In this document: in pieces, positions 1 through 64,000 of the stretch
Layout: each line of letters opens with the position of its first letter
How positions within the stretch are numbered: position 1 is the stretch's first letter
NCBI GenBank assembly: GCA_947647615.1
Contig: CANSKS010000009.1
Location: 1-64,000 of the forward strand
Reading direction: 5' to 3'
Length of the DNA: 64,000 nt
DNA from: an uncultured Neglectibacter sp.
GTDB taxonomy: Bacteria; Bacillota; Clostridia; Oscillospirales; Acutalibacteraceae
The notes under the pieces: model-generated
Database searches by the model: none
Told to the model about the DNA's origin: nothing
What the model saw: only the letters and a program-made list of their open reading frames with translations
Program-made: the position numbers and the translations under genes

Positions 1-172
1 GTAGGCGCAAGACGGCCATTCTTTCCGACTTCTTTCCCAAAGTCTCGGGAAAGCCGGACAAATCAGGAATTCCCGTACTGCCTGTCGTAGGCGCAAGACG
101 GCCATTCTTTCCGACTTCTTTCCCAAAGTCTCGGGAAAGCCAGACAAATCAGGAATTCCCGTACTGCCTGTC
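1..172. repeat. 86-bp tandem duplication at the 3' end of a transporter gene
   Basis: Bases 1-86 and 87-172 are the same 86-bp unit; I see one difference (G at 56, A at 142). The inner copy contains the last eight codons and the stop of the solute-binding protein gene, plus a short hairpin (CTTTCCC/GGGAAAG). The outer copy repeats that coding tail without a gene attached. The duplication touches the window edge, so there may be more copies to the left. Confidence 0.9.
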
Positions 173-1873
173 GTAGGCCGTCTGGTAAATTTCCTTCATG
201 CGGGTGTAGCCGTTGTCGTTCAAATACTGCACATAGGAGTCCCAATCGGTATCCAGGCTCATCTCGCCGGAAATAAAGCCATAACGGGCGTTATCGAAAT
301 AGGACTTTGTGAACAGGTCGGTAACTACAGTGGCGATCTCGTCCGATTCCTCAACGGTAAAGTTCAAGGGCGGCAGGGAATCGCAGGTCTTGGACTTATA
401 AGGGGCGTAAAATTCCTCGGTGGTGGCGTAAAGCTGCCATTCGTTCCCTTCCTCTGTCCACATGTCGGTGCCTTCCTTTACCGCGCAGGCGGCACGGAGG
501 TTGGTGTAATCCCAAACGCCCAAGGCCAGCCAGGACTGGTTCTGAGGGTCGCTGTCGTTCCAGGGAATTAAGGATTTCCAAATGGCGGGTTCGCCGTCAA
601 AGCCAACCTGGCCCTCGTCGGCGTCGTCATAGCCCACGCCCTTCAGGCCCAGGCCGCCCCGCACGGAAAGGGTGGACTCCTCGGTGTACATGAAATCGGC
701 CAAGCGCACCGCTACCTCCGGGTTTTCACAGGTGGTAGAGATCATGTAAGCCGCGGCGTAATCGCCTGTGGGAACCTGGGGGAACCGTACGGCTTGCTGA
801 ATCCCTTCCGGCCCCTTCAGGGGGGACATGGGACGGAAGCCGTTGGCCCGCTCGGAGCCCAGGTTCGCAAACATACCTACAAACCCGCCTACCGCCACGC
901 CTACCATAGGATCTTCGCTTTCCACAATGGCAATGCTGGTGGTGTTGTCCTGGGTCAGGGAATCGGCATAGATCAGCCCTTCTTCGTAAAGCTTGTGCAC
1001 ATAGCGCAGGCCTTCCCGGAAAGCTTCCTGGTCAATGGAGCTCTTAATTTTTCCATCCTCTACATAAAGGCCTCTATCGTTGTAATTATAATAGATGAAG
1101 GAGTTCATCAAGTAAAGCTCTGTCTGTTGGTTCCAGCCGCCCCCGTCGGAGGAGATAAAGGGAATTTCGTCTGCCTGGCCGTTGCCGTTTAAGTCGGTAT
1201 TTTTAATGGCCTTCAAATACTCGTAAAACTCTTCGGTGGTGGTGGGCACCTCCATGTTCAGCTGCTTGAGCCAGGGCTCGTAATACCAGCATTTGGCCGA
1301 GAATTCACAGTGCTGGCAGGTGTCAAATATAGGAAGAGCGTACACCTTGCCGTCCATTTGGCGAATCACGTCCAGGGTAATCCCATCTTCCTTCACCTTT
1401 TCCAACACCTTATCCAGGTTGGGGGTGATCTTCCCAATGTACTCGTCCAAGGGCCGCAAAATTTCTTCGCTGCTGCCATACTTGGCCACCATGTCGCTTG
1501 TGAAGGGGCAGTTCATGAACACGTCGGGGTATTCCCCGCCTGCCAGCACCAGGGCCAGCTTTTCCGTTCCGCCCTGATCTCTTCCGGGAATGGTCTGCCA
1601 GGTGATGTCTACCCCCACCTGGTCTTGGATCCAGTAGGTAAAATCGTTGGTGGAAAGGTCCTGAATGGCCGGGAGCAGGGTGGTGAGAATGGTCAGCTGG
1701 TCACGGCCGCCCTCTGTCCCTGCGGAAGAGGTTTCCCCGCTTTCCACAGCGCTGCTTTCCTTGCTCCCCTGGCTTTCCGGGGTGCTGCTTTCCGTCCCGC
1801 CTTGGCCGCCGCAGGCGGTGAACAGGGTCATCGCCAAAAGGGCGCAAAGCAAAATTGCCATAAATTTTTTCAT
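149..1873 (-). CDS. extracellular solute-binding lipoprotein of a sugar ABC importer (LplA-like)
   Basis: Predicted to capture an oligosaccharide outside the cell and deliver it to the two permeases encoded just upstream. The 574-aa protein opens with a lipoprotein signal (hydrophobic stretch, then FTAC with Cys21 as the lipidated residue), followed by a Ser/Glu-rich linker to about residue 50. The length fits the large LplA-type family 1 binding proteins. The start has AGGAGGT five bases upstream. It is third in an operon with two permeases (gap 58 bp). No ATPase is encoded here; importers of this class commonly share an MsmX-type ATPase encoded elsewhere. The substrate cannot be read from sequence. 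The 3' end is part of an 86-bp tandem duplication. Confidence 0.9.
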   Translation of the reverse strand: MKKFMAILLCALLAMTLFTACGGQGGTESSTPESQGSKESSAVESGETSSAGTEGGRDQLTILTTLLPAIQDLSTNDFTYWIQDQVGVDITWQTIPGRDQGGTEKLALVLAGGEYPDVFMNCPFTSDMVAKYGSSEEILRPLDEYIGKITPNLDKVLEKVKEDGITLDVIRQMDGKVYALPIFDTCQHCEFSAKCWYYEPWLKQLNMEVPTTTEEFYEYLKAIKNTDLNGNGQADEIPFISSDGGGWNQQTELYLMNSFIYYNYNDRGLYVEDGKIKSSIDQEAFREGLRYVHKLYEEGLIYADSLTQDNTTSIAIVESEDPMVGVAVGGFVGMFANLGSERANGFRPMSPLKGPEGIQQAVRFPQVPTGDYAAAYMISTTCENPEVAVRLADFMYTEESTLSVRGGLGLKGVGYDDADEGQVGFDGEPAIWKSLIPWNDSDPQNQSWLALGVWDYTNLRAACAVKEGTDMWTEEGNEWQLYATTEEFYAPYKSKTCDSLPPLNFTVEESDEIATVVTDLFTKSYFDNARYGFISGEMSLDTDWDSYVQYLNDNGYTRMKEIYQTAYDRQYGNS

Positions 1874-1931
1874 AGCTTACCTCCTATATTTTCAGCACGG
1901 GGAATGCCCGCGCTAAATTACAAAAACCACA

Positions 1932-2834
1932 TTAGCCCTTTACCGAACCCACCATGACGCCCTTTACAAAGTACTTCTGTACGAAGGGGTAGGCCACCAG
2001 CAGGGGCAGGCTGGAAACTACGATGAGCACGAACTTCAGCACATCCTTTACCCCTTGCTTTCGCACCAGGGCGTCGATGTCGGAAAACATTTTATTGCTG
2101 GTGTCGTTCATAATGAGGATCTGCCGCAGGATGATCTGCAGGGGGTATTTATCGTCCGAAGCCAAATACATCAAGGCGGAATAGTAGGAATTCCAAAGCC
2201 AAACGGCGAAGAACAGGGAAATCACCGCCAGAATAGCCCCCGAAAGGGGCAGTACAATGCGGAACAAAATTCCGAAGTCCCCGCAGCCGTCCAGCTCCGC
2301 GGCCTCGTAAAGGTCTACGGGGATATTCCCCTCGAAAAAGGTGCGCATCACAATGATGTTCCAGGCGCTCACCGAGCCGGGCAGTACAATGGCCCACATG
2401 GTGTCGTAAATATTCAGGTTCTGGATGAGCAAATAGGTGGGCACAATGCCGCCGTTAAAGAGCATGGTAAAGAAGAAAATCACATTAAAGGCCTTGCGCC
2501 CCCGGAGCTCCTTGCGGGAAAGGGGGTAAGCCGCCGCCACGGTGGTCACAACGCCAATTGCCGTGCCCACCACCATGTAGAGCAGGGAATTGCCGTAGCC
2601 CCGCCAAATGTTGCTAAAGCCCAGCACCGTTTCATAGCCATAGGTGGAAAACTCTACCGGGTAAAGCCAAACCCTCCCGGCGGTTACCGCTCTGGGGGCG
2701 CTGAAGGAACAGCTCAGTATGTAAACAAGGGGGTAAAGCACCACCAGCATGGCAAAGGTGAGGATAATCCAGTTCACCACGTCGAAAACCCTGTCGGAAG
2801 TTGGCTGCTTAATCTTCGTCTTTTTCCGTTCCAT
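1932..2834 (-). CDS. carbohydrate ABC transporter permease (LplC/YtcP-like)
   Basis: Inner-membrane permease, 300 aa, with about six hydrophobic segments. The ATPase-contact loop (EAA motif) reads EAAELDGCGDFG, near residue 190. The C-terminus FVKGVMVGSVKG is the typical ending of LplC/YtcP permeases, and the second importer in this window ends almost identically. It starts 15 bp after the partner permease ends, with a GGGGGG-type ribosome-binding site in the gap. It should pair with the upstream permease to form the translocation channel. Confidence 0.93.
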   Translation of the reverse strand: MERKKTKIKQPTSDRVFDVVNWIILTFAMLVVLYPLVYILSCSFSAPRAVTAGRVWLYPVEFSTYGYETVLGFSNIWRGYGNSLLYMVVGTAIGVVTTVAAAYPLSRKELRGRKAFNVIFFFTMLFNGGIVPTYLLIQNLNIYDTMWAIVLPGSVSAWNIIVMRTFFEGNIPVDLYEAAELDGCGDFGILFRIVLPLSGAILAVISLFFAVWLWNSYYSALMYLASDDKYPLQIILRQILIMNDTSNKMFSDIDALVRKQGVKDVLKFVLIVVSSLPLLVAYPFVQKYFVKGVMVGSVKG

Positions 2835-2849
2835 CTGTTCTTCCCCCCT

Positions 2850-3797
2850 CTAAAACAGGCCTGTGTCGCTCAAGCGTTTGGAAATGGCATTTACCGCCGC
2901 CACCAAAACCAGGTTCACCACCGAATTGAAAAGGTTAATGGCCGTGGAAAAGCTCATGTTCATTTTTACAAGGCCAATTTTATACACGTAGGTGGAAACC
3001 ACCTCCGAAACCTGAGCGTTGGCCGCGTTCTGCATGAGATATACCTTTTCAAAGCCAATATTCATCACCTGGCCCAGGTTCAGGATGAGCATAATGCTCA
3101 CTGTAGGCAGAATCATGGGCAGGTCGATGCTCCAAATTTTCCGCCATTTGCTGGCGCCGTCTATTTTGGCCGCCTCGTAAAGCTCGAAGGGGATCCCCGT
3201 AAGGGCAGCCATATAAATCACCGCCCCGTACCCGGCGCTTTGCCACACCCCTGACCACACATAGAGATGCCGGAACCATTCCGCTTTCCCCATATAGTTC
3301 ACCGCCGGTATGCCAAAAAGGCCTGTGAGCTTGTTGATAATTCCCAACCGGCTGTCCGTAAACTGGATGAGCATGGAAACGATGACCACCGTAGAAATAA
3401 AGTAAGGAGCGTAAGTCACCATTTGTACCGACTTTTTAAAAACCCTGTTGTTCATCTCGTTCAGGGCAATGGCCAAAATGATGGGTACCGGAATGCTGGC
3501 CACCAGGGAATACAGGCTCAAAATTAAGGTGTTTCCAATGATGTTCAGGCTTTTGCTGCTGGAAAAGAACTGGATAAAATATTTCAGGCCCACCCAGTCG
3601 CTGCCCATAATCCCTTTTTTGGGGCTGAAATCCTTAAACCCAATAATAATCCCGTACATGGGCGCGTAATTAAAAACCGCCACCAATACCAGTGGGAGCA
3701 GCAAAATCACGTAAAGCTGCCAATGAGCCAGAACATCCTGCCAAAGGCCGTGCCTGCGCCGCTGCACCTGCTTTTCCCGGGTTTTTCCCATTGCCAT
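2850..3797 (-). CDS. carbohydrate ABC transporter permease (LplB-like)
   Basis: First gene of the three-gene importer operon. The frame is open to 4094, but the start chosen is the ATG at 3797 (MAMGKTREK): GAGGAGG sits seven bases upstream, and the resulting 315 aa match the family, which begins with a short basic tail and then a membrane helix. About six membrane segments are visible. The EAA-type loop reads YEAAKIDGASKWRKIW, near residue 200. The mRNA leader is long (about 320 nt from the predicted promoter) and holds two perfect hairpins and a repeated operator-like sequence, so regulation is probably placed there. Confidence 0.92.
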   Translation of the reverse strand: MAMGKTREKQVQRRRHGLWQDVLAHWQLYVILLLPLVLVAVFNYAPMYGIIIGFKDFSPKKGIMGSDWVGLKYFIQFFSSSKSLNIIGNTLILSLYSLVASIPVPIILAIALNEMNNRVFKKSVQMVTYAPYFISTVVIVSMLIQFTDSRLGIINKLTGLFGIPAVNYMGKAEWFRHLYVWSGVWQSAGYGAVIYMAALTGIPFELYEAAKIDGASKWRKIWSIDLPMILPTVSIMLILNLGQVMNIGFEKVYLMQNAANAQVSEVVSTYVYKIGLVKMNMSFSTAINLFNSVVNLVLVAAVNAISKRLSDTGLF

Positions 3798-3944
3798 TTC
3801 GGTTCCTCCTCTTTTTTCCGGCTGAAAACCTCCGTAACGTTTCATTTTATTGTGAAAAAATCCCCCCTGCTTTGCAGGGAAGCGCCTCCGGCTCCCCTCC
3901 CCCGTTTTTGCCATTTCTAAGAAAGGTGACCTTACAGGGAAGTT

Positions 3945-3995
3945 TACACACTCGTTCCTGCGAGTGTGTACCCTATTTGTGTTTTTTACACAAAT
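3945..3995 (-). promoter_or_regulatory. two perfect stem-loops in the importer mRNA leader
   Basis: TACACACTCG and CGAGTGTGTA (3945-3970) form a 10-bp stem with a six-base loop. ATTTGTGT and ACACAAAT (3975-3995) form an 8-bp stem. Both lie between the predicted promoter (4125-4153) and the first permease start (3797). Neither is followed by a T-run, so they are not obvious terminators; an operator or RNA-level role is possible. Confidence 0.6.
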
Positions 3996-4104
3996 GCCCG
4001 AAATTGCTTTTCCTGTCGTTTCTTTCTCCCGGTTCCAAATTCCAAAAAACTGCTTTGGCGGAAGGAGCCCGGCAGTCATGAGATTCCACAACAAAATTGA
4101 ACTT

Positions 4105-4153
4105 CGTAACGTTTCGTCTACATAAACTTACCACAGTTTCCCCCTCTTGTCAA
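4105..4153 (-). promoter_or_regulatory. promoter of the first sugar-importer operon with operator-like repeat
   Basis: On the minus strand TTGACA (4148-4153) and TAAGTT (4125-4130) are separated by 17 bp. Immediately downstream, near the expected start site, lies GAAACGTTACG (4105-4115), whose core AACGTT is palindromic. The same 11 bases recur at 3833-3843, close to the permease start. Such a CG-centred dyad resembles a LacI-family operator, but no LacI-type gene is in this window. Confidence 0.65.
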
Positions 4154-4257
4154 GGGATATTCCAAAAGATCCGGAAAATAAATTTTTGGGGGAGGGCGGC
4201 CTGCCTGCCCTCCCCCCAGCCAGACCCCGTGGCCACAGCCTGCCCTTTTAAAAAATC

Positions 4258-4286
4258 TTGACATTCCGCAAGCCTTGTGTTATTTT
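4258..4286 (+). promoter_or_regulatory. strong sigma-A-type promoter for the 20-codon ORF
   Basis: TTGACA (4258-4263), 17-bp spacer, TATTTT (4281-4286). A transcript would start near 4293, just before a good ribosome-binding site and a 20-codon ORF, and would meet a terminator at 4463-4503. Confidence 0.7.
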
Positions 4287-4317
4287 AAGAAAAATATTTT
4301 TAAAGGAGCCAAAAACA

Positions 4318-4380
4318 ATGCGGGACTTTTTGGCGGTAAAATTTTATATGTACCGTTACGCCAAGCTTACCTCTCTATAG
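4318..4380 (+). CDS. unrecognised 20-residue peptide (small ORF)
   Basis: ATG at 4318 follows AAAGGAG with nine bases between, and the reading frame ends at TAG 4378-4380. The peptide is basic and aromatic (MRDFLAVKFYMYRYAKLTSL), with no signal or membrane segment I can name. It sits in a self-contained unit: consensus-like promoter, ribosome-binding site, ORF, 80-nt untranslated stretch and a strong terminator, followed 28 bp later by an acetyltransferase gene. It could be a free small protein, or a leader peptide controlling read-through into that gene. I do not recognise the family. Confidence 0.5.
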   Translation: MRDFLAVKFYMYRYAKLTSL

Positions 4381-4462
4381 CCGCTTTCCAGCCGGATGCG
4401 CGGGTTTAGGGGTAGGCCTGAACTGTTCTGCGCAAAAGGCTTTTTTCTTTTCTTGGGCCATG

Positions 4463-4503
4463 AAAAAACGCGCGGGACATTTGGTTTGTCCCACGCGTTT
4501 TTT
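4463..4503 (+). terminator. intrinsic terminator between the small ORF and the acetyltransferase gene
   Basis: AAAAAACGCG pairs with CGCGTTTTTT, and inside it GGGACA pairs with TGTCCC around a seven-base loop, with one C-A mismatch. A T-rich tract follows. It lies 28 bp before the ATG of the GNAT gene, so it either ends a separate small transcript or acts as an attenuator. Confidence 0.8.
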
Positions 4504-4531
4504 GTTTTTGAATCCAGAAAGGAGCTTTTTT

Positions 4532-5515
4532 ATGAAATTGAAAAACCAGCTTGAGATAACCGCAAGGCCCTGGGAAGAAAAGGACACCAAAGCCGCCGTC
4601 TCCCTGATCCACCGGAATTTCCGGGAGGTAAACAGCAAAGATTACAGCGAAGAGACCATAAAAAAGCTTTTGGCCAGCCACGATGAAGCCTGGTTCCGGA
4701 ACCTTGCAAGCTTTTCTCACGTTTTTACCTTTTGGGCCCGGGAACAGCTTGGGGGTGTAGGCTCTATTGCCGGCTATTGGGGCAGCGTTACCGAAAGCAT
4801 TCTGCTCACCGTTTTTGTTTTGCCGGAGCTCCACGGCCAGGGCCTGGGGAGGTATATCATACAAACCCTGGAACAAGACCCGTTCTTCCTGCGGGCAAAA
4901 CGGGTGGAAATCCCCGCCTCTGTCACAGCGGTAGATTTTTACCGGAAAATGGGCTATGGCTACAAAGATGGCTTTCCAGGGTTAGACGAGGAACAACATT
5001 ACCGGCTGGAAAAATTTAAGCTCCCTACCAAAGGGGCCCCGGCCCCTTCCGGGGAAGTAAGCCTTTGCCGGGCAGTGCCCCGGGACGCGAAAGAGCTGCA
5101 CGCCATGCAGGTGGCAGCCTTCCGGGGCCTGTTGGAAAAATACCAGGACTACAGCACGAGCCCCGCCAGCGAGGGGGTGGAAAAGGTGGCTCTTCGCCTG
5201 CGGCAGGAATCCACCTGTTACTATTTCATTTACCTGGGGGACCAAAGGGCAGGCGCCCTTCGCGTGGTAGACCAAAAGAACGGCAGCAGAAAACGCATTT
5301 CTCCCCTTTTTGTTCTGCCAAAATTCCGGAGGCAGGGCATTGCCCAAAAGGCGATTCAAATTTGTGAGGCCATCCACGGGGAACAGCACTGGGAACTGGA
5401 CACCATTTTGCAGGAACCGGGAAACTGCCGCCTCTACGAAAAAATGGGCTACAGGAAAACCGGCGGTACCAAAGCCATAAACGAAAACATGACTTTGGTG
5501 TTTTACGAAAAATAG
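4532..5515 (+). CDS. tandem GNAT-family N-acetyltransferase
   Basis: The 327-aa protein holds two GNAT folds in a row, about residues 8-160 and 175-325. Each has an acetyl-CoA pyrophosphate-binding loop: LHGQGLGRY in the first and FRRQGIAQK in the second. It would transfer an acetyl group to an amine; the substrate is unknown. The start at 4532 follows AGAAAGGAG, and an in-frame ATG further upstream lies inside the terminator hairpin and was rejected. It is transcribed away from the importer operon and converges on the DUF4886 gene. Confidence 0.85.
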   Translation: MKLKNQLEITARPWEEKDTKAAVSLIHRNFREVNSKDYSEETIKKLLASHDEAWFRNLASFSHVFTFWAREQLGGVGSIAGYWGSVTESILLTVFVLPELHGQGLGRYIIQTLEQDPFFLRAKRVEIPASVTAVDFYRKMGYGYKDGFPGLDEEQHYRLEKFKLPTKGAPAPSGEVSLCRAVPRDAKELHAMQVAAFRGLLEKYQDYSTSPASEGVEKVALRLRQESTCYYFIYLGDQRAGALRVVDQKNGSRKRISPLFVLPKFRRQGIAQKAIQICEAIHGEQHWELDTILQEPGNCRLYEKMGYRKTGGTKAINENMTLVFYEK

Positions 5516-5574
5516 CGCCGGAAAGACAAATTCCCACCACGAAAGACGAAAAACAGCAAAAGCACCGCAAGGGC

Positions 5575-6330
5575 TTATCCATTCCCAACCGTCTCGTCCA
5601 CGATCTTTTTAATTTGGCCAATCACTTGGGGGTCCGCCTTTTCAAAGGGCAGGAAATTCACTTCCGGCACAAAGGGATTCGCCAGCACGTCAATGCCTCC
5701 CAGCATTTTCGCCCAGCTCAGCGCCGCCGCGTACCTGCCGTAAAGGAAGTTCAGGTGGTAGCCGTCCCGGGTCACCTTGCGGCCGCCCTCCTGGAAAAAG
5801 GGCAGCGCCCGCAGCTTTTGTACCACCTCTCCCGTCTCTATGAGGGGCAGCCGGTACTTTGCCGCTTCCTTTTGGTAGGCGGCCCTGAGCTTTGAAAGCA
5901 TCTCCTCCTGGCTGCGGCGGTAGCGCATAAAATGAGGATGCTCACTTCCCGTTTCATAAGCCCAGGTTTCGTTCAAAAACAGCTTAGCCTGGGTCTTTTC
6001 CTTCAAAAAGTCCAGGAGCAGGCCCAAAAAGGGCTCGTAGGTGTTTTCCCAGCCGCTGTCGCCGCTGGCCTGGTGGGTGACAATGGCGTCGAAGGCTTCT
6101 TCTGCCAGCACCTCCTCAATGGAGCACCAGCGGTCGGTGGGCCTGCCGTTTCGCTGGTATTGGTAGGCCGCCGCGTTCTGTTCTATGTTTTGCCAGTGCC
6201 TTTCCAAAGGGCAGCCGCCAATATACAGGTTTACCACTTTATTTTCTACTCCGGCGCTTTCCAAAATGTCGTGCAAAAAATAGGTGGCATCTCCGGAAAA
6301 GCTGTTGCCTATGGCAAGTATCTTATACAT
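5575..6330 (-). CDS. DUF4886 family SGNH-like hydrolase
   Basis: A 251-aa protein with the block typical of DUF4886: ILAIGNSFSGDATYF at the N-terminus (the serine of GNSFS would be the catalytic one of an SGNH-type esterase), then an internal HQASGDSG. No signal peptide is visible, so it is likely cytoplasmic. The ATG at 6330 is chosen because AGGTGAAGG precedes it and the family begins MYKILAIGNS. It is the last gene of the run from the regulator through the GH42 gene, which suggests it removes an ester decoration from imported sugars. That role is inferred from context. Confidence 0.75.
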   Translation of the reverse strand: MYKILAIGNSFSGDATYFLHDILESAGVENKVVNLYIGGCPLERHWQNIEQNAAAYQYQRNGRPTDRWCSIEEVLAEEAFDAIVTHQASGDSGWENTYEPFLGLLLDFLKEKTQAKLFLNETWAYETGSEHPHFMRYRRSQEEMLSKLRAAYQKEAAKYRLPLIETGEVVQKLRALPFFQEGGRKVTRDGYHLNFLYGRYAAALSWAKMLGGIDVLANPFVPEVNFLPFEKADPQVIGQIKKIVDETVGNG

Positions 6331-6416
6331 ATCCTTCACCTTCCCTGTTATTTTTCTTCTGCCAAGTCCGGGGCGGCGCCTTTGCGCCAATAGCTCCCTC
6401 GTGCCGCCCGGCTCCT

Positions 6417-8420
6417 TTAGCCCTCCTCTATGATCTTAAAGCCCCAAGGCTCCAAGGTGAGAGAGGTCCCTTGGGCGATCAGGTCGCCGGAAAGCAGCTC
6501 TGTGCCGTGACCGTGGAAATATTCCTGCTCCCGGGCCTCCATGGAGTAGTTGAAATAGTAGTGCACCTGCTTTCCCAGCCGGTTTTCCCCGCTGCGGATG
6601 ATCACGGGAAACTCCGCCTTCTGCTCTTCTCTCCACAATCCGGCCCGGGCCAGCCTGCGGCGGAGGAAGGCTTTTAAATAGGCTTTTTGGGGCATGCAGC
6701 CCAAATAGGCGGCAGAGCCCTTCCCAAAGGAATTTTCCGTAATGGCGGCATATTTCCCCCAGTAGGGGTGGCCGTAGCGGGCAAACACGTTGGCGGTGGT
6801 GGGAGTGAGCAGCTCCATCCACGCCGAAACCTTTCGCTCCTCCCCGGAAAGGTTCATCCCGTCCCCGGTGAGGGTGACCCCCTGGGGTTGGGTGAACTGG
6901 TCGTAGGAGACGCCAAAGCACTCGGTGAGCAGGTGGGGCTGGCTGTCGTGGGCCACGGTAAGGTACTCGTTGGAAAAGCCAGTCTTAAAAGTGGCCAACA
7001 GCTGGCCGCCGTTTTTCACATAGGCGCAAAGGGCCCTGAGCAGGGAATCGGGGGCGCTGTAAAGGGCCGGCACCGCAATAAAATCGTACTGGGAAAGGCG
7101 GTCCTCGTCCTGGGGGAACAGGAAGTCGCATTCCACATTGAGCTCGTACAGGGCGTCGTAGAGCAGGCGCACCACATCGTTGTATTTGACATTTTCCGGC
7201 AGGCGGAACATCTCCAGGCCTGTCAAGGCCTCGTTGCTCACCAGCACCGCCGCCCGGTTTTTCTTTTTGAGGCCCGCCAAATGCTCGCTGAGCCGGTAGA
7301 AATCGGCCCCCACGGTACAGGCCTCCCGGTAGGGCTCGTTGGGCTTCATGTCGTGGCTCAAAAGGCCCTTCCAATAGGTCTCAAAGGAATTGTGAATGGA
7401 ATGCCAGTGCCAGTACATGACGCCGCAGGCTCCGGAGGCTAGGTGGCTAAAGGCCTGCAGCCGCAGCTGGCCCTCAAAGGGAGTCCAATTCACATGGCCC
7501 TGGGCCTCGGTTTCCAAAACCAGGTAATTCTCCCCCTTCAGGCTGCGGCACAGGTCGCCCCCAAAGGCGATTTCTGCGCCGGTAAGCTTTTCCTGGGTGG
7601 GGTGGTAGATATCGCAGCCTGCCAGGGTGAGAGCCCCGGCCGCATCCTTGTGGTTCACGTCGGGCTGCACGCCAAAGGAATAGCCCCGCCACTCATAGTC
7701 GAAATTGTGGGTGATAAACTGGCCTTCCTTTAAATATTCCCTTACAATGCCGGACTGCCACTGCAAAAATTCCGTCACCAGCCCCCGCCGGAACTTTTCA
7801 AATTCCGCCCGGAAGCTGCCGTTAATGCTGCCGGTGACGTCGGGCAGGTTCTCCCAGCTGTCTACCCGGTTGCTCCAATAGTTGAAGCCGAACTCCCGGT
7901 TCAGCTCCTCCAGAGTGCCGAACTTTTCCCGCAGGTAGGCCGCAAACCGCTTTTGCACGTTGGGGCCTGCCGTGTGGTAATGCTTCGTTTCGTTGTCCAG
8001 CTGGAACCCCAGCACATTGTCATACTCCTGGACACACTCCATGAGGCGGCGGATCACCCTTTCGGCATGGAACAGGTAGGCGGGGCTTGTGATGTCCATA
8101 TTCTGCCGGGCTCCATATTTCCCGGGCCCCTGCTCGGTAACCGCCAAAATCTCCGGGTGCTCCGCGGCCAGCCAGGGGGGAATGGCATAGGTGGGTGTTC
8201 CCACAATGACTCCAATGCCCGCCCGGGCCGCCGCCTCCAGGGCCCTGCGCACATGGGTGAAATCGAACACACCGTTTTGGGGCTCCTCGCTGGCCCAGGT
8301 GGATTCGGCAATGCGGATCACGTTCATATTGGCCTCTCTGAGCATGGCCATATCTTTTTCCAGCCGTTCCTCCGGCATGTACTCGTCGTAATAGGCGGCT
8401 CCGTATAATAACTGCTCCAT
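6417..8420 (-). CDS. GH42 beta-galactosidase
   Basis: A cytoplasmic retaining glycosidase of 667 aa, the usual length for GH42. The TIM barrel opens with YGAAYYDEYMPEERLEKDM. The acid/base is Glu144 in QLDNETKH, and the nucleophile region is LVLETEAQGHVNW (Glu303 or Glu305). A trimerisation or beta-galactosidase-like glutamine-amidotransferase fold occupies about 390-590. No signal peptide is present. The ATG at 8420 has GGAGGAAC upstream. It lies 52 bp downstream of the metallo-hydrolase gene and probably degrades the sugar imported by the neighbouring ABC system. Other GH42 specificities, such as alpha-L-arabinopyranosidase, are possible. Confidence 0.92.
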   Translation of the reverse strand: MEQLLYGAAYYDEYMPEERLEKDMAMLREANMNVIRIAESTWASEEPQNGVFDFTHVRRALEAAARAGIGVIVGTPTYAIPPWLAAEHPEILAVTEQGPGKYGARQNMDITSPAYLFHAERVIRRLMECVQEYDNVLGFQLDNETKHYHTAGPNVQKRFAAYLREKFGTLEELNREFGFNYWSNRVDSWENLPDVTGSINGSFRAEFEKFRRGLVTEFLQWQSGIVREYLKEGQFITHNFDYEWRGYSFGVQPDVNHKDAAGALTLAGCDIYHPTQEKLTGAEIAFGGDLCRSLKGENYLVLETEAQGHVNWTPFEGQLRLQAFSHLASGACGVMYWHWHSIHNSFETYWKGLLSHDMKPNEPYREACTVGADFYRLSEHLAGLKKKNRAAVLVSNEALTGLEMFRLPENVKYNDVVRLLYDALYELNVECDFLFPQDEDRLSQYDFIAVPALYSAPDSLLRALCAYVKNGGQLLATFKTGFSNEYLTVAHDSQPHLLTECFGVSYDQFTQPQGVTLTGDGMNLSGEERKVSAWMELLTPTTANVFARYGHPYWGKYAAITENSFGKGSAAYLGCMPQKAYLKAFLRRRLARAGLWREEQKAEFPVIIRSGENRLGKQVHYYFNYSMEAREQEYFHGHGTELLSGDLIAQGTSLTLEPWGFKIIEEG

Positions 8421-8472
8421 GGCTGTTCCTCCAATGAAAAATTTTGGTTTCCAACCCCGCTTGGGAATTCCC

Positions 8473-9309
8473 TTACACCGGGGTCTCATCCGGCCCAATC
8501 AAATTGTCCCGCGAGAAGGTGATTCGCACCGCTCCATGGGTTACCGTGCCGGAATTGGCATACTGGAAAATGCCCGGCAGGTCCTCTACCAGGGCATCTC
8601 CCTGCAAAATATGCTCGCAAATCCAAATACAGTCGTCCAGGGTGGTGCCGGGCATGGAAAAGCAATCCGGCCGGCCCACATATCCCACATGACCGTTAAA
8701 ATTGCGGTCGAACCGGTCCCCTACGGCACGCAGCTTGTACAGGCTTTTCAGGCTGGTATTTACGCTTTCGGTAAGGCCCAGGTTCACATTGCAGGCGTCT
8801 CCCGAAAACAGGATGCGCTCCCGCCGGTCCAAAAAACAGCAGCTGCCGGGGGTGTGGTTGGGCGTATGCAAAACCTCCACAAGCCGGTTTCCAAGCTCAA
8901 AGGTCATGCCGTCTTCCAGGTCCAAAAGCCTAGGGCTGCCCTGGGCAGGAATGGGCTTTGGCACGTCGTAGGCTTCATAGGAGCCCATTTCCCCCATTTT
9001 GGCAATGTAGTTTTCCAGGGAAGCCAGATCCCGTTCCCAATACATAGGTTGATCTGCCGGGTGCAAATAGACTTCCTTCAGCTGCCCGCATCCGCCAATA
9101 TGATCTCCGTGCCCGTGGGACAGCACCGTGAAATAGGGCTTATCCGTCACGGCGCTCACGGCTTTTTCCAAATCGGTAAGGCCCACGCCGGTGTCCAACA
9201 GCATAGCCCGCTGTTCTCCCACCAGCACGAACATGGTGCTCATACCATAGTCGTTAATGGCAAAGGTTTGATAGGCGATCTCACTGATAAAGGGCCCTTT
9301 CATGCTCAT
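8473..9309 (-). CDS. metallo-beta-lactamase-fold hydrolase
   Basis: A 278-aa protein with the zinc motif HGHGDH (His65, His67, Asp69, His70), then HTPGS and SGDACN, which supply further ligands. This marks a two-metal MBL-fold hydrolase of the glyoxalase II / lactonase type. It has no signal peptide. The start at 9309 has AAGGAGGA seven bases upstream. Its position just before the GH42 gene suggests a job in the same catabolic set, perhaps on a lactone or thioester intermediate. The exact reaction cannot be read from sequence. Confidence 0.85.
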   Translation of the reverse strand: MSMKGPFISEIAYQTFAINDYGMSTMFVLVGEQRAMLLDTGVGLTDLEKAVSAVTDKPYFTVLSHGHGDHIGGCGQLKEVYLHPADQPMYWERDLASLENYIAKMGEMGSYEAYDVPKPIPAQGSPRLLDLEDGMTFELGNRLVEVLHTPNHTPGSCCFLDRRERILFSGDACNVNLGLTESVNTSLKSLYKLRAVGDRFDRNFNGHVGYVGRPDCFSMPGTTLDDCIWICEHILQGDALVEDLPGIFQYANSGTVTHGAVRITFSRDNLIGPDETPV

Positions 9310-9331
9310 AAAATTCCTCCTTACTTCGTCT

Positions 9332-9870
9332 GGTAAATTCACCTTACGGTGAATTTTATCGTGGGAAGCTTCCTCAAAAACTTAGGGGTTCAAAAGGGGC
9401 GAAGCCCCTTTTACAAAGAAAAAATAAAAACGCAAAAAGCAGTAAGCTCCTGGCAAAGGCAGAAATCACCTTTTGCGTAAGGGGAAGAGAAAATTGGGTT
9501 CCAATTTTCTCTACGAAATTCACCTTGCGGTGAATTTTATTGCGGAAAGCTTTCCCTGTTTTTCTTAGAAAAAGCTCAGGGAAAGCAATCCCTCAGTCAG
9601 CTTCGCTGACAGCTCCCTTTACACAAGGGAGCCCTGGGCGTTGCCATGACGGAGAGAGTGCGCAAAGGCAGGAACTTCCCTTTTGCGTAAGGGGAAGAGA
9701 AAATTGGGTTCCAATTTTCTCTACGAAATTCACCTTGCGGTGAATTTTATTGCGGAAAGCTTTCCCTGTTTTTCTTAGAAAAAGCCCAGGGAAAGCAATC
9801 CCTCAGTCAGCTTCGCTGACAGCTCCCTTTACACAAGGGAGCCCTGGACGTTGCCATGACGGAGAGGGTG
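9332..9870. repeat. cluster of palindromic intergenic repeats, including a 210-bp tandem pair
   Basis: The 660-bp gap between the hydrolase and esterase genes is mostly repeat. Bases 9471-9680 and 9681-9870 are near-identical copies spaced exactly 210 bp apart. Each holds AAATTCACC-TTGC-GGTGAATTT (perfect 9-bp stem), GTCAGC-TTC-GCTGAC, and a CTCCCTTTACACAAGGGAG hairpin. A degenerate third start of the unit lies at 9332-9390 (CACCTTACGGTG). No ORF of merit is present. It looks like a REP- or MITE-type repeat family; I believe similar CAGTCAGCTTCGCTGACAG repeats are common in gut Clostridia. Confidence 0.85.
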
Positions 9871-9969
9871 TGTTCCAAATTTAAAGTAAGCTACCCAAAG
9901 CTTTTGGGGTTCAATTTTCCCTTTAGTATAAACCCTGCCCCGGAAAAAGAAAAGGCAAAGACGCAAATC

Positions 9970-11472
9970 TTAAGAAAAAAGATGGAAGCGTAAAAATTCT
10001 TCCCGTTCCGGGCAGCGGCCCCCTTCGGCCTGAGGCCCCTCCGCTTTCAAGTGAAGGTATTCTTGGTTTCCCGGCTCCACAGCCGGCCAATAGGGCAGGC
10101 CCGGGGCGTTGGGACAGCCCCGCTTTACAAAATTTGTCCAATAACTGCCCATTTGGCCGGAAAGGGCATATTGAGCCGGGCCCAGCCGAGGCTTCATGGG
10201 CTCGCCGTCTACGGTGCTGCCTCCCATAATGGAAAGGGTGTGGAACACATAAAAGAGCTCCGCGGAATGGGTAGCCCCTACAAAGGTGCCGTTTTCCAAA
10301 ACAATGGGCTCGCTAAAATAATATTGGTACACCGGGCAAGGGTGCAGGACACTCAGCCGGGAAAGCACCGTTTGAATGTTCAAAAAGCCATAGTCCCGTT
10401 GGGCGTCCAGCAGGCCCCTGGCAAAATTTTCTTCCGTAATATGGTAAAGCTCCATAAAACGCCCGGTGTCTTCTCCGAAGCAGGCCTGGGCGCTTTCTGC
10501 TACCTGACCATAAGAGCTTCCCCAAAAGGGAGCGAACAGCCCTTCGTCGGCATTGCTGCCAATGACTAAGGGTACCTGGCCAATCCTGCCGCAGACCATG
10601 GCCTCGTAGGGGTCTTCCGGCAAAAGGAAGCCGTCTACATAGGGCTGGTATTCCAAGCGGCCCTTCTCCGGGCAGCTGGCCTTTAACAGCGCTTCCGCAG
10701 GCAGAGCGCGGAGCTCTTCCAGGCCTTTGCAGGAAAGCTTTTCAAAAAGCCTTTCTCCAATTTCCTCACCCTCCTTTAAGCTTACGGCCCGCCCCCGAGT
10801 GGGACCGCCGCTCTGAATAATGGCTCCGGCATAAAGGCCGTTGGTCAAGGGGCTGGCAAGCAAGCTGCAAACGCTCATGCCTCCGGCGGACTGGCCGTCC
10901 AGCACAATGCGGTTGGGGTCTCCGCCAAAGGCTCGAATATTCTGCTTCACCCAGCGCAGGGCCGCGATTTGGTCTAACAGGCCATAGTTCCCACTGGTAC
11001 CATTACCGCTTTCCCGGGAAAGTAAGGGATGGGCCAAAAAGCCCAGCACGCCCAGCCGGTAATTGAGGCTGACCACCACAATGCCCTTGGCGGCCAAATC
11101 CCATCCATGGTACAGCTCCTCGTCTCCCAGACCTCCCTGGAAGCCCCCGCCGTGAATCCAAAAGAGCACGGGAAGGTCTTCTCCTTCCGCCCCGGCAGGG
11201 GTCCAGATGTTCAAATAAAGGCAATCCTCACTTTGCGGGTGGTTCCGAAAGGCGTCCATACCCACCCAGCCGGAATTTTGGATGCACATATCGGAAAACT
11301 CCAGGCAGTCCCGTACCCCTTCCCAAGGCGCGGGCGGCTGGGGCGCTTTCCAGCGCAGCTCCCCCACCGGGGGTTTTGCATAGGGGATCCCCCGGAACAG
11401 GGTGATTCCCCTTTGGGTTTCTCCCGAAACCTTTCCAAACTTTGTTTTTACCACACCAATTCCATTTTTCAA
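9970..11472 (-). CDS. type-B carboxylesterase (PnbA-like alpha/beta hydrolase)
   Basis: A 500-aa serine esterase. The nucleophile elbow GQSAGG places Ser195, the oxyanion loop is HGGG (107-110), the acid is the Glu of NADEGLF, and the His lies in ATHSAE, all in the order of the carboxylesterase/para-nitrobenzyl esterase family. No signal peptide is seen. The start codon is TTG at 11472: it is preceded by AAAGGAG at eight bases, and no ATG upstream fits. It lies between the binding-protein gene and the hydrolase/GH42 genes on the same strand, suggesting removal of acyl esters from imported sugars. Substrate is inferred only. Confidence 0.88.
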   Translation of the reverse strand: MKNGIGVVKTKFGKVSGETQRGITLFRGIPYAKPPVGELRWKAPQPPAPWEGVRDCLEFSDMCIQNSGWVGMDAFRNHPQSEDCLYLNIWTPAGAEGEDLPVLFWIHGGGFQGGLGDEELYHGWDLAAKGIVVVSLNYRLGVLGFLAHPLLSRESGNGTSGNYGLLDQIAALRWVKQNIRAFGGDPNRIVLDGQSAGGMSVCSLLASPLTNGLYAGAIIQSGGPTRGRAVSLKEGEEIGERLFEKLSCKGLEELRALPAEALLKASCPEKGRLEYQPYVDGFLLPEDPYEAMVCGRIGQVPLVIGSNADEGLFAPFWGSSYGQVAESAQACFGEDTGRFMELYHITEENFARGLLDAQRDYGFLNIQTVLSRLSVLHPCPVYQYYFSEPIVLENGTFVGATHSAELFYVFHTLSIMGGSTVDGEPMKPRLGPAQYALSGQMGSYWTNFVKRGCPNAPGLPYWPAVEPGNQEYLHLKAEGPQAEGGRCPEREEFLRFHLFS

Positions 11473-11544
11473 TGCAACTGCTCCTTTCTTTCACGTTTCC
11501 TTTTAAAAACCGAGGTTTTAAAATCTTGTTTTTTGACTTTAAGG

Positions 11545-11701
11545 CAAGCTCTCTTCCATAAAATTTTTTATCACCGGGAAGCTACTCCAAATCTCGCCCT
11601 CCGTGGCCGCAACCGTTGTGCGAGGATATTGAAAAACCGGCGTTTTTAAACTTTTCCCAAGTTCAAAACGGGATCCCTTTTGAACTTGGGAAGAGAGCTT
11701 G
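11545..11701. repeat. MITE-like inverted-repeat element between the importer and esterase genes
   Basis: CAAGCTCTCTTCC (11545-11557) and GGAAGAGAGCTTG (11689-11701) are perfect 13-bp inverted repeats bounding 157 bp. Inside, TTCCCAAGTTCAAAA (11654-11668) and TTTTGAACTTGGGAA (11678-11692) make a perfect 15-bp stem around CGGGATCCC. AAAAACCG followed by GGTTTTAAA or CGTTTTTAAA occurs twice (near 11505 and 11633). The region codes for nothing I can support. No transposase is present. Confidence 0.7.
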
Positions 11702-11839
11702 TCTAATGGTCTTCAAAGAGACTGCCGCCCCGGGCCCTGTTCCGGCAAATTTTATTGCGGGAAGCTTTTTAACAAAAGCGAGCGGCGGAAGTTGCCTTCC
11801 ACCGCCCATTTCAGCAAGGAACTCGCTGGTTTTTGTTAT

Positions 11840-13420
11840 TTACTTGGCAGGATGGCTCTCGCAGAAGGCATCCAGCTGCTTCTGCATTTCGGCCAACACC
11901 TTTTCAATGCCGGCAGCTTCCATCTTGGCCTGGTAATCGGCTAAGCCGGATTCCAGATCCACGAAGCCCAGCTCCAACGGCAGCCAGTATTCCTGGTTCA
12001 CGTTGCGAATAGCGGCATACTCGGTTTCCATCATAGAGGTATCCAGTACGAAGGAAGCGAAGCGGGCAGCGCCCTTGCCGTCCTGCTCTTTGATGTAGTT
12101 ATCCCATTCGGCCTTCAGGTCGGCTACTACTTGAGGAGAACCAACGGAGGGCAGGTTGAATTCGGGAGTACGGGCAGCCCAGCAGGCGGAGAAGCCGTAG
12201 TTATCGGGGTCGGGGTTCTTGATCTGGCCGTCGATGATCTCGTAAGAAACGCCTTCAATGCCATTGTAGAAGGCACGGTAGGTCTCTTCGTCGCTGGTGA
12301 TCAGGTCATACAGGGCCAAAGCGCGCTCGGGGTTCTTGGCAGTACCGGAAACCACCAGGGCGTCCTGGGTGAAGGGCAGGTAAGAAACGTCCTTCCGGAA
12401 ATCGGCATACTTGAAGTTGCGCTCGGGATAATCGATGGCGCGGCCTTCATAGGTGTCGATGTTGTGGATGGTGCAGGCAGCCTTGCCGCCTTGAACCTTC
12501 TGGGAGTCTGTATCGGAAAGGGCAGATTTGCTCCAGAAGCCCTTCTCATTCCAGCGGTGGGTCATTTCCAGGTAAGGCCGGATCTGGTCGATCTGGTAAT
12601 CTACCTTAACGGTGGGTTTGTCTTCCGTAACGTCGAAGTAGCAGGGAACGCCGTTGCCGCCCACACTGGCCTTGTAGTTGCTGTTGATGCACAGGTACCA
12701 GGCATAGAAGCCCAAACCGGAGGAGTACACGTTCAAGGGTTCCATTTCGGGAGCAGCCTGCTTTACATAGTCGCAGTAAACTTCCAGGTCGTCAAAGTTC
12801 TCCATTTTGCCGTCCCAATCGGTGCCTTCCAGAATATCGGTCCGGTAAATGGGGCCCTGGGAAGAATAGGTGGGCAGCAGGGTGGGAATGCAGTACAGCT
12901 TGCCGTTTACGGTAGCCTGCTCCAACGCGGCCTGGCTCTGGCGCTCGTAGTTTTTGGGAGCGTACTTGGGCCAAAGCTCATCCAGCTCCATAAAAGCGCC
13001 TCTTTGGGCCAGGGAGGAGAAGTTCAGCCAGGTGGCGGTGTAAGACAGGTCAAATTCTTCACCGGAAGAGAACAGCAGGGGATATTTGTTGGTATATTCC
13101 GCCCAGCCAATCCAGTTCACCTTTAAGGTGGTGTTCAATTTCTCTTTGAAAATCTTGTTCATGTTTTCATCGATCTCGTCCTGCTTGGCGGGACGGTCGC
13201 TGACCACATACATGACGACTTCCACTTCGTTCGAAGTATCCAGGTCTCCGGCTTCCGGAGTTTCCGCTTTCGATCCGTCGTCTGTCTTCGACCCTTCCGT
13301 ACTGGCTTTAGAGCCGGTAGAAGCTGTGCTGCTGGAATTCTTGTCGCCGCATGCGGCAAAAACGCCGAGGATCATGCAAAGCGCCATGAGAAGAGCAACC
13401 AGTCTAAAGGACTTTTTCAT
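11840..13420 (-). CDS. extracellular solute-binding lipoprotein of the second sugar ABC importer
   Basis: A 526-aa LplA-like binding protein. The signal ends FAAC with Cys24 as the lipidated residue, then a Ser/Thr/Lys-rich linker to about residue 55 leads to the periplasmic-binding fold. The start at 13420 follows GGAGGT. It is third in an operon with two permeases (43 bp gap), the same layout as the operon at 0.1-3.8 kb. The two binding proteins differ markedly in sequence, so they probably serve different glycans. Downstream esterase, hydrolase and GH42 genes on the same strand suggest an acylated galactoside-type substrate (inference). Confidence 0.9.
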   Translation of the reverse strand: MKKSFRLVALLMALCMILGVFAACGDKNSSSTASTGSKASTEGSKTDDGSKAETPEAGDLDTSNEVEVVMYVVSDRPAKQDEIDENMNKIFKEKLNTTLKVNWIGWAEYTNKYPLLFSSGEEFDLSYTATWLNFSSLAQRGAFMELDELWPKYAPKNYERQSQAALEQATVNGKLYCIPTLLPTYSSQGPIYRTDILEGTDWDGKMENFDDLEVYCDYVKQAAPEMEPLNVYSSGLGFYAWYLCINSNYKASVGGNGVPCYFDVTEDKPTVKVDYQIDQIRPYLEMTHRWNEKGFWSKSALSDTDSQKVQGGKAACTIHNIDTYEGRAIDYPERNFKYADFRKDVSYLPFTQDALVVSGTAKNPERALALYDLITSDEETYRAFYNGIEGVSYEIIDGQIKNPDPDNYGFSACWAARTPEFNLPSVGSPQVVADLKAEWDNYIKEQDGKGAARFASFVLDTSMMETEYAAIRNVNQEYWLPLELGFVDLESGLADYQAKMEAAGIEKVLAEMQKQLDAFCESHPAK

Positions 13421-13462
13421 AATTTTACCTCCGTATTGCAAATTTATATTTGGCACGCCGGT

Positions 13463-14377
13463 TCAGCCTTTTACCGAACCGATCGTAACGCCCTTGACAA
13501 AATACTTCTGTACAAAGGGGTAGAGCAAAATAATGGGGCCGGTGGCAATGACAGCCATGCAGAGTTTCAAGGAGTTGGAGGGAAGATCCTCCGCCTTAAT
13601 GCCCACCTGGCTGGCAATAGCCGCCAGAGCCTGGGCCTTTTGCAGCATATTATAGAGCATGTATTGCAGGGGGAATTTCGCCTCGGTGTTCATGTAGAGC
13701 ATGGCGTTGTACCAGTCGTTCCAGTAGCCCAAGGCCTTGAAAAGGCCAATGGTGGCAAGGCCGGATTTCAAAAGCGGGAACACGATTTGAATAAAAATTC
13801 GGAACTCGCCTGCACCATCGATCTTGGCCGATTCGATAAGCGCCGGGGGCACATTGTTCACGAAGCTGCGCATGATGAGCAAATAGAACACGTTGAACAG
13901 GCCCGGCAGGATCAAAGCAAAATAGCTGTCTTTTAAATGCAGGTACTGAATGTAAAAGATGTAGGTGCTGATCATACCGCCGTTAAACAAGGTGGTGAAG
14001 TAAAAGAAAAAGGAAATCTTGTTGCGGTATTTAAAATCCTTCCGGCTAATGACATAGGCCGTCATGGTGGTGAGAAACAAGCCAATGGCCGTGCCCACCG
14101 CGGTGATGAAGATGGTGACTCCATAGGCCCGGAAAATACTTTCCGGATTCCGGAAGATGAACTCATAGGCCTCGGTGGTAAACTCCTGGGGGAAAATGCT
14201 GTAGCCGTTAAAGCGAATGGCCGCTTCCGAGCTAAAGGAGCCGGAAACCAGCATAATAAAGGGCAGCAGGCAAACCAGAGCCAACAGGCCGATGAAGACG
14301 TAGGAAATAATATTGAACACAATACGGGACGGTGTAAGCTTTATTTTATTGGAACGGGCAACCGTAGCTTCCGCCAT
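13463..14377 (-). CDS. carbohydrate ABC transporter permease (LplC/YtcP-like)
   Basis: A membrane permease of 304 aa with about six hydrophobic segments. The loop PALIESAKIDGAGEF (residues about 190-205) is the EAA motif, and the end FVKGVTIGSVKG is the family signature. GGAGGTTTCGTT precedes the ATG at 14377. It follows its partner permease by 43 bp and precedes the binding-protein gene. Confidence 0.93.
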   Translation of the reverse strand: MAEATVARSNKIKLTPSRIVFNIISYVFIGLLALVCLLPFIMLVSGSFSSEAAIRFNGYSIFPQEFTTEAYEFIFRNPESIFRAYGVTIFITAVGTAIGLFLTTMTAYVISRKDFKYRNKISFFFYFTTLFNGGMISTYIFYIQYLHLKDSYFALILPGLFNVFYLLIMRSFVNNVPPALIESAKIDGAGEFRIFIQIVFPLLKSGLATIGLFKALGYWNDWYNAMLYMNTEAKFPLQYMLYNMLQKAQALAAIASQVGIKAEDLPSNSLKLCMAVIATGPIILLYPFVQKYFVKGVTIGSVKG

Positions 14378-14420
14378 AACGAAACCTCCATTTCTCTCTT
14401 TGGTATTTCTGTGTTTTGAG

Positions 14421-15341
14421 TTAGAACAACGCGTAATCCTCTTCCACTTTTTTCACAATGGCGTTCACAACGATGATGATCACAAAACACAGAACCGACT
14501 GGTAGAAGGACGCGGCGGCCGTCATACCAAAGTTAGAGTTTTGCAGCAGCGAACGGAACACATAGGTATCAATCACGTCCGTTCTATCAAACAGCTGGCC
14601 GTTGTTTCCCACGATTTGGTAGAACATTTCAAAGTCGCCCCGCAAAATGCGGCCCACCTGCAAAAGCAGCATGGTGATAATGGTGGGTTTAATGGAGGGC
14701 ATGGTAATATACCAGATCTTCTGGAACACGTTGGCGCCGTCGATATCTGCGGCTTCGTAGCATTCGGCGTCAATGCTGGTGATGGCGGCTATGTAAATAA
14801 TGGAGTTGTAGCCCACCCATTTCCAGGAATTGAAAATGCAGATGATCCAGGGCCATACGCCGGGCATGGAATAGACGTTGACAGGCTCGCCTCCGAAGAA
14901 CTTGACTACATTGTTCAGCACGCCTGTTTCAAAGTTGAAAATGTTGAATACGAAAGTGCCCACAATAACCCAGGAAATGAAGTAGGGCAGGAAAATAACG
15001 GACTGGGTGACCTTCTTGTAAACCTTGCCTGCCATTTCGGAAATCAAAATAGCCACAAACACGGCCAGAAATTGGGAGGTGACAAGGTTCAGCAAATTGT
15101 AGAAAATGGTGTTGCGGGTGATGAGCCAGCCCTTGCCGGACTGGAACAAGAACCGGAAATTTTCCAGCCCGTTCCAGGGGCTCCCGAACACGCCCAGGTT
15201 GAACTTGTAATCTTTAAAAGCCAAGATCAAACCCGACATGGGCAGGTATGACATCACAAACACCAAAAGAACTGCCGGCGCCACCATAAGGAACAGCGCC
15301 TTGTTCTTTTTTAGTTCATGAAGAAAGCCCGTTTTTTTCAT
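14421..15341 (-). CDS. carbohydrate ABC transporter permease (LplB/YtePermease-like)
   Basis: First gene of the second importer operon; 306 aa with six predicted membrane segments and an EAA loop at ECYEAADIDGANVFQ. Two in-frame ATGs lie six bases apart. The second, at 15341 (MKKTGF), is preferred because AAGGGGG is seven bases upstream, whereas it nearly touches the first at 15347. The AraC-type gene lies just upstream on the same strand, but its own terminator separates the two, so this operon probably has its own activated promoter. Confidence 0.92.
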   Translation of the reverse strand: MKKTGFLHELKKNKALFLMVAPAVLLVFVMSYLPMSGLILAFKDYKFNLGVFGSPWNGLENFRFLFQSGKGWLITRNTIFYNLLNLVTSQFLAVFVAILISEMAGKVYKKVTQSVIFLPYFISWVIVGTFVFNIFNFETGVLNNVVKFFGGEPVNVYSMPGVWPWIICIFNSWKWVGYNSIIYIAAITSIDAECYEAADIDGANVFQKIWYITMPSIKPTIITMLLLQVGRILRGDFEMFYQIVGNNGQLFDRTDVIDTYVFRSLLQNSNFGMTAAASFYQSVLCFVIIIVVNAIVKKVEEDYALF

Positions 15342-15560
15342 ATACATACCCCCTTATACGTTTTGGACAAAGCCAATTTGAACCTTCATTTCTTACTGTT
15401 CAAATCAATTAGTTTTATCATAAAGAATTTTACAGAAAATTCATATGGGTAAATCTACGATTTTCTGGAAAAATTACGGGTATTTGTAGAAACAGTATGA
15501 TTCTCATCAAAATTCTTAAAAAACAGCGGATATTTTCACTAAAAGTAGAAGCGAAAAAAA
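15342..15560. other. intergenic region with a weak, possibly activator-dependent promoter
   Basis: AT-rich. On the minus strand a good TATGAT (15417-15422) is not backed by a recognisable -35 box at 16-18 bp. AGAAAAT and ATTTTCT form a loose inverted repeat just upstream of it (about 15432-15461). This arrangement would fit activation by the adjacent AraC-type protein. No gene is supported. Confidence 0.4.
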
Positions 15561-15583
15561 CACGCCCGGCCCAGCCGGACGTG
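15554..15583 (-). terminator. terminator of the AraC-type regulator gene
   Basis: On the minus strand CACGtCCGGC, loop TGG, GCCGGgCGTG is followed directly by seven T (15554-15560). It separates the regulator gene from the importer operon downstream. Confidence 0.85.
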
Positions 15584-15673
15584 CTTTTTGCCGGGAAAGA
15601 AAGCGACTTTCCCTTATTTTACTGCCGCGGCAAACGGTTTTCCTCAACAATCTTCGGCTGTTTCCAAGCTATC

Positions 15674-16936
15674 TTACGAAGATCCTTCCGTTTTCCCCGC
15701 GTGCCGCGCCCGGTACTCCGAAGGGGTGACCCCCACATGCTTTTTGAATATCTTGGCGAAATAGTTGGGATCCTCGTAGCCCACCTGCTGGGAAATCTGG
15801 TAAAATTTCAGGCAGGGATCCCGCAAAAGCTCCTTGGCCCTGCACACCCGCACCTGGGTCAGGTATTCGCCAATAGTCTGCCCCGTCTGCCGCTTGAACA
15901 TGCCGGAAAGGTAGTTGGGGGTGAGGTAAACAGTCTCCGCCAGGTGCTTCACGGAAAGCTCCTGGCCGTAGTTTTGGCCTATCATTTGCCGGATCCTGCA
16001 AACCGCCAGGTTCCCGCTTTCCCATTTTTCCCGCCGGGAAAAGGCCTCCCTGGCCCGGGACAGGAGAAAACCGTGAATCTCCTCCATGGTGTCCAGGTTT
16101 TCCAGCCGCCAAACTGTAGCCTCCCACTCTTTTTGCCTTTCCTTCTCCTTTTGGGGAACACTGCGGAAATAGTCTTTTTCCAGCTTCCAAAGCAAGGAAA
16201 GGTAAAAGTGGAACAGGAAGGGGGTTAAAACCGCTTCCCGTTTTTCCAGCTCCCGGGAAAGCTTCTCCAGGGCTTTTTCCAGGACCTCTTCCCTGCCCTC
16301 TTCCAAGACCTGCTGGAATTCCTCCCGCATCTCCCCCTCTATGGGGGCAAAGGCGTCTCTTTTCCCTCCTGCCCGGAAGGACGCCCGGCCATAGCCTAAG
16401 AAAAACAGGTTCTGCTCTACTCTTTTGGCCTCGCCATAGGAACGGTACACTTGATCCAGCCGCTCCACCCTGGGCCCTACCGCCAAAAAAAGCTTCTTTC
16501 CCAAAAGTCTTTGGGAACAAGTCTGAGTCAGGATGCTCAAAACCGGGCCGGGACCGCAAAGGGTTTTCCAGCTTCCGCACAGTAAAATGACCAGCCTGTG
16601 GCTCCCGCAAAATTCCGAGACCGCTTCCCAGCCTTCCGCCTGCCGGGCCGCCCTGGCGGCTTCCCAAAAGGCCTTTCGAAACAGGTCCGGATCCTCCGGA
16701 GGCTCCGACAAACGAAGAATACACATCCGCATGGTGGGATACTGCCGCCCCAGAAGCCCGGTTTCCAATACCGCCTTTTCCAGCGCCTCCTCTTGCTCCC
16801 CTCCTTGCAGCAGGGAAAAAAGGAGACCTTTTTTCTCATAATTTTCCTTCCCCTTCACGGGCCCTCTCTCCCCTAACCAGCGCCCTTCCAACAAAGTTCT
16901 TTCTGCTCCGGCCCAATACCGGAGCAGAAAAGACAA
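15674..16936 (-). CDS. AraC-family transcriptional regulator, YesN-like but without a receiver domain
   Basis: A 420-aa cytoplasmic regulator. The C-terminal 100 residues are a double helix-turn-helix of AraC type (AETVYLTPNYLSGMFK and ISQQVGYEDPNYFAKIFKK). The first 300 residues resemble the linker/middle region of YesN-type response regulators, yet no receiver domain precedes it in any frame. The start is ambiguous: TTG at 16936 has AAGGCGG five bases upstream and fits the promoter at 16970-16998, while GTG at 16858 is the alternative. It likely controls the adjacent importer operon or the divergent isomerase genes. How it senses sugar is not apparent. Confidence 0.85.
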   Translation of the reverse strand: MSFLLRYWAGAERTLLEGRWLGERGPVKGKENYEKKGLLFSLLQGGEQEEALEKAVLETGLLGRQYPTMRMCILRLSEPPEDPDLFRKAFWEAARAARQAEGWEAVSEFCGSHRLVILLCGSWKTLCGPGPVLSILTQTCSQRLLGKKLFLAVGPRVERLDQVYRSYGEAKRVEQNLFFLGYGRASFRAGGKRDAFAPIEGEMREEFQQVLEEGREEVLEKALEKLSRELEKREAVLTPFLFHFYLSLLWKLEKDYFRSVPQKEKERQKEWEATVWRLENLDTMEEIHGFLLSRAREAFSRREKWESGNLAVCRIRQMIGQNYGQELSVKHLAETVYLTPNYLSGMFKRQTGQTIGEYLTQVRVCRAKELLRDPCLKFYQISQQVGYEDPNYFAKIFKKHVGVTPSEYRARHAGKTEGSS

Positions 16937-16954
16937 GACGGCCGCCTTGTTTCA

Positions 16955-16998
16955 ATATCGATATCAACTATTTTAACAAAATAAATCCGGAAAGTCAA
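16955..16998 (-). promoter_or_regulatory. promoter of the AraC-type gene with palindrome at the start site
   Basis: On the minus strand TTGACT (16993-16998), 17-bp spacer, TAAAAT (16970-16975). A perfect 10-bp palindrome ATATCGATAT (16955-16964) covers the expected start site and could be an operator. Confidence 0.65.
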
Positions 16999-17293
16999 AT
17001 TAAAATTTGTTTCTTTTCCCGGCATTTTCCTTCGGTTTTTCTATATCCAAATTTGGAAAAATCTTCCTGGCCATTGTTAAAATTTTGCTTTCAAAAAAAC
17101 TGGAATTTTCTTGGCACCTTTCTCTTTTCCCACTTTGGAGAAATCTCAAAAAAATGATAGACTTTTTTGGTTTTTGTATAAAAAAATTTGAACATTTTCT
17201 CCGAAGCCCTTGCTTTTCTTTCAAAAATGTGGCACTATGTTCTATAGCGGCCGGCAAAAGGTGCCGGCGCATTCTTAGAAGGAGGAATTTGTC
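16999..17293. other. AT-rich divergent intergenic region
   Basis: Very AT-rich spacer between the AraC-type gene and the two isomerase genes. It must carry the rightward promoter for the isomerases, but I cannot find hexamers with correct spacing; AGAAGGAGGAATTT at its end is the ribosome-binding site of the first isomerase. No ORF is convincing. Confidence 0.4.
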
Positions 17294-18103
17294 ATGGAAA
17301 AAATGAAAGCGGCAATGATCGGTTTTTTGTCCAAGGAAAAGGATCCTTATGAGCAGTTGGAAATTTACGCGAAAATGGGTTACCGGGCCTTTGAAGGCGC
17401 GAACCTTTTACTGCGGGATGGCGACCCTTCCGAAAACCTGAAGCGGGTAAAATCTTTTGGAATGGAGCCTTTGGCTGTTCATCTCAACATCATGGACCCG
17501 CCTCCCATTGCCGATGTGATCAAAGACGCTCAGGCTACCGGTGTAAAGCGGGTTGCCTGTTATTGCGGATGCGCCGGCGCTTACCGGTTCGGCGGCCGTC
17601 CTACCCCGCCCACCTTGGACGAGCTGAAAAAGGAATGTGAGGCCTTCGACAAGGCCGCGGAAGAGCTTGGAAAAGAGGGCATTTCCCTCAGCTTCCACAA
17701 CCACGACGCGGAGTTTTTGCAGGTTTTGGGCGGCGTGCCCGTATTCTACCAAATGGTTGCCAACACTCAGTATTTAAAATTCGAAGTGGACTGCGGCTGG
17801 GTGGCCTACGCGGGCTGCGACCCCATTTATGTGATGAAGAACCTGGGCGACCGTATGGTTTCGGTACATATTAAGGATTTCGAGGCCGGAAGCTCCGTGA
17901 CCCGGGAAGAAGATTCCATTGTCATGCCCCGTTTTACCACTCCCGGCACCGGCGCTCTGGACTTGAAGGGCTGCCTGGAAACCGCTTTGGCCGCCGGTAT
18001 GGATTACGCCATTGTGGAGCAGGACTTCCAGTATAATCTCTCTCAGGAAGAGACCCTCCAGGCCGCTTACCTGAACATGAAGGAGACAGGCTTTGTAGAG
18101 TAA
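17294..18103 (+). CDS. TIM-barrel sugar phosphate isomerase/epimerase
   Basis: A 269-aa member of the xylose isomerase-like/AP-endonuclease 2 TIM-barrel superfamily, cytoplasmic and metal-dependent. Likely metal-site strands are LSFHNHDAEF, FEVDCGWV, VSVHIKDFE and the closing AIVEQDFQ, whose Glu is the usual last ligand. AGGAGGAATTTGTC precedes the ATG. It forms a pair with the related gene 101 bp downstream and diverges from the AraC-type regulator. It probably interconverts a keto sugar, inositol-like or oxidised sugar derived from the imported glycan; the exact reaction is unknown. Confidence 0.87.
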   Translation: MEKMKAAMIGFLSKEKDPYEQLEIYAKMGYRAFEGANLLLRDGDPSENLKRVKSFGMEPLAVHLNIMDPPPIADVIKDAQATGVKRVACYCGCAGAYRFGGRPTPPTLDELKKECEAFDKAAEELGKEGISLSFHNHDAEFLQVLGGVPVFYQMVANTQYLKFEVDCGWVAYAGCDPIYVMKNLGDRMVSVHIKDFEAGSSVTREEDSIVMPRFTTPGTGALDLKGCLETALAAGMDYAIVEQDFQYNLSQEETLQAAYLNMKETGFVE

Positions 18104-18204
18104 CCCCAGCCAGCGGGGGAATCCCCCATGGCAGCGCCGGGACTCCCTGGCGGGAGGTCAAATCCCGGCATAACCACGATTTTAACCGGAAAGGGATAAA
18201 CCAT

Positions 18205-18996
18205 ATGAAAATTCGGAAAGGTGTACAAGTCTTTACGGTCCGAGACTTCATCAAGACCCCGGAGGGGTATGAATCTTCCTTAAAAAAAATTAGTGAAATC
18301 GGTTATGACAGCGTTCAGACCTTCGGCTACCAGATGAGCGAAGAAGACCATAAGGCCTTTTTGAAGGACCTGGGGCTCAAACAGGAATCGGTAGGCGGAA
18401 GGTACGAGGAGCTGGTCCAGGACCCGGCGGCTGTGAAAAAAGCCATTGAGCTGGCCCATTTCTACGAAACCGACCTGGTTTCTGTAGGAACCATGCCGGT
18501 CCCCCTGCGGGAAAGCCGGGAAGGCTATTTGGAATATGCCGCAGGCATCAATAAAATTGGCGCCGAGATGAAAAAAGAAGGGGTAAAGCTGATCTACCAC
18601 CCCCACGCCCTGGAATTTTTCTCCCTGGGCGGCGGCGACACCGGCTTCGACGTGCTGTTCAACGAAACCGACCCCGAGGCCTTCTGGTATTGCCTGGATA
18701 CCCACTGGCTCCAGTCCGGCGGCAAAAACCCGCCCGATTATATCCGCAAGGTAAAGGGCCGCATGTCCATCATGCACTTTAAAGATTACCGCATTGTAGG
18801 CGGGGCCGACCCCATCGAGCAGGTCTGCAAGGATTTCGCCGAAGTGGGCGAGGGCAACCTGGACTGGCCTGCCATTATTGAGGCCTGCCGAGACATCGGC
18901 GTAGAAGCCGTTATCGTGGAGCAGGACGTTTGCCCCCGAGACCCCTTCCAGTGCCTGAAGACCAGCTTCGACAACATGGTAAAGCTCGGCCTGTAA
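18205..18996 (+). CDS. TIM-barrel sugar phosphate isomerase/epimerase (second of a pair)
   Basis: A 263-aa paralogue of the preceding gene, with matching metal-site strands LIYHPHALEF, YCLDTHWL, IMHFKDYR and VIVEQDVC. Only moderate similarity between the two suggests consecutive or distinct steps rather than simple duplication. AAGGGA lies upstream of the ATG. A strong terminator follows 40 bp after the stop, so the pair is a complete transcription unit. Confidence 0.87.
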   Translation: MKIRKGVQVFTVRDFIKTPEGYESSLKKISEIGYDSVQTFGYQMSEEDHKAFLKDLGLKQESVGGRYEELVQDPAAVKKAIELAHFYETDLVSVGTMPVPLRESREGYLEYAAGINKIGAEMKKEGVKLIYHPHALEFFSLGGGDTGFDVLFNETDPEAFWYCLDTHWLQSGGKNPPDYIRKVKGRMSIMHFKDYRIVGGADPIEQVCKDFAEVGEGNLDWPAIIEACRDIGVEAVIVEQDVCPRDPFQCLKTSFDNMVKLGL

Positions 18997-19035
18997 CAAA
19001 GCGTACTTCGTGCCATAGTAGCCTTTCTATTACCA

Positions 19036-19074
19036 AGGGAACGGCCCGCGGGCATCGCGGACCGTTCCCTCTTT
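19036..19074 (+). terminator. terminator of the isomerase pair
   Basis: AGGGAACGGCCCGCG pairs with CGCGGACCGTTCCCT (one C-A mismatch, five-base loop), followed by CTTTT. Confidence 0.85.
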
Positions 19075-19182
19075 TACGTTCTCTTTTTTCCTTTTCCGCA
19101 TCCTGCGGTTCAAAAAACTCCAGCCGGGCGGGGAAGAACCCTCCCTTTCCCGCTTAAGCTTATTATCCATGCTTCGCAGGGC

Positions 19183-19219
19183 AAAAAAACGCTCGCTTCC
19201 CTTCTTTGGGAAGCGGGCG
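19183..19219 (-). terminator. terminator of secDF
   Basis: On the minus strand CGCCCGCTTCCC, loop AAAGAA, GGGAAGCGAGCG, then seven T (19183-19189). It lies 31 bp after the secF stop. Confidence 0.9.
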
Positions 19220-19249
19220 AAAAATATTTTATGACAAAGAAAATGGAAC

Positions 19250-20209
19250 TCAGCCTTTGTTTTCCGCGGCGTCCTCCTGCCCGGCACGCTTGCGCAGCTG
19301 CCACCAGGTAAAGATATTGGGGGCAATACACTGGGAAGAGAAGCAGCCGGCCAGCACGCCCGCCATCATGGGAAGGGCAAAGGAGACCACCGAGCTGATT
19401 TGGAAGGCCATGGCCACTACCAGCACCACCAAAATAGCCAGGAAGGTGGTGGCGGAGGTGAGAAGGGTACGGCCCAGGGTCTGGTTCAGGCTCAAGTTCA
19501 TCACTTCCACATAGCTGGCCTTAGGGCCCAGCTTCCGCCTGTTTTCCCGCACACGGTCGTAAATAACAATGGTGCTGTTCAAGGAATAGCCCAAAATGGT
19601 AAGCACAACGCCAATGAAAATATCGTTCACGGAAAGCCCGAAAATTACAAACACACAAAAGGCGATCACCACGTCGTGGAGCAGGGCGATAATGGCAGTA
19701 ACACCGGCGGAGAAACCGCCGATTTTCCGGAACCGCAAGGTGATATAGGCCAGCATCAGCACGGCCGTAATGCCAAAGCACACCAGGCACTTTTGGAAGA
19801 ACCGGGCGCCCATGGTGGCGTCTACCGAGTTGGATTCCAAAAGCTCAAAGGAGAGCTGGTCATAGGTTTCGGTTAAAACCGTAGCCACCTGGCTTTGCTC
19901 CTCCGGGGTGAGGCTCTGGTTCCCCGCGAAGGAAATGGTCACCGATTTGGCATTGGAGTGAATCCCCTCGCTCACCGTCACCGAACAATCCTTCCCAAGC
20001 TGGTCCTTCACAATATCCTGTACAGTCTCCGGCGAAACCTCGCCGCCCTCTACGGAATAGCGGATCATGGCGCCGCCTACAAATTGAATATCCAGCTTTG
20101 GCCCCATAATAATACTGCACAAGATCCCAATGGCGATCAGGGCAATGGAAATGGCAAAGAAGAGCTTCCTCTTGCCGTAAAAATCGATCTGCAAGCTTTT
20201 CTCATTCAC
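19250..20209 (-). CDS. secF: protein translocase subunit SecF
   Basis: A membrane partner of SecD that uses the proton gradient to help pull secreted proteins through SecYEG. About 319 aa, with one N-terminal helix, a periplasmic-side domain from about 45 to 140, and five C-terminal helices. The C-terminal block SVNDIFIGVVLTILGYSLN and the stretch VIYDRVREN are SecF hallmarks. The start is uncertain: GTG at 20209 (GGGGG eight bases upstream, overlapping the secD stop) is preferred over TTG at 20224. Tight overlap implies translational coupling to secD. Confidence 0.95.
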   Translation of the reverse strand: MNEKSLQIDFYGKRKLFFAISIALIAIGILCSIIMGPKLDIQFVGGAMIRYSVEGGEVSPETVQDIVKDQLGKDCSVTVSEGIHSNAKSVTISFAGNQSLTPEEQSQVATVLTETYDQLSFELLESNSVDATMGARFFQKCLVCFGITAVLMLAYITLRFRKIGGFSAGVTAIIALLHDVVIAFCVFVIFGLSVNDIFIGVVLTILGYSLNSTIVIYDRVRENRRKLGPKASYVEVMNLSLNQTLGRTLLTSATTFLAILVVLVVAMAFQISSVVSFALPMMAGVLAGCFSSQCIAPNIFTWWQLRKRAGQEDAAENKG

Positions 20210-21614
20210 CGCGAGCACCCCCAAACAGCCATTTTTTATGCAAGCTCTTAAAGCCGGCCAAAGACATGGTCATCAGCCTGGTGGCAAACACACCCATAAT
20301 GAAGTTGGCAATAATGCCCACCAGCAGGGTGAAGCCGAAGGAGAAAATGGAACCGGTGGTAGACTGGCCAAAAATGGCAGAAAGGATGTTGCTGGGCCCA
20401 AACACGCCCATAAGCATAACTGCCACAATGGCCGTAGTGAGGTTGCCGTCGAAAATAGCCCAGAAGCTGCTGTGGAAGCCTCCCTGCAGGGCGCCGTCCA
20501 GGGTTTTCCCGTTCTTCAGCTCCTCCCGCACACGGCTGGCGGTAAGCACATTGGCGTCCACGCCAATGCCAATAGAAAGGATGAGACCTGCGATGCCGGG
20601 CAAAGTCATGGTAAAGGAATGGAAGGTGGGGAAGAAGCCGGAAATGGCCGCAAAGCAAATGCCCATCTGGCCGGCCAGGCTAATCACCGCCACCACACCG
20701 GGCAGGCGGAACACCAGAATCATGAGCACCGCGATCAAAAGGAAGGCGATAAGGCCCGCCATGGTCATGGCGTCCAGGGCCTGAGCGCCCAAGGTGGGAG
20801 CCAGAGAGTTAAAGTTGGAGGTCTCCAGAGCAAAGGGCAAAGCGCCCGCCTGGATCCTCATGGCCAAAGCCCGGGCTTCCTCTGTGGTGAAGCTTCCCTG
20901 AATGATCGCGCTGCCGTCGGTGATCACAGAATTGACGGTGGGGAAAGAGATCATCACATCGTCCATCCAAATGGAGATGGTCTGCCCCTGGAGCCGTTCG
21001 GTGGCCTCGGCAAACTTCTGCTTTCCCTCTTCGGAGAATTCCAGCATGACTACCGGGTCCTGCTGGCCCGTAGTGGAATCCTGCTGGTAGCCCAGGGAGG
21101 CCTTGGTCACGTCGGTGCCCTCTAAAATCACGGTTTCCGCCGTGACGCCGCTGGGGGTCTTATACACCATTTCCCCGTCGGAGCCGGGCTCCATGGTTTC
21201 GTATTCCATGCCTTCCCGGAAGGTCAAAAGAGCGGTGGAGGCCAGCTCTTCAATGGCCGCCTCCGGGTCAAAATCCATCTCCTCGCTCTTCCAGGGGAAC
21301 CGCACGATAATGCGGTTGTTGGCAGCGTCGGTGTAAAGCTCATAGTCGGTAATGTTGGTGGACACCATGCGGGTCTCAATAATCGACTTGGCCGATTCCA
21401 GCTCGTCGCTGGTGGCCTGTATCCCGCCGGCAGGGCTAAAGGTGGCTTCTACGCCGCCCCGGATATCAATACCCCACCTGATATCCTCGGCGCCTTTTAT
21501 GAAAGTCGTCTTGAAGTCACCGTTCTGGCCGTACACGCCAAACAGAGCCGTATACACCAGAGCCGCGATCAAGACTACCACCACAAAAAACACCGGTTTC
21601 TTTACTCGCTTCAT
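20202..21614 (-). CDS. secD: protein translocase subunit SecD
   Basis: A 470-aa inner-membrane subunit with an N-terminal helix (residues 7-25), a large extracytoplasmic P1-type domain to about 265, and five helices at the C-terminus. The motifs DIRGGVEATF and GIGVDANVL are diagnostic. GGAGG precedes the ATG at 21614. It is encoded upstream of secF and overlaps it. The gap in front of it carries a 36-bp tandem repeat array. Confidence 0.96.
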   Translation of the reverse strand: MKRVKKPVFFVVVVLIAALVYTALFGVYGQNGDFKTTFIKGAEDIRWGIDIRGGVEATFSPAGGIQATSDELESAKSIIETRMVSTNITDYELYTDAANNRIIVRFPWKSEEMDFDPEAAIEELASTALLTFREGMEYETMEPGSDGEMVYKTPSGVTAETVILEGTDVTKASLGYQQDSTTGQQDPVVMLEFSEEGKQKFAEATERLQGQTISIWMDDVMISFPTVNSVITDGSAIIQGSFTTEEARALAMRIQAGALPFALETSNFNSLAPTLGAQALDAMTMAGLIAFLLIAVLMILVFRLPGVVAVISLAGQMGICFAAISGFFPTFHSFTMTLPGIAGLILSIGIGVDANVLTASRVREELKNGKTLDGALQGGFHSSFWAIFDGNLTTAIVAVMLMGVFGPSNILSAIFGQSTTGSIFSFGFTLLVGIIANFIMGVFATRLMTMSLAGFKSLHKKWLFGGARGE

Positions 21615-21696
21615 GGGTGTTTTCCTCCAATTTGGCCTCGGGAAAACCCAAACCCTTTCCCGGGGCCAAGTATATTTCTTCCGTTACATACAAAAG

Positions 21697-21865
21697 GGAT
21701 TGTTGTAAAGCGGAGCTTACAACAATCCCTCGAGATTGCTGCAAACCAGAGCATACAACAATCCCTCGAGATTGCTGCAAACCAGAGCATACAACAATCC
21801 CTTGAGATTGCTGCAAACCAGAGTTTACAACAATCCTTCGGGATTGCTAAAGCAGAGCTTGCTAC
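21697..21865. repeat. array of 36-bp tandem repeats between ispH-rpsA and secD
   Basis: Units begin at 21721, 21757, 21793 and (degenerate) 21829, spaced exactly 36 bp, with a half unit before them. The first two units are identical; the third and fourth differ by a few bases. Each holds CAATCCCTCGAGATTG, which folds as CAATC/GATTG. There are no spacers. The 295-bp gap contains nothing else apart from a terminator-like hairpin and the secD ribosome-binding site. Confidence 0.9.
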
Positions 21866-21876
21866 AATCCCTCGGG

Positions 21877-21895
21877 AAAGCCGCTTCCCGGCTTT
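21877..21895 (-). terminator. weak terminator-like hairpin after ispH-rpsA
   Basis: AAAGCCG and CGGCTTT pair around CTTCC, with flanking GGG/CCC possible. On the minus strand it is not followed by a clear T-run, so termination is uncertain. Confidence 0.4.
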
Positions 21896-21909
21896 TTCCC
21901 CGACCGGAT

Positions 21910-23904
21910 TTATTCCTCGGTCTCGGTTTTTCCCTCTTCCGCCACGTAGACTACGGCGTCCTCCGGAGCGGCGGCCGCGGCTGCGTCGGCAGCTGCCTGC
22001 TGCTCTTCCAGCAACGCGCGGATGGAAAGGGAAACCCGGTGCTTTTCAAAATCGATCTCCGTGATCTTCACCTTCACCACGTCGCCTACCTTTAATACGT
22101 CCTGGGGCTTTTCAATGCGGCGGTCGGCGATCTGGGAAATATGAATCAAGCCGTCGATCCCGGGAATCACTGTGGCGAACGCGCCGAACTGGGTGAGGCC
22201 CACCACCTTGGCGTCGCACACCGTGCCCACCGGGTACTCGTTGCGCATCTTCTCCCAGGGGTTGTCCTCCGGCCGCTTGTAGCCCAGGGAGATCTTGCCG
22301 TTTTCCCGGTCCAGAGCCTTGATGTATACCTGGGCGGTATCGCCCACGTTCAACACCTCGCTGGGATGCTTAATGCGGTTCCAGGAGAGCTCGGAAATGT
22401 GAACCATGCCGTCCACGCCGCCCAAATCCACAAAAGCGCCAAAATTGGTAAGAGATTTCACCTTTCCGGTGAACTGCTGGCCCTCCTCGATATTCTCCCA
22501 GAACTTCTCCTGGGCCGCCTTGCGGTCTTCCCGGAGCACGCTGCGAATGGAGCCTACAGCCCGGCGGCGCTGGCGGTTTACTTCAATAATGCGGAACCGG
22601 ACCTCCGTACCCATCAGCTGGTTCAGGTCTTCCCCTCTGGAAAGGGTGGCCTGGGAAGCAGGCACAAACACCCGCATAGCGCCCTTCAAAACAATGACGC
22701 CGCCCTTTACCACTTCGATCACCTTGCCGGTAAGCACTTCGCCGCTTTCCTGGGCCTGGGCCACCTCATCCCAGCCCTTCATGGCGTCTACCCGGCGCTT
22801 GGAAAGCATAATGGTGCCTTCCTGGTCGTTGGTTTTCATGATGAGCAAATCCATCTCGTCGCCGATCTTTACCAGATCCTCCGGCTTGGCGGCAGGATCG
22901 TTGGAAAGCTCGGCCACCGGAATAAACCCGGCCTGCTTCCTGCCCACATCCACATACACTTCGGTAGGAGAAATGCCAACAACAACGCCGTGTACCTTTT
23001 CATCTGTATTTAAGCTTTTAAGGGATTCCTCAAGCATCTCCTCAAAATTCAGTTCATTGTTGTTTACTTCTGACATGGTAGCTAGTACCTCCTTTATTAT
23101 GCTTGCAGGCGTTGACGCACCCGCAGTGATACCAATTCTGGCATCGGCCCTCAAAGCCGGAAGCTCGTCCGCCCCCTCGATGAGAAAGGTAGGGCAGTAT
23201 TTCTCGCAGACCTCCCGCAGCTTAGCGGTGTTGGAGCTGTTCCTTCCGCCAATGACCAACATAAGGTCACAGCGCTGAGCCAAAGAGCAGGCTTCCTTTT
23301 GCCTCTTTGAAGTCGCATTACATATTGTAGCAAAAACTGAGGCGTTTGTACATAGGTTTTTCAGAGTTTTTAAAGTATTCTCCCATACTTTTACGGGAAA
23401 AGTTGTCTGGGCAGCCAGAGAAATGGGCCTATGAACCAGTTCCGGCTTTTCCTGGAAAAGCTCCCGGAGCTCTTCTCCATTCCGGACCACATAATATTCT
23501 CCCCCGCAATGCCCCAGGATCCCCCGCACCTCCGGGTGGTCCCGGTCTCCGGCCAGCAGGAACACTCGTCCCTCTTCCCCGGTCCTTTTGGCCAGGGCAT
23601 GGAGCTTTTTCACAAAGGGGCAGGTGGCATCTACATAGGGAATGCCCAGCTCCCGAATCCGTTGGGTCACCGCCCTGGGCACCCCATGGGAGCGAACGAC
23701 CAGCACATGGCCCGGAGGCGTGTCCTCCGGCCGGTCCACCGGCGTCACCCCCCGTTCCTGGAGCTCCGCCACCAGCCTGGGGTTGTGTATGATGGGCCCC
23801 AGGGTGGCCACCTGCTTTTCCTGGGCCAGCAGGTCATACACGGCCTTTACCGCCCGGTCTACCCCAAAGCAAAAGCCCGCGGATGGCGCCACTTCTACCT
23901 TCAT
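21910..23904 (-). CDS. ispH-rpsA: bifunctional HMBPP reductase (IspH) / 30S ribosomal protein S1
   Basis: A 664-aa fusion known from many Clostridia. Residues 1-285 are IspH, the last enzyme of the MEP isoprenoid pathway; the three cysteines for its iron-sulfur cluster lie in GFCFGV, DATCPF and TICNAT. Residues about 300-650 carry four S1 RNA-binding repeats (for example KGGVIVLKGAMRVFVPASQ, LTNFGAFVDLGGVDGMVHIS). The C-terminus is Ala/Glu-rich. The ATG at 23904 has AAGGGGA upstream and overlaps the end of plsC by four bases; longer upstream frames were rejected because the IspH N-terminus is MKVEVAPSAGFCFGV. Confidence 0.96.
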   Translation of the reverse strand: MKVEVAPSAGFCFGVDRAVKAVYDLLAQEKQVATLGPIIHNPRLVAELQERGVTPVDRPEDTPPGHVLVVRSHGVPRAVTQRIRELGIPYVDATCPFVKKLHALAKRTGEEGRVFLLAGDRDHPEVRGILGHCGGEYYVVRNGEELRELFQEKPELVHRPISLAAQTTFPVKVWENTLKTLKNLCTNASVFATICNATSKRQKEACSLAQRCDLMLVIGGRNSSNTAKLREVCEKYCPTFLIEGADELPALRADARIGITAGASTPASIIKEVLATMSEVNNNELNFEEMLEESLKSLNTDEKVHGVVVGISPTEVYVDVGRKQAGFIPVAELSNDPAAKPEDLVKIGDEMDLLIMKTNDQEGTIMLSKRRVDAMKGWDEVAQAQESGEVLTGKVIEVVKGGVIVLKGAMRVFVPASQATLSRGEDLNQLMGTEVRFRIIEVNRQRRRAVGSIRSVLREDRKAAQEKFWENIEEGQQFTGKVKSLTNFGAFVDLGGVDGMVHISELSWNRIKHPSEVLNVGDTAQVYIKALDRENGKISLGYKRPEDNPWEKMRNEYPVGTVCDAKVVGLTQFGAFATVIPGIDGLIHISQIADRRIEKPQDVLKVGDVVKVKITEIDFEKHRVSLSIRALLEEQQAAADAAAAAAPEDAVVYVAEEGKTETEE

Positions 23905-24593
23905 TGGCTTTCCCCTTCTTTTTGAGAAGTCTGCCCCGGCAAGGGCAGGCCCAGCTCCTTTAAGGTGCTCTCCCGCAGGCCGGCGATCTCCCCCATAATC
24001 ACCCGGCTGGCCCGGCGCAGCTGCATGCTGGAATCGTCGGGAATAGCCAAGGTCTCCGGGGAAATGGGCTTTCCGAACCGTATGAACATCTTGTGGAAGG
24101 GCCGGGGCAGCTTTCCGTCCTCTGCGGTAATACACACCGGCACAACGGGAGCCTTTACGCGGTAGGCCAAAAGGGCGGCCCCGGTTTTGGGCTTTTGCAG
24201 CTCTCCCGTCTTCGAGCGGTGGCCCTCGATGAAAACCCCCACTACGGCATTTTGCCGCAGCAGGTCATAGGCCTCCTGCAGCGCGTCGGTGCCGCCGGTG
24301 CCCCGCCGGACGGGAAAGGCTCCCAGCTTTCGAAGCAGCCCGCCAATAAACCAGTTCTGGAACAATTCCTCCTTTGCCATGTAAAACACCTGGCGCTTTT
24401 GGGCCAGCCCCAGCACCACAGGATCTTTCATGGCCACATGGTTGCTGCACAAAAGCACTGGCCCTTCCGCCGGAATGTTTTCCCGGCCCTTCACCTGAAT
24501 CCGGTACACCGGGAAGTAAAACAGCCACAGCAAAAATTTGCCCAGCCTGTACAGCCCTCCCATCCGTTTTGCCCGTGTTTCTTTTTTTCCCAT
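23901..24593 (-). CDS. plsC: 1-acyl-sn-glycerol-3-phosphate acyltransferase (PlsC family)
   Basis: A membrane-associated acyltransferase that makes phosphatidic acid from lysophosphatidic acid. In its 230 aa the HX4D catalytic motif is NHVAMKD (His52, Asp57) and the acceptor-binding block is FIEGHRSKTG, with His where EGTRS is usual. One N-terminal hydrophobic helix (about 17-32) anchors it. The ATG at 24593 is preferred to an upstream TTG because AGAGGT sits seven bases before it. It lies between cmk and ispH-rpsA, a common Clostridia gene order. Confidence 0.9.
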   Translation of the reverse strand: MGKKETRAKRMGGLYRLGKFLLWLFYFPVYRIQVKGRENIPAEGPVLLCSNHVAMKDPVVLGLAQKRQVFYMAKEELFQNWFIGGLLRKLGAFPVRRGTGGTDALQEAYDLLRQNAVVGVFIEGHRSKTGELQKPKTGAALLAYRVKAPVVPVCITAEDGKLPRPFHKMFIRFGKPISPETLAIPDDSSMQLRRASRVIMGEIAGLRESTLKELGLPLPGQTSQKEGESQ

Positions 24594-24658
24594 GGCTATG
24601 ACCTCTACCCTTTCCAAAAATTACAGTAACCTCTTCCAAGCCGGCGCCGCCGGCCGGC

Positions 24659-25333
24659 TTATTCCGCCTCCGCCATCCGTTCCCGAACCAGGGCCACCAG
24701 CCGGGCGATAGATTCCCGAAAGGAGATTCCGGTGGTATCCAGCAAAAGGGCATCCGGGGCAGGCTTTAAAGGGGCCGCCTCCCGGTGGGAATCCTGGTAA
24801 TCCCGCCGGAGAATTTCATCCAGGGTCTGCCGGTAATCTACCTTTCGCCCGGCTGCCTCCAGCTGGCGCACCCTGCGGCGGGCCCGTTCCTCCGGGGCCG
24901 CCGTCAGGAATATCTTCAGCTGGGCCTGGGGCAGCACCACCGTGCCGATGTCCCTGCCGTCCATCAACAGGTTATGCTCCTTTGCCAGGGCCCGCTGGCG
25001 GTCCACCAAAAAAGCCCGCACCGCCGGTATGGCCGCAACAGACGAAACAGCCGCCGAAACCTCCGGCGAGCGGATGAGGTCCGTGACCTCTTCCCCCTGC
25101 AGGAACATCTTCTGCCCTTCCTTCCCGAGCTCCATTCGCAAGTCCAGCCCCGGAAGGGCGGCCTCGATCTCCTTCCAAGCGGCAAGGTCTGCGCCCTGCC
25201 GCAGAAAATAAAGGGCAATGGTGCGGTACATGGCCCCCGTATCTACATATAAAAATCCCAGCTCCTTAGCTGCCGCTCTGGCGACGCTGGATTTCCCCGC
25301 CCCCGCGGGGCCGTCAATGGCTACCGAAAACAT
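24659..25333 (-). CDS. cmk: cytidylate kinase
   Basis: Phosphorylates CMP and dCMP with ATP in the cytoplasm. A 224-aa protein of normal length, with the P-loop GPAGAGKSS at residues 8-16, YVDTGAMYR, DGRDIGTVV (nucleotide contact) and the lid RARRRVRQLE. GGAGGAAAGAACAGG precedes the ATG. Confidence 0.96.
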   Translation of the reverse strand: MFSVAIDGPAGAGKSSVARAAAKELGFLYVDTGAMYRTIALYFLRQGADLAAWKEIEAALPGLDLRMELGKEGQKMFLQGEEVTDLIRSPEVSAAVSSVAAIPAVRAFLVDRQRALAKEHNLLMDGRDIGTVVLPQAQLKIFLTAAPEERARRRVRQLEAAGRKVDYRQTLDEILRRDYQDSHREAAPLKPAPDALLLDTTGISFRESIARLVALVRERMAEAE

Positions 25334-25377
25334 CCTGTTCTTTCCTCCTGTGGTTTTCTTTGTCCCCGCTCTTTTCC

Positions 25378-26616
25378 CTACAGCTGCCCGCCGGCCAGGC
25401 GGCCGGTGGCAAAGGCGATTTGCAGGTTATACCCGCCGGTATAGGCGTCCACATCCAAAATTTCCCCGGCAAAATAAAGCCCCTTAATAAGCTTCGAGGC
25501 CATTGTGCTGGGGTCCACCTCTTTGAGACTCACCCCTCCAGAAGTGACAATGGCCTCCGCAAGGGGACGGAAGCCCCGAACCTTTACGGAAAAATCCTTC
25601 AAAAGCTCCCCCAGTCCCTGCCGCTGCTCCCGGGTAAGGGAATGGCATCGGGTATCGCCGGGAATGCCGGAACGCTCCACCACCAGGGGGATGAGCTTTT
25701 GGGGCAGCAGTCCTTCCAGAGAATTGGCAAAAATTTTATTTTTATGCCCTTCCAGCTCCCGCAGCAGCCGAAGGTCCAGCTGCCGGGGGTCCAGGGCGGG
25801 CTTCAGATCTATATGGACTGTGTATTTCCCGGGCTCCATGGGATGCAGGTGGGCGGAAGCGCTTAAAACCGTGGGGCCGGAAAGGCCAAAATGGGTGAAG
25901 AGCAGCTCACCGAAGTCCTCATACACAGGCTTCTTTTTCCCCGCAGCCGTCACCCTCACCCCGCAGTTGCGCAGGGAAAGACCCATGGCCCGGCTGCAAA
26001 ACTCCCCCTCCTCCACCAGGGGCACTAAGGAGGGCAGCAAAGGGGAAACCGTGTGGCCCAAGGCCTTTGCCAGGCGGCTGCCGTCTCCATTGGAACCGGT
26101 GCCAGGGTAAGAAGCGCCCCCGCAGGCCAGCAGCACGGTTTTTGCCCCAAACCGCCCCCGGCGGGTGTCCACTCCCAAAACCTTCCCCTCCCGGACCGCT
26201 ACGGAAAGAGCCTGCTCCTGCAGTACATGAACGCCCTGCTCCAGCACAAAGGCCCCCAAAGCCCCGGCAATGTCTTCCGCCCTGTCGGAGACAGGGAACA
26301 CACGCCTGCCCCGCTCCGTTTTCAAAGGGACGCCCCGTTCCTCAAAAAAAGCCATGACCTCTTCCGGCGGGAAAGCGGAAAGAGCCCCATAAAGAAATTT
26401 TCCACCTCGGGGGGTGTTTTGAATAACCTCCTGGGCGGAACAATGGTTTGTAACATTACACCGGCCCTTCCCGGTAATGCGCAGCTTCCGGCCCAGCTTT
26501 TCGTTCTTTTCCAGGAGCAGGGTCTTCCGGCCCCGGCCGGCGCAAACGCCGGCCGCCATCAGGCCCGCAGGGCCTCCCCCCACTACAATGGCGTCATATT
26601 GTTCCAAAAAGCTCAA
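25378..26616 (-). CDS. BaiN/HI0933-like flavoprotein (NAD(P)/FAD-dependent oxidoreductase)
   Basis: A 412-aa FAD protein. The dinucleotide-binding fold begins at once (VVGGGPAGLMAAG, residues 11-23), with GKGRCNVTN typical of the HI0933/YhiN family and a C-terminal return GLYFAGEILDVDAYTGGYN. The substrate is not settled for the family; some members are annotated as aminoacetone oxidases or bile-acid reductases. The start is TTG at 26616, overlapping the stop of the regulator gene upstream, with GAAGGCGG close before it; no ATG would preserve the FAD motif. Confidence 0.88.
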   Translation of the reverse strand: MSFLEQYDAIVVGGGPAGLMAAGVCAGRGRKTLLLEKNEKLGRKLRITGKGRCNVTNHCSAQEVIQNTPRGGKFLYGALSAFPPEEVMAFFEERGVPLKTERGRRVFPVSDRAEDIAGALGAFVLEQGVHVLQEQALSVAVREGKVLGVDTRRGRFGAKTVLLACGGASYPGTGSNGDGSRLAKALGHTVSPLLPSLVPLVEEGEFCSRAMGLSLRNCGVRVTAAGKKKPVYEDFGELLFTHFGLSGPTVLSASAHLHPMEPGKYTVHIDLKPALDPRQLDLRLLRELEGHKNKIFANSLEGLLPQKLIPLVVERSGIPGDTRCHSLTREQRQGLGELLKDFSVKVRGFRPLAEAIVTSGGVSLKEVDPSTMASKLIKGLYFAGEILDVDAYTGGYNLQIAFATGRLAGGQL

Positions 26617-27485
26617 TGGCCGCCTTCATCTACCTTTTCATAAATAGAATATTCATCCCAAATCGATTCGATCTTCCGGAGAGTATCTGCCACCTCCTGC
26701 TTTTTGCGAATGGCCACGGTGACAATAAGGGCGTTAATCACACTCAGGGGCCCCACTAAGGAATCTACAAAAGAGACCATGTCGCTTTTGGCCAAGAGCC
26801 GGTACTGGGCGAACTCCGCCAGGGGGGAGAGGAGGCTGTCGGTTATCGCCAGGGTGGAAAGGCCCTGGTCCGCAGCATATTTCAAGGTTTTCACCGCTTT
26901 TTTGGAGTACCGGGGAAAGCTGATGGCTATGATGGCGTCCCCCTTCTTTGCCCGGATCATCTGCTGTAAAATGGTGGCTTCGCTGGTGGCCTCCACCAGC
27001 TGTACCGTGTCAAAAATCAGGCGCAGGTAGTGGGCCAGAAGAGTGGCCAGGGCCAAAGAGCTCCCTGCCCCCAAAATATATACCCTGGGCGCTGTGACCA
27101 GGGCGTCGGCAGCCCGGTAAAATTCTTCCCGGTCTATGCTTTCTTTGGTATGCTTTAAAATGTCGATATCCTGGTCCAGCACCGCATCCAAGAGCCGTTC
27201 CGCGCCGATGTTCCGGGAGGTCATTTCCAGGCGCTGGAGGCTGGTGAGCTTGCTGCGGATCATCTCCTGTATGGCCCGCTGCAGGGCCGGGTAGCCGGAA
27301 TAGCCAATTTCTGTGGCAAACCGCACCACGGTAGATTCACTCACTCCCACCGTGACCCCCAGCTTGGAGGCTGTCATAAAGGCAACCTCTTCGGAGTGCT
27401 CCTCAATATATTTGGCAATGAGCCGCTGGCCTTTGGAAAAGCTGCCGCTTTTCTCCCGGATCCGTCCGGAAAGCTGGCTGTTCAT
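26613..27485 (-). CDS. MurR/RpiR family transcriptional regulator
   Basis: A 290-aa regulator with an RpiR-type helix-turn-helix (residues 1-75, ASKLGVTVGVSESTVVRFATEIGY) and a SIS sugar-phosphate-binding domain (about 120-260, ILGAGSSLALATLLAHYL). It should respond to a phosphorylated sugar or amino sugar. AAGGAA precedes the ATG at 27485. It overlaps the flavoprotein gene by four bases and so is co-translated with it; no obvious sugar gene is adjacent, so its targets are unknown. Confidence 0.9.
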   Translation of the reverse strand: MNSQLSGRIREKSGSFSKGQRLIAKYIEEHSEEVAFMTASKLGVTVGVSESTVVRFATEIGYSGYPALQRAIQEMIRSKLTSLQRLEMTSRNIGAERLLDAVLDQDIDILKHTKESIDREEFYRAADALVTAPRVYILGAGSSLALATLLAHYLRLIFDTVQLVEATSEATILQQMIRAKKGDAIIAISFPRYSKKAVKTLKYAADQGLSTLAITDSLLSPLAEFAQYRLLAKSDMVSFVDSLVGPLSVINALIVTVAIRKKQEVADTLRKIESIWDEYSIYEKVDEGGH

Positions 27486-27657
27486 CGAAAAGTTCCTTCT
27501 TTCTCCACTTCTGCGTTCCTTTGGCAATCCCAAAGGAACGGGTAACTAAAGCCTATTTTAAAGCTTTGGCCTGCAAAAATCAAGGGAAATTCCGTTTTCC
27601 CCCAAAAACCCCCATGGTTTTTGCAGGAAATTCTAATTTCTATGCAAAACCCATATT

Positions 27658-27722
27658 CCCTTCCTGCCTTTGCTGTAGCAAAAGCAGGAAGGGAGCGCCG
27701 GAACAATTTTTCCGGCGCTCCC
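27658..27722 (-). terminator. double hairpin after the membrane-protein gene
   Basis: GGGAGCGCCGGAA and TTCCGGCGCTCCC form a perfect 13-bp stem (27691-27722). CCCTTCCTGC and GCAGGAAGGG form a second stem (27658-27693) sharing three bases with the first, so the two compete at that edge. They lie downstream of the gene ending at 27752. Confidence 0.75.
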
Positions 27723-27751
27723 CGAAAAAGCAGAAGCTTCATTTTGGTATG

Positions 27752-28288
27752 TTACATTCTCAAGACCCGGCTAATCCTGCTGTGAAGCCGGTAAAAATAC
27801 TGGGCGATCAAACCGTCCATAGCGTGGTCGTAAAGGAGAAACACCAGGTTCCCAAAGGCCAGCAGAACCAGGGGGGTAAACTTGCCCAGGAAATTGATGG
27901 TCTCCAAGGGAATGCCCAGCCCAAAAAAGGCGATCAAGGCTTCCAGCACCACTGCCGCGTTGAAAATGGAAAACTTGGCCAAGCCCCGAAGGAACCGGTT
28001 CCGAACCCTGCTCAAGGGGGCGAAAAGCACGGGATAATAGCCAAAAAACAGCACATAAAACAAAGCCGCCTCCCGGTCCGGCACCAGGAGCAAAGACAAG
28101 AGGCTGCAGGCCCCGTACACGCCGAAGCCCCAGCCCAGGCCCACCTCCGCCACTACGGAAATCAAAAGGCAACCGGCAATGGCGGGAATGGCCAGCGTGG
28201 CCACGGGAACAAGGCCGGACAAAAACATGATCACCGCAGAAAGGGCTGTCATCACACCGCAAAAGGCTACCTTCATGGAAATTTTCAT
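27752..28288 (-). CDS. predicted integral membrane protein, possibly ECF S-component-like
   Basis: A 178-aa protein with about five or six hydrophobic helices and a short basic C-terminus. The opening (KVAFCGVMTALSAVIMFLSG, then a Pro/Ala-rich second helix) resembles small-molecule S-components of energy-coupling-factor transporters, but no Ecf ATPase or T-component gene is nearby, so this is only a likeness. It follows the DnaJ-like gene by 19 bp and is the last gene of that unit, ending at a strong double hairpin. Confidence 0.6.
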   Translation of the reverse strand: MKISMKVAFCGVMTALSAVIMFLSGLVPVATLAIPAIAGCLLISVVAEVGLGWGFGVYGACSLLSLLLVPDREAALFYVLFFGYYPVLFAPLSRVRNRFLRGLAKFSIFNAAVVLEALIAFFGLGIPLETINFLGKFTPLVLLAFGNLVFLLYDHAMDGLIAQYFYRLHSRISRVLRM

Positions 28289-28307
28289 GGACCCGCCTCC
28301 GGTTTTC

Positions 28308-28937
28308 TCAACAACAAGGGATCAGGTCGCCGCCCATACACTCGCAGCAGCAGTCGGCGCAGATCAAAGAAGAACACATGTCGCAGGAGTTGCACCCTCC
28401 CGCGTTCATATTGGCTCTGGGGTTATAGCCGCCGTAAACGCCGGTGCCCTGGTTCATAGCCTGGTTCAGGGCCGCGCTGTATTCCGGGTTGCCCGGGTCC
28501 ATTTGGCAGGCCCTGGAAAAATGGTCTTTGGCCTCCTCCAGCCAGCCCCGGCGGTAGAGCACGGAGCCCTTTAGAAAATACCATTCGGCGTTCCTGCGTT
28601 CGGGGGGCACACCGTTTAGGATTTGCTCCGCATCGGCAATTCGTCCGCTCATAATATAGCTGCGCACGTCGCTGAAGCCGGAACGGCCGGAATTCCCCAC
28701 CGGGTTATAACCCCCGGCCCTGTTGCCGTCCCAGGAAGAAGCCCCGTTTTTTCGCTGCTCGGTAATGGCGTCGTAGGCTTCGTTGATCTCTTTCATCTTT
28801 TCATCCGCCAAATCCTTCAGGGGGCTGTCGGCATATTGGTCGGGATGGTATTTTTTGGCCAGGTTCCGGTAGGCGTCTTTGATTTGTTCATCGGTGGCAT
28901 TGGGCGATATTCCCAGTACCTTGTACGGGTCTGTCAT
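28308..28937 (-). CDS. J-domain protein with a cysteine-rich tail
   Basis: A 209-aa DnaJ-like co-chaperone. Residues 4-65 are a J-domain with HPD at 30-32. A TPR-like helical pair follows (about 110-160: AEWYFLKGSVLYRRGWLEEAK). The last 30 residues hold ten cysteines in CxxC, CCC and terminal CC arrangements, suggesting metal or Fe-S binding. It lacks the G/F region and zinc fingers of true DnaJ. GGAGAACTGTGG precedes the ATG at 28937. It sits between the DUF5685 gene (88 bp) and a membrane-protein gene (19 bp), so all three may act together. Confidence 0.88.
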   Translation of the reverse strand: MTDPYKVLGISPNATDEQIKDAYRNLAKKYHPDQYADSPLKDLADEKMKEINEAYDAITEQRKNGASSWDGNRAGGYNPVGNSGRSGFSDVRSYIMSGRIADAEQILNGVPPERRNAEWYFLKGSVLYRRGWLEEAKDHFSRACQMDPGNPEYSAALNQAMNQGTGVYGGYNPRANMNAGGCNSCDMCSSLICADCCCECMGGDLIPCC

Positions 28938-29025
28938 CCACAGTTCTCCTTTTTTGAAAGGCCGGTATTCCCGACGCTTTCCCAATTAAATTCCTTTACG
29001 TTCCCACAGCGGATCTCAAAAAGGG

Positions 29026-29937
29026 TTAAGAAAACAGCTTTTCCTTTTTCCGCTTTTTCCGGGTCACATGCAAAAACAAAATTTCTCGCTGCATTTCGGG
29101 CAGCCCCTTTTCCACCACGTTTTCCACCAGGGGCCCAAAATTTTCCATTGGGATCAAATGCAGAGCCGGCAGCATTTGGGCCGCCGTGGCGTTCAGCGCC
29201 CCGTTGCAGGCCTCGTCTGCCGCCTTTTGCTCTTCCTCTGTCAGCTCCCTTTTCCCCCCGAGGCCCAGCCTGGCGATAAAGGGGTTAAAGGCGCCCTGGG
29301 AAAGGTCCCGGGAAAGGTCGTCCGCGGCGTCCATCAGGTATACCCAACGGCCCAAAAAGTACCCGAACCGTTCCAGGGGCAGGCACAGGCTCTTTTGGCA
29401 GCCTCCCAGCTCCCGGAAAATTTCGGAGAGCATTTTAGCGGTGGGCTCCGCGCAGCGGTCCACCCCGCCCTGCTCTTCTTCGGCCAGGCGCTGGTCCTCC
29501 ATGGCGGCCTTCACCGCCGCCCCCAAAAAGGGGTACCGGGCCTCCGCCTTTTTCGCCTTCCGGGAAACAAAGGGCAAAAGGCACCGGGCGCCCAGGGAAC
29601 CCAGGAAGCCCTCGTCCGCCACGTTGTCCCGCAGCTTGTGACAGGTCATAATCATGGAAAGGGCGGCCGCCTTCTTGTATTCTTCCCCTTCCGAAGGCAA
29701 ATAATTGCATTTTTTCAAAGGGTTGGCGGCACATTTCCCCTGCCGCTGCTTTACCCTTGCCCCGGAGACAGAAAGAGCCAAAACCGCGTAAAAGGTACAG
29801 TCGTAACTCAGGGTGAACCGAGCGGCCCAGCCGTATTCCTTTCCCAGCTGGCGGCAGAGCTCGCAGTAAATGGCCTTGTATTGCTCATACTCCCGGACCA
29901 GCATTTCAGATTTATAGGGCCGGACATAACCAAACAT
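29026..29937 (-). CDS. DUF5685 family protein
   Basis: A 303-aa, mainly helical cytoplasmic protein starting MFGYVRPYKSEMLVREYE and carrying the CELC motif at about residues 27-30, which I associate with DUF5685. Further cysteines (KCAANPLKKC) could complete a metal site. Function is unknown. AAAGGAT lies upstream of the ATG at 29937. Its downstream neighbour is the Cys-tailed J-domain protein, which suggests a shared metal- or chaperone-related task (inference). Confidence 0.7.
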   Translation of the reverse strand: MFGYVRPYKSEMLVREYEQYKAIYCELCRQLGKEYGWAARFTLSYDCTFYAVLALSVSGARVKQRQGKCAANPLKKCNYLPSEGEEYKKAAALSMIMTCHKLRDNVADEGFLGSLGARCLLPFVSRKAKKAEARYPFLGAAVKAAMEDQRLAEEEQGGVDRCAEPTAKMLSEIFRELGGCQKSLCLPLERFGYFLGRWVYLMDAADDLSRDLSQGAFNPFIARLGLGGKRELTEEEQKAADEACNGALNATAAQMLPALHLIPMENFGPLVENVVEKGLPEMQREILFLHVTRKKRKKEKLFS

Positions 29938-30009
29938 AAGTTTACAGCTATCCTTTCGCCGATATTCTACTCTGAATTTCCCGAGAGTTGTTGAACACAG
30001 TGTAAACAA

Positions 30010-30027
30010 TTACGGTCAAAACCGTAA
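30010..30027 (-). terminator. terminator-like hairpin after rnfB
   Basis: TTACGGT and ACCGTAA make a perfect 7-bp stem around CAAA. On the minus strand it is followed by TTGTTTAC. It lies 34 bp beyond the rnfB stop and ends the Rnf operon. Confidence 0.55.
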
Positions 30028-30060
30028 GAATCCCGGCCGGGCCGCCGGAAAGGACGGCCC

Positions 30061-30852
30061 TCACACCTCCAGAAGGGTGATCACATGCCGGGGGCAGGCC
30101 TCTACGCACTGGCCGCATCCCGTACATTTTGCCGGGTCCACAACGGCGCACCCGTCCTTTACTGCCACCGCCTGGAACTGGCAGGTTTTCACGCACTTCA
30201 TACAGCCAATACAGCCCACCTTGCACACCTGCATGGTGTCTCTTCCCTTGTCGCAGTTGGCACAGCGGACCACCGCCTGCTTTTTCAAAGGCACAAAGCT
30301 AATGAGCCCCTTGGGGCAGGCTTCCACACATTTGGAACAGCCCCTGCATTTTTGGGGGTCTATTTTCGCCACCCCGTTGCACACGGAAACCGCCCCGTAT
30401 TCGCAGGCCCGCACACAGTCCCCCATGCCCATACAGCCATAGCGGCAGCTGGAAATTCCCCCTGCCAGGAAGGTGGAGGCCGAACAGCTTTGAATGCCGT
30501 CGTACCGCATTTTATCGGAGGTATTGTCGTAGCTGCCCAGGCAGTGGACCAGGGCGCTTTTATATTCCACCTCCACGCTGCCGGAGCCCAAAAGTTCCCC
30601 GCATTTTTGAGCCACCTCCGCCCCGCCGGGGGAGCACAGGCCGGGCTTTGCCGTCCCCTCCGACATGGCTTTGGCGTAACCAGAACAGCCGGAATAGCCG
30701 CAGGCCCCGCAGTTGGCTCCCGGCAAAATTTCTTCCAGGGCCTCCGCCTTTTCATCTTTCGGCACCGCCATGACAATGGAAGCCACCGCCAGGATCACAC
30801 CGGCCAAAAGGCCAATGACGCCCACAATTAAAACAGGAGTTAAAAAATCCAT
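30061..30852 (-). CDS. rnfB: Rnf electron transport complex subunit B
   Basis: A 263-aa iron-sulfur subunit that passes electrons from ferredoxin into the membrane complex. It has one N-terminal helix (5-28), the CGACGYSGC cluster-binding motif of the Fe-S domain (about 50-65), and several [4Fe-4S] ferredoxin motifs (CRGCSKCVEACP, CIGCMKCVKTCQ, CTGCGQCVEACP). It is the last gene of rnfCDGEAB, 13 bp after rnfA. Confidence 0.96.
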   Translation of the reverse strand: MDFLTPVLIVGVIGLLAGVILAVASIVMAVPKDEKAEALEEILPGANCGACGYSGCSGYAKAMSEGTAKPGLCSPGGAEVAQKCGELLGSGSVEVEYKSALVHCLGSYDNTSDKMRYDGIQSCSASTFLAGGISSCRYGCMGMGDCVRACEYGAVSVCNGVAKIDPQKCRGCSKCVEACPKGLISFVPLKKQAVVRCANCDKGRDTMQVCKVGCIGCMKCVKTCQFQAVAVKDGCAVVDPAKCTGCGQCVEACPRHVITLLEV

Positions 30853-30865
30853 TTGGAAGCCCTCC

Positions 30866-31486
30866 TCACATCAAACGGTCCACTACGCCGTTAAAGCCCA
30901 GGAACGAAACGGCAACCAGGGAGGCAGCCACCAGGGTGATGGGAAGCCCCCGGAAGAATTCCGGAATGTCACATTCCTCCAGCCTTTCCCGGATCCCGGC
31001 AAACAGCAGCATGGCCACCAAGAAACCCACGCCGGAGCCAAAGGCATTGATCAAAGCCTGCAAATACCCGTAGCCCACAGGGTCGGCAGCGTTCTTTTCC
31101 AGCACCAGCATGGTGACGCCCAGCACCGCGCAGTTGGTGGTGATAAGGGGCAAGTAGATGCCCAGGGAATTGTAAAGCGGGGGCATGTATTTGCGCAGAA
31201 TGGTCTCCAGCAGCTGCACAAGGGCAGCGATGACCAAAATGAACACAATGGTCTGCAAATATTCCAGCTCCTTGGGCACCAGCAGGCCAGTATAAATGGG
31301 CCAGGTAACCGCTGTGGCGATCACCATGACCACCGTCACCGCGCAGCTCATGCCAAAGGCCGTATTCAGCTTTTTAGAAACCCCCAAAAAGGGGCAAATG
31401 CCCAAAAACTTATTCAGCACATAATTTTCCGTTAAAATAGCCGCCAGGAAAATACCTACCAAAGTTTTGATGGTTTGCGCGTCCAT
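30866..31486 (-). CDS. rnfA: Rnf electron transport complex subunit A
   Basis: A 206-aa integral membrane subunit with six helices. The N-terminal TENYVLNKFLGICPFLGVS contains the conserved Cys for the membrane-embedded cluster it shares with RnfE. The start codon overlaps the rnfE stop (TAATG), implying translational coupling. Confidence 0.97.
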   Translation of the reverse strand: MDAQTIKTLVGIFLAAILTENYVLNKFLGICPFLGVSKKLNTAFGMSCAVTVVMVIATAVTWPIYTGLLVPKELEYLQTIVFILVIAALVQLLETILRKYMPPLYNSLGIYLPLITTNCAVLGVTMLVLEKNAADPVGYGYLQALINAFGSGVGFLVAMLLFAGIRERLEECDIPEFFRGLPITLVAASLVAVSFLGFNGVVDRLM

Positions 31487-32181
31487 TAGCGGTCACTCCC
31501 TTCCGTCTTCTCCGTAAGCTTTGAGCAGGAGGCCGCTAAGGGGCAGCCAGCACAGCCCAGGCCCTCCGGGGCCTTTTTTTCTTGGGAAAGCCTGCCCGCC
31601 AGGGCGATGAGCAGGCCAAACACGAAAAACCCGCCGGGAGGCAGCAGGAAGATGATAATGGGCTCCATAAAGCCGGAAAGGATGGGAATCCCAAATACCG
31701 TGCCGGCCCCCAGCAGCTCCCGAATAATGCCCATGCAGAGCATGGCGGCGGTAAAGCCCACGCCCATGCCCAGGCCGTCTACCACAGAGGGCAAAACCTT
31801 ATTTTTACTGGCGAACATTTCCGCCCGGCCCAAAATGATGCAGTTTACCACGATCAGGGGCAAAAACACCCCCAGGGCCGTATCCAGGGCAGGGGAAAAG
31901 GCCTTGATGAACAGCTGCACAATGGTGACAAACCCTGCGATAATGGTGATAAAGGCCGGTATGCGCACCTTGTTGGGAATCACGTTCCGCAGCAGGGAAA
32001 TAGCCGCGTTGGAACACACCAGCACAAAGGTGGTGGCCGCGCCCATGCCAATGGCGTTGGAAGCCGCGGTGGTCACCGCCAGGGTGGCGCAGCAGCCCAG
32101 CACCAGCCGGAGCACAGGGTTTTCCTTAATAATGCCCTTGGTAAATTCCTTCCAAAGGCCCCTTGTCTTCTTCTCCTCCAC
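31486..32181 (-). CDS. rnfE: Rnf electron transport complex subunit E
   Basis: A 231-aa membrane subunit homologous to RnfA with the opposite topology. GIIKENPVLRLVLGCCATLA carries the conserved cysteine region. The C-terminal tail adds CAGCPLAASC, a Cys-rich extension seen in some clostridial RnfE. The start is GTG at 32181; GGGAGGAG within the end of rnfG is eight bases upstream, so translation is coupled. Confidence 0.96.
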   Translation of the reverse strand: MEEKKTRGLWKEFTKGIIKENPVLRLVLGCCATLAVTTAASNAIGMGAATTFVLVCSNAAISLLRNVIPNKVRIPAFITIIAGFVTIVQLFIKAFSPALDTALGVFLPLIVVNCIILGRAEMFASKNKVLPSVVDGLGMGVGFTAAMLCMGIIRELLGAGTVFGIPILSGFMEPIIIFLLPPGGFFVFGLLIALAGRLSQEKKAPEGLGCAGCPLAASCSKLTEKTEGSDR

Positions 32182-32183
32182 CG

Positions 32184-32741
32184 TCAGCTCTCCTCCCGCA
32201 CTTCGTAATATTGGCTTATGGCCGCGTTTACCGCTTCAGACACAGCCCTGGTGGTAATGGTGGCCCCGGTGAGGGCCTCCACCTCCCCTTCGCCGGGAGT
32301 TTGGAATTTTACCACCTTCAAACCGTTTTCCGGGGCCGCCTGCCGAAATTGATCTCGGAACTCCTCTTTTACCGCGTTGGCCCCCAGGCCCGGAGTTTCC
32401 CCATGGCTTAAGATGACCACGCCGGTAATATCGCCCTCTTGGCCAATGCCAGTCATCACCCGCACCGAGCCGCCGTAGCCCTTGGCCTCGGTTTCGAACA
32501 CATACCCTACCGTTTGGCCTCCTGCGACCCCTTTATAATAGTCTTCCTGCTCTTCAAAAGATTCCGCTGCCGCCAGCACAATCTTCCGGGATTCTTCGGC
32601 CTTTAACCGCTGCTGTTCCTCAATGCGTTCCGCCGTCAAAAAATTGGCTCCTGCCAGCGCCGCGGCCACCGCCACACAAATCAGGAAGAGGATCCCGGTG
32701 GGCACTAAAATACTTTTCGCGTCAAGCTTCATAGGATGCAT
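32184..32741 (-). CDS. rnfG: Rnf electron transport complex subunit G
   Basis: A 185-aa subunit with one N-terminal membrane helix (10-30) and an extracytoplasmic FMN-binding domain. The motif TGATITTRAV (about 160-170) is the site where FMN is attached covalently to a threonine by the flavin transferase ApbE, which is not encoded here. GETPGLGANA is also conserved. It lies between rnfD and rnfE. Confidence 0.96.
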   Translation of the reverse strand: MHPMKLDAKSILVPTGILFLICVAVAAALAGANFLTAERIEEQQRLKAEESRKIVLAAAESFEEQEDYYKGVAGGQTVGYVFETEAKGYGGSVRVMTGIGQEGDITGVVILSHGETPGLGANAVKEEFRDQFRQAAPENGLKVVKFQTPGEGEVEALTGATITTRAVSEAVNAAISQYYEVREES

Positions 32742-32768
32742 ACTTTCCTTTCCCGAAAATTCTGAAGA

Positions 32769-33737
32769 TCACCTCTGCGGTTCCTTCTGCTTCTGCTTCT
32801 TCTCCTTCACCCTGCCAAAAGCCCTGGGCTTCAGGTAACGCTCTATTAGGGGCGTCATAATATTCATGAGCACAATGGAATAGGAAACGCCTTCGGGCAA
32901 AGAGCCAAATTCCCGAATGACAATGGTCAAAACGCCGCAGCCCACGGCGAACACCACCCGGCCCCAAAAGTAGAGGGGGCTGGTAGTGTAATCGGTAGCC
33001 ATAAAGAACGCCCCCAGCATGAGCCCCCCGGCCAAAAGGTCAAAGAGCGGGTCCCGGCCCAGCAGAAACGAAAGCACTGCCGCGGTGGCCAAATAGGTGA
33101 CGGGGATCACAGGGCTAATCACCCTTCTCACTATTAAGTACAGGCCTCCCAGCAAAATGGCTATGGCACAGGTCTCCCCCAGGCATCCGCCGGTGCGCCC
33201 CAGAAGCAGGTCCCAATAGGAGGGCAGCGCTTCCGTGCCCCCTTCCGCCAAAATTCCCAACGGGGTGGCGGTAGTCACAGAATCGGCTCTGGCGGCATAA
33301 TCGAAAGCTCCTGTCCAATGGGTCATACGGGCAGGAAAGGAATTCATGAGCACAATGCGGGCCGTCAAAGCCGGGTTCACAAAGTTCTGGCCAATGCCGC
33401 CGAACATTTGCTTTACCACCACAATGGCCACCACACTGCCAAACAAAGCGATAAAGGGGCTAATGGTGACGGGCAAATTCAGCGCCAGCAAAATCCCTGT
33501 CACAACACAGCTCAAGTCTCCCACCGTCTGGGGCCGCTTCATCACCCGGCGGCAAAGGTACTCGCTGAGCACACAGGAGGCCACACAGGTGATGATCACC
33601 ACCGCGGCCTGAAACCCGAAAATCACTATGGAAGCCACCATGGCCGGCGAAAGGGCCAAAATCACATCCAGCATGATATTTTGGGTCGTCTTCTTCCCGT
33701 GAAAATGGGGGGAGGAAGAAACGATCAATTTATCCAT
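32769..33737 (-). CDS. rnfD: Rnf electron transport complex subunit D
   Basis: A 322-aa integral membrane subunit with about nine helices. The TTATPLG segment (near residue 165) corresponds to the SGATPL motif carrying covalently bound FMN in other RnfD proteins. The cytoplasmic tail is Lys/Gln-rich. It is the second gene of the operon, 45 bp after rnfC. Confidence 0.95.
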   Translation of the reverse strand: MDKLIVSSSPHFHGKKTTQNIMLDVILALSPAMVASIVIFGFQAAVVIITCVASCVLSEYLCRRVMKRPQTVGDLSCVVTGILLALNLPVTISPFIALFGSVVAIVVVKQMFGGIGQNFVNPALTARIVLMNSFPARMTHWTGAFDYAARADSVTTATPLGILAEGGTEALPSYWDLLLGRTGGCLGETCAIAILLGGLYLIVRRVISPVIPVTYLATAAVLSFLLGRDPLFDLLAGGLMLGAFFMATDYTTSPLYFWGRVVFAVGCGVLTIVIREFGSLPEGVSYSIVLMNIMTPLIERYLKPRAFGRVKEKKQKQKEPQR

Positions 33738-33782
33738 TTTTTATTTCCATCCTTTCCATGGAAGATCACGGCCTGCCGCTTG

Positions 33783-35126
33783 TTACGCCTTTTTGGCGCC
33801 GGCCTTTTTTAAATAGCTTTTCCCAAGGCGAATGGCCTGTACCAGCCGCCTTCCGGCAGGGCAGGAAAAAGCACAGCACCCACATTCCATGCAGGTGGTC
33901 ACGTCCAGAGCCTTTAAGGCCTCCGTGTCCTTTTTTTCCACCGCCTTTTCCAGCTTGGTGGGCATCAGGTTCATGGGGCAGGCCGCCACGCACTTCCCGC
34001 AGCGGATGCAGGCGGTGGGCTCCAGCAGGGCCGCTTCCTTTTCGTCAAAGGCCAGAATGGCGTTGTTCTGTTTTAAAATGGGCAGCTGGTCGGTGGTAAT
34101 GGCTATGCCCATCATGGGGCCGCCCATAAGCATTTTTTGAGGCTCACTCTGGTACCCGCCGCAAAACTCGATGACGTCGGCGATCTTGGTGCCAATGGGC
34201 ACAATGACGTTTTTGGGCTCCTTGATGGCGGAACCGTCTATGGTCACCCGCTTTAAGGTGAGGGGCATGCCGGTACGCATGTAGCTTGCCAGGAAGGAGA
34301 TGGAGGCGATATTCATCACCAGGCAGCCCACGTCGGCAGGCAGCTGTCCCGGAGGCACCCTTCTTCCCGTGCAGGCCTGCACCAGCACCTTTTCCGCCCC
34401 CTGGGGGTAACGGCTTTTTAAGGGCAGCACCCGCACCTCGTCTTTTGGGTCCATCTCCGGGTTATCGGCAATTTCCCGCAGCTTCGCGATGACGTCGGGC
34501 TTGTTGTCCTCCACTGCCACCAGCACCCGGTGCACACCCAGGATCTCCTTTATTTTATAAATGCCGTCCAGCACGTTTTTGCCGTTTTCCAGGGCCTCCC
34601 GGTGGTCGGAGGTCACATAGGGCTCGCATTCGGCTACGTTGACGATCAAGGTATCTATATTTTTCCCCTCCGGCACGTTGAGCTTCACATGGGCCGGAAA
34701 GCCCGCACCGCCCAAACCTACCAGGCCCGCGGAGCGGGCGGCCTTGGCCAGCTCTTCCTTGGAGTTGATAGCCGCAGGCGGGTAAATGCCCGGATCCTTC
34801 TCCATTTTCCCGTCCGATTCTATGACTACCGCCTGGGTCATTTGCCCACCGGTGAGCATCACCTGGGTCAGCTCCGTGACGGTGCCGGAAATGGAAGCGT
34901 GGATAGGGGCGCTTACGTAAGCGTCGCTGTCTCCCACCACCTGCCCCACATAGACGTGGTCACCCTTTTTCACTGTGGGGACGCAGGGCGCGCCAATATG
35001 CTGCTGCATGGGCAGTACAATTCTTTCGGGGGGCGGCATCACCACCGAGGGGCTTTGGGCCGTGTTCTTATGGTGAGGAACCGGCGCGCCGCCATGGGTA
35101 CGGAATGGATGCTTTGGAAATTCCAT
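33783..35126 (-). CDS. rnfC: Rnf electron transport complex subunit C
   Basis: A 447-aa peripheral subunit, the NADH-oxidising or NAD-reducing end of the complex. It has the Rossmann-like NADH/FMN region (GLGGAGFPAHVKL, about residue 136) and two [4Fe-4S] motifs, CIRCGKCVAACP (373-384) and CMECGCCAFSCP (412-423). As the first gene of rnfCDGEAB it defines a sodium- or proton-pumping ferredoxin:NAD oxidoreductase, the main energy-conserving machine of many anaerobes. AGGAGAG precedes the ATG. Confidence 0.96.
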   Translation of the reverse strand: MEFPKHPFRTHGGAPVPHHKNTAQSPSVVMPPPERIVLPMQQHIGAPCVPTVKKGDHVYVGQVVGDSDAYVSAPIHASISGTVTELTQVMLTGGQMTQAVVIESDGKMEKDPGIYPPAAINSKEELAKAARSAGLVGLGGAGFPAHVKLNVPEGKNIDTLIVNVAECEPYVTSDHREALENGKNVLDGIYKIKEILGVHRVLVAVEDNKPDVIAKLREIADNPEMDPKDEVRVLPLKSRYPQGAEKVLVQACTGRRVPPGQLPADVGCLVMNIASISFLASYMRTGMPLTLKRVTIDGSAIKEPKNVIVPIGTKIADVIEFCGGYQSEPQKMLMGGPMMGIAITTDQLPILKQNNAILAFDEKEAALLEPTACIRCGKCVAACPMNLMPTKLEKAVEKKDTEALKALDVTTCMECGCCAFSCPAGRRLVQAIRLGKSYLKKAGAKKA

Positions 35127-35167
35127 AGTAAACTCTCCTCTTATGGACTTCTTTGCAAAGGCAAGAA

Positions 35168-35229
35168 GCGGCCCGTCCTCCCGACGGACCGCATAAAATT
35201 ATTTTACCTTAAAAACCGCTCTGTTGCAA
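35168..35229 (-). promoter_or_regulatory. promoter of the rnf operon with a leader hairpin
   Basis: On the minus strand TTGCAA (35224-35229), 17-bp spacer, TAAAAT (35201-35206). Right at the predicted 5' end of the RNA, GCGGTCCGTC and GACGGGCCGC (35168-35192) form a 10-bp stem with a five-base loop and one G-U pair. No T-run follows, so an mRNA-protecting or regulatory role is more likely than termination. Confidence 0.7.
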
Positions 35230-35359
35230 CAATTTTCTCAAGGAATATTTCGGGCTTTTCCCCCGGCCCCGGGCGGCCGGGGGAGGCCTTTGACCTCTTT
35301 GCCGGCGGCTCCCGGTTTCGTCTTCCGCCATTCCGGGAAAAACGGCATCCCGCCAAGAA

Positions 35360-35395
35360 GCGGGGAAGGAAACCCATCTCCCTTCCCCGCCTTTT
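35360..35395. terminator. hairpin after uvrA
   Basis: GCGGGGAAGG (35360-35369) pairs with CCTTCCCCGC (35381-35390) around an 11-base loop. It starts 13 bp beyond the uvrA stop. The T-run (CTTTTT) is on the plus-strand side; on the minus strand only TTCTT follows. Confidence 0.55.
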
Positions 35396-35402
35396 TCGCA
35401 GC

Positions 35403-38228
35403 TTATATTCCCAGCAAAGGCTTTAAATACTGGCCGGTATAGGAGCCCTCCACCGAGGCCACTTCCTCCGGGGTGCCCTCCGCCACCACAAGGCCTCCCC
35501 GGTTGCCGCCCTCCGGCCCCAGGTCAATGATATGGTCGGCGGTTTTGATGAGGTCCAGGTTGTGCTCGATCACCAGCACCGTGTTGCCGGTATCCACAAG
35601 CCGCTGCAGCACCTCAATGAGCTTGTGGACGTCGGCAATGTGCAGTCCTGTGGTAGGCTCGTCCAGAATATAAATGGTTTTGCCTGTGGGACGCCGGGAA
35701 AGCTCGGTGGCCAGCTTCACCCGCTGGGCCTCGCCGCCGGAAAGAGTGGTGGCCGGCTGGCCCACTTTCACATACCCCAGGCCCACGTCGTACAGGGTTT
35801 GCAGCTTCCGGGCCAGCTTGGGAATATCCCGGAAGAACTCCAGGCCTTCCTCCACTGTCATTTCCAGCACGTCGTAAATGTTCTTGCCCTTATATTTCAC
35901 CTCCAGGGTCTCCCTGTTGTAACGGTGGCCCTTGCACACCTCGCAGGGCACGTACACATCGGGCAAAAAGTGCATTTCAATGCAGATAATGCCGTCCCCC
36001 TGGCAGGCCTCGCACCGGCCCCCTTTTACATTAAAGGAAAACCGCCCGGCGTTAAAGCCCCGCATTTTCGCCTCCTGGGTGCTGGCGAACAGCTCCCGAA
36101 TATCGGTAAACAGGCCCGTATAGGTGGCCGGGTTGGAACGGGGCGTGCGGCCAATGGGAGATTGGTCGATCCGTATGACCTTATCCAGATTTTCCAGGCC
36201 AAGAATTTCCTTGTGCTTTCCCGGGTGGGTGTGGGCCCGGTTCAGCTCCGCCGCCAGCTTTTTGTAAAGAATCTCGTTGATCAGGGAAGATTTCCCCGAA
36301 CCGGAAACCCCGGTGACGCACACGAACTCTCCCAGGGGGATCTTCACGCTCACGTTTTGCAGGTTGTTCTGGGCAGCCCCCTTGATTTGTAAAAAGTTCC
36401 CGTTCCCCGGCCTGCGCTTTTCCGGCACCTCCACCTTCTTTTTGCCGCTGAGGTACTGCCCGGTCACAGAGCCCTTGCATTTTTCAATGCCCTTCACCGG
36501 CCCGGCATAAACGATATTGCCGCCGTGAATCCCGGCGCCGGGGCCCACATCCACCAAATAGTCCGCTTCCCGCATGGTGTCCTCGTCGTGCTCTACCACG
36601 ATTACCGTGTTTCCAAGGTCCCGCAGGCGCTTTAAGGTGGCCAGAAGCTTGTGGTTGTCCCGCTGGTGGAGCCCAATGCTGGGCTCGTCCAGAATATAGA
36701 GCACCCCCATCAGGGAAGAGCCAATTTGGGTGGCCAGCCGGATGCGCTGGCTTTCCCCGCCGGAAAGGGTGCCGGAGGCCCGGGACAGGGTGAGGTATTC
36801 CAGGCCCACGCTTTGCAAAAAGCCCAGCCGGGCCTTGATCTCCTTTAAGATGGGGGCGGCGATGAGCTTTTCCCGCTCCGTGAGCTCCAGGACTTCCACA
36901 AATTCCAGGGCCTCGGTTACCGATTTGTCACAAAAGTCCGCGATGTTAATGCCCCCCACCGTCACTGCCAGGCTTTCCGGGGAAAGGCGTTTGCCGTGGC
37001 AGGCGTCGCAGGGCACGGCGCTCATGTAGGTTTCAATTTCCTCCTTGATCCAGTTGGAAGAGGTCTCCTTGAACCGGCGCTCCAAATTGTTGATCACGCC
37101 CTCGAACTCTGCCTGGTAGGTGCCGCTGCCGTACTCGCTCACCCGTTTCAGCTTGATCTTTTCCCCCTTGGTGCCGTAAAGGAGGATGTCTATCATCTCT
37201 TTGGGCAGTTCCCCCAAGGGCGTGTCCAGGGAAAAGCCGTAATGCTCCGCCAGCCCCCGCATATACATGGCGGCGATGGTACTGCCCTCCATGGCCCAGC
37301 CGCTGGCCTTGAGGCCGCCCTTATTGATGGAAAGGCGCTTGTCGGGAATGATCAGCTCCGGGTCTATCCGCATAAACACCCCCAGGCCCGTACATTTTTT
37401 ACAGGCCCCGAAGGGGTTGTTAAAGGAGAACATCCGGGGGGAAAGCTCGTCAATGCTCACCCCGTGCTCCGGGCAGGCGTAATTTTGGGAAAACACAATG
37501 TCTTCCCCGTCGATGACGTTCACAATGACGATGCCGCCGGTAAGGCCCGCCGCCACCTCAATGGAATCTGCCAAACGGGAACGGATATCCTCCTTGATGA
37601 CCAGACGGTCCACAATGATCTCTATGGTATGCTTCCGGTTCTTTTCCAGCTGAATGGTCTCGTTCAGGTCATAGACCAGGCCGTCTACCCTGGCCCGGAC
37701 AAAACCGGAGCGCCGGGCGGCCTCGAACTCCTTTACATGCTCGCCCTTCCTGCCCCGCACCACCGGGGCCAGCACCTGAATCCTGCTCTTTTCCGGCAGG
37801 GCCAGCACCCGGTCCACGATTTGGTCCACGGTTTGCTGTTTGATCTCCCGGCCGCAAATGGGGCAGTGGGGGATCCCGATGCGGGCGTACATCAAGCGCA
37901 GGTAATCGTAAATTTCCGTCACTGTCCCCACAGTGGAACGGGGGTTCTTGGAGGTGGTCTTCTGGTCGATAGAAATGGCTGGGGAAAGGCCGTCGATCAT
38001 ATCCACATCCGGCTTTTCCATCTGCCCCAAAAACATCCTGGCGTAGGAGGAAAGGGATTCCACGTAGCGCCTTTGCCCCTCCGCGTAGATGGTGTCAAAG
38101 GCCAGGGAAGATTTTCCCGAGCCGGAAAGGCCCGTCAAAACCACCAGCTTATCCCTGGGAATGGTCACGTCCACGTTCTTTAAATTGTGCTCTCTGGCGC
38201 CATGCACCACAATTTTATCAAGGCTCAT
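35403..38228 (-). CDS. uvrA: excinuclease ABC subunit UvrA
   Basis: A 941-aa damage-recognition ATPase of nucleotide excision repair. It has two ABC modules: Walker [13 protein letters not shown] near residue 33 and [13 protein letters not shown] near 640, signature [10 protein letters not shown] near 490 and [10 protein letters not shown] near 830, and zinc-finger cysteines CPICG and CEACQGDG...CEVCKG. Full length. It is the third gene of radC-uvrB-uvrA, 45 bp after uvrB, behind a promoter with a LexA-type box. Confidence 0.98.
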
Positions 38229-38273
38229 ACTTTAAGTTATCCTTTCTTTCCCGGAATCGCAGGCGGCCTTCGG

Positions 38274-40268
38274 TCACCTGCTCCTTTTCCTGGGCACCGG
38301 CGCGTGCCCGGCTCCCTGGCCCTCCAGCTCTTTGATCTTATCTCTCAGGTAAGCGGCGTGCTCAAATTCCAGCAGCTTCGCCGCCGCCTTCATCTCCTTG
38401 GTATACTGCTCGATCAGCTCCCGGCGCTCAGCTGGGGTATAGGTCTTCTTTTTCTTCTTTCCGTCTTCCTTATGGGTGGAAATCTCCAGGATCTCCGCCA
38501 CATCCTTCCGAATGGTCTGGGGGGTAATCCCGTGGCTTTCGTTATAGCTTTCCTGAATCCCCCGGCGGCGCTCGGTTTCCGTGATGGCGTACTCCATGGA
38601 GGGAGTGACCTCGTCCGCATACATGATCACCTGTCCCTGAGCGTTCCGGGCCGCCCGGCCAATGGTTTGAATAAGGCTCCGGCCGCTGCGCAGGAAGCCC
38701 TCCTTGTCCGCGTCCAGAATGGCCACCAGCGATACCTCGGGAATGTCCAGCCCTTCCCGCAGCAGGTTAATGCCCACCAGCACGTCAAATTCCCCCAGCC
38801 GCAGGTCCCGTATGATCTCCATACGCTCCACGGTGTCAATGTCGTGGTGCATGTACCGCACCCGAATCCCGTAACCCTCTAAATAAGAGGTGAGGTCTTC
38901 TGCCATCTTTTTGGTCAGGGTAGTCACCAAAACCCGTTCCTGCCGTTCCACCCGCAGGTTGATTTCGGAGATCAGGTCGTCGATCTGGCCCTCGGTGGGC
39001 TTTACCGTGATGCGGGGGTCCAAAAGCCCGGTGGGCCGGATCACCTGTTCCACCACCTGGGCAGATTTGGAAAGCTCCAGGTCCCCGGGGGTGGCGCTGA
39101 CAAACACTACCTGGTTCACATGGGAATAGAATTCGTCGAAGTTCAGGGGCCGGTTGTCGTAGGCGGAGGGCAGCCGGAACCCGTAGTTCACCAGCATTTC
39201 CTTCCTGGCGTGATCCCCGGCGAACATGCCCCGCACCTGGGGCAGCGTCACATGGGATTCGTCTACGAACAGGAGGTAGTCCTCCGGGAAATAGTCCAGA
39301 AGGGTGAAAGGGGCGCTGCCGGGCTCCCGGCGGGAAAGCACTCGGGAATAGTTTTCAATGCCCTTGCAAAAGCCTATTTCCGAAAGCATCTCCATGTCGT
39401 AGCGGGTGCGCTGTTCAATGCGCTGGGCCTCGATGAGCTTTCCTTCCTTTTTGAACCGCTCCACCTGGCGGAGCATCTCCTCGTTGATATCGGCAATGGC
39501 CTCCGTCATGCGCTCCTTGGGCACAATATAGTGGGAGGCCGGGTAAATGGCGATGTGCTTCAGCTCGGCGATCACGTCCCCGGTAAGGGGGGTGAATTCC
39601 CGCAGCCGCTCGATTTCGTCCCCAAAAAACTCCACCCGCACCGCCTTGTCGCTGGATTCCGCCGGGAAAATCTCCACCACGTCCCCCCGCACCCGGAACT
39701 TGTTGCGGGTAAAGTTCACGTCGTTCCTTTCATATTGCAGCTCCACCAGCTTCTGCAGCAGCTCTTCCCGGCTCTTTTCCATGCCGGGCCGCAAAGAGAT
39801 CACCATGGTGCGGTAATCGATAGGGTCGCCCAGGCTGTAAATACAGGAGACGGAAGCCACAATAATCACATCCCGCCGCTCAGAAAGAGCGCTGGTGGCG
39901 CTGTGGCGCAGCTTGTCGATCTCGTCGTTGATGGCGGAATCCTTTTCTATATAAGTATCCGTTTGGGCAATGTAGGCCTCCGGCTGGTAATAGTCGTAAT
40001 AGGACACAAAATATTCCACTGCGTTTTCCGGAAAAAATTCCCGGAACTCCGAACAGAGCTGGGCCGCCAGCGTCTTGTTGTGGGCCAGCACCAGGGTGGG
40101 CCTTTGGGTTTGGGCTATGACGTTGGCCATGGTAAAGGTCTTTCCGGAGCCGGTGACCCCCAGCAGCGTCTGTTCCTTTTTCCCCTCGTTCACCCCTGCC
40201 ACCAGCTGGCCAATGGCCTCCGGCTGGTCCCCGGTGGGCATAAATTTCGAAACCAGTTTAAACTCCAT
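38274..40268 (-). CDS. uvrB: excinuclease ABC subunit UvrB
   Basis: A 664-aa helicase-like damage verifier. Walker A is GVTGSGKT (37-44), the beta-hairpin region has [14 protein letters not shown], helicase motif VI is QTIGRAARN, and the C-terminal UVR motif ([17 protein letters not shown]) contacts UvrC. It overlaps radC by 11 bp and precedes uvrA. uvrC is not in the window. Confidence 0.98.
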
Positions 40269-41043
40269 TTTCCCCGCCCTCTTCTTTCCCAGCCCCCTGC
40301 TCCAGGGCCTGTTCCAATTTCCTGGCCTTCTTGAGCTCCTCCCGGATCATTTGGAGGTTTTGCTCCCGTTCCATGTCCAGCAAGCCGCTTTCCTGGAAGG
40401 AATAAAAATCGTTCCCGCCAAAAATGATATGATCCTGCAGGCAGGCGTCGATGCTCCGCAGGGCAAGCTCGATCTGTCTGGTGGCCACAATGTCGTTGCG
40501 GGAGGGAAAGGCGGAATCGCTGGGGTGGTTGTGGGCCAGAAAGCAGCTGTAAGCGCCATAGTTAATGCAGAGCTCCAAAAGCCTCCGGCTATAGATGGGC
40601 ACCGCCGTCACGGAGCCCTCCGTGACAATGCCCTGGTAGAGCACCTGGCCTCTGGCGTTTAACAGCAGCACCGCCAGGGCCTCTGTTTTCCGCCCCATAA
40701 ACTGGGGCCGGAGCAGCTGGCAGGCGGAGGCCGTATCGTACACCCTTTTTAACGAACCGGCTCCGTCCTCCAGGCAAGCCCGGCACAGCTTCAGCGTCAA
40801 CTCCAAATACCGGGCGGTTTTGGGGGAGACCCCTGCCCGTTCCAGTTCCTCCGGCGGGGCGTAAAAAATCCCCCGGAAGCCGCCAAAGCTCCCCAGCAGC
40901 CGGGCCCATTCCTTTTCCGCTTCCTGTTTGGGCCAAAGGCAACCCAAGGCTTCCAAAAGGAGCCTTCTGTGCTCCGCCTCCTGAAGGGGCAGCACCTGCT
41001 GGTCCGGCCTTCCCTTTTTTGCGGTCTTTTTCCCTTCCGGCAC
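40258..41043 (-). CDS. radC: RadC-like JAB-domain protein
   Basis: A 261-aa protein with an N-terminal helix-hairpin-helix-like region (about 30-100) and a C-terminal RadC/JAMM domain (about 115-235). The metal motif [14 protein letters not shown] is intact. Despite the name, a repair role is not proven for the family. The start is GTG at 41043 with AAGGGGG eight bases upstream. It overlaps uvrB and leads an operon with a LexA-like box, which supports a link to the SOS response here. Confidence 0.88.
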
Positions 41044-41099
41044 CCGGAATTCCCCCTTTCCTCCGAGGGTTTTCCGGCCCCCGCTTCCATGACCAGAAT

Positions 41100-41128
41100 A
41101 TCATAACAAACATTTGTTCTTGTGTCAA
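41100..41128 (-). promoter_or_regulatory. promoter of radC-uvrB-uvrA containing a LexA-type SOS box
   Basis: On the minus strand TTGACA (41123-41128), 17-bp spacer, TATGAT (41100-41105). The spacer contains AGAACAAATGTTTG (41107-41120), which fits the Firmicutes LexA/DinR consensus CGAACRNRYGTTYG at 13 of 14 positions. A repressor there would block the promoter directly. Confidence 0.82.
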
Positions 41129-41243
41129 TTCCGCAAGGAAAAATTCCTCCGGAAAAACTTTTCTCTTTTCCCAAGGCCTTTGGAAAAACCGGGGAAAAGA
41201 AAAAAGCTGTGGAAAAAATCGTGGAATATTTGCTGTTATCTCT

Positions 41244-41271
41244 TTGCAGCCTCCCCCACATATGGTATAAT
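41244..41271 (+). promoter_or_regulatory. promoter of the L,D-transpeptidase gene
   Basis: TTGCAG (41244-41249), 16-bp spacer, TATAAT (41266-41271). The leader to the ATG at 41396 is about 118 nt and includes GC-rich inverted repeats near 41290-41315. Confidence 0.7.
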
Positions 41272-41395
41272 AATCAATACATAACTCCCCAGGGCCCTTT
41301 GGGCCGCCTGCGGTACGACAAATTAGGCAGAGCTTTTCTGTTATTGTTATTACCCGAAGAAATCGAAAGCTTAGCCAGAGGAGCGAGATCAATCC

Positions 41396-43339
41396 ATGAA
41401 AAAACCAGCCCTTCGTCACAAAACCAGAAGAAGCCTTCGCGGAGGCGTAACCTTTCTTTTGGCAGCCCTTATCCTTGTCACCTGTTCCCTGCCCCCGGCC
41501 CGAGGTGCGGAGCTTTCCCCGGAGCCAGGCTTTGGGGAAGAACTCCCCATAGTCCTGGAAGAAACGCCTGTCCCAGAATGGGAGCCTTCCGGAGAGGAGC
41601 CTTCCGAAGAGGATCCCTCCGGGGAAGAGGCTGCCGGGGAAAGCTCTCGGGAAGAGGCCTCCGGCCAAGGAGAAGAGGAGGAAAAGGACCCCTCCGAGAA
41701 GGACCCCTCCCAGGAAGAGGGAGAAGAACCCAGCCAGCCCGAGGAAACCGTGACCACCTTTACCGTCACCTTTGACATGGGGCCCCTGGGCAAAGAGGAA
41801 TTCCTGGTGGAAGAGGGGCAGTACCTTCCCGAATACCCGGAGGAACCCTCCCTGCCTGCCGCGGAATTTTTGGGCTGGTTCAACGAGGAAGGGGTAAAGG
41901 TCCCCACTTACCAGTTTTCCAGCCTGCGCCCCAGCCGGAACATGACCTTCACCGCGAAATTTTCCCGGGTTCTGGAAGAGGTTTTGAACACCCAGGACCA
42001 CACGGCCTATATCAGCGGTTATGAAAACGGCATGTTCAAGCCCCAACGGGGCGTCACCCGGGGTGAAGCCGCCAAAATGTTCTATTCCCTTTTGCTGGAC
42101 CAGGAGCTGGAGGAGAAGAGCTTTTCCGACGTGCCGGAAAGCAAATGGTACGCCCAGGCAGTGGGCGTGATTTCTGCCCTGGGCATTGTTTCCGGTTACC
42201 CCGACGGCACCTTCCGGGCGGAAAAATTCATCACCCGGGCGGAATTCGTAAAGATGGCCGCGGGCTTCGACACCCTGGTGGAAGGTGAGGTTTCCTTCCA
42301 GGACGTGAAGGCAGATTCCTGGGCGGCCCCCTATATCGCCTCCGCCCTGGAGAAGGGCTGGATCAACGGGTTCAGCGACAACACCTTCCGGCCGGGAGAT
42401 CTGATCACCCGGGCCCAGGCTGTCACCGTGCTCAATCACATGCTGGGCAGAACTCCCGACACCCACATCAAGGAAAAGGCGGATGTAAAGAATTTCTACG
42501 ATGTTTTCCTCGACTATTGGGCTTATGCCGATATTGAGGAAGCCGCTACCTCCCACGAATATTCCCTGGAAACCGGGGAAGAGGTGTGGACCTCCTACGA
42601 GCCCGATTTGAGCTCGGTACAAACCTCCCACTGGGTCCAGGACGGGCAGGATCGCTATTACCTGGATGCCAAGTCCCAGAAATTCCTCCGGGGCAAAACC
42701 ACCATCGACGGCGTTTCCTACCAGCTGGACAAGAGCACGGGAAAAGCCCTCACCGGCTTTTTCATGGAAGGCAACTGGCGGCGCTACTATAAAAACGGCC
42801 TCATCCAAAACGACATTTCCGGGCTGGGTCTTGTGACGGGCCCCTATTTCATTCGGGTTTACAAGCCCGCCAATTACCTGATCGTCTTTGCCAAGCACAA
42901 CGGCCACTTCAACACCCCGGTAAAGGCCATGCGTGTTTCCTGCGGGTACGGCACCCCCACCGGCACCTACTACACCCCCTCCCGTTACCGCTGGCTCCAA
43001 ATGGTGGGCGATACCTGGGCCCAATGGTGCACGCAAATTTCCGGAAACTACCTGTTCCACTCGGTGCCCAATTGGACCCACAGCAATATGGATTTAGAGG
43101 TGGACGAATACAACCGTTTGGGCGAAACCCGTTCCCTGGGCTGCATCCGCCTGAACTGTCGGGACGCCAAATGGATTTACGACAACTGCGCCCTCGGCAC
43201 CGAGGTTTACATTTCTCCCAACGAGACTTCCGGGCCCCTGCCCAAGCCCGGGGGAATTCAAATCCCCTCCTGGCACACCTGGGACCCCACCGACCCTACC
43301 GCCGCCTACCGGTGTGTACAGGCGGGCTGCCATCATTAA
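41396..43339 (+). CDS. secreted SLH-domain L,D-transpeptidase with InlB-type repeat
   Basis: A 647-aa cell-wall enzyme. Order: signal peptide (1 to about 38, ending ARGA), Glu/Ser/Pro-rich linker (45-118), one InlB/Flg_new beta-grasp repeat (119-190), three SLH repeats (about 200-370) that bind secondary wall polymer, a choline-binding-like Trp/Tyr-rich stretch (about 400-465), then a YkuD catalytic domain. The catalytic motif is SLGCIRL with Cys583, and a conserved His in FHSVPNW. It should form 3-3 crosslinks or attach proteins in peptidoglycan. GAGGAG lies about ten bases before the ATG. A long antisense frame over it was rejected. Confidence 0.9.
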   Translation: MKKPALRHKTRRSLRGGVTFLLAALILVTCSLPPARGAELSPEPGFGEELPIVLEETPVPEWEPSGEEPSEEDPSGEEAAGESSREEASGQGEEEEKDPSEKDPSQEEGEEPSQPEETVTTFTVTFDMGPLGKEEFLVEEGQYLPEYPEEPSLPAAEFLGWFNEEGVKVPTYQFSSLRPSRNMTFTAKFSRVLEEVLNTQDHTAYISGYENGMFKPQRGVTRGEAAKMFYSLLLDQELEEKSFSDVPESKWYAQAVGVISALGIVSGYPDGTFRAEKFITRAEFVKMAAGFDTLVEGEVSFQDVKADSWAAPYIASALEKGWINGFSDNTFRPGDLITRAQAVTVLNHMLGRTPDTHIKEKADVKNFYDVFLDYWAYADIEEAATSHEYSLETGEEVWTSYEPDLSSVQTSHWVQDGQDRYYLDAKSQKFLRGKTTIDGVSYQLDKSTGKALTGFFMEGNWRRYYKNGLIQNDISGLGLVTGPYFIRVYKPANYLIVFAKHNGHFNTPVKAMRVSCGYGTPTGTYYTPSRYRWLQMVGDTWAQWCTQISGNYLFHSVPNWTHSNMDLEVDEYNRLGETRSLGCIRLNCRDAKWIYDNCALGTEVYISPNETSGPLPKPGGIQIPSWHTWDPTDPTAAYRCVQAGCHH

Positions 43340-43364
43340 AGAAAACAGGAAGAAGCGAACGCGC

Positions 43365-44366
43365 GTGACCAACCGAGAACGGGTGCTGGCCGCCCTAAAC
43401 TTTGAAAAGCCGGATTACACCCCCTACGCCATGGGCTTCACCCAGAAAATGGCAGAAAAACTGATCGCCCACACCGGCGACCCCAACGTCCTTTCCAAGA
43501 TCAACAACCACATCACCAGCGTCTTTCTCTCAAAGCCCCAAACAGAAGTCCGGCCCGGGTACGACCGGGACGAATTCGGGGTCACCTGGAACAAGACCGG
43601 GGCCGATAAGGACATCGGCGTGGTAGACGTTTACCTATTGGAAAAAGAGGAGGCCTTGAACGGGTTCCTGCTCCCTCCGGTGGACGAAGCCTTTATCCGC
43701 CGGGAAATGGAAGCCCTGGCGGCTGCCCCGGGAGAAAATTTCCGCATGGCCTCTCTGGGGTTCTCCCTGTTCGAACGGGCCTGGACCCTTCGGGGCATGG
43801 AAAACCTGCTGTGCGACATGGTGGGCGAGCCGGAATTCGTCCACGAGCTCCTGGGAAAGATCACCGCCCGGAACCTGCAGATTATCGACATCGCCCTGGA
43901 ATATGACTTTGACGGGTTCTATTTCGGGGACGACTGGGGGCAGCAAAGGGGTCTTATTATGGGACCTCACCACTGGCGGACCTTTTTAAAGCCTTATCTG
44001 GCCCAAATGTACGGCAAGGTACGGGCTGCCGGGAAGTATGTCTGCCAGCACTCCTGCGGCGATATCCGGGAAATTCTGGAAGAGGCCCACGAGATTGGCC
44101 TGAACATGTACCAGACCTTCCAGCCGGAAATTTATGGCTACGGCTACAGCGAAAAGCTGCGGGGCAAGGTCACCGTTTGGGGCGGCATCAGTACCCAACG
44201 GGACCTGCCCTACAAGACTCCGGAGGAGGTAAGCGCCGTGACAAAGGAGCTTTTGGCGGCCTTTCCCCAGGGGGGCCTGGTGGCTGGGCCCACCCACAGC
44301 GTACCGGGAGACGTGCCCCCGGAAAACATCCTGGCCATGCTTTCGGTGCTGGAACACCAGAATTGA
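43365..44366 (+). CDS. uroporphyrinogen decarboxylase-family protein
   Basis: A 333-aa URO-D-fold TIM barrel (NRERVLAALNFEKPDYTPYAMGF start; YFGDDWGQQRGLIMGP; CQHSCGDIREI). Members of this branch are mostly cobalamin- or methyltransferase-type enzymes rather than true heme enzymes, and the uroporphyrinogen-binding residues are not evident. The start is GTG at 43365, giving the usual family N-terminus, with AGGAAGAAG nine bases upstream; the frame is open to 43314 but that part overlaps the preceding gene. No heme genes are nearby. A second relative is at 56.5-57.5 kb. Confidence 0.8.
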   Translation: MTNRERVLAALNFEKPDYTPYAMGFTQKMAEKLIAHTGDPNVLSKINNHITSVFLSKPQTEVRPGYDRDEFGVTWNKTGADKDIGVVDVYLLEKEEALNGFLLPPVDEAFIRREMEALAAAPGENFRMASLGFSLFERAWTLRGMENLLCDMVGEPEFVHELLGKITARNLQIIDIALEYDFDGFYFGDDWGQQRGLIMGPHHWRTFLKPYLAQMYGKVRAAGKYVCQHSCGDIREILEEAHEIGLNMYQTFQPEIYGYGYSEKLRGKVTVWGGISTQRDLPYKTPEEVSAVTKELLAAFPQGGLVAGPTHSVPGDVPPENILAMLSVLEHQN

Positions 44367-44397
44367 ACACCGGCTGCAAAAACCGGCCAAAACAGAG

Positions 44398-44437
44398 AAA
44401 ACGCTTCCGCCCACAAGGGTGGAAGCGTTTTGCTTTT
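44398..44437. terminator. bidirectional terminator between convergent genes
   Basis: AAAACGCTTCC (44398-44408) pairs with GGAAGCGTTTT (44421-44431), with inner CCC/GGG, followed by GCTTTTT. It serves the URO-D-family gene and, on the other strand, the sulfatase operon. Confidence 0.88.
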
Positions 44438-44463
44438 TACGCAGAAAGGTCATGTCTCTTTTT

Positions 44464-45930
44464 TCAGCCTTTGGGATACATCGCCCTCAGGGCGGGGATT
44501 TGGCTGGCCCTGGGCGTGCCCTCCAGGCGTTTGATATAGCTTTCCAGCATGCCCCGGCAGTGCTCCGGCCCTCCTTCTCGCATCACCGTCCAAAGGGGAT
44601 CCACGTCCCATTGGGACTTCTTCATCATTTCATCTGTCCAATCCAAAATAAGCTTTGCTCCCTTTTCGCAGAGCTCCGGGCGCTCCTCCGAAAGGTCCTT
44701 CTGCTCGTGGGGATCTTCCTTCACGTTGAACAGCATCTCCTTGGGGAAAAGGTGGTAACCCCCGTGCACGGTGCGCAAATACAGGTAATCGCCAAACCGC
44801 ACGGCCCTTTGGCACACATGGCAGCACTGGGTGAGCACCACACTGTCTTTGGAACAGTCCTCCCCCTGCAGCAGGGCTTTGGCGTAGGAATGGCCGTCGT
44901 AATCGTAATCGCCCACCACGCCGGTACCCAGCAGCTCCTGTACCGTGGGCAGCAAATCCACGTTGTCGTAGAAGCCCTTTGCCACAGAGCCCTTTTTGGC
45001 CCCGGGCCATTTGATAATCATGGGAATGTGGCAGGTGGGCTCGTCGGCGGTGCCATGCTCCCCGTAAAGGCCCAGCTCTCCCAGGTTCTCCCCGTGGTCG
45101 GAGGTAATGATGACCGCCAGGTCCTCCCGGTAAAGTCCTTGTTCCTTCAGCTGGTCCAAAATCATTTTAATATTGTCGTCGGTATACCGCACGCCGCAGT
45201 CGTACTGGTCCAGCATGTTTTTCATTTCGGCCCGGTTCGCGAGCTTCCCCGGATGGCGAGGATACTTAGGGGAAGTGGAATCGTCCCACATGGCGATCTC
45301 ATTGGCGCCGTGGGGGCCTACATGGAGCAAGTGCCGGGAAAACACCTCTTCGGTGATCCAATCGTCGGGAAGGGGCTGGTTTTCAAAGGGATTGCCAAAG
45401 GATTCCGGGGCTCGGTAAGGGGTGTGGGGGTCCCAAAAATGCACGTGGAGGAACCAGTTGTCTTTTTCGCCGTTGCGGCGGAGCCAGTCCAGCACATGGG
45501 GCGTCACCGCTTCGGCAGATTCTCCCCCTCTTCCTCCCACATTGCAGCACTCCTGGAACCCCGCGTTAAACCACCAGGCAGAATGGCGCTCCGCAAAGGT
45601 GGAAAAGGAAACCGTGTGCATGCCCGCCCGCCGGAACTGCATGAACAGCCCGTTTTCGCTGCAGTCGTCGGTAAAATGGCGGCTCTCCCCCTGGAGGCGC
45701 AGGTCGGCGGCAGTACCCCCATGGCCTACCACACCGTTGCGAATGCCGTACCGGCCGGTGATAAGGGAGGCTCGGGAGGGCAGGCAGGGGGCATTGGGGC
45801 AGTAATAGTTTTCAAACCGCACGCCTTCCGCCGCCACGGAATCTATGGCAGGGGAAGTGTTCCTGCCATAGCCGTAGCAGCCCAGATGGTCACTGCGCAG
45901 GGTGTCGATATCGAACATGATCACTCGCAT
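44464..45930 (-). CDS. Cys-type sulfatase (first family member)
   Basis: A 488-aa arylsulfatase-family enzyme that removes sulfate esters. The active-site signature CLPSR (Cys49 to Arg53) in CLPSRASLITGRYG needs conversion of Cys49 to formylglycine, which the radical SAM enzyme encoded upstream should do. Metal residues lie in MFDIDTLRSDH and in ITSDHGENLG. It has no signal peptide, so it is likely cytoplasmic and acts on imported sulfated sugars. It is last of a three-gene operon, 53 bp after the other sulfatase. Confidence 0.93.
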   Translation of the reverse strand: MRVIMFDIDTLRSDHLGCYGYGRNTSPAIDSVAAEGVRFENYYCPNAPCLPSRASLITGRYGIRNGVVGHGGTAADLRLQGESRHFTDDCSENGLFMQFRRAGMHTVSFSTFAERHSAWWFNAGFQECCNVGGRGGESAEAVTPHVLDWLRRNGEKDNWFLHVHFWDPHTPYRAPESFGNPFENQPLPDDWITEEVFSRHLLHVGPHGANEIAMWDDSTSPKYPRHPGKLANRAEMKNMLDQYDCGVRYTDDNIKMILDQLKEQGLYREDLAVIITSDHGENLGELGLYGEHGTADEPTCHIPMIIKWPGAKKGSVAKGFYDNVDLLPTVQELLGTGVVGDYDYDGHSYAKALLQGEDCSKDSVVLTQCCHVCQRAVRFGDYLYLRTVHGGYHLFPKEMLFNVKEDPHEQKDLSEERPELCEKGAKLILDWTDEMMKKSQWDVDPLWTVMREGGPEHCRGMLESYIKRLEGTPRASQIPALRAMYPKG

Positions 45931-45983
45931 AAAAACTCCTCCGTTTTCTCTGTCTTGCTTTGGTTTTTTCTTTGTATGGGCCT

Positions 45984-47336
45984 TCAGCCCGCCTCCGATT
46001 TGTCGTAAAGGGCCACAATATAGGGGTGGTTTTCGTCATATTCCGTCAAAGGCTTAGGCGATTCCACCCGAAGGCAGGGCCGGACCTCCCTGCCCTCCAC
46101 GCCGGCGCATTCGTCTCCCAGGCAGGCCGCCAACTCTCGGGCCCGCTTTTCCAGCTCCTCCGCCAGCTCCGGCTCCTGTCCTCTGAGGTTGACCTGCTCC
46201 GAAACATCCTCCTCCAGGTCGAACAGGGCGGGGTTGGGTTCCCCCTTGGCCGTCCGGTGCAGCTTGTACCTGCCCCTTCGGAGGGCGGCCAAGTTTTTCC
46301 CCTGGAAGTAACACATCTCCTCCCGCAGGGGCTTGTCCTCTCCCAGCAGCATGGAAAGCACATTCACGCCGTCGATGGGCCGGTCCCCGGGCAGCTCTTT
46401 TCCCAAAAGGGCGGCGAAGGTAGGCAGAAGGTCTATGTTGCAGGCCATGTTCTTCACCACAGCTCCCTCTTTGGCGTGGCCCTTCCAATGGACGATAAAG
46501 GGCACTCGCAGGCCTCCCTCCCAAACGGTGTGCTTCGTCCCCCGCAGGGGAGCGTTGCTGGCCCCGTTGGCAGCCAGAGAGCCGTTGTCGGAGGTAAAAA
46601 TCAGCAAGGTATCTTCATAAATCCCCAGCCGCTTGAGCTCTGCCACCAAAGCCGCTACCGACCAATCCACGCTGGCCATGCAGGCTCCGAAATCCCCGTT
46701 TTCCGAAGCGGCGGCAAAATGGTGAGCCGCGTAGAGGGGCAGGTGCACGTGCATCTGGGCAAAATAGAGGAAGAAGGGGGTATCCTTGTTCCTGCGCAAA
46801 AACCGGATGCATTGCTCCACATACCGTTCCGTGAGGCCCTCCTGGTCCGGCTGCTGCTCTATGACCTCGTCCCCGGAAAGGAGGGGCAGGGGCGGCATGG
46901 GGGGAAAGTCCGGGTCCTTCCGCCTTTGCATGCCCATGTCGTTGCTGTAGGGAAGGCCGTAATAATCGTCAAAGCCAAACCGTTTCGGCAGGCTTTCCAG
47001 CTGGTCGCCGCAATGCCATTTCCCCACGATCATGGTGGCGTAGCCCGCCTCCTGGAACAGCTTCGGCATGGTATATTCCGCCGGGTCCAGCCCATAGGGC
47101 TCCCCGGGAAACAGCACCCTGGTAATGCCCACCCTGGGGGGATAGCAGCCGGTCATCAAGGCCGCTCGGGAGGGCGAACACACCGGCGACGCAGCATAGA
47201 AGGAAGTAAAGCGAACCCCTTCCCTGGCCAGGGCGTCAATGGCGGGGGTATGGTTTTTCACCGAGCCGTAACAGCCCAGGTCTCCGTACCCCATGTCGTC
47301 GCAGTTAATTAAAATCACATTTGGTTTTCGTTCCAT
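45984..47336 (-). CDS. Cys-type sulfatase (second family member)
   Basis: A 450-aa sulfatase with signature CSPSR (Cys53 to Arg57) in CSPSRAALMTGCYPPRVG, N-terminal metal ligands in INCDDMGYGDLG, and FTSDNGS near residue 235 supplying further ligands. No signal peptide. It differs clearly from its neighbour in the inserts and C-terminal subdomain, so the two probably take different sulfate positions. GGAGGAGCTT precedes the ATG. It lies 25 bp downstream of the maturase. Confidence 0.93.
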   Translation of the reverse strand: MERKPNVILINCDDMGYGDLGCYGSVKNHTPAIDALAREGVRFTSFYAASPVCSPSRAALMTGCYPPRVGITRVLFPGEPYGLDPAEYTMPKLFQEAGYATMIVGKWHCGDQLESLPKRFGFDDYYGLPYSNDMGMQRRKDPDFPPMPPLPLLSGDEVIEQQPDQEGLTERYVEQCIRFLRRNKDTPFFLYFAQMHVHLPLYAAHHFAAASENGDFGACMASVDWSVAALVAELKRLGIYEDTLLIFTSDNGSLAANGASNAPLRGTKHTVWEGGLRVPFIVHWKGHAKEGAVVKNMACNIDLLPTFAALLGKELPGDRPIDGVNVLSMLLGEDKPLREEMCYFQGKNLAALRRGRYKLHRTAKGEPNPALFDLEEDVSEQVNLRGQEPELAEELEKRARELAACLGDECAGVEGREVRPCLRVESPKPLTEYDENHPYIVALYDKSEAG

Positions 47337-47361
47337 AAGCTCCTCCTCTTTTTAACCAGCG

Positions 47362-48504
47362 CTAAGCCCGGGACAGCAGCGCCGCGATTTGCTCGATGGG
47401 ACCCCGGCATCGGGTCAAAAATTCCCGGTACCCACAAAAGCCCGTGGCCCTTTCCACCAAGCTGCCGTACATGCGCGGGCAGCCTCCGTGGCAGAAATTC
47501 TCGTAAGGGCAGCCGCCGCAGGGGGCCCGGTCCGGCCGTTTCCTGGAAAGGAAAGCCTCGGCCCCTTCCCCCGCCTGCAAGGCCGAGGGCAGTTTGGCGG
47601 TAAGATTTCCCAGCCTCCACCGGTCCAGCACGAAGAAATCGCAGGGGTACACGCTGCCATCCGCCTCGATCACCATCTGGTTTTGGCAGCTTCCCGTAAA
47701 GCCGCAGGCCGTCACCCGGCGGTAGGCCAGCAGGTTCAAAAGGTCGTCAAAAAACTTGACGCTCCTGTATTCTCCTGCCAGGAAAGCCTGGCTCCAAAGC
47801 CGAAAAAGGCCTATGTAAAAGGAGGCGAACCGCCGGGGTGTAAGGACCCAGGGAGCCGTTCCCTCCTCTTCAGAGCCTTCCGGTTTTCTCGGCTCCTCCG
47901 GCTCCTCCAACTCTCCCAGGCAAGGGATAAACTGCACAAAGCCTATCTTTTGCTCCCGCAAAAAGCGCCACACCTGTTCCGGGTGGCGGGCGGTCTCCTC
48001 GGTGAGCACCCATAAAACGTTGTAGGGCACCCCTTCCTTTTCCAGCAGACGTTTTGCCGCCATCACCCGTTTCCAGGTGCCGTGGCCGGAAGGGTCGGTC
48101 CTGTTTTTATCGTGAAGTCCCCCGTTCCCGTCCAGGGAAAGGCCCACCAAAAAGTGGTTTTCCAAAAGGAACCGGCACCAGTCCTCGTCCAGCAAAATCC
48201 CGTTGGTCTGTATGCTGTAATGGGGATGAATCCCAGGGTTTTCTCTGTTTGCCGCCTCCACAAAGCTTTGAAAAAACGCCAGCCCTGCCAAGGTGGGTTC
48301 TCCCCCCTGGAAGGAAAAGGCAACCTCATCCCCCGCCTTTAACTCCCCATAGATCTTTTTGAGAACCGCCTCCATCACCTCCCGGCTCATGAGGCCATAG
48401 GAGGGCACCGAGCGCCTGGCGCTGACGTCCGCGTAAAAGCAGTAACGGCAGCGCAGGTTGCAAAGGGAAGAAGCCGGCTTGATTAAAAAGGAATAGTACG
48501 CCAT
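47362..48504 (-). CDS. anaerobic sulfatase-maturating enzyme (radical SAM)
   Basis: A 380-aa enzyme that oxidises the sulfatase active-site Cys to formylglycine without oxygen. The SAM cluster motif CNLRCRYC gives Cys15, Cys19 and Cys22; FQGGEPTLAG binds SAM; and a SPASM-type C-terminus carries the auxiliary-cluster cysteines (CGFTGSC, YPCDFF, CGGCPYENFCHGGC). It heads the operon with two Cys-type sulfatases, which identifies its substrates. Confidence 0.94.
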   Translation of the reverse strand: MAYYSFLIKPASSLCNLRCRYCFYADVSARRSVPSYGLMSREVMEAVLKKIYGELKAGDEVAFSFQGGEPTLAGLAFFQSFVEAANRENPGIHPHYSIQTNGILLDEDWCRFLLENHFLVGLSLDGNGGLHDKNRTDPSGHGTWKRVMAAKRLLEKEGVPYNVLWVLTEETARHPEQVWRFLREQKIGFVQFIPCLGELEEPEEPRKPEGSEEEGTAPWVLTPRRFASFYIGLFRLWSQAFLAGEYRSVKFFDDLLNLLAYRRVTACGFTGSCQNQMVIEADGSVYPCDFFVLDRWRLGNLTAKLPSALQAGEGAEAFLSRKRPDRAPCGGCPYENFCHGGCPRMYGSLVERATGFCGYREFLTRCRGPIEQIAALLSRA

Positions 48505-48616
48505 AACACACCTTTCTAAAATCTCCGCCTTTCAGGAAGAGCCTTCCATTCCGAGAGCCCTGTGCCGGGTCCCGAATCGAGATTGGAGCCCCCGCCTCAA
48601 GTTTCCAAATTAAAAA

Positions 48617-51115
48617 TCAAGAAAGGGAGATTATTTGCTTCAAAATTCTAAGAGCACACTGCTGTAAATGCCCCCGGGTCAGGGCATAGGGGTGGCCCTC
48701 CTCCGTCAGAGCAGCCAAAATGTCCCCCTTGTCGGAGGGCAGGCCCGGCATGGTGATATCGTTGCCGCTTTGCACGTTGCCTGCCGCCGAAGCACAGGGC
48801 CATTTTTCCCCTTTTGGGCCCATGCCGCCGGTCACCAGCCAATCGGTCATCACAACGCCCTCAAAGCCCCATTCGTCCCGGAGGACACCGGTGAGCAGGT
48901 CCCGGCGGTTGCAGGCGTGCTGCCCGTTAATCAAATTGTAGGAGGTCATTAAAAACCGGGGCTGGGCTTCCTTCACGCAAATCTCAAAGCCCTTGAGGTA
49001 AATTTCCCGCATAGCCCGCTCGCTCACATTGCTGTTGGAAAAATAGCGGTTGGTCTCCTGGTTGTTGCAGGCGTAATGCTTAATGGTGACGGCCCGGCCC
49101 GGCTGGCTCTGGACGCCCCGGGTGACACCCGCGGCCATGCGGCCGCTGAGCAGCGGGTCTTCGGAATAATATTCGAAGTTCCGCCCGCAAAGAGGGGAAC
49201 GCATAATGTTCAGCGCCGGGGCCAGCCAAATATGAACGCCAAACTGCTCCATCTCACGGCCCACCAGTTGGCCGCACTGCTGGGCCAGGGCATCGTTCCA
49301 GCTTTGGGCCAGGCACGTCCCAATGGGAATGGCCACGCAATACTGGTAATAGGTCTCTCCCTGAACCGGCGGGCCTGCCATGGCGGCCCGTTCCTGGGGG
49401 GTATACACCAGGAGCATGTCCCCGCCCAGAGAGGGCCGTCCCTTGGCCTTGCCCTCTGCCAAAACGTAATCGGGGCTCAGCCGCAGCCCTGCGGGGCCGT
49501 CGGCCATCACCAGCACGGGCAGGCCCAGCTCCTCCAGCCGCCCGGTGGTTTCCCCTGCGGCTCCCGCCACGGTGGAAGCAGCGTTGCCAATGACCTCCAT
49601 AATGTCCTCGGAATCGGTGTAGGAGCCTATGCACAGCCAGGCCAGCTGTTCCTCTGTAAGGCCGGCCACAAAGTCCTCCACGGTTTTCTCCCCGGCCTGC
49701 ACCTGCCCCCAGGTGCAGGGGGCGGCGGGGGGCAGCTCCCGGGGCTCTTCCCCGTAAACCGCCTGCCTGCATCCAATGGCGGCAGGATCCACCAGGAGGG
49801 CTTCCGGGCCTTTCTCTTCCTGGGCCTGCGCCCTTTTGGGCTCTTTATCGGCAAAGCCGGGATCGCCGCCGAAGCTGTGCAGCTTTTCCGTGACAATTTC
49901 CTCTTCCAAAAAAAGCGTTCCGGCTGCCTGAGCAGCCTGGGAAGAATTCCCCACCCGGACTGTATAAGCACCTGCTTCCAGCACCCAGGCAGCCCGTTTC
50001 GAGTGGTAGGAAGCCAAGTCTCTTATGGGAAAAGTGATGGTTACCGTTTCCTTTTCGCCGGGATCCAGTTCCCCGGTTTTTCCGTATCCGGCCAGTGTTT
50101 GGTATGGCTTGTCCAGGCCTCCCCGGGGCGGGCTCACATAGACCTGCGCCACCTCTTTCCCAGGCCTTGGGCCGGTATTGGTCACCGTGACCTTTACCAC
50201 CGCCTCTCCCTTTTCCAGGACCAATGCCTCCGGCTCCAGGCGGAAGGTGGTATAGCCCAGGCCGTAGCCAAAGGGGTACACGGTTTTTACGCCAAAGGTG
50301 TCAAAGTACCGGTATCCCACATACACGCCCTCCCGGTAGTCGGTATCGTTGGGGTCCCCGAAGTCCCCGGCGGAGGGGTAGTCCTCCACAGAAGCCCAGG
50401 TCATGGTCAGCTTGCCGGAGGGGTAGGCCTTTCCGGTGAGCACGTCGGCCAGGGCGCTGCCGGTAGCCGAGCCCAGCTGCCCCAGGAGCAGAATGGCCGG
50501 AACCTCCTTTACCGGCTCCAGATCCACCATGCCGCCCACGTTCAGCACCAACACAAACTGCCTGTGCTTTTTGGAAAGGGCCAAAATGTCCCGGATTTCC
50601 GTTTTTGTGAGCTTCACGTCTCCTGCCTCCGGCAGGCGGTCGGCCCCCTCTCCCGAAATGCGGGCCAGCACATAAACCGCGGTCTCCCCTTCCCCCTCCA
50701 GGGGGAATTCATACTCTGGCTCCGGAGCCGCTTTGCCCATGGCCGCTAAAACCGGGTTCACTCCCCGGGCGTCGGCTTCCTTGCGCAGGGCGGCAAAAAA
50801 TTCCTGCTTTCCCTGGTCCACCGCCCGGTCATAAGCGTCCAGCCAACCCTTGGTGGTGATCTCAAAGCCGGCCTCTTCCAGGCCCTCCTCCACATTTGTA
50901 AAATGCCTTACGTTTACGTCTCCCGAGCCCGTACCGCCCTTGATGGTTCTCCTGGCCCCGCTGCCATACAAGGCCAGCTTCCCCTGTCCCGTTAAGGGCA
51001 GGACACCCTCGTTTTTCAAAAGCACCATACACTCCGGCGCCAGGGCCCGCACCTGGCCGGCGTGCTCCCGCTCAAAGCTCTGCTCTTCCGGGTTTGAAAT
51101 CCGCAATTTTTCCAT
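48617..51115 (-). CDS. GH3 glycosidase with permuted domain order
   Basis: An 832-aa beta-glucosidase/beta-xylosidase-family enzyme. The order is reversed relative to most GH3: the alpha/beta sandwich domain (VLLKNEGVLPL) comes first, then a fibronectin III-like domain (about 330-440), and the TIM barrel last (KHYACNNQE near 690 and the nucleophile Asp758 in GVVMTDW). Such permuted GH3 enzymes are known from Ruminococcus and Butyrivibrio. No signal peptide. The ATG at 51115 has GGGAGG upstream; the frame is open further, but that extension overlaps the promoter. Confidence 0.92.
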   Translation of the reverse strand: MEKLRISNPEEQSFEREHAGQVRALAPECMVLLKNEGVLPLTGQGKLALYGSGARRTIKGGTGSGDVNVRHFTNVEEGLEEAGFEITTKGWLDAYDRAVDQGKQEFFAALRKEADARGVNPVLAAMGKAAPEPEYEFPLEGEGETAVYVLARISGEGADRLPEAGDVKLTKTEIRDILALSKKHRQFVLVLNVGGMVDLEPVKEVPAILLLGQLGSATGSALADVLTGKAYPSGKLTMTWASVEDYPSAGDFGDPNDTDYREGVYVGYRYFDTFGVKTVYPFGYGLGYTTFRLEPEALVLEKGEAVVKVTVTNTGPRPGKEVAQVYVSPPRGGLDKPYQTLAGYGKTGELDPGEKETVTITFPIRDLASYHSKRAAWVLEAGAYTVRVGNSSQAAQAAGTLFLEEEIVTEKLHSFGGDPGFADKEPKRAQAQEEKGPEALLVDPAAIGCRQAVYGEEPRELPPAAPCTWGQVQAGEKTVEDFVAGLTEEQLAWLCIGSYTDSEDIMEVIGNAASTVAGAAGETTGRLEELGLPVLVMADGPAGLRLSPDYVLAEGKAKGRPSLGGDMLLVYTPQERAAMAGPPVQGETYYQYCVAIPIGTCLAQSWNDALAQQCGQLVGREMEQFGVHIWLAPALNIMRSPLCGRNFEYYSEDPLLSGRMAAGVTRGVQSQPGRAVTIKHYACNNQETNRYFSNSNVSERAMREIYLKGFEICVKEAQPRFLMTSYNLINGQHACNRRDLLTGVLRDEWGFEGVVMTDWLVTGGMGPKGEKWPCASAAGNVQSGNDITMPGLPSDKGDILAALTEEGHPYALTRGHLQQCALRILKQIISLS

Positions 51116-51161
51116 TCTGCCGCCTCCCGTTTCCCGCCGAATCCGGCCGTTCCAACCGCTC

Positions 51162-51223
51162 TTGAGAAACTTTATTTTGAGAATATGATACCGCCTTTTA
51201 GGTATAAAGTCAATATTTGAGAA
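51162..51223 (-). promoter_or_regulatory. promoter of the GH3 gene flanked by repeated heptamers
   Basis: On the minus strand TTGACT (51208-51213), 17-bp spacer, TATCAT (51185-51190). The heptamer TTGAGAA (plus strand) occurs three times, at 51162, 51177 and 51217, on both sides of the promoter, a pattern expected for a regulator-binding site. Confidence 0.65.
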
Positions 51224-51338
51224 GGTTTGTGGAGTTTTTTGCGACATCTTTCGAGAGTCTCCTCCCTCTCCCGGCCGCCAAGAGCCCGGGAGCAGCATGG
51301 GAAAAGCGCAAAAATCCGGGATCCAGCGAAAAAAGTTC

Positions 51339-51368
51339 TTGACACCGGCCCCTTCTTCCTGATATGAT
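51339..51368 (+). promoter_or_regulatory. promoter of the T-box leader
   Basis: TTGACA (51339-51344), 18-bp spacer, TATGAT (51363-51368). The transcript would begin near 51375 and run through the T-box leader. Confidence 0.75.
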
Positions 51369-51392
51369 AATGACATGCTTTTCAATTTCATA

Positions 51393-51665
51393 GAGAAAAA
51401 GGCGATGACGAAGAGGGCGTGAGGTTCTTTCTTCAGAGAGTTGGCGGCCGGTGCGAGCCAATGTGAGGACATCTGTTTGCTTTATCCCTTCCGAGCCGGA
51501 ACCCGAAACCAATTTTTTTGGCAGTAGGCGTTTCCCGAGTATGCTGCGTTAGTGCATAGGGCTTGCTGGAGCCTGACGAGCGGCGCGAAAGCGCAATTTG
51601 AGTGGTACCACGGAATTTTTCCGCCTCAAAGGATGAATATCATCCCTTGAGGCGGTTTTATTTTT
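51393..51665 (+). promoter_or_regulatory. T-box riboswitch (tRNA-sensing leader)
   Basis: Stem I has GGCGATGACGAAGAGG (K-turn side), the AG-bulge AGAGAG (51435-51440) and GGTGCGAGCC apical loop. The T-box sequence TGGTACCACGG (51603-51613) follows GAGCGGCGCGAAAGCGC. The terminator CCGCCTCAA...TTGAGGCGG with inner GGATG/CATCC (51621-51655) ends in TTTTATTTTT. Uncharged tRNA should stabilise the antiterminator and allow reading into the gene at 51728. The specifier codon is not certain; TTT (51481-51483, Phe) is one alignment. Confidence 0.92.
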
Positions 51666-51727
51666 CTTAAATTTTATATCCGGCAGAAGGAGCTTTGCTC
51701 ATATTCCGGCGGAGAAAGGAGCAGACT

Positions 51728-54031
51728 ATGAACATGGAGAACATGGAAAAAACCGACCTAAAAACCCAACTTGCCCAGGTGGCGGAACGCATCCGCACCA
51801 TGCGGGAGATCATGGGACTTTCCGAGGAAGAAATGGCAAGATGTACCGGCGCTACCAAAGAAGAATACCTGCGCTGTGAAAGCGGCGAGGCGGACTTTAG
51901 TTTTACCTTCATCTATAAATGCGCCCTGCGGTTCGGCATAGACCCCACAGACCTCATCAAGGGCGTAAGCCCCACCCTCTCTTCCTACACCATTTCCCGG
52001 AAGGGCGACGGCCTGCCCATCACCCGCCGCCAGGGCTTCCGTTATTTGAACATGGCCCCGCTTTTTAAAAACAAAACCGCCGAGCCCTTCGCTGTCACCA
52101 TGCCCTATTCCGAGGCGGAGCAGAACGTGGCTATCAAGCTTTCCACCCATGTGGGCCAGGAGTTCGACATCGTGGTAAAGGGGGCCATGAAAATGCAGGT
52201 AGGCTCCCACATAGAGGTGCTCCATGAAGGAGATTCCATCTATTACAATTCCGGCACTCCCCACGGCATGATCGCCACCGAAGGGGCCGAATGCCAAATT
52301 TACGCCATCGTATTAAAAAGCGCGGAGGAGTTCGCCCCGGAGCAGGACAGGTTCCAAAAGCTCATCGACGCCAAAATGGCCCGCCAGGACCGGGAAACCG
52401 TTTCCAGCCCCTTTGTAAAGACCACCCTGGACGAAAACGGCATTTTAAACGGCATCACCTTCGAAAACGAAGAAAGCTTCAACTTCGCCTTCGACATAGT
52501 GGATAAGCTGGCGGAAAAGTCCCCGGATAAGCTGGCTATGCTCCACGTTGCCCGAGACATGACGGAGCGCCGCTTCACCTTTTCCGACATCAGCAAATGG
52601 TCCTCAAAAACCGCCAATTACCTGGAATCTTTGGGCATCCGGCGGGGTGACCGGGTGCTGGTGGTGTTAAAGCGCCATTACCAGTTCTGGTTCGTCATCA
52701 CCGCCCTGCACAAAATGGGGGCTGTGATCATTCCCGCCACCAACCTGCTCATGGAGCACGACTTTGACTACCGCTACCAGGCGGCCGGGGTCAAGGCCGT
52801 GATTTGCACCTCCGACGGCCAGGTGGCCGACGAGGCGGACCGGGCCGCCCAAAACAGCGACACCGTAAAGGTGAAAATCATGGTAGGGGAAAACCGCTTG
52901 GGCTGGCACGATTTCGACAAAGAGGTGGAAGGCTTTTCCGATAGATACGAAAGAAAGCCCGGCGCTCCCTGCGGCAGCGACCCCATGCTCATGTTCTTCA
53001 CCTCCGGCACTACAGGGTACCCAAAAATCGCGGAGCACAACTACAAATATGCCCTTGGGCACTATATCACCGCCAAATATTGGCACAACGTAAACCCCGA
53101 CGGCCTGCATTTCACCATTTCCGACACGGGCTGGGGCAAAGCCCTTTGGGGGAAATATTACGGCCAGTGGATGAACGAGGCCGCCATCTTCACCTATGAT
53201 TTCGACAAATTCGACGCCCACGAGATCCTGCCCATGTTCGCGAAATACCATATCACCACCTTCTGCGCGCCTCCCACCATGTACCGGTTCTTTATCAAGG
53301 AAGACCTTTCCAAATACGACCTCTCCTCCATCGAATATTCCACCACCGCAGGGGAGGCCCTGAACCCGGAGGTTTACGAGCAGTGGAAACGGGCCACCGG
53401 CCTTTCCCTCATGGAGGGCTTTGGCCAAACCGAAACCACCCTTTCTATTTATAACCCCCTGGGCACCGTGCCAAAAACCGGCTCCATGGGCGTGCCCAGC
53501 CCCCTCTACGATGTAGATATCCTTTTGCCCGACGGCTCCAGCGCCCCGGTAGGAGAGACCGGGGAGATCGTCATCCGTACAGATAAGGGGACACCCTGCG
53601 GCCTGTTTATGGGCTACTACCGGGACCAGGAAAAGACCAAGGAGGCCTGGGACCAGGGGATTTACCACACCGGAGATACCGCCTGGCGGGATGAAGACGG
53701 CTACTTCTGGTATGTGGGCCGCACCGACGACGTGATCAAATCTTCCGGCTACCGCATTGGGCCCTTCGAAATCGAAAGCGTCATCATGGAGCTTCCCTAT
53801 GTGCTGGAATGCGCAGTCACCAGTGCACCAGACCCTATACGGGGCCAGGTGGTAAAGGCCTTTATTGTGCTTACGAAGGGCACAGAGGGTACGGAAGAGC
53901 TGAAAAAAGAAATTCAAAACTATGTAAAAAAGCACACCGCCCCCTACAAATATCCCCGGCTCATCGAGTTCCGGGAAGACCTCCCCAAAACCATCAGCGG
54001 AAAAATTCGCCGGGTGGAATTGAAAGGCTAA
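51728..54031 (+). CDS. XRE-cupin-AMP-binding fusion (acyl-CoA ligase)
   Basis: A 767-aa protein. Residues about 12-70 are an XRE-type helix-turn-helix (MGLSEEEMARCTGATKEEYL), about 110-200 a cupin barrel (KLSTHVGQEFDIVVKG; DSIYYNSGTPHG), and about 235-760 an ANL-family adenylate-forming ligase: P-loop FFTSGTTGYPK, GFGQTET, the TGD of YHTGDTAW, hinge VGRTDD, and the catalytic Lys in LPKTISGKIRR. It should activate a carboxylic acid (fatty or aromatic) to its CoA thioester. AAAGGAG is six bases before the ATG at 51728. Expression is gated by a T-box leader, unusual for this family. Confidence 0.9.
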   Translation: MNMENMEKTDLKTQLAQVAERIRTMREIMGLSEEEMARCTGATKEEYLRCESGEADFSFTFIYKCALRFGIDPTDLIKGVSPTLSSYTISRKGDGLPITRRQGFRYLNMAPLFKNKTAEPFAVTMPYSEAEQNVAIKLSTHVGQEFDIVVKGAMKMQVGSHIEVLHEGDSIYYNSGTPHGMIATEGAECQIYAIVLKSAEEFAPEQDRFQKLIDAKMARQDRETVSSPFVKTTLDENGILNGITFENEESFNFAFDIVDKLAEKSPDKLAMLHVARDMTERRFTFSDISKWSSKTANYLESLGIRRGDRVLVVLKRHYQFWFVITALHKMGAVIIPATNLLMEHDFDYRYQAAGVKAVICTSDGQVADEADRAAQNSDTVKVKIMVGENRLGWHDFDKEVEGFSDRYERKPGAPCGSDPMLMFFTSGTTGYPKIAEHNYKYALGHYITAKYWHNVNPDGLHFTISDTGWGKALWGKYYGQWMNEAAIFTYDFDKFDAHEILPMFAKYHITTFCAPPTMYRFFIKEDLSKYDLSSIEYSTTAGEALNPEVYEQWKRATGLSLMEGFGQTETTLSIYNPLGTVPKTGSMGVPSPLYDVDILLPDGSSAPVGETGEIVIRTDKGTPCGLFMGYYRDQEKTKEAWDQGIYHTGDTAWRDEDGYFWYVGRTDDVIKSSGYRIGPFEIESVIMELPYVLECAVTSAPDPIRGQVVKAFIVLTKGTEGTEELKKEIQNYVKKHTAPYKYPRLIEFREDLPKTISGKIRRVELKG

Positions 54032-54033
54032 TC

Positions 54034-54076
54034 AAAAAGCTGCCCCAACGCGGTTTTGCGTTTGGAGCAGCTTTTT
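54034..54076. terminator. bidirectional terminator between the ligase gene and manA
   Basis: AAAAAGCTGC (54034-54043) pairs with GCAGCTTTTT (54067-54076), with CCAA/TTGG and GC/GC inside. T- and A-runs on both sides suit both convergent genes. Confidence 0.88.
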
Positions 54077-54081
54077 CCCTT

Positions 54082-55176
54082 TTACTCTTCCAGCCGGTAG
54101 CTCACCCCGGAAGGGTTGCACAACAGCAGCACCACCGGTTCCTGTGCCGCCTTCACCGTAAGCTCCCTGCAGGCATAGGGGAAGAACCATTCATCCGCCT
54201 GGGAAAGCCCATACTCCTGCTCCCCGCAGGAAAGGGTTCCCTTCCCGGAGACCACAATGGCGATCTGCGGCCGGCCTGTGGAAAGCAGCTTTGTCTCTTC
54301 CCGAACCTCCAGCCGGGTAAAGGAGAAATATTCCGTTTGCCCCTGGCCAATGATAAGCTCTTCCTTGCCCCAGCTGCCCTTTCGAACCGTTCTGGGAGGA
54401 ATGCGGTAGCGTCTCAGGTTTTCTTCCCAATTGGCCCCGTCATAACGGTAGCAGCCCAACAGCCGCTCCTTGTACCTGGCCTGTTCCTCCGGGGTTCCCT
54501 CTTTTAGCTTATGGGCCCCCACCGTAATGTCGGAAGCCTCCTGCACCTCTGCCAGGAAACAGCCGCAGCCCACTGCGTGGGGCAGTCCCGCGCCAATGAA
54601 GAAGGCGTCTCCCACCTCTACCGGCACCTTGTGGCAGCACTGCTCCATGGCATGGATATCTCCCGCGTCGAAGGCGGCCTCAAATTGCTCCCGGGTCACG
54701 CCTTCTTTAAAGCCCATCAGCACATAGGGGGGTTCGGGGCTGTCTTCCCGTTTGCTTAAAATATACCAGCTTTCCTCTTTGCCGTAATCGCTTTGAAAAT
54801 GCTCCTTGGCATAAGCCCGGGTGGGATGGCACTGGAGCCCCAGCTGCCTTTGGGCATCCAAAAGCTTTACCAAAAATCCCAGCTTATCACCGTGGACCTT
54901 CCGGTGGGCCTCCCCCAAGGCCTGCTCCGGGCAAGCCTCAATGGCCTCAAATAAGTACCGGCGGCTGCCGTCGGGAAGAATGCATTCCGCGCATCCGTCG
55001 TTTGGATCGCCCTTTTGCAGGGCGTTTACCGTTCTGGTATCGGAACCCACCCAGGCTTCCGGCCTGCCGTCGTCTTCCCCGGGGAAAATCCCCCGGAACC
55101 TGTCGATCTCCCGCCCGCCGGGATAACGAACAATCTTGTTTTGCACCAGGCGCCAGGGGTATTGATACAACTCCAT
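54082..55176 (-). CDS. manA: mannose-6-phosphate isomerase, class I type
   Basis: A 364-aa zinc cupin enzyme that interconverts mannose 6-phosphate and fructose 6-phosphate. Metal-binding elements are LQCHPTRAYAKEHF and FIGAGLPHAVG, with LAEVQEASD. The length and order fit the class I family. The ATG at 55176 (MELYQYPWR) was chosen over an upstream frame that overlaps the promoter. It has its own strong promoter with an operator-like dyad and is monocistronic by the terminator at 54034-54076. Confidence 0.93.
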   Translation of the reverse strand: MELYQYPWRLVQNKIVRYPGGREIDRFRGIFPGEDDGRPEAWVGSDTRTVNALQKGDPNDGCAECILPDGSRRYLFEAIEACPEQALGEAHRKVHGDKLGFLVKLLDAQRQLGLQCHPTRAYAKEHFQSDYGKEESWYILSKREDSPEPPYVLMGFKEGVTREQFEAAFDAGDIHAMEQCCHKVPVEVGDAFFIGAGLPHAVGCGCFLAEVQEASDITVGAHKLKEGTPEEQARYKERLLGCYRYDGANWEENLRRYRIPPRTVRKGSWGKEELIIGQGQTEYFSFTRLEVREETKLLSTGRPQIAIVVSGKGTLSCGEQEYGLSQADEWFFPYACRELTVKAAQEPVVLLLCNPSGVSYRLEE

Positions 55177-55190
55177 AAAACCACTCTTTC

Positions 55191-55254
55191 CGTTAGATAT
55201 AGAAGAAAAATTTTTCTCTAACGACACTATAAGCCACAGCTCGGGCGTTGTCAA
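55191..55254 (-). promoter_or_regulatory. manA promoter with operator-like dyad
   Basis: On the minus strand TTGACA (55249-55254), 17-bp spacer, TATAGT (55226-55231). CGTTAGA and TCTAACG (55191-55223) are inverted repeats bounding a further perfect palindrome AGAAAAATTTTTCT (55204-55217), starting three bases after the -10 box. A repressor site is likely. Confidence 0.75.
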
Positions 55255-55305
55255 GAAATTTCTCGCCTGTCCTCCTGGAGGAAATCCCCTTTGGAAGCGC
55301 CGGCA

Positions 55306-56328
55306 TCAGGGGGACTCCGGCTGCTGCCGGGTTTTCAGCTGCAAAACATGGCACACCCCGGGGATATTTTCCCCCTGCTGCTGGGACGTGGGAGACATCA
55401 GCGCCCCGGTGGCGCAGAACAGAATATTGTTCAGCTCTCCCCGGCACAGCCGTTTCCACAAATGGCCGCACAGCACAGAGGCGGAGCAGCCGCAGCCAGA
55501 GCCTCCTGCGTGTACGTCCTGCCTTTGTCTGTCATAGATCATCAGGCCGCAGTCGCCGTGAACCTTTTCCAGGTTCACGCCGTTTTCCCGTAAAGTTTCC
55601 CTTAGCAGCCGTGAGCCTACAAGCCCCAGGTCCCCGGTAAAAATCCCGTCGTAGTCACAAGGGGAGGTGCCGGTGTCCTCCAAAAACTGGAAGATGCTGT
55701 CCGCAGCGGCGGGGGCCATGGCTGCTCCCATGTTGGCCGGGTCCTTCACACCCAAATCCACAATCTTCCCCGCCAAGCCCCGGCAGACCTCCACCGGCCC
55801 CCCTTGCCCCACCACGGCGCAGCCGGAGGCTGTGGCGGTCCACTGGGCCGTGGGCGTCCGCTGGCCGCCATATTCCAAAGGCAGCCGGAACTGCCGCTCC
55901 GCAGAGCAGAAATGGGAGCTGGTCACCGCCACGGCCCGGCGGGCCGCTCCGCTTTCCACCATAATGGCAGAAAGGAACAGGGTTTGAGCCATTGTAGAAC
56001 AGGCCCCATACTGCCCCAAAAAGGGAATTTGAAAATCCAGCAGCCCAAAAGTGGAGGAAATACACTGGTTTAAAAGGTCTCCGGCAAAAATGAAATCCAT
56101 TTCCTTTGAGGAAAATCCGGACCTTTCCACGGCCAGGGAGACCGCCTCCTTTTGCAGCTGAGCTTCGGCCTTTTCCCAGCTTTCCATGTTCAGGGTGGTA
56201 TCTTGAAAGGTCTGGTCGTAATCTGCCCCCAAGGGCCCTTCTGCTTCTTTTTTGCCGCCCACTGCCGCCGCCGCTAAAATGCTGGGGGGCGTTTCAAATT
56301 CCAACGTTTGCTTCCCAATCCTTTTCAA
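55306..56328 (-). CDS. spoVAD: stage V sporulation protein AD
   Basis: A 340-aa thiolase-fold protein of the SpoVA channel that moves dipicolinic acid into and out of the spore. Blocks such as FAGDLLNQCISSTFGL, GQYGACSTMAQ and SSHFCSAERQFRLPLEYGGQ are characteristic. The start is TTG at 56328, with GGGAGG eight bases upstream and family length matched exactly. Its usual partners spoVAC and spoVAE are not adjacent; spoVAC lies 7.3 kb away at the window edge and no spoVAE is visible. Confidence 0.94.
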   Translation of the reverse strand: MKRIGKQTLEFETPPSILAAAAVGGKKEAEGPLGADYDQTFQDTTLNMESWEKAEAQLQKEAVSLAVERSGFSSKEMDFIFAGDLLNQCISSTFGLLDFQIPFLGQYGACSTMAQTLFLSAIMVESGAARRAVAVTSSHFCSAERQFRLPLEYGGQRTPTAQWTATASGCAVVGQGGPVEVCRGLAGKIVDLGVKDPANMGAAMAPAAADSIFQFLEDTGTSPCDYDGIFTGDLGLVGSRLLRETLRENGVNLEKVHGDCGLMIYDRQRQDVHAGGSGCGCSASVLCGHLWKRLCRGELNNILFCATGALMSPTSQQQGENIPGVCHVLQLKTRQQPESP

Positions 56329-56375
56329 GGAAATTCCCTCCCGGTCTTTTTTCTTTAGTCTTCGCGGCGCAAAAG

Positions 56376-56420
56376 AAAATATGCGGGCGGGAAAACAGGG
56401 TTTTCCCGCCCGCATATTTT
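56376..56420. terminator. perfect 20-bp bidirectional terminator
   Basis: Bases 56376-56395 and 56401-56420 are fully complementary around a five-base loop, GC-rich in the middle with A/T ends, followed by TTTC or TTTC-like tracts on either strand. It ends the URO-D-family gene on the minus strand and isolates spoVAD. Confidence 0.92.
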
Positions 56421-56482
56421 TTTCAAAAATACCGGCGAAGAATTGGCCCCCGCCGGTATTCTTATCCTGTTCTTCCAAGGCC

Positions 56483-57460
56483 TCACAGGCTTCTGGCCGC
56501 CTCCACAATCCAGCGAAGCCGTTCCCAATCCAGCTTTGCGTCGATGGTGCAGTCGCCGCCCAGCATCAAGCCGGTTTTGCCATGATTTAAAATCAGCTCC
56601 CTGGTGTAGGCCTGGAGCTCTTCCTTGCTCCCATGGTAAAGGACGCCCCGCTGCACCTTCCCGTCCCAGAAGGTTTCAAAGCCGCCCAGGGCGGTGCGGC
56701 CGCCAAAGAGATACCGGCCCTCTTCCAGGCTCACCTCTTCCACATGGACCGCCCAGTTGACCACCTTGGCCGGGTAATCCTTCCAAAGGCTCAGCCGGTT
56801 TTTGGCTCCTGCCCAGCCGCACATGTGCAGAATGTTGTTTTCGGAAAACCGGTTGGCGTGCTCCAGCACATACAAATCGCTGGGGCTTATGACCCGCTTG
56901 TACTCTTCCGGGGAGAACCGGTCGTGCTCGCCGCCCTGGACACAGTAATAAATGCCATCGCAGCCGGCCTCGGTAATGAGCAGCTCCGCCAAAAGGGCGT
57001 TGCTCTGGGCAATGACGTCCAGGGCGTGCATCACCGCGTTCCGGTTCTCCTTCAAATGGGCCATGACTCCCTCGTCGGAAACGCCTACGGCCTCCGCTCC
57101 AAACCGCAGGGAAGAAAAGGGCGCGAACACGTTATAGAACACGCAGCGGTCGCTGCCGATCTCCCCTACAATGGCCTTGGCCCTTTCTACCTGCTCCCGA
57201 ATAAAGGAGTCGCCGGCAGTAAGGGGCTTTAAGGTTTTCCAGTCCTCCGCGGTCCGAATTTCCGGCAGGGGATAAGGGAAATAGCTGTCACACATGATCT
57301 TCACAAAATCCAGGTCTGTCTCCCGGTAATACTTCAAATGGGCCTGAACACAAGCGTCTCCGGCAGCCTCTTCCCCACTAAAGTGAAACCAGAACCCCAC
57401 CGGTACGTGATCCACTTCCCTTTTGTTCATAGCGTTCAGCACTCGAGTCCTTTTTTCCAT
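56483..57460 (-). CDS. uroporphyrinogen decarboxylase-family protein (second copy)
   Basis: A 325-aa URO-D-fold barrel (MEKRTRVLNAMNKREVDHVPVGF at the start; GCDGIYYCVQGG; LHMCGWAG). It belongs to the broad URO-D/MtaA methyltransferase-like group; the conserved C-terminal MLGGDCTID is common there. GAGGGAA lies upstream of the ATG at 57460. It is only loosely similar to the gene at 43.4 kb, so substrates probably differ. No cobalamin or heme gene is adjacent. Confidence 0.82.
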   Translation of the reverse strand: MEKRTRVLNAMNKREVDHVPVGFWFHFSGEEAAGDACVQAHLKYYRETDLDFVKIMCDSYFPYPLPEIRTAEDWKTLKPLTAGDSFIREQVERAKAIVGEIGSDRCVFYNVFAPFSSLRFGAEAVGVSDEGVMAHLKENRNAVMHALDVIAQSNALLAELLITEAGCDGIYYCVQGGEHDRFSPEEYKRVISPSDLYVLEHANRFSENNILHMCGWAGAKNRLSLWKDYPAKVVNWAVHVEEVSLEEGRYLFGGRTALGGFETFWDGKVQRGVLYHGSKEELQAYTRELILNHGKTGLMLGGDCTIDAKLDWERLRWIVEAARSL

Positions 57461-57592
57461 TTTGCTTCCCTCTTTCTTCCTGTTTGTTTTCGGGATCTTC
57501 CGGGACCTGCAGCCCCCTCCCAAGGGCAGGCAGGCCGTAACCTGTTCCCAGTATAACACAACGCTGCCTAAATAGGAAGCCCTCCTAGGAGG

Positions 57593-59851
57593 CTAAAAAA
57601 TTCTCCTGTGCGTTTTGCTGCTTTTGTCCCAACCGTACCATTCAACGGCCTTCTTATCTACCCCCGCTATGCTGCAAAGTTTATTAACCTGCCGGATTTT
57701 GGCCACCATATTCGACTGGGTCCCTACCCAATAGGCTTTGCCTTCTGCCTGAATTTGGTGAGCGGTTCTAAAGTAATTTTCCTTTTGGCTGCCTATTGCT
57801 CCGTCATCGGTAAGCCACCCCTGGCATTGCCCTAAAAACGCTTCCGGCGGGAGCTGTGTATGACTAAAAACATATTTTACTATGAGGACCTGGGCTTCCG
57901 CCTTGCTTGCCGCCGGGCACATTTCCCCGCCCAGGACAACATAATCTTCCCCGGCAAATTTGGTATTTTCTGTTTCCTGTCCAGGAGATTTTACCCCCTG
58001 CTGCCCCTGCCACAACAGGCTTTCCAGCTCTCTCGCCATGGCCTTGGGGGAAAAATCGTTTTGCCCTTCCATGGAGCCCCCGAACTTTTCCATGACCGCT
58101 CTATACAAAGAATCCTTTTTGAAGGTGTTGGCGTCAATTTCTACCCCTATCTCCCTGGCTACCGCCGCAGTAAGCTGTGAAAAGAGCAGAATGGTTCTGG
58201 ATAAGTTCTTCCGGATCTCCATTAAATTGATAGATTGGTAGTCAAATTCCGCATAATCCGGTTCCTCCCCATTGGCAGCCTTCCGAAACCGGTTGAGAAC
58301 CTGTGTTACCGCCGCCGCAAAATACCACTTGCCGTTTTGCATGGCAATTTGCACGGCGCTGTCTTTATTATTCAGCTTTTTCCGGTAGGAATGGTAATCT
58401 TCGGAAAGCTCGTAAATAAACCACACGGCCCGGTAATGCCTCCGGAAAGCTGCGGCCTTTTCTTCCCCCGTCTCCGCCTCTATCCAATCCTTCGGGAAAA
58501 TGGTGGTATTCCTAAAGCTGCGGGCATCTTCAACCGGATCCTGGAACTTCAGCAGTACACCGGTCCCGCCGCTTCGGGCTATTCCGGGCTCTCCTGCGCA
58601 GGCTTCCCTTGCCCGAATAAAATCCTGCAGCAGCATTTCCTTTCCCGCCTCGGTTTCCTCCCCGCGGCGCACCAGCTGGAAGGCGCCGGGCTCCCTTCCC
58701 AAAGAGCTTTGCAAATACCGCTCTAATTTTTGCACAACAGGATGGGTAAAGGCAATATCTTCCATGCTTATGGGCTTCTGGCGGTTCAGGGCTACACTGA
58801 TTTGGCTTGCCAGGGAGGGGATGCCGTTTTGAGGGTCTTCCGCTATCCGGATAATCCTCACCATAACCCGGGCCTTTTCCTTGGCGCGCTCATACATCCG
58901 AAGCTGCTCTTCATCCCATTTTCCCAGCTCCTTTTGGGCCTCCAGCCGGAAAAAGTATTCCGCCGCAACAGAAATGGTCTGCGCTCCGTTCACAACGGAG
59001 AAATCCGGGGAGCTTCCCTCCCTTATCTCCCCCAGCGTAAGCCTTTCCGGCTCTAAAGAATGGACCTGAGGGTTCTTGGCTAAAATGGTAATTCCGCTGT
59101 TTTTGAAAAAGAAGTGTTCCGGTTCTGTAGAAAGCGTTCTGCAAATCGCCTGCCCGACTCCCATGTTTTCTCCAATTCCAAAACGTACGTTCCTGTGAAA
59201 AAGCTGGTCCCCTACCTCATGATACACCTGCACCAGCTGGTACAAACCGGTGGTGCATACCATCGCCTGCACCTGGTTGGGAACCGCCGCTGGGTGTTCT
59301 ATAGAAATATTCCCGTCCATAGGAGGCTCCAGCAAAACTTCATGCCGGGATATGCCATTGAGCCTTACGGCCTTTTCTGTGCTGTCATGCAGGACAATAT
59401 AGGTATATTCCAGCCGGGGGCTGGGGCGGTCTCCGGCGCCTTTTTTTATGGCATTCCTCAAATCCCGCTGAACCTCGCCGTTGTCAAAATGACTCTCCGC
59501 CATAATGCGTTCTTTCATATTACAGGTGATAAAGCATATGTGAATATTATTTACGAACCCGCCTTCTGCAAACTGTATCGCTTTTTCCCGTATGATCTTC
59601 TTTAGCTGCTCCGCAGAATCGAAATAGGTCGCGAAAATGGCTTGTTCCCTGTCTTCCGGGCCGGTAATTCCCATTTCCACAGAGTCTGCTGCATAATCCC
59701 TCGAGCCGGCTGCCAGGGCCTTTATCTTGGCCTCCGCATCCGGGCTATATATCCAATCGCTGTCTGCAAAAATATTCATATTTTCTAAACGCTTTTGAAG
59801 AAAATTGACCAACCTTTTTTCCCGGCATTTCCTTTGATATTGGCTTCCCAT
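57593..59851 (-). CDS. AIPR-family (abortive infection phage resistance) protein
   Basis: A 752-aa protein, third gene of a compact operon. The AIPR core (about 200-480) shows FGIGENMGVGQAI (224-236), FFFKNSGITILA (247-258) and VNGAQTI (287-293), the family hallmarks. The N-terminal 180 residues are the usual variable part. The last 130 residues (from about 620) extend beyond typical AIPR proteins and end with a separate basic, Trp-containing segment of unknown role. AIPR proteins are linked to abortive infection, but their mechanism is poorly known. GGAGGGAG precedes the ATG; the gap to the FRG gene is 15 bp. Base composition is clearly less GC-rich than flanking genes. Confidence 0.85.
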   Translation of the reverse strand: MGSQYQRKCREKRLVNFLQKRLENMNIFADSDWIYSPDAEAKIKALAAGSRDYAADSVEMGITGPEDREQAIFATYFDSAEQLKKIIREKAIQFAEGGFVNNIHICFITCNMKERIMAESHFDNGEVQRDLRNAIKKGAGDRPSPRLEYTYIVLHDSTEKAVRLNGISRHEVLLEPPMDGNISIEHPAAVPNQVQAMVCTTGLYQLVQVYHEVGDQLFHRNVRFGIGENMGVGQAICRTLSTEPEHFFFKNSGITILAKNPQVHSLEPERLTLGEIREGSSPDFSVVNGAQTISVAAEYFFRLEAQKELGKWDEEQLRMYERAKEKARVMVRIIRIAEDPQNGIPSLASQISVALNRQKPISMEDIAFTHPVVQKLERYLQSSLGREPGAFQLVRRGEETEAGKEMLLQDFIRAREACAGEPGIARSGGTGVLLKFQDPVEDARSFRNTTIFPKDWIEAETGEEKAAAFRRHYRAVWFIYELSEDYHSYRKKLNNKDSAVQIAMQNGKWYFAAAVTQVLNRFRKAANGEEPDYAEFDYQSINLMEIRKNLSRTILLFSQLTAAVAREIGVEIDANTFKKDSLYRAVMEKFGGSMEGQNDFSPKAMARELESLLWQGQQGVKSPGQETENTKFAGEDYVVLGGEMCPAASKAEAQVLIVKYVFSHTQLPPEAFLGQCQGWLTDDGAIGSQKENYFRTAHQIQAEGKAYWVGTQSNMVAKIRQVNKLCSIAGVDKKAVEWYGWDKSSKTHRRIF

Positions 59852-59866
59852 TCCAGTCTCCCTCCA

Positions 59867-61054
59867 TCACTCTTTTTCCACGCTGTTCTTTGGCGCAGGC
59901 GCAATTGAAATTGCCAAGCGCTCCCACCGGAATTTGCCAAGACCGCATTTGGCGAGCTTGTCCGAAAATTCTTCCATTTGTCTGTTAAAGCCGGTCACAG
60001 CCTGTTCCATTTCCCACAGGAGCTCATGGCCTTTCTTGCCCTGTATCAAATGGATGAACCCCCGCCTGTAGCTGTCGGCCACACGCTCTGCCTTGGCGAG
60101 AATCTTCCACAAAGAGGCCTCGTTCCCCTCTTCCTTTTGGGACAAAGCATATTCCAAATAAAAGTCCAATTCCCTCCTGAGCTTTTCCAAAACAAGGGAA
60201 AGTTCATTTCCCATGGAATAGGGCTTGGCGTTCAAATATCCGCTCCTATTGGTAAGCTCCTTTACAAGATTGCTGATCTCCGGGTAAATACTGCCTGTGT
60301 GAATGCCAAAGAACCGCTTTAACTCGCCGCGTATGGCTTTTTTCGCCGCGCCGGGAATGGGAATTCCGCAATACATACAGGGAGGCAGGTCCTCCGGTTC
60401 ATCGCCCTGAAAAAGAATAAACGCGCCCTGCTGGGCAATAATTCTGGGATTGAGCTTCATATGGTCAAGGAACTTATGGTTTTTTTGAAAGATAGGCTCC
60501 TGGCACCAACCCGGGCTGCGATTTACAATCGCCTCGTAATTTTCCCTTATGTTCTGGGCAGTGGGACTAAAAAGCTCGTCTATAAAAAACAGAAAAACCA
60601 TTCCGTCCTGGTCGTCGTAACAATCTTCCGGCAGCTGGTAGAAGGGCGTTACCGCAAAATACAGCGCTGTGAGACAGTTATAAGATACGTCTAACAAGCG
60701 GCTGGGAAATTCGCCATGCTGCGCGTCTATCGCATTCTCCAAATAACTTTTTTCGCCGGTCAGTCTGTTTTGGCGCATGGCGTCAAACAAATTTTTTTCA
60801 AAATACGGGTTTTCCATAAGCTCCGGCTTCCGGAAAATTCCCGGACGGCAGTAAGTTGGGTACAGCTTGGGCTCTCCTCTATAAGCAAGTATGTAGTTTC
60901 CCGCTTCTGCCGAACAGGCATATTCCTCTACCCGTGTAAGAAAGCCTGCTACATTCTCAATAGGCTTTTCCGAAGCTTCCCCTTTAAAGCGGGTGTCTTT
61001 CGGCAGCCCGCCGTCAAATGGCGCCATAGGCACATCACCCCTCCCTACATTCAC
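59867..61054 (-). CDS. FRG-domain protein
   Basis: A 395-aa protein with an N-terminal FRG domain (about 50-240). Its signatures are AYRGEPKLYPT (the FRG triplet reads YRG, 58-60), QHGEFPSRLLDVS (112-124), NCLTALYFA (126-134) and RIIAQQGAFILF (about 215). The remaining 150 residues are helical and charged, with no named domain. The biochemical role of FRG is unsettled, but such genes recur in defence loci. The start is GTG at 61054, overlapping the upstream stop as GTGA; an ATG at 61027 is an alternative. Middle gene of the operon. Confidence 0.8.
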   Translation of the reverse strand: MNVGRGDVPMAPFDGGLPKDTRFKGEASEKPIENVAGFLTRVEEYACSAEAGNYILAYRGEPKLYPTYCRPGIFRKPELMENPYFEKNLFDAMRQNRLTGEKSYLENAIDAQHGEFPSRLLDVSYNCLTALYFAVTPFYQLPEDCYDDQDGMVFLFFIDELFSPTAQNIRENYEAIVNRSPGWCQEPIFQKNHKFLDHMKLNPRIIAQQGAFILFQGDEPEDLPPCMYCGIPIPGAAKKAIRGELKRFFGIHTGSIYPEISNLVKELTNRSGYLNAKPYSMGNELSLVLEKLRRELDFYLEYALSQKEEGNEASLWKILAKAERVADSYRRGFIHLIQGKKGHELLWEMEQAVTGFNRQMEEFSDKLAKCGLGKFRWERLAISIAPAPKNSVEKE

Positions 61055-61560
61055 ACATCGCCGCTGCGAATCGCCACCCGTATTCCACTGTAATCATAGT
61101 GTATGGGTTCCAGGATTCGCATTGTCAAAATGTGCAATAACGTCTCCGTGTCGTAATGGGTTTCCATGTAAAGCCCTTCCGCTATCTCAATAGGGCTGCG
61201 CATTTCCGCGCCGGTCTTTGCGAGAAAGGCCCGCTTCCTGCCGGCCACATTTCCCGCCAGCCCACGCAGCGCGCCTTCGTTGCCATCCGACAGGCACTGT
61301 TTTAAAATAGCCTGTACCACTTTTTTCCATGTGAACGCTGTTTCTTCACTTCCTCCGGGAAACACCACCCGAACAGGCTTAGTCCCCTTAAAAAGCTTTG
61401 TGCTGCCGGTTAGGGGAAAGAGAACCGTAAGGTCCGGCGCCCTTTTGGCAGCGTCTTTCCCCCTGCTTTTCTCTTCCTCCTGTTCCAGTAAATGTTCCAC
61501 CACTGCGGTGGCCTCTAAAAGAATCTGACGCAGTCCCTCCAAATCCCGAGCAGAATTCAT
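61051..61560 (-). CDS. unrecognised 169-aa protein leading the FRG-AIPR operon
   Basis: No family recognised. Residues 1-30 form an amphipathic, Glu-rich helix; 31-70 are basic; the middle holds KPVRVVFPGGS and FTWKKVVQAILKQCL; and the end (EGLYMETHYDTETLLHILTM) is followed by a Tyr-rich tail. No membrane segment or signal peptide. GGGGGAG is eight bases before the ATG. It is first in the operon, coupled by a four-base overlap to the FRG gene, and could be a sensor, adaptor or antidote for the two larger proteins. That is inference from position. Confidence 0.7.
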   Translation of the reverse strand: MNSARDLEGLRQILLEATAVVEHLLEQEEEKSRGKDAAKRAPDLTVLFPLTGSTKLFKGTKPVRVVFPGGSEETAFTWKKVVQAILKQCLSDGNEGALRGLAGNVAGRKRAFLAKTGAEMRSPIEIAEGLYMETHYDTETLLHILTMRILEPIHYDYSGIRVAIRSGDV

Positions 61561-61583
61561 TTCGTGATCTCCCCCAAAATATA

Positions 61584-61636
61584 ATTCGCACGTGCTAATG
61601 TAGTTTTATTATAATTCTTGCTTGGCCGTTTGTCAA
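61584..61636 (-). promoter_or_regulatory. consensus promoter and operator of the FRG-AIPR operon
   Basis: On the minus strand TTGACA (61631-61636), exactly 17 bp, TATAAT (61608-61613): a perfect sigma-A consensus. The palindrome GCACGTGC (61588-61595), extendable to a 16-nt dyad with ATT/AAT arms, lies just beyond the predicted start site. A promoter this strong with an adjacent dyad suggests repression in normal growth. Confidence 0.8.
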
Positions 61637-61670
61637 GAAATATTCCATAAGCGCGAAAATTTCGTCAAAA

Positions 61671-61699
61671 GAAAAACCGGATGCCTTTTTGCATCCGGT
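61671..61699 (-). terminator. terminator of the isomerase gene, isolating the FRG-AIPR operon
   Basis: On the minus strand ACCGGATGC, six-base loop, GCATCCGGT, then TTTTTC. It lies 91 bp after the isomerase stop and 35 bp before the -35 box of the next operon. Confidence 0.88.
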
Positions 61700-61789
61700 C
61701 CCCGGTTTGTCAAATTCCCCCTCAGGCCCCTTTCGGCCCCCAAAAAGCGGGCCAACGCCGTTCTTCGCCCGGGCAGCCCTTTTGCAGCC

Positions 61790-62635
61790 CTATTCTACCC
61801 GAGCCAGGGCCTGAGCGGCTGTGCGCACGGCTTCCTCCGCCGTCATTCCGGCCAGGCGGGTGCGCCAGGGCTCGAAGGGCTCCGCCATATACAGGGCATT
61901 GCCGGGATGCCGGCGGAACCGGGCCAGCACAGTTTTGGCGTCGATGATTCCGGTTTCCCCAGGCAGCCGGCGTTCCATATCTTTTTGCCGGGCCCGCCCC
62001 GGGACGGCATCGTTAAGGTGTAACGCCACCAGGCGCTGGATGTGCTGTTCCATCAAAGCCACATCGTCCCAGGCGCCTTCCTGGGAGCAGTACCAGTGAA
62101 ACACGTCAAAGGCAATGCCCACTCCCTCCCCGGCGGCATCGGCCAAGGCCAAGGCTCCGGAAAGCGAATGGATAAACCCATGTTCCGCCAAGGTACGCAG
62201 CTCCTGAGGGCCTAAAAATTCCAAACCATAAAAAATGCCGTTCTCCCGCAAGACCCCGTTTACGGCGCGGATGCGCTCCACTGTCCAGGAAAAATTTTCC
62301 TCAAATTCCCTGGGGCTGCAGGGCCAAACATGGTTATAGGCATGGGTCACCCCCAACACCCGGGCGGCATAAGCCCTTCGCCGCAGGACCTCCAGCGCCT
62401 TTTGGAACGCGCTTTCATCCAACTCCCAATGGTAAAAATCGGCGGGCATGGGCAAAAGGCCCCAAGAAAGGCCATGGTCCGCCATAACAGCGGCAGCCTC
62501 CCGGGCAGCCTCTTTATTTTCCAGCACTGCCGGCGTGGCGCTGACAGCTTCAAAGCCATACTTGGCAGCCCAGGGAGCCAGCTCCCGAACGGAGTGCGGA
62601 AGGCCAAGCATGGACGGGTCTAAGGTGCGGAGCAT
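61790..62635 (-). CDS. TIM-barrel sugar phosphate isomerase/epimerase
   Basis: A 281-aa xylose isomerase-like TIM barrel. Likely metal-site strands are FYGLEFLGPQE, GIAFDVFHWYCSQ, LVALHLNDAV and LYMAEPF. It belongs to the inosose-isomerase/hydroxypyruvate-isomerase type group; substrate unknown. GGGGGAATCTT precedes the ATG at 62635. It has its own promoter and terminator and is only distantly like the pair at 17-19 kb. Confidence 0.85.
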   Translation of the reverse strand: MLRTLDPSMLGLPHSVRELAPWAAKYGFEAVSATPAVLENKEAAREAAAVMADHGLSWGLLPMPADFYHWELDESAFQKALEVLRRRAYAARVLGVTHAYNHVWPCSPREFEENFSWTVERIRAVNGVLRENGIFYGLEFLGPQELRTLAEHGFIHSLSGALALADAAGEGVGIAFDVFHWYCSQEGAWDDVALMEQHIQRLVALHLNDAVPGRARQKDMERRLPGETGIIDAKTVLARFRRHPGNALYMAEPFEPWRTRLAGMTAEEAVRTAAQALARVE

Positions 62636-62665
62636 AAGATTCCCCCAAAAAGTGATATTTGGGCC

Positions 62666-62694
62666 ATTCTACTATGGAACAGAGGAGATGTCAA
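62666..62694 (-). promoter_or_regulatory. promoter of the isomerase gene at 61.8-62.6 kb
   Basis: On the minus strand TTGACA (62689-62694), 17-bp spacer, TAGAAT (62666-62671), about 25 nt before the ribosome-binding site. Confidence 0.75.
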
Positions 62695-62873
62695 CCCGGC
62701 CTGCCGCAAGGAGGCTTGTAAAAAAAGAAAGGGCCCGCTGCCCGCTATTGGCGAACAACCGGCCTGCATGCAATGGGTTTTGTAACAGAGATATCCCGGT
62801 ATACAGACATTTTTACAACCGGTTTCCCTGCCTGGCAACCATGATCTGGTCCTTTTTTATCCCGTAGGGCCCA

Positions 62874-63386
62874 CTATGACACTTTCTTCCATGTCAGGCA
62901 AGCCCCCACGATGGAGCCAACCAACACAAGCGGCGCTATTCTAACGAACAACCACTCAAACGCGTGAAGCGCTACTCCCAGTACCGCGGTTTCGGGTTGG
63001 CTGTAATCCCAGCCCAAATAAGGGCTGTTCAGCAGGATTAGGGCCGCAAAAATGACTGCGACAGCCGCGCACAACAAGATAAAAAGCCAATGGATCGCCT
63101 TTTGCCGCATTGCCTTTCTACGCGCAAGCTGCAGGTTTATGACCTCCAATTTCTCGCAAATTGCTTTTAAGTCGTGGGCCTTCGCCTCCATAACGGTTTC
63201 TCCAAGCAATGTGCTTACAGGGGTTTCAAATACCTCAGATAGAGAAATCAGCATATCGGCATCTGGAACCGAAAGCCCTTGTTCCCATTTCGAAATGGTT
63301 TGCCTCACCACATTCAACTTGACCGCAAGCTCCTCTTGCGAAAGCCCCTTGGATTTTCTGATTGCCTTAATGTTTTCATTTAACAT
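62874..63386 (-). CDS. small XRE-family regulator with C-terminal membrane helices
   Basis: A 170-aa protein. Residues 4-58 are a classic XRE helix-turn-helix (IRKSKGLSQEELAVKLNVVR), followed by a short linker and two hydrophobic helices (about 98-118 and 145-165). Membrane-anchored XRE regulators of this shape are common in Firmicutes; ligands are mostly unknown. The ATG at 63386 follows GGAGG. That ribosome-binding site is inside the palindrome GGAGGTCCTCC, so it may be partly hidden in RNA. It may autoregulate through the dyad at 63429-63445. Confidence 0.85.
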   Translation of the reverse strand: MLNENIKAIRKSKGLSQEELAVKLNVVRQTISKWEQGLSVPDADMLISLSEVFETPVSTLLGETVMEAKAHDLKAICEKLEVINLQLARRKAMRQKAIHWLFILLCAAVAVIFAALILLNSPYLGWDYSQPETAVLGVALHAFEWLFVRIAPLVLVGSIVGACLTWKKVS

Positions 63387-63410
63387 CAGGGAGGACCTCC
63401 TTTCACTGCT

Positions 63411-63445
63411 ATCATACAAAGGGAAGCTCGTTGCGGCAAGCAACG
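63411..63445 (-). promoter_or_regulatory. promoter of the XRE gene with overlapping dyad
   Basis: On the minus strand TTGCCG (63434-63439), 17-bp spacer, TATGAT (63411-63416). CGTTGC-TTGCC-GCAACG (63429-63445) is an inverted repeat covering the -35 box, a plausible site for autorepression. Confidence 0.6.
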
Positions 63446-63568
63446 CAAATTAACATTACAGCAACCTTCCTAAATATGATATTCCAGCTCTAAACTGTTT
63501 GGCTTTACACAACGGCTTCGGTAATTGTACCACGCTTTCCTTCAAAATAGAAGTCCCACTCATAGAGT

Positions 63569-63595
63569 AAAGCCTACCCGCAGAGGATAGGCTTT
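63569..63595 (-). terminator. terminator-like hairpin after spoVAC
   Basis: AAAGCCTA and TAGGCTTT pair around an 11-base loop, starting eight bases past the spoVAC stop. No clear T-run follows on the minus strand. Confidence 0.5.
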
Positions 63596-63602
63596 CTCAC
63601 AG

Positions 63603-64000
63603 CTAAATTTGAAACAGAAACAGCAGGAATCCGTACACAATACTGGCGCAGATCCCGAACACCAGCACCGGCCCCGCCACAACGAACATTTTGGCCCCCA
63701 GGCCGGTGATAAAGCCTTCACTTTTAAACTCCATGGCCGGCGAGACCATGGAATTGGCGAATCCGGTGATGGGCACCAGGGTACCGGCCCCGGCATATTT
63801 TGCCATTTGGTCATACCAGCCAATGGCCGTAAGAATGGCGGAAAGCAAAATGAGGCTAATGGAGACAAAGGCCCGGGCATCCTTTAGCGTCAGCCCAAAA
63901 TTTTGGTATAATTGGCACAGCGCCTGGCCTATCGTACAAATGGTTCCGCCGAACAGGAAAGCAAGCAGGCAGTCCTTTCCCACCGGCGAGTTGGGGGAGG
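63603..64000 (-). CDS. spoVAC: stage V sporulation protein AC (5' end outside the window)
   Basis: The visible 132 codons cover most of a SpoVAC membrane protein. The frame runs off the right edge, where SPNSPVGKDCLLAFLFGG continues the normal SpoVAC N-terminal part. The signature block AGAGTLVPITGFANSMVSPA and EFKSEGFITGLGAKMF identify SpoVAC rather than SpoVAE. It forms part of the dipicolinic acid channel in the spore inner membrane. spoVAD, normally next to it, lies 7.3 kb downstream. Confidence 0.92.
   Translation of the reverse strand, partial: SPNSPVGKDCLLAFLFGGTICTIGQALCQLYQNFGLTLKDARAFVSISLILLSAILTAIGWYDQMAKYAGAGTLVPITGFANSMVSPAMEFKSEGFITGLGAKMFVVAGPVLVFGICASIVYGFLLFLFQI

Follow-up and report, generated by a model that had tools for sequence, protein, structure and literature searches.

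A candidate defence operon combining an FRG–AIPR gene pair with a SeqA-C-like partner in an uncultured Neglectibacter sp.

AIPR and FRG are old names in defence genomics, and we know of no mechanism for either. The described entities closest to the locus analyzed here are the AbiU/AIPR proteins (AbiU; phrog_1841), the MZA system, a multi-gene locus in which MzaE is the AIPR protein, the single-gene FRG candidates (PDC-S15; PF08867), and SeqA, whose type of DNA-binding domain is known from replication control. AIPR/AbiU1 has been linked with restriction-modification, and a HEPN domain is reported for AIPR proteins (PMC3506569). A published survey, which cites J Bacteriol 2020, assigns Frg to the ART superfamily, with a possible role as an NADase in prokaryotic immune defence (PMC9503650). 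In the literature searched, which included few subscription papers, FRG and AIPR occurred together only in an unrelated co-mention, and, in agreement with the first-pass annotation of this DNA, no named system of the composition described below was found in print.

The window, that is, the entire stretch of 64,000 nucleotides that was analyzed, contains an operon of three genes that has the look of an anti-virus system not described before, though its general kind is known. Its parts are known; what is new is the steady combination of FRG with AIPR and the SeqA-like partner.

Operon layout and genomic site

The genes for a 169-aa protein (P0003), an FRG-domain protein (P0002) and an AIPR-family protein (P0001) follow one another in this order on the minus strand, downstream of a single promoter (Table 1). 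Direct reading of the sequence bears out the tight coupling proposed previously: the P0003 and FRG genes overlap by 4 bases (GTGA, 61051–61054), and a 15-base gap (59852–59866) separates the FRG gene from the AIPR gene. The promoter, which had been described as a perfect consensus, is indeed one, and the site at 61636–61608 is the only 12/12 match among the 11 promoter-like sites detected in 57000–62700 (shuffle mean 4.1). Flanking terminators had been claimed as well, and the upstream one is convincing: a hairpin at ~61676–61700 precedes a T-rich run, with a fold z of −2.37 for 61637–61780, and would probably end the gene preceding the operon. This hairpin is absent from the pattern-scan list and was found by reading the sequence; the scan itself yielded terminator-like sites at the chance level (10 found in 57000–62700 vs a mean of 9.1). 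The hairpin at the AIPR stop did not hold up: its stem is short (Table 1), and shuffled versions of the stretch fold just as well (z 0.56). Rfam produced no match in 57000–62700.

Table 1. Features of the operon and its boundaries (positions in the window)
Feature	Position	Strand	Evidence or remark
AIPR-family protein P0001, 752 aa	57593..59851	minus	Pfam PF10592
FRG-domain protein P0002, 395 aa, GTG start	59867..61054	minus	Pfam PF08867
169-aa protein P0003, N-terminal long helix and SeqA-C-like domain (modelled)	61051..61560	minus	
Operator-like palindrome, TTAGCACGTGCGAA as read on the minus strand	61585..61598	–	9 bp past −10
Sigma-70-type promoter, TTGACA-17-TATAAT	61608..61636	minus	12/12 consensus matches
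Hairpin and T-rich run, probable terminator of preceding gene	61667..61700	minus	perfect 9-bp stem
Weak hairpin at AIPR stop, unconvincing as terminator	57578..57594	minus	5-pair stem

The GC content of the operon is lower than that of its surroundings, as had been noted, but by a smaller margin than the 42–50% against over 60% given at that time: 50.4% compared with 55.4% in the window and 57–61% in four neighbouring genes, with third-position GC of 57–58% vs 69–73% in five neighbouring genes. Of 300 equally long stretches of the window, 18 have values as low or lower.

The genes adjoining the operon carry URO-D and AP_endonuc_2 domains (Pfam), and no further defence gene or defence island was recognised by eye among the ORFs of the window. 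Both flanks are kept in G007, the closest genome found in the same genus (83% identity for the URO-D neighbour): SpoVAD and URO-D genes to one side and the gene at 63603 to the other, ~3.6 kb apart vs 6.1 kb in the window. Between the flanks in G007, no match was detected to any of the three operon proteins, nor to the products of the two upstream neighbours of the operon (genes at 61790 and 62874), so that the variability extends beyond the operon. The operon site in the window is therefore variable.

The FRG–AIPR pair

Profile searches corroborated the identities read from the sequence previously, with 41.2 bits for P0002 against PF08867 and 73.5 bits for P0001 against PF10592 (curated cut-off 25 in both cases). 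P0002 also scores an E value of 2.2e-29 against a PADLOC PDC-S15 model (taken irrespective of PADLOC's own thresholds), shares the domain and core columns of the single-gene FRG candidates, and retains the FRG core (R-G, QH, R..LD and Q.G.F); the FRG alignments contain ten invariant columns across 16 rows, P0002 among them (A4), and 14 across 32 rows (A8). P0001 shares the AIPR domain with the AbiU/AIPR proteins (PADLOC AbiU, 1e-11; phrog_1841, 9.3e-24). Searches of the PDB with each of the two proteins and with their three-row alignments produced at most one row each, at 0.35 or worse. No close relatives of either protein were found in viral contigs by single-sequence search; one phage record matches the FRG of genome G281.

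The survey consisted of two draws of 398 genomes of the phylum, apparently the same genomes. FRG occupies 33 places in 30 of these and AIPR 23 places in 22; five genomes encode both families, which are adjacent in three, namely, the genome of the window, G510 and G281. A fourth pair emerged from a scan for the FRG clade, on the viral contig IMGVR_UViG_2791355326_000004 (hereinafter UViG), where a frameshift splits the FRG. Of the 23 AIPRs, those adjacent to an FRG have the three lowest scores (74, 63 and 40 bits; the next one scores 110.6), and the two FRGs that the window FRG matches best in the 398 genomes, itself excepted, come from G510 and G281. Unlike these, FRGs of the PDC-S15/PF08867 kind mostly come without an adjoining AIPR (30 of the 33 genome places, 78 of 79 viral loci), and the paired FRGs comprise a separate clade. 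In the DNA covered around each viral locus, an AIPR was present near one of 79 FRGs from a broader scan and an FRG near one of 14 AIPRs, in both cases on the UViG contig. Among plasmids, none of the records matched by AIPR (lists of 7 and 13) recurs among those matched by FRG (lists of 5 and 14), and in the neighbourhoods covered, assessed by annotation or profile, five FRGs have no AIPR and two AIPRs no FRG. Across 245 genomes of the order, P0001 has four other matches, all weak, and no member of the FRG clade was found in the families of G281 (5 other genomes) and G510 (28 others). The pair thus has a sparse, patchy distribution of the kind expected of a mobile module.

Phylogenetic analysis recovers the pair as a unit. 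In the FRG tree of 49 sequences (omitting two places without a locus and including 16 viral rows chosen from 46 differing ones), the four paired FRGs form one group with support of 100/98. The four paired AIPRs likewise group together, with support of 98/95 and in 98% of bootstrap trees, in the AIPR tree of 38 sequences, which takes in all 23 phylum places and leaves out duplicates (identical or contained) and sequences truncated at a contig end; an earlier tree of 30 sequences, built without 8 of the phylum AIPRs, supported the group at 97/93. The branching order ((window,G510),(G281,UViG)) is the same in all three trees, FRG and AIPR alike. The AIPR tree carries warnings on long branches, including the window with G510, and on odd composition in three paired rows, so that the FRG tree is the firmer of the two. 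To judge from these sequences, the pair is almost certainly real and co-inherited.

Two of the three other pairs reside in restriction-modification loci, each of which encodes a C5-methylase along with a nuclease of the MutH type. In G281, genes for a MutH-type nuclease, FRG and AIPR are codirectional, with gaps of 15 and 8 bp, a C5-methylase gene converges on this trio, and an AspBHI-type restriction gene lies just upstream. In UViG, the order is a divergent MutH-type nuclease followed by C5-methylase, FRG and AIPR. These two pairs thus lie in restriction-modification loci with a linked Abi gene, as described for AbiU1/AIPR (PMC3506569), whereas no restriction-modification gene was recognised beside the pairs of the window and G510. 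In G510, FRG and AIPR are 16 bp apart, and a transposase-like fragment, read by eye, adjoins the pair.

The paired AIPRs are further distinguished by the absence of a motif. A strict pattern (D...QxK) was sought in the first 190 residues, before the AIPR domain, for the QxK strand that we take to be typical of PD-(D/E)XK nucleases. This motif is present in none of the four paired AIPRs, including P0001, vs 20 of 34 unpaired ones, such counts being of related sequences and given with no independent-sample test. Among the 14 unpaired AIPRs that lack the strict motif, four have a QxK by eye (L067, L069, L075 and L077), six belong to an MZA-type clade, a further two are of short length, and the motif is missing from L070 and L079; because unpaired AIPRs lack it as well, the motif was lost or never present in other lineages too. 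An earlier count, 18 of 26 unpaired, omitted 8 of the 23 phylum AIPRs, which the three-row profile had not matched; the recount with these 8 weakens the motif contrast and firms the AIPR tree, and leaves our overall assessment as it was. Mrr_cat appeared in Pfam searches only below the threshold, in 2 of 10 AIPR proteins scanned. Like MzaE, P0001 is encoded in a multi-gene locus, and both it and the six MZA-clade AIPRs lack the strict QxK. However, P0001 scores 22 bits against MzaE (NF041935; cut-off 1050) and has no AIPR_N match, unlike L060 and L061, the two members of the MZA-type clade that were scanned; no other MZA genes were recognised beside it. From the AbiU/AIPR proteins, P0001 differs in lacking the N-terminal QxK and in belonging to a divergent clade that is found beside FRG in all four known cases.

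The 169-aa protein and the palindrome

The first-pass annotation had treated all three genes as the candidate system, to be refuted if the trio were not conserved together in other genomes. By that criterion the trio as a unit is refuted and the pair is not: P0003 was seen beside FRG–AIPR in the window only, with neither FRG nor AIPR within the 10–16 kb around each of six relatives, and no significant P0003 match at the three other pairs. Conservation across genomes is consequently a property of the pair and not of the trio.

P0003 is unrecognised, as previously stated: it has no Pfam family at E values up to 0.1, NCBIfam and PADLOC gave no match, PHROG gave a single weak row (0.11), and its assignment to a named family was rejected on these grounds. 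The search of six family members against Pfam gave four weak rows, each from a single member (the best being HEPN_RiboL-PSP, 0.02), and the SeqA family was unlisted for all six at E values up to 10 with speed filters on; the PDB search by sequence produced one row, at 0.51. No close relatives were found in viral contigs, by single sequence or by alignment, and P0003 was not found in plasmids or phages; nor was SeqA found in phages.

In the structural model, the N-terminus is a long helix, and the C-terminal domain is SeqA-C-like. The GRxR signature is in register with that of SeqA, and both arginines (R116 and R118) align, whereas the contact positions T117, N150 and N152 correspond to Lys, His and Asp, respectively, in P0003. 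All five are DNA-contact residues of SeqA (PMC6225831). Because Asn150 and Asn152 are replaced by His and Asp, GATC reading by P0003 is not predicted. P0003 also differs from SeqA in escaping Pfam detection, in its modelled long-helix N-terminus and in being encoded by a mobile, patchy gene. We propose that P0003 is a DNA-binding regulator.

The SeqA-like model and a conserved operator-like site upstream of the gene are in keeping with the earlier suggestion that this protein may act as a sensor or control element. In four of the six family members (the window, L006, L007 and L008), the 11-mer TTAGCACGTGC lies at or within the promoter, starting 36–44 bp upstream of the start codon; it is missing upstream of L009 and L010. 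With at most one mismatch, the 14-mer matches in 5 of the 40 genomes searched: once each in the genome of the window (G000) and in G010, both at the P0003-family gene, and at other genes in G036 (a perfect match), G024 and G006. The latter three weaken the notion that the palindrome is private to the P0003 family; no match was found in G025 and G005, both of which encode P0003 relatives.

Proposed mechanism and alternatives

The FRG–AIPR pair is very probably a defence or addiction module. The earlier proposal of a defence system stands in part: the pair recurs and resembles a defence module, two of the three other pairs being in restriction-modification loci and the site in the window being variable, but the trio as a unit is not supported. 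In the explanation that we prefer, the core would be a two-gene anti-phage module of the abortive-infection type, inherited as a unit. FRG, proposed here as an ART-type effector on the strength of the published superfamily assignment, and possibly an NADase, would be a toxic enzyme that consumes NAD+ or ADP-ribosylates a target, and AIPR would sense infection and/or keep FRG inactive; killing would be left to FRG because this AIPR clade is without the nuclease-like motif that is common among its relatives. In the window, the mobile P0003, as a SeqA-C-like DNA-binding protein, would have been placed in front to control expression, probably via the palindrome that lies where transcription from the common promoter begins. 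We rate this explanation, division of labour between FRG and AIPR included, at about even chances. The paired clade, with an AIPR that lacks the motif, offers a simple two-gene system for asking what AIPR does, namely whether it is a sensor and whether an NAD-directed effector is under its control, and the finding would tie a SeqA-type DNA-binding domain to a defence operon. Tentatively, and with less chance of being right than wrong by far, one can imagine that FRG–AIPR is an immune module, as yet without a name, whose AIPR lost the nuclease of its scaffold and left killing to a separate ART-type enzyme, and that the module was plugged into differing DNA-reading front ends (MutH-type nuclease and C5-methylase in one branch, a SeqA-like reader in the other), answering to the state of DNA modification rather than to a phage protein.

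A toxin-antitoxin-like addiction module, with FRG as the toxin, AIPR as the antitoxin and P0003 as an autorepressor, would also suit the close gene coupling, the small and probably DNA-binding protein at the head of the operon and the palindrome where transcription starts; such a module would stabilise mobile DNA, phage defence being a by-product or absent. The variable site in the window and the transposase-like fragment by the G510 pair point in the same direction; yet AIPR is very large for an antitoxin, as antitoxins generally go, two of the pairs lie in restriction-modification loci, and both unpaired AIPRs scanned match defence models (AbiU and MzaE), which makes this reading improbable. 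Rather unlikely, too, is a role of P0003 as the sensor, a SeqA-like reader of methylation that would tell host from phage DNA and trigger FRG–AIPR, the part that the MutH-type nuclease and the methylase may play in the other branch. The SeqA-C-like model, the MutH domains at two of the three other pairs, the methylase genes near the relatives L006 (N6/N4) and L010 (C5), and the count of 4 GATC sites in the operon vs 11 expected from the window rate are consistent with such a sensor. Against it, no MutH-type nuclease or methylase was recognised beside the G510 pair, the two Asn substitutions leave GATC reading unpredicted, none of the six relatives has FRG or AIPR nearby, and the site conserved within the promoter of its own gene is more in line with a regulator.

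For the palindrome itself, autoregulation by P0003 is our first choice, and metal control is the main rival. Under the latter, the palindrome would be a host metal-repressor box (DtxR/MntR-like), the operon would be controlled by iron or manganese, and P0003 would be a passenger. Similar boxes (TTAGCA-NN-TGCTAA-like) with variable centres occur upstream of FeoB-like genes in G024, G006 and G692, in the last case adjoining a gene read by eye as of the metal-repressor type, and before an ABC-permease-like gene in G036; moreover, the 14-mer match in G006 is at Feo genes and not at the P0003 relative. Metal control is nonetheless highly doubtful: the sole match with at most one mismatch in G000, as in G010, is at the P0003 gene family, and in four members of that family the CACGTG centre is invariant and the right arm varies, whereas the Feo boxes have a variable centre and nearly fixed arms.

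AIPR genes outside the FRG-AIPR pairs

Besides the AIPR gene of the window, the same genome (G000) carries a second one (L068); its product is an AIPR of the usual type that contains the N-terminal nuclease-like D...QxK motif and is placed outside the clade of AIPRs encoded next to FRG. A search of G000 for further FRG genes of the paired clade yielded none beyond the window copy. One G240 locus appears MZA-like by eye, with genes for an ATPase, a large protein, an AIPR (L013) and a C5-methylase; in the AIPR tree, L013 groups with the MZA-type clade.

Related loci in other genomes

In G281, an AspBHI-type (PF18062) restriction gene directly upstream adjoins the MutH-FRG-AIPR genes, so that this locus forms a compact defence cluster. 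The paired FRG gene of the viral contig (IMGVR_UViG_2791355326_000004) is divided into two ORFs by a frameshift. A short G006 relative of the 169-aa protein, encoded after a C5-methylase gene, lacks the N-terminal part.

Coordinates of the features discussed
Feature	Genome	Location
MZA-like locus	G240	L026:1035-11994
Second AIPR gene	G000	G000:C80:1046-1882; L202:878-2584
AspBHI-type gene	G281	L023:9657-10862
Split paired FRG	viral contig	L086:7896-8893
C5-methylase and 169-aa relative	G006	L010:6040-8070
Possible iron-repressor boxes	G024, G006, G692	L219, L222, L227, ~position 1500

Possible iron-repressor boxes

TTAGCA-NN-TGCTAA-like boxes precede FeoB-like genes (named by eye) in three genomes, which suggests that they represent an iron-repressor site in these bacteria.
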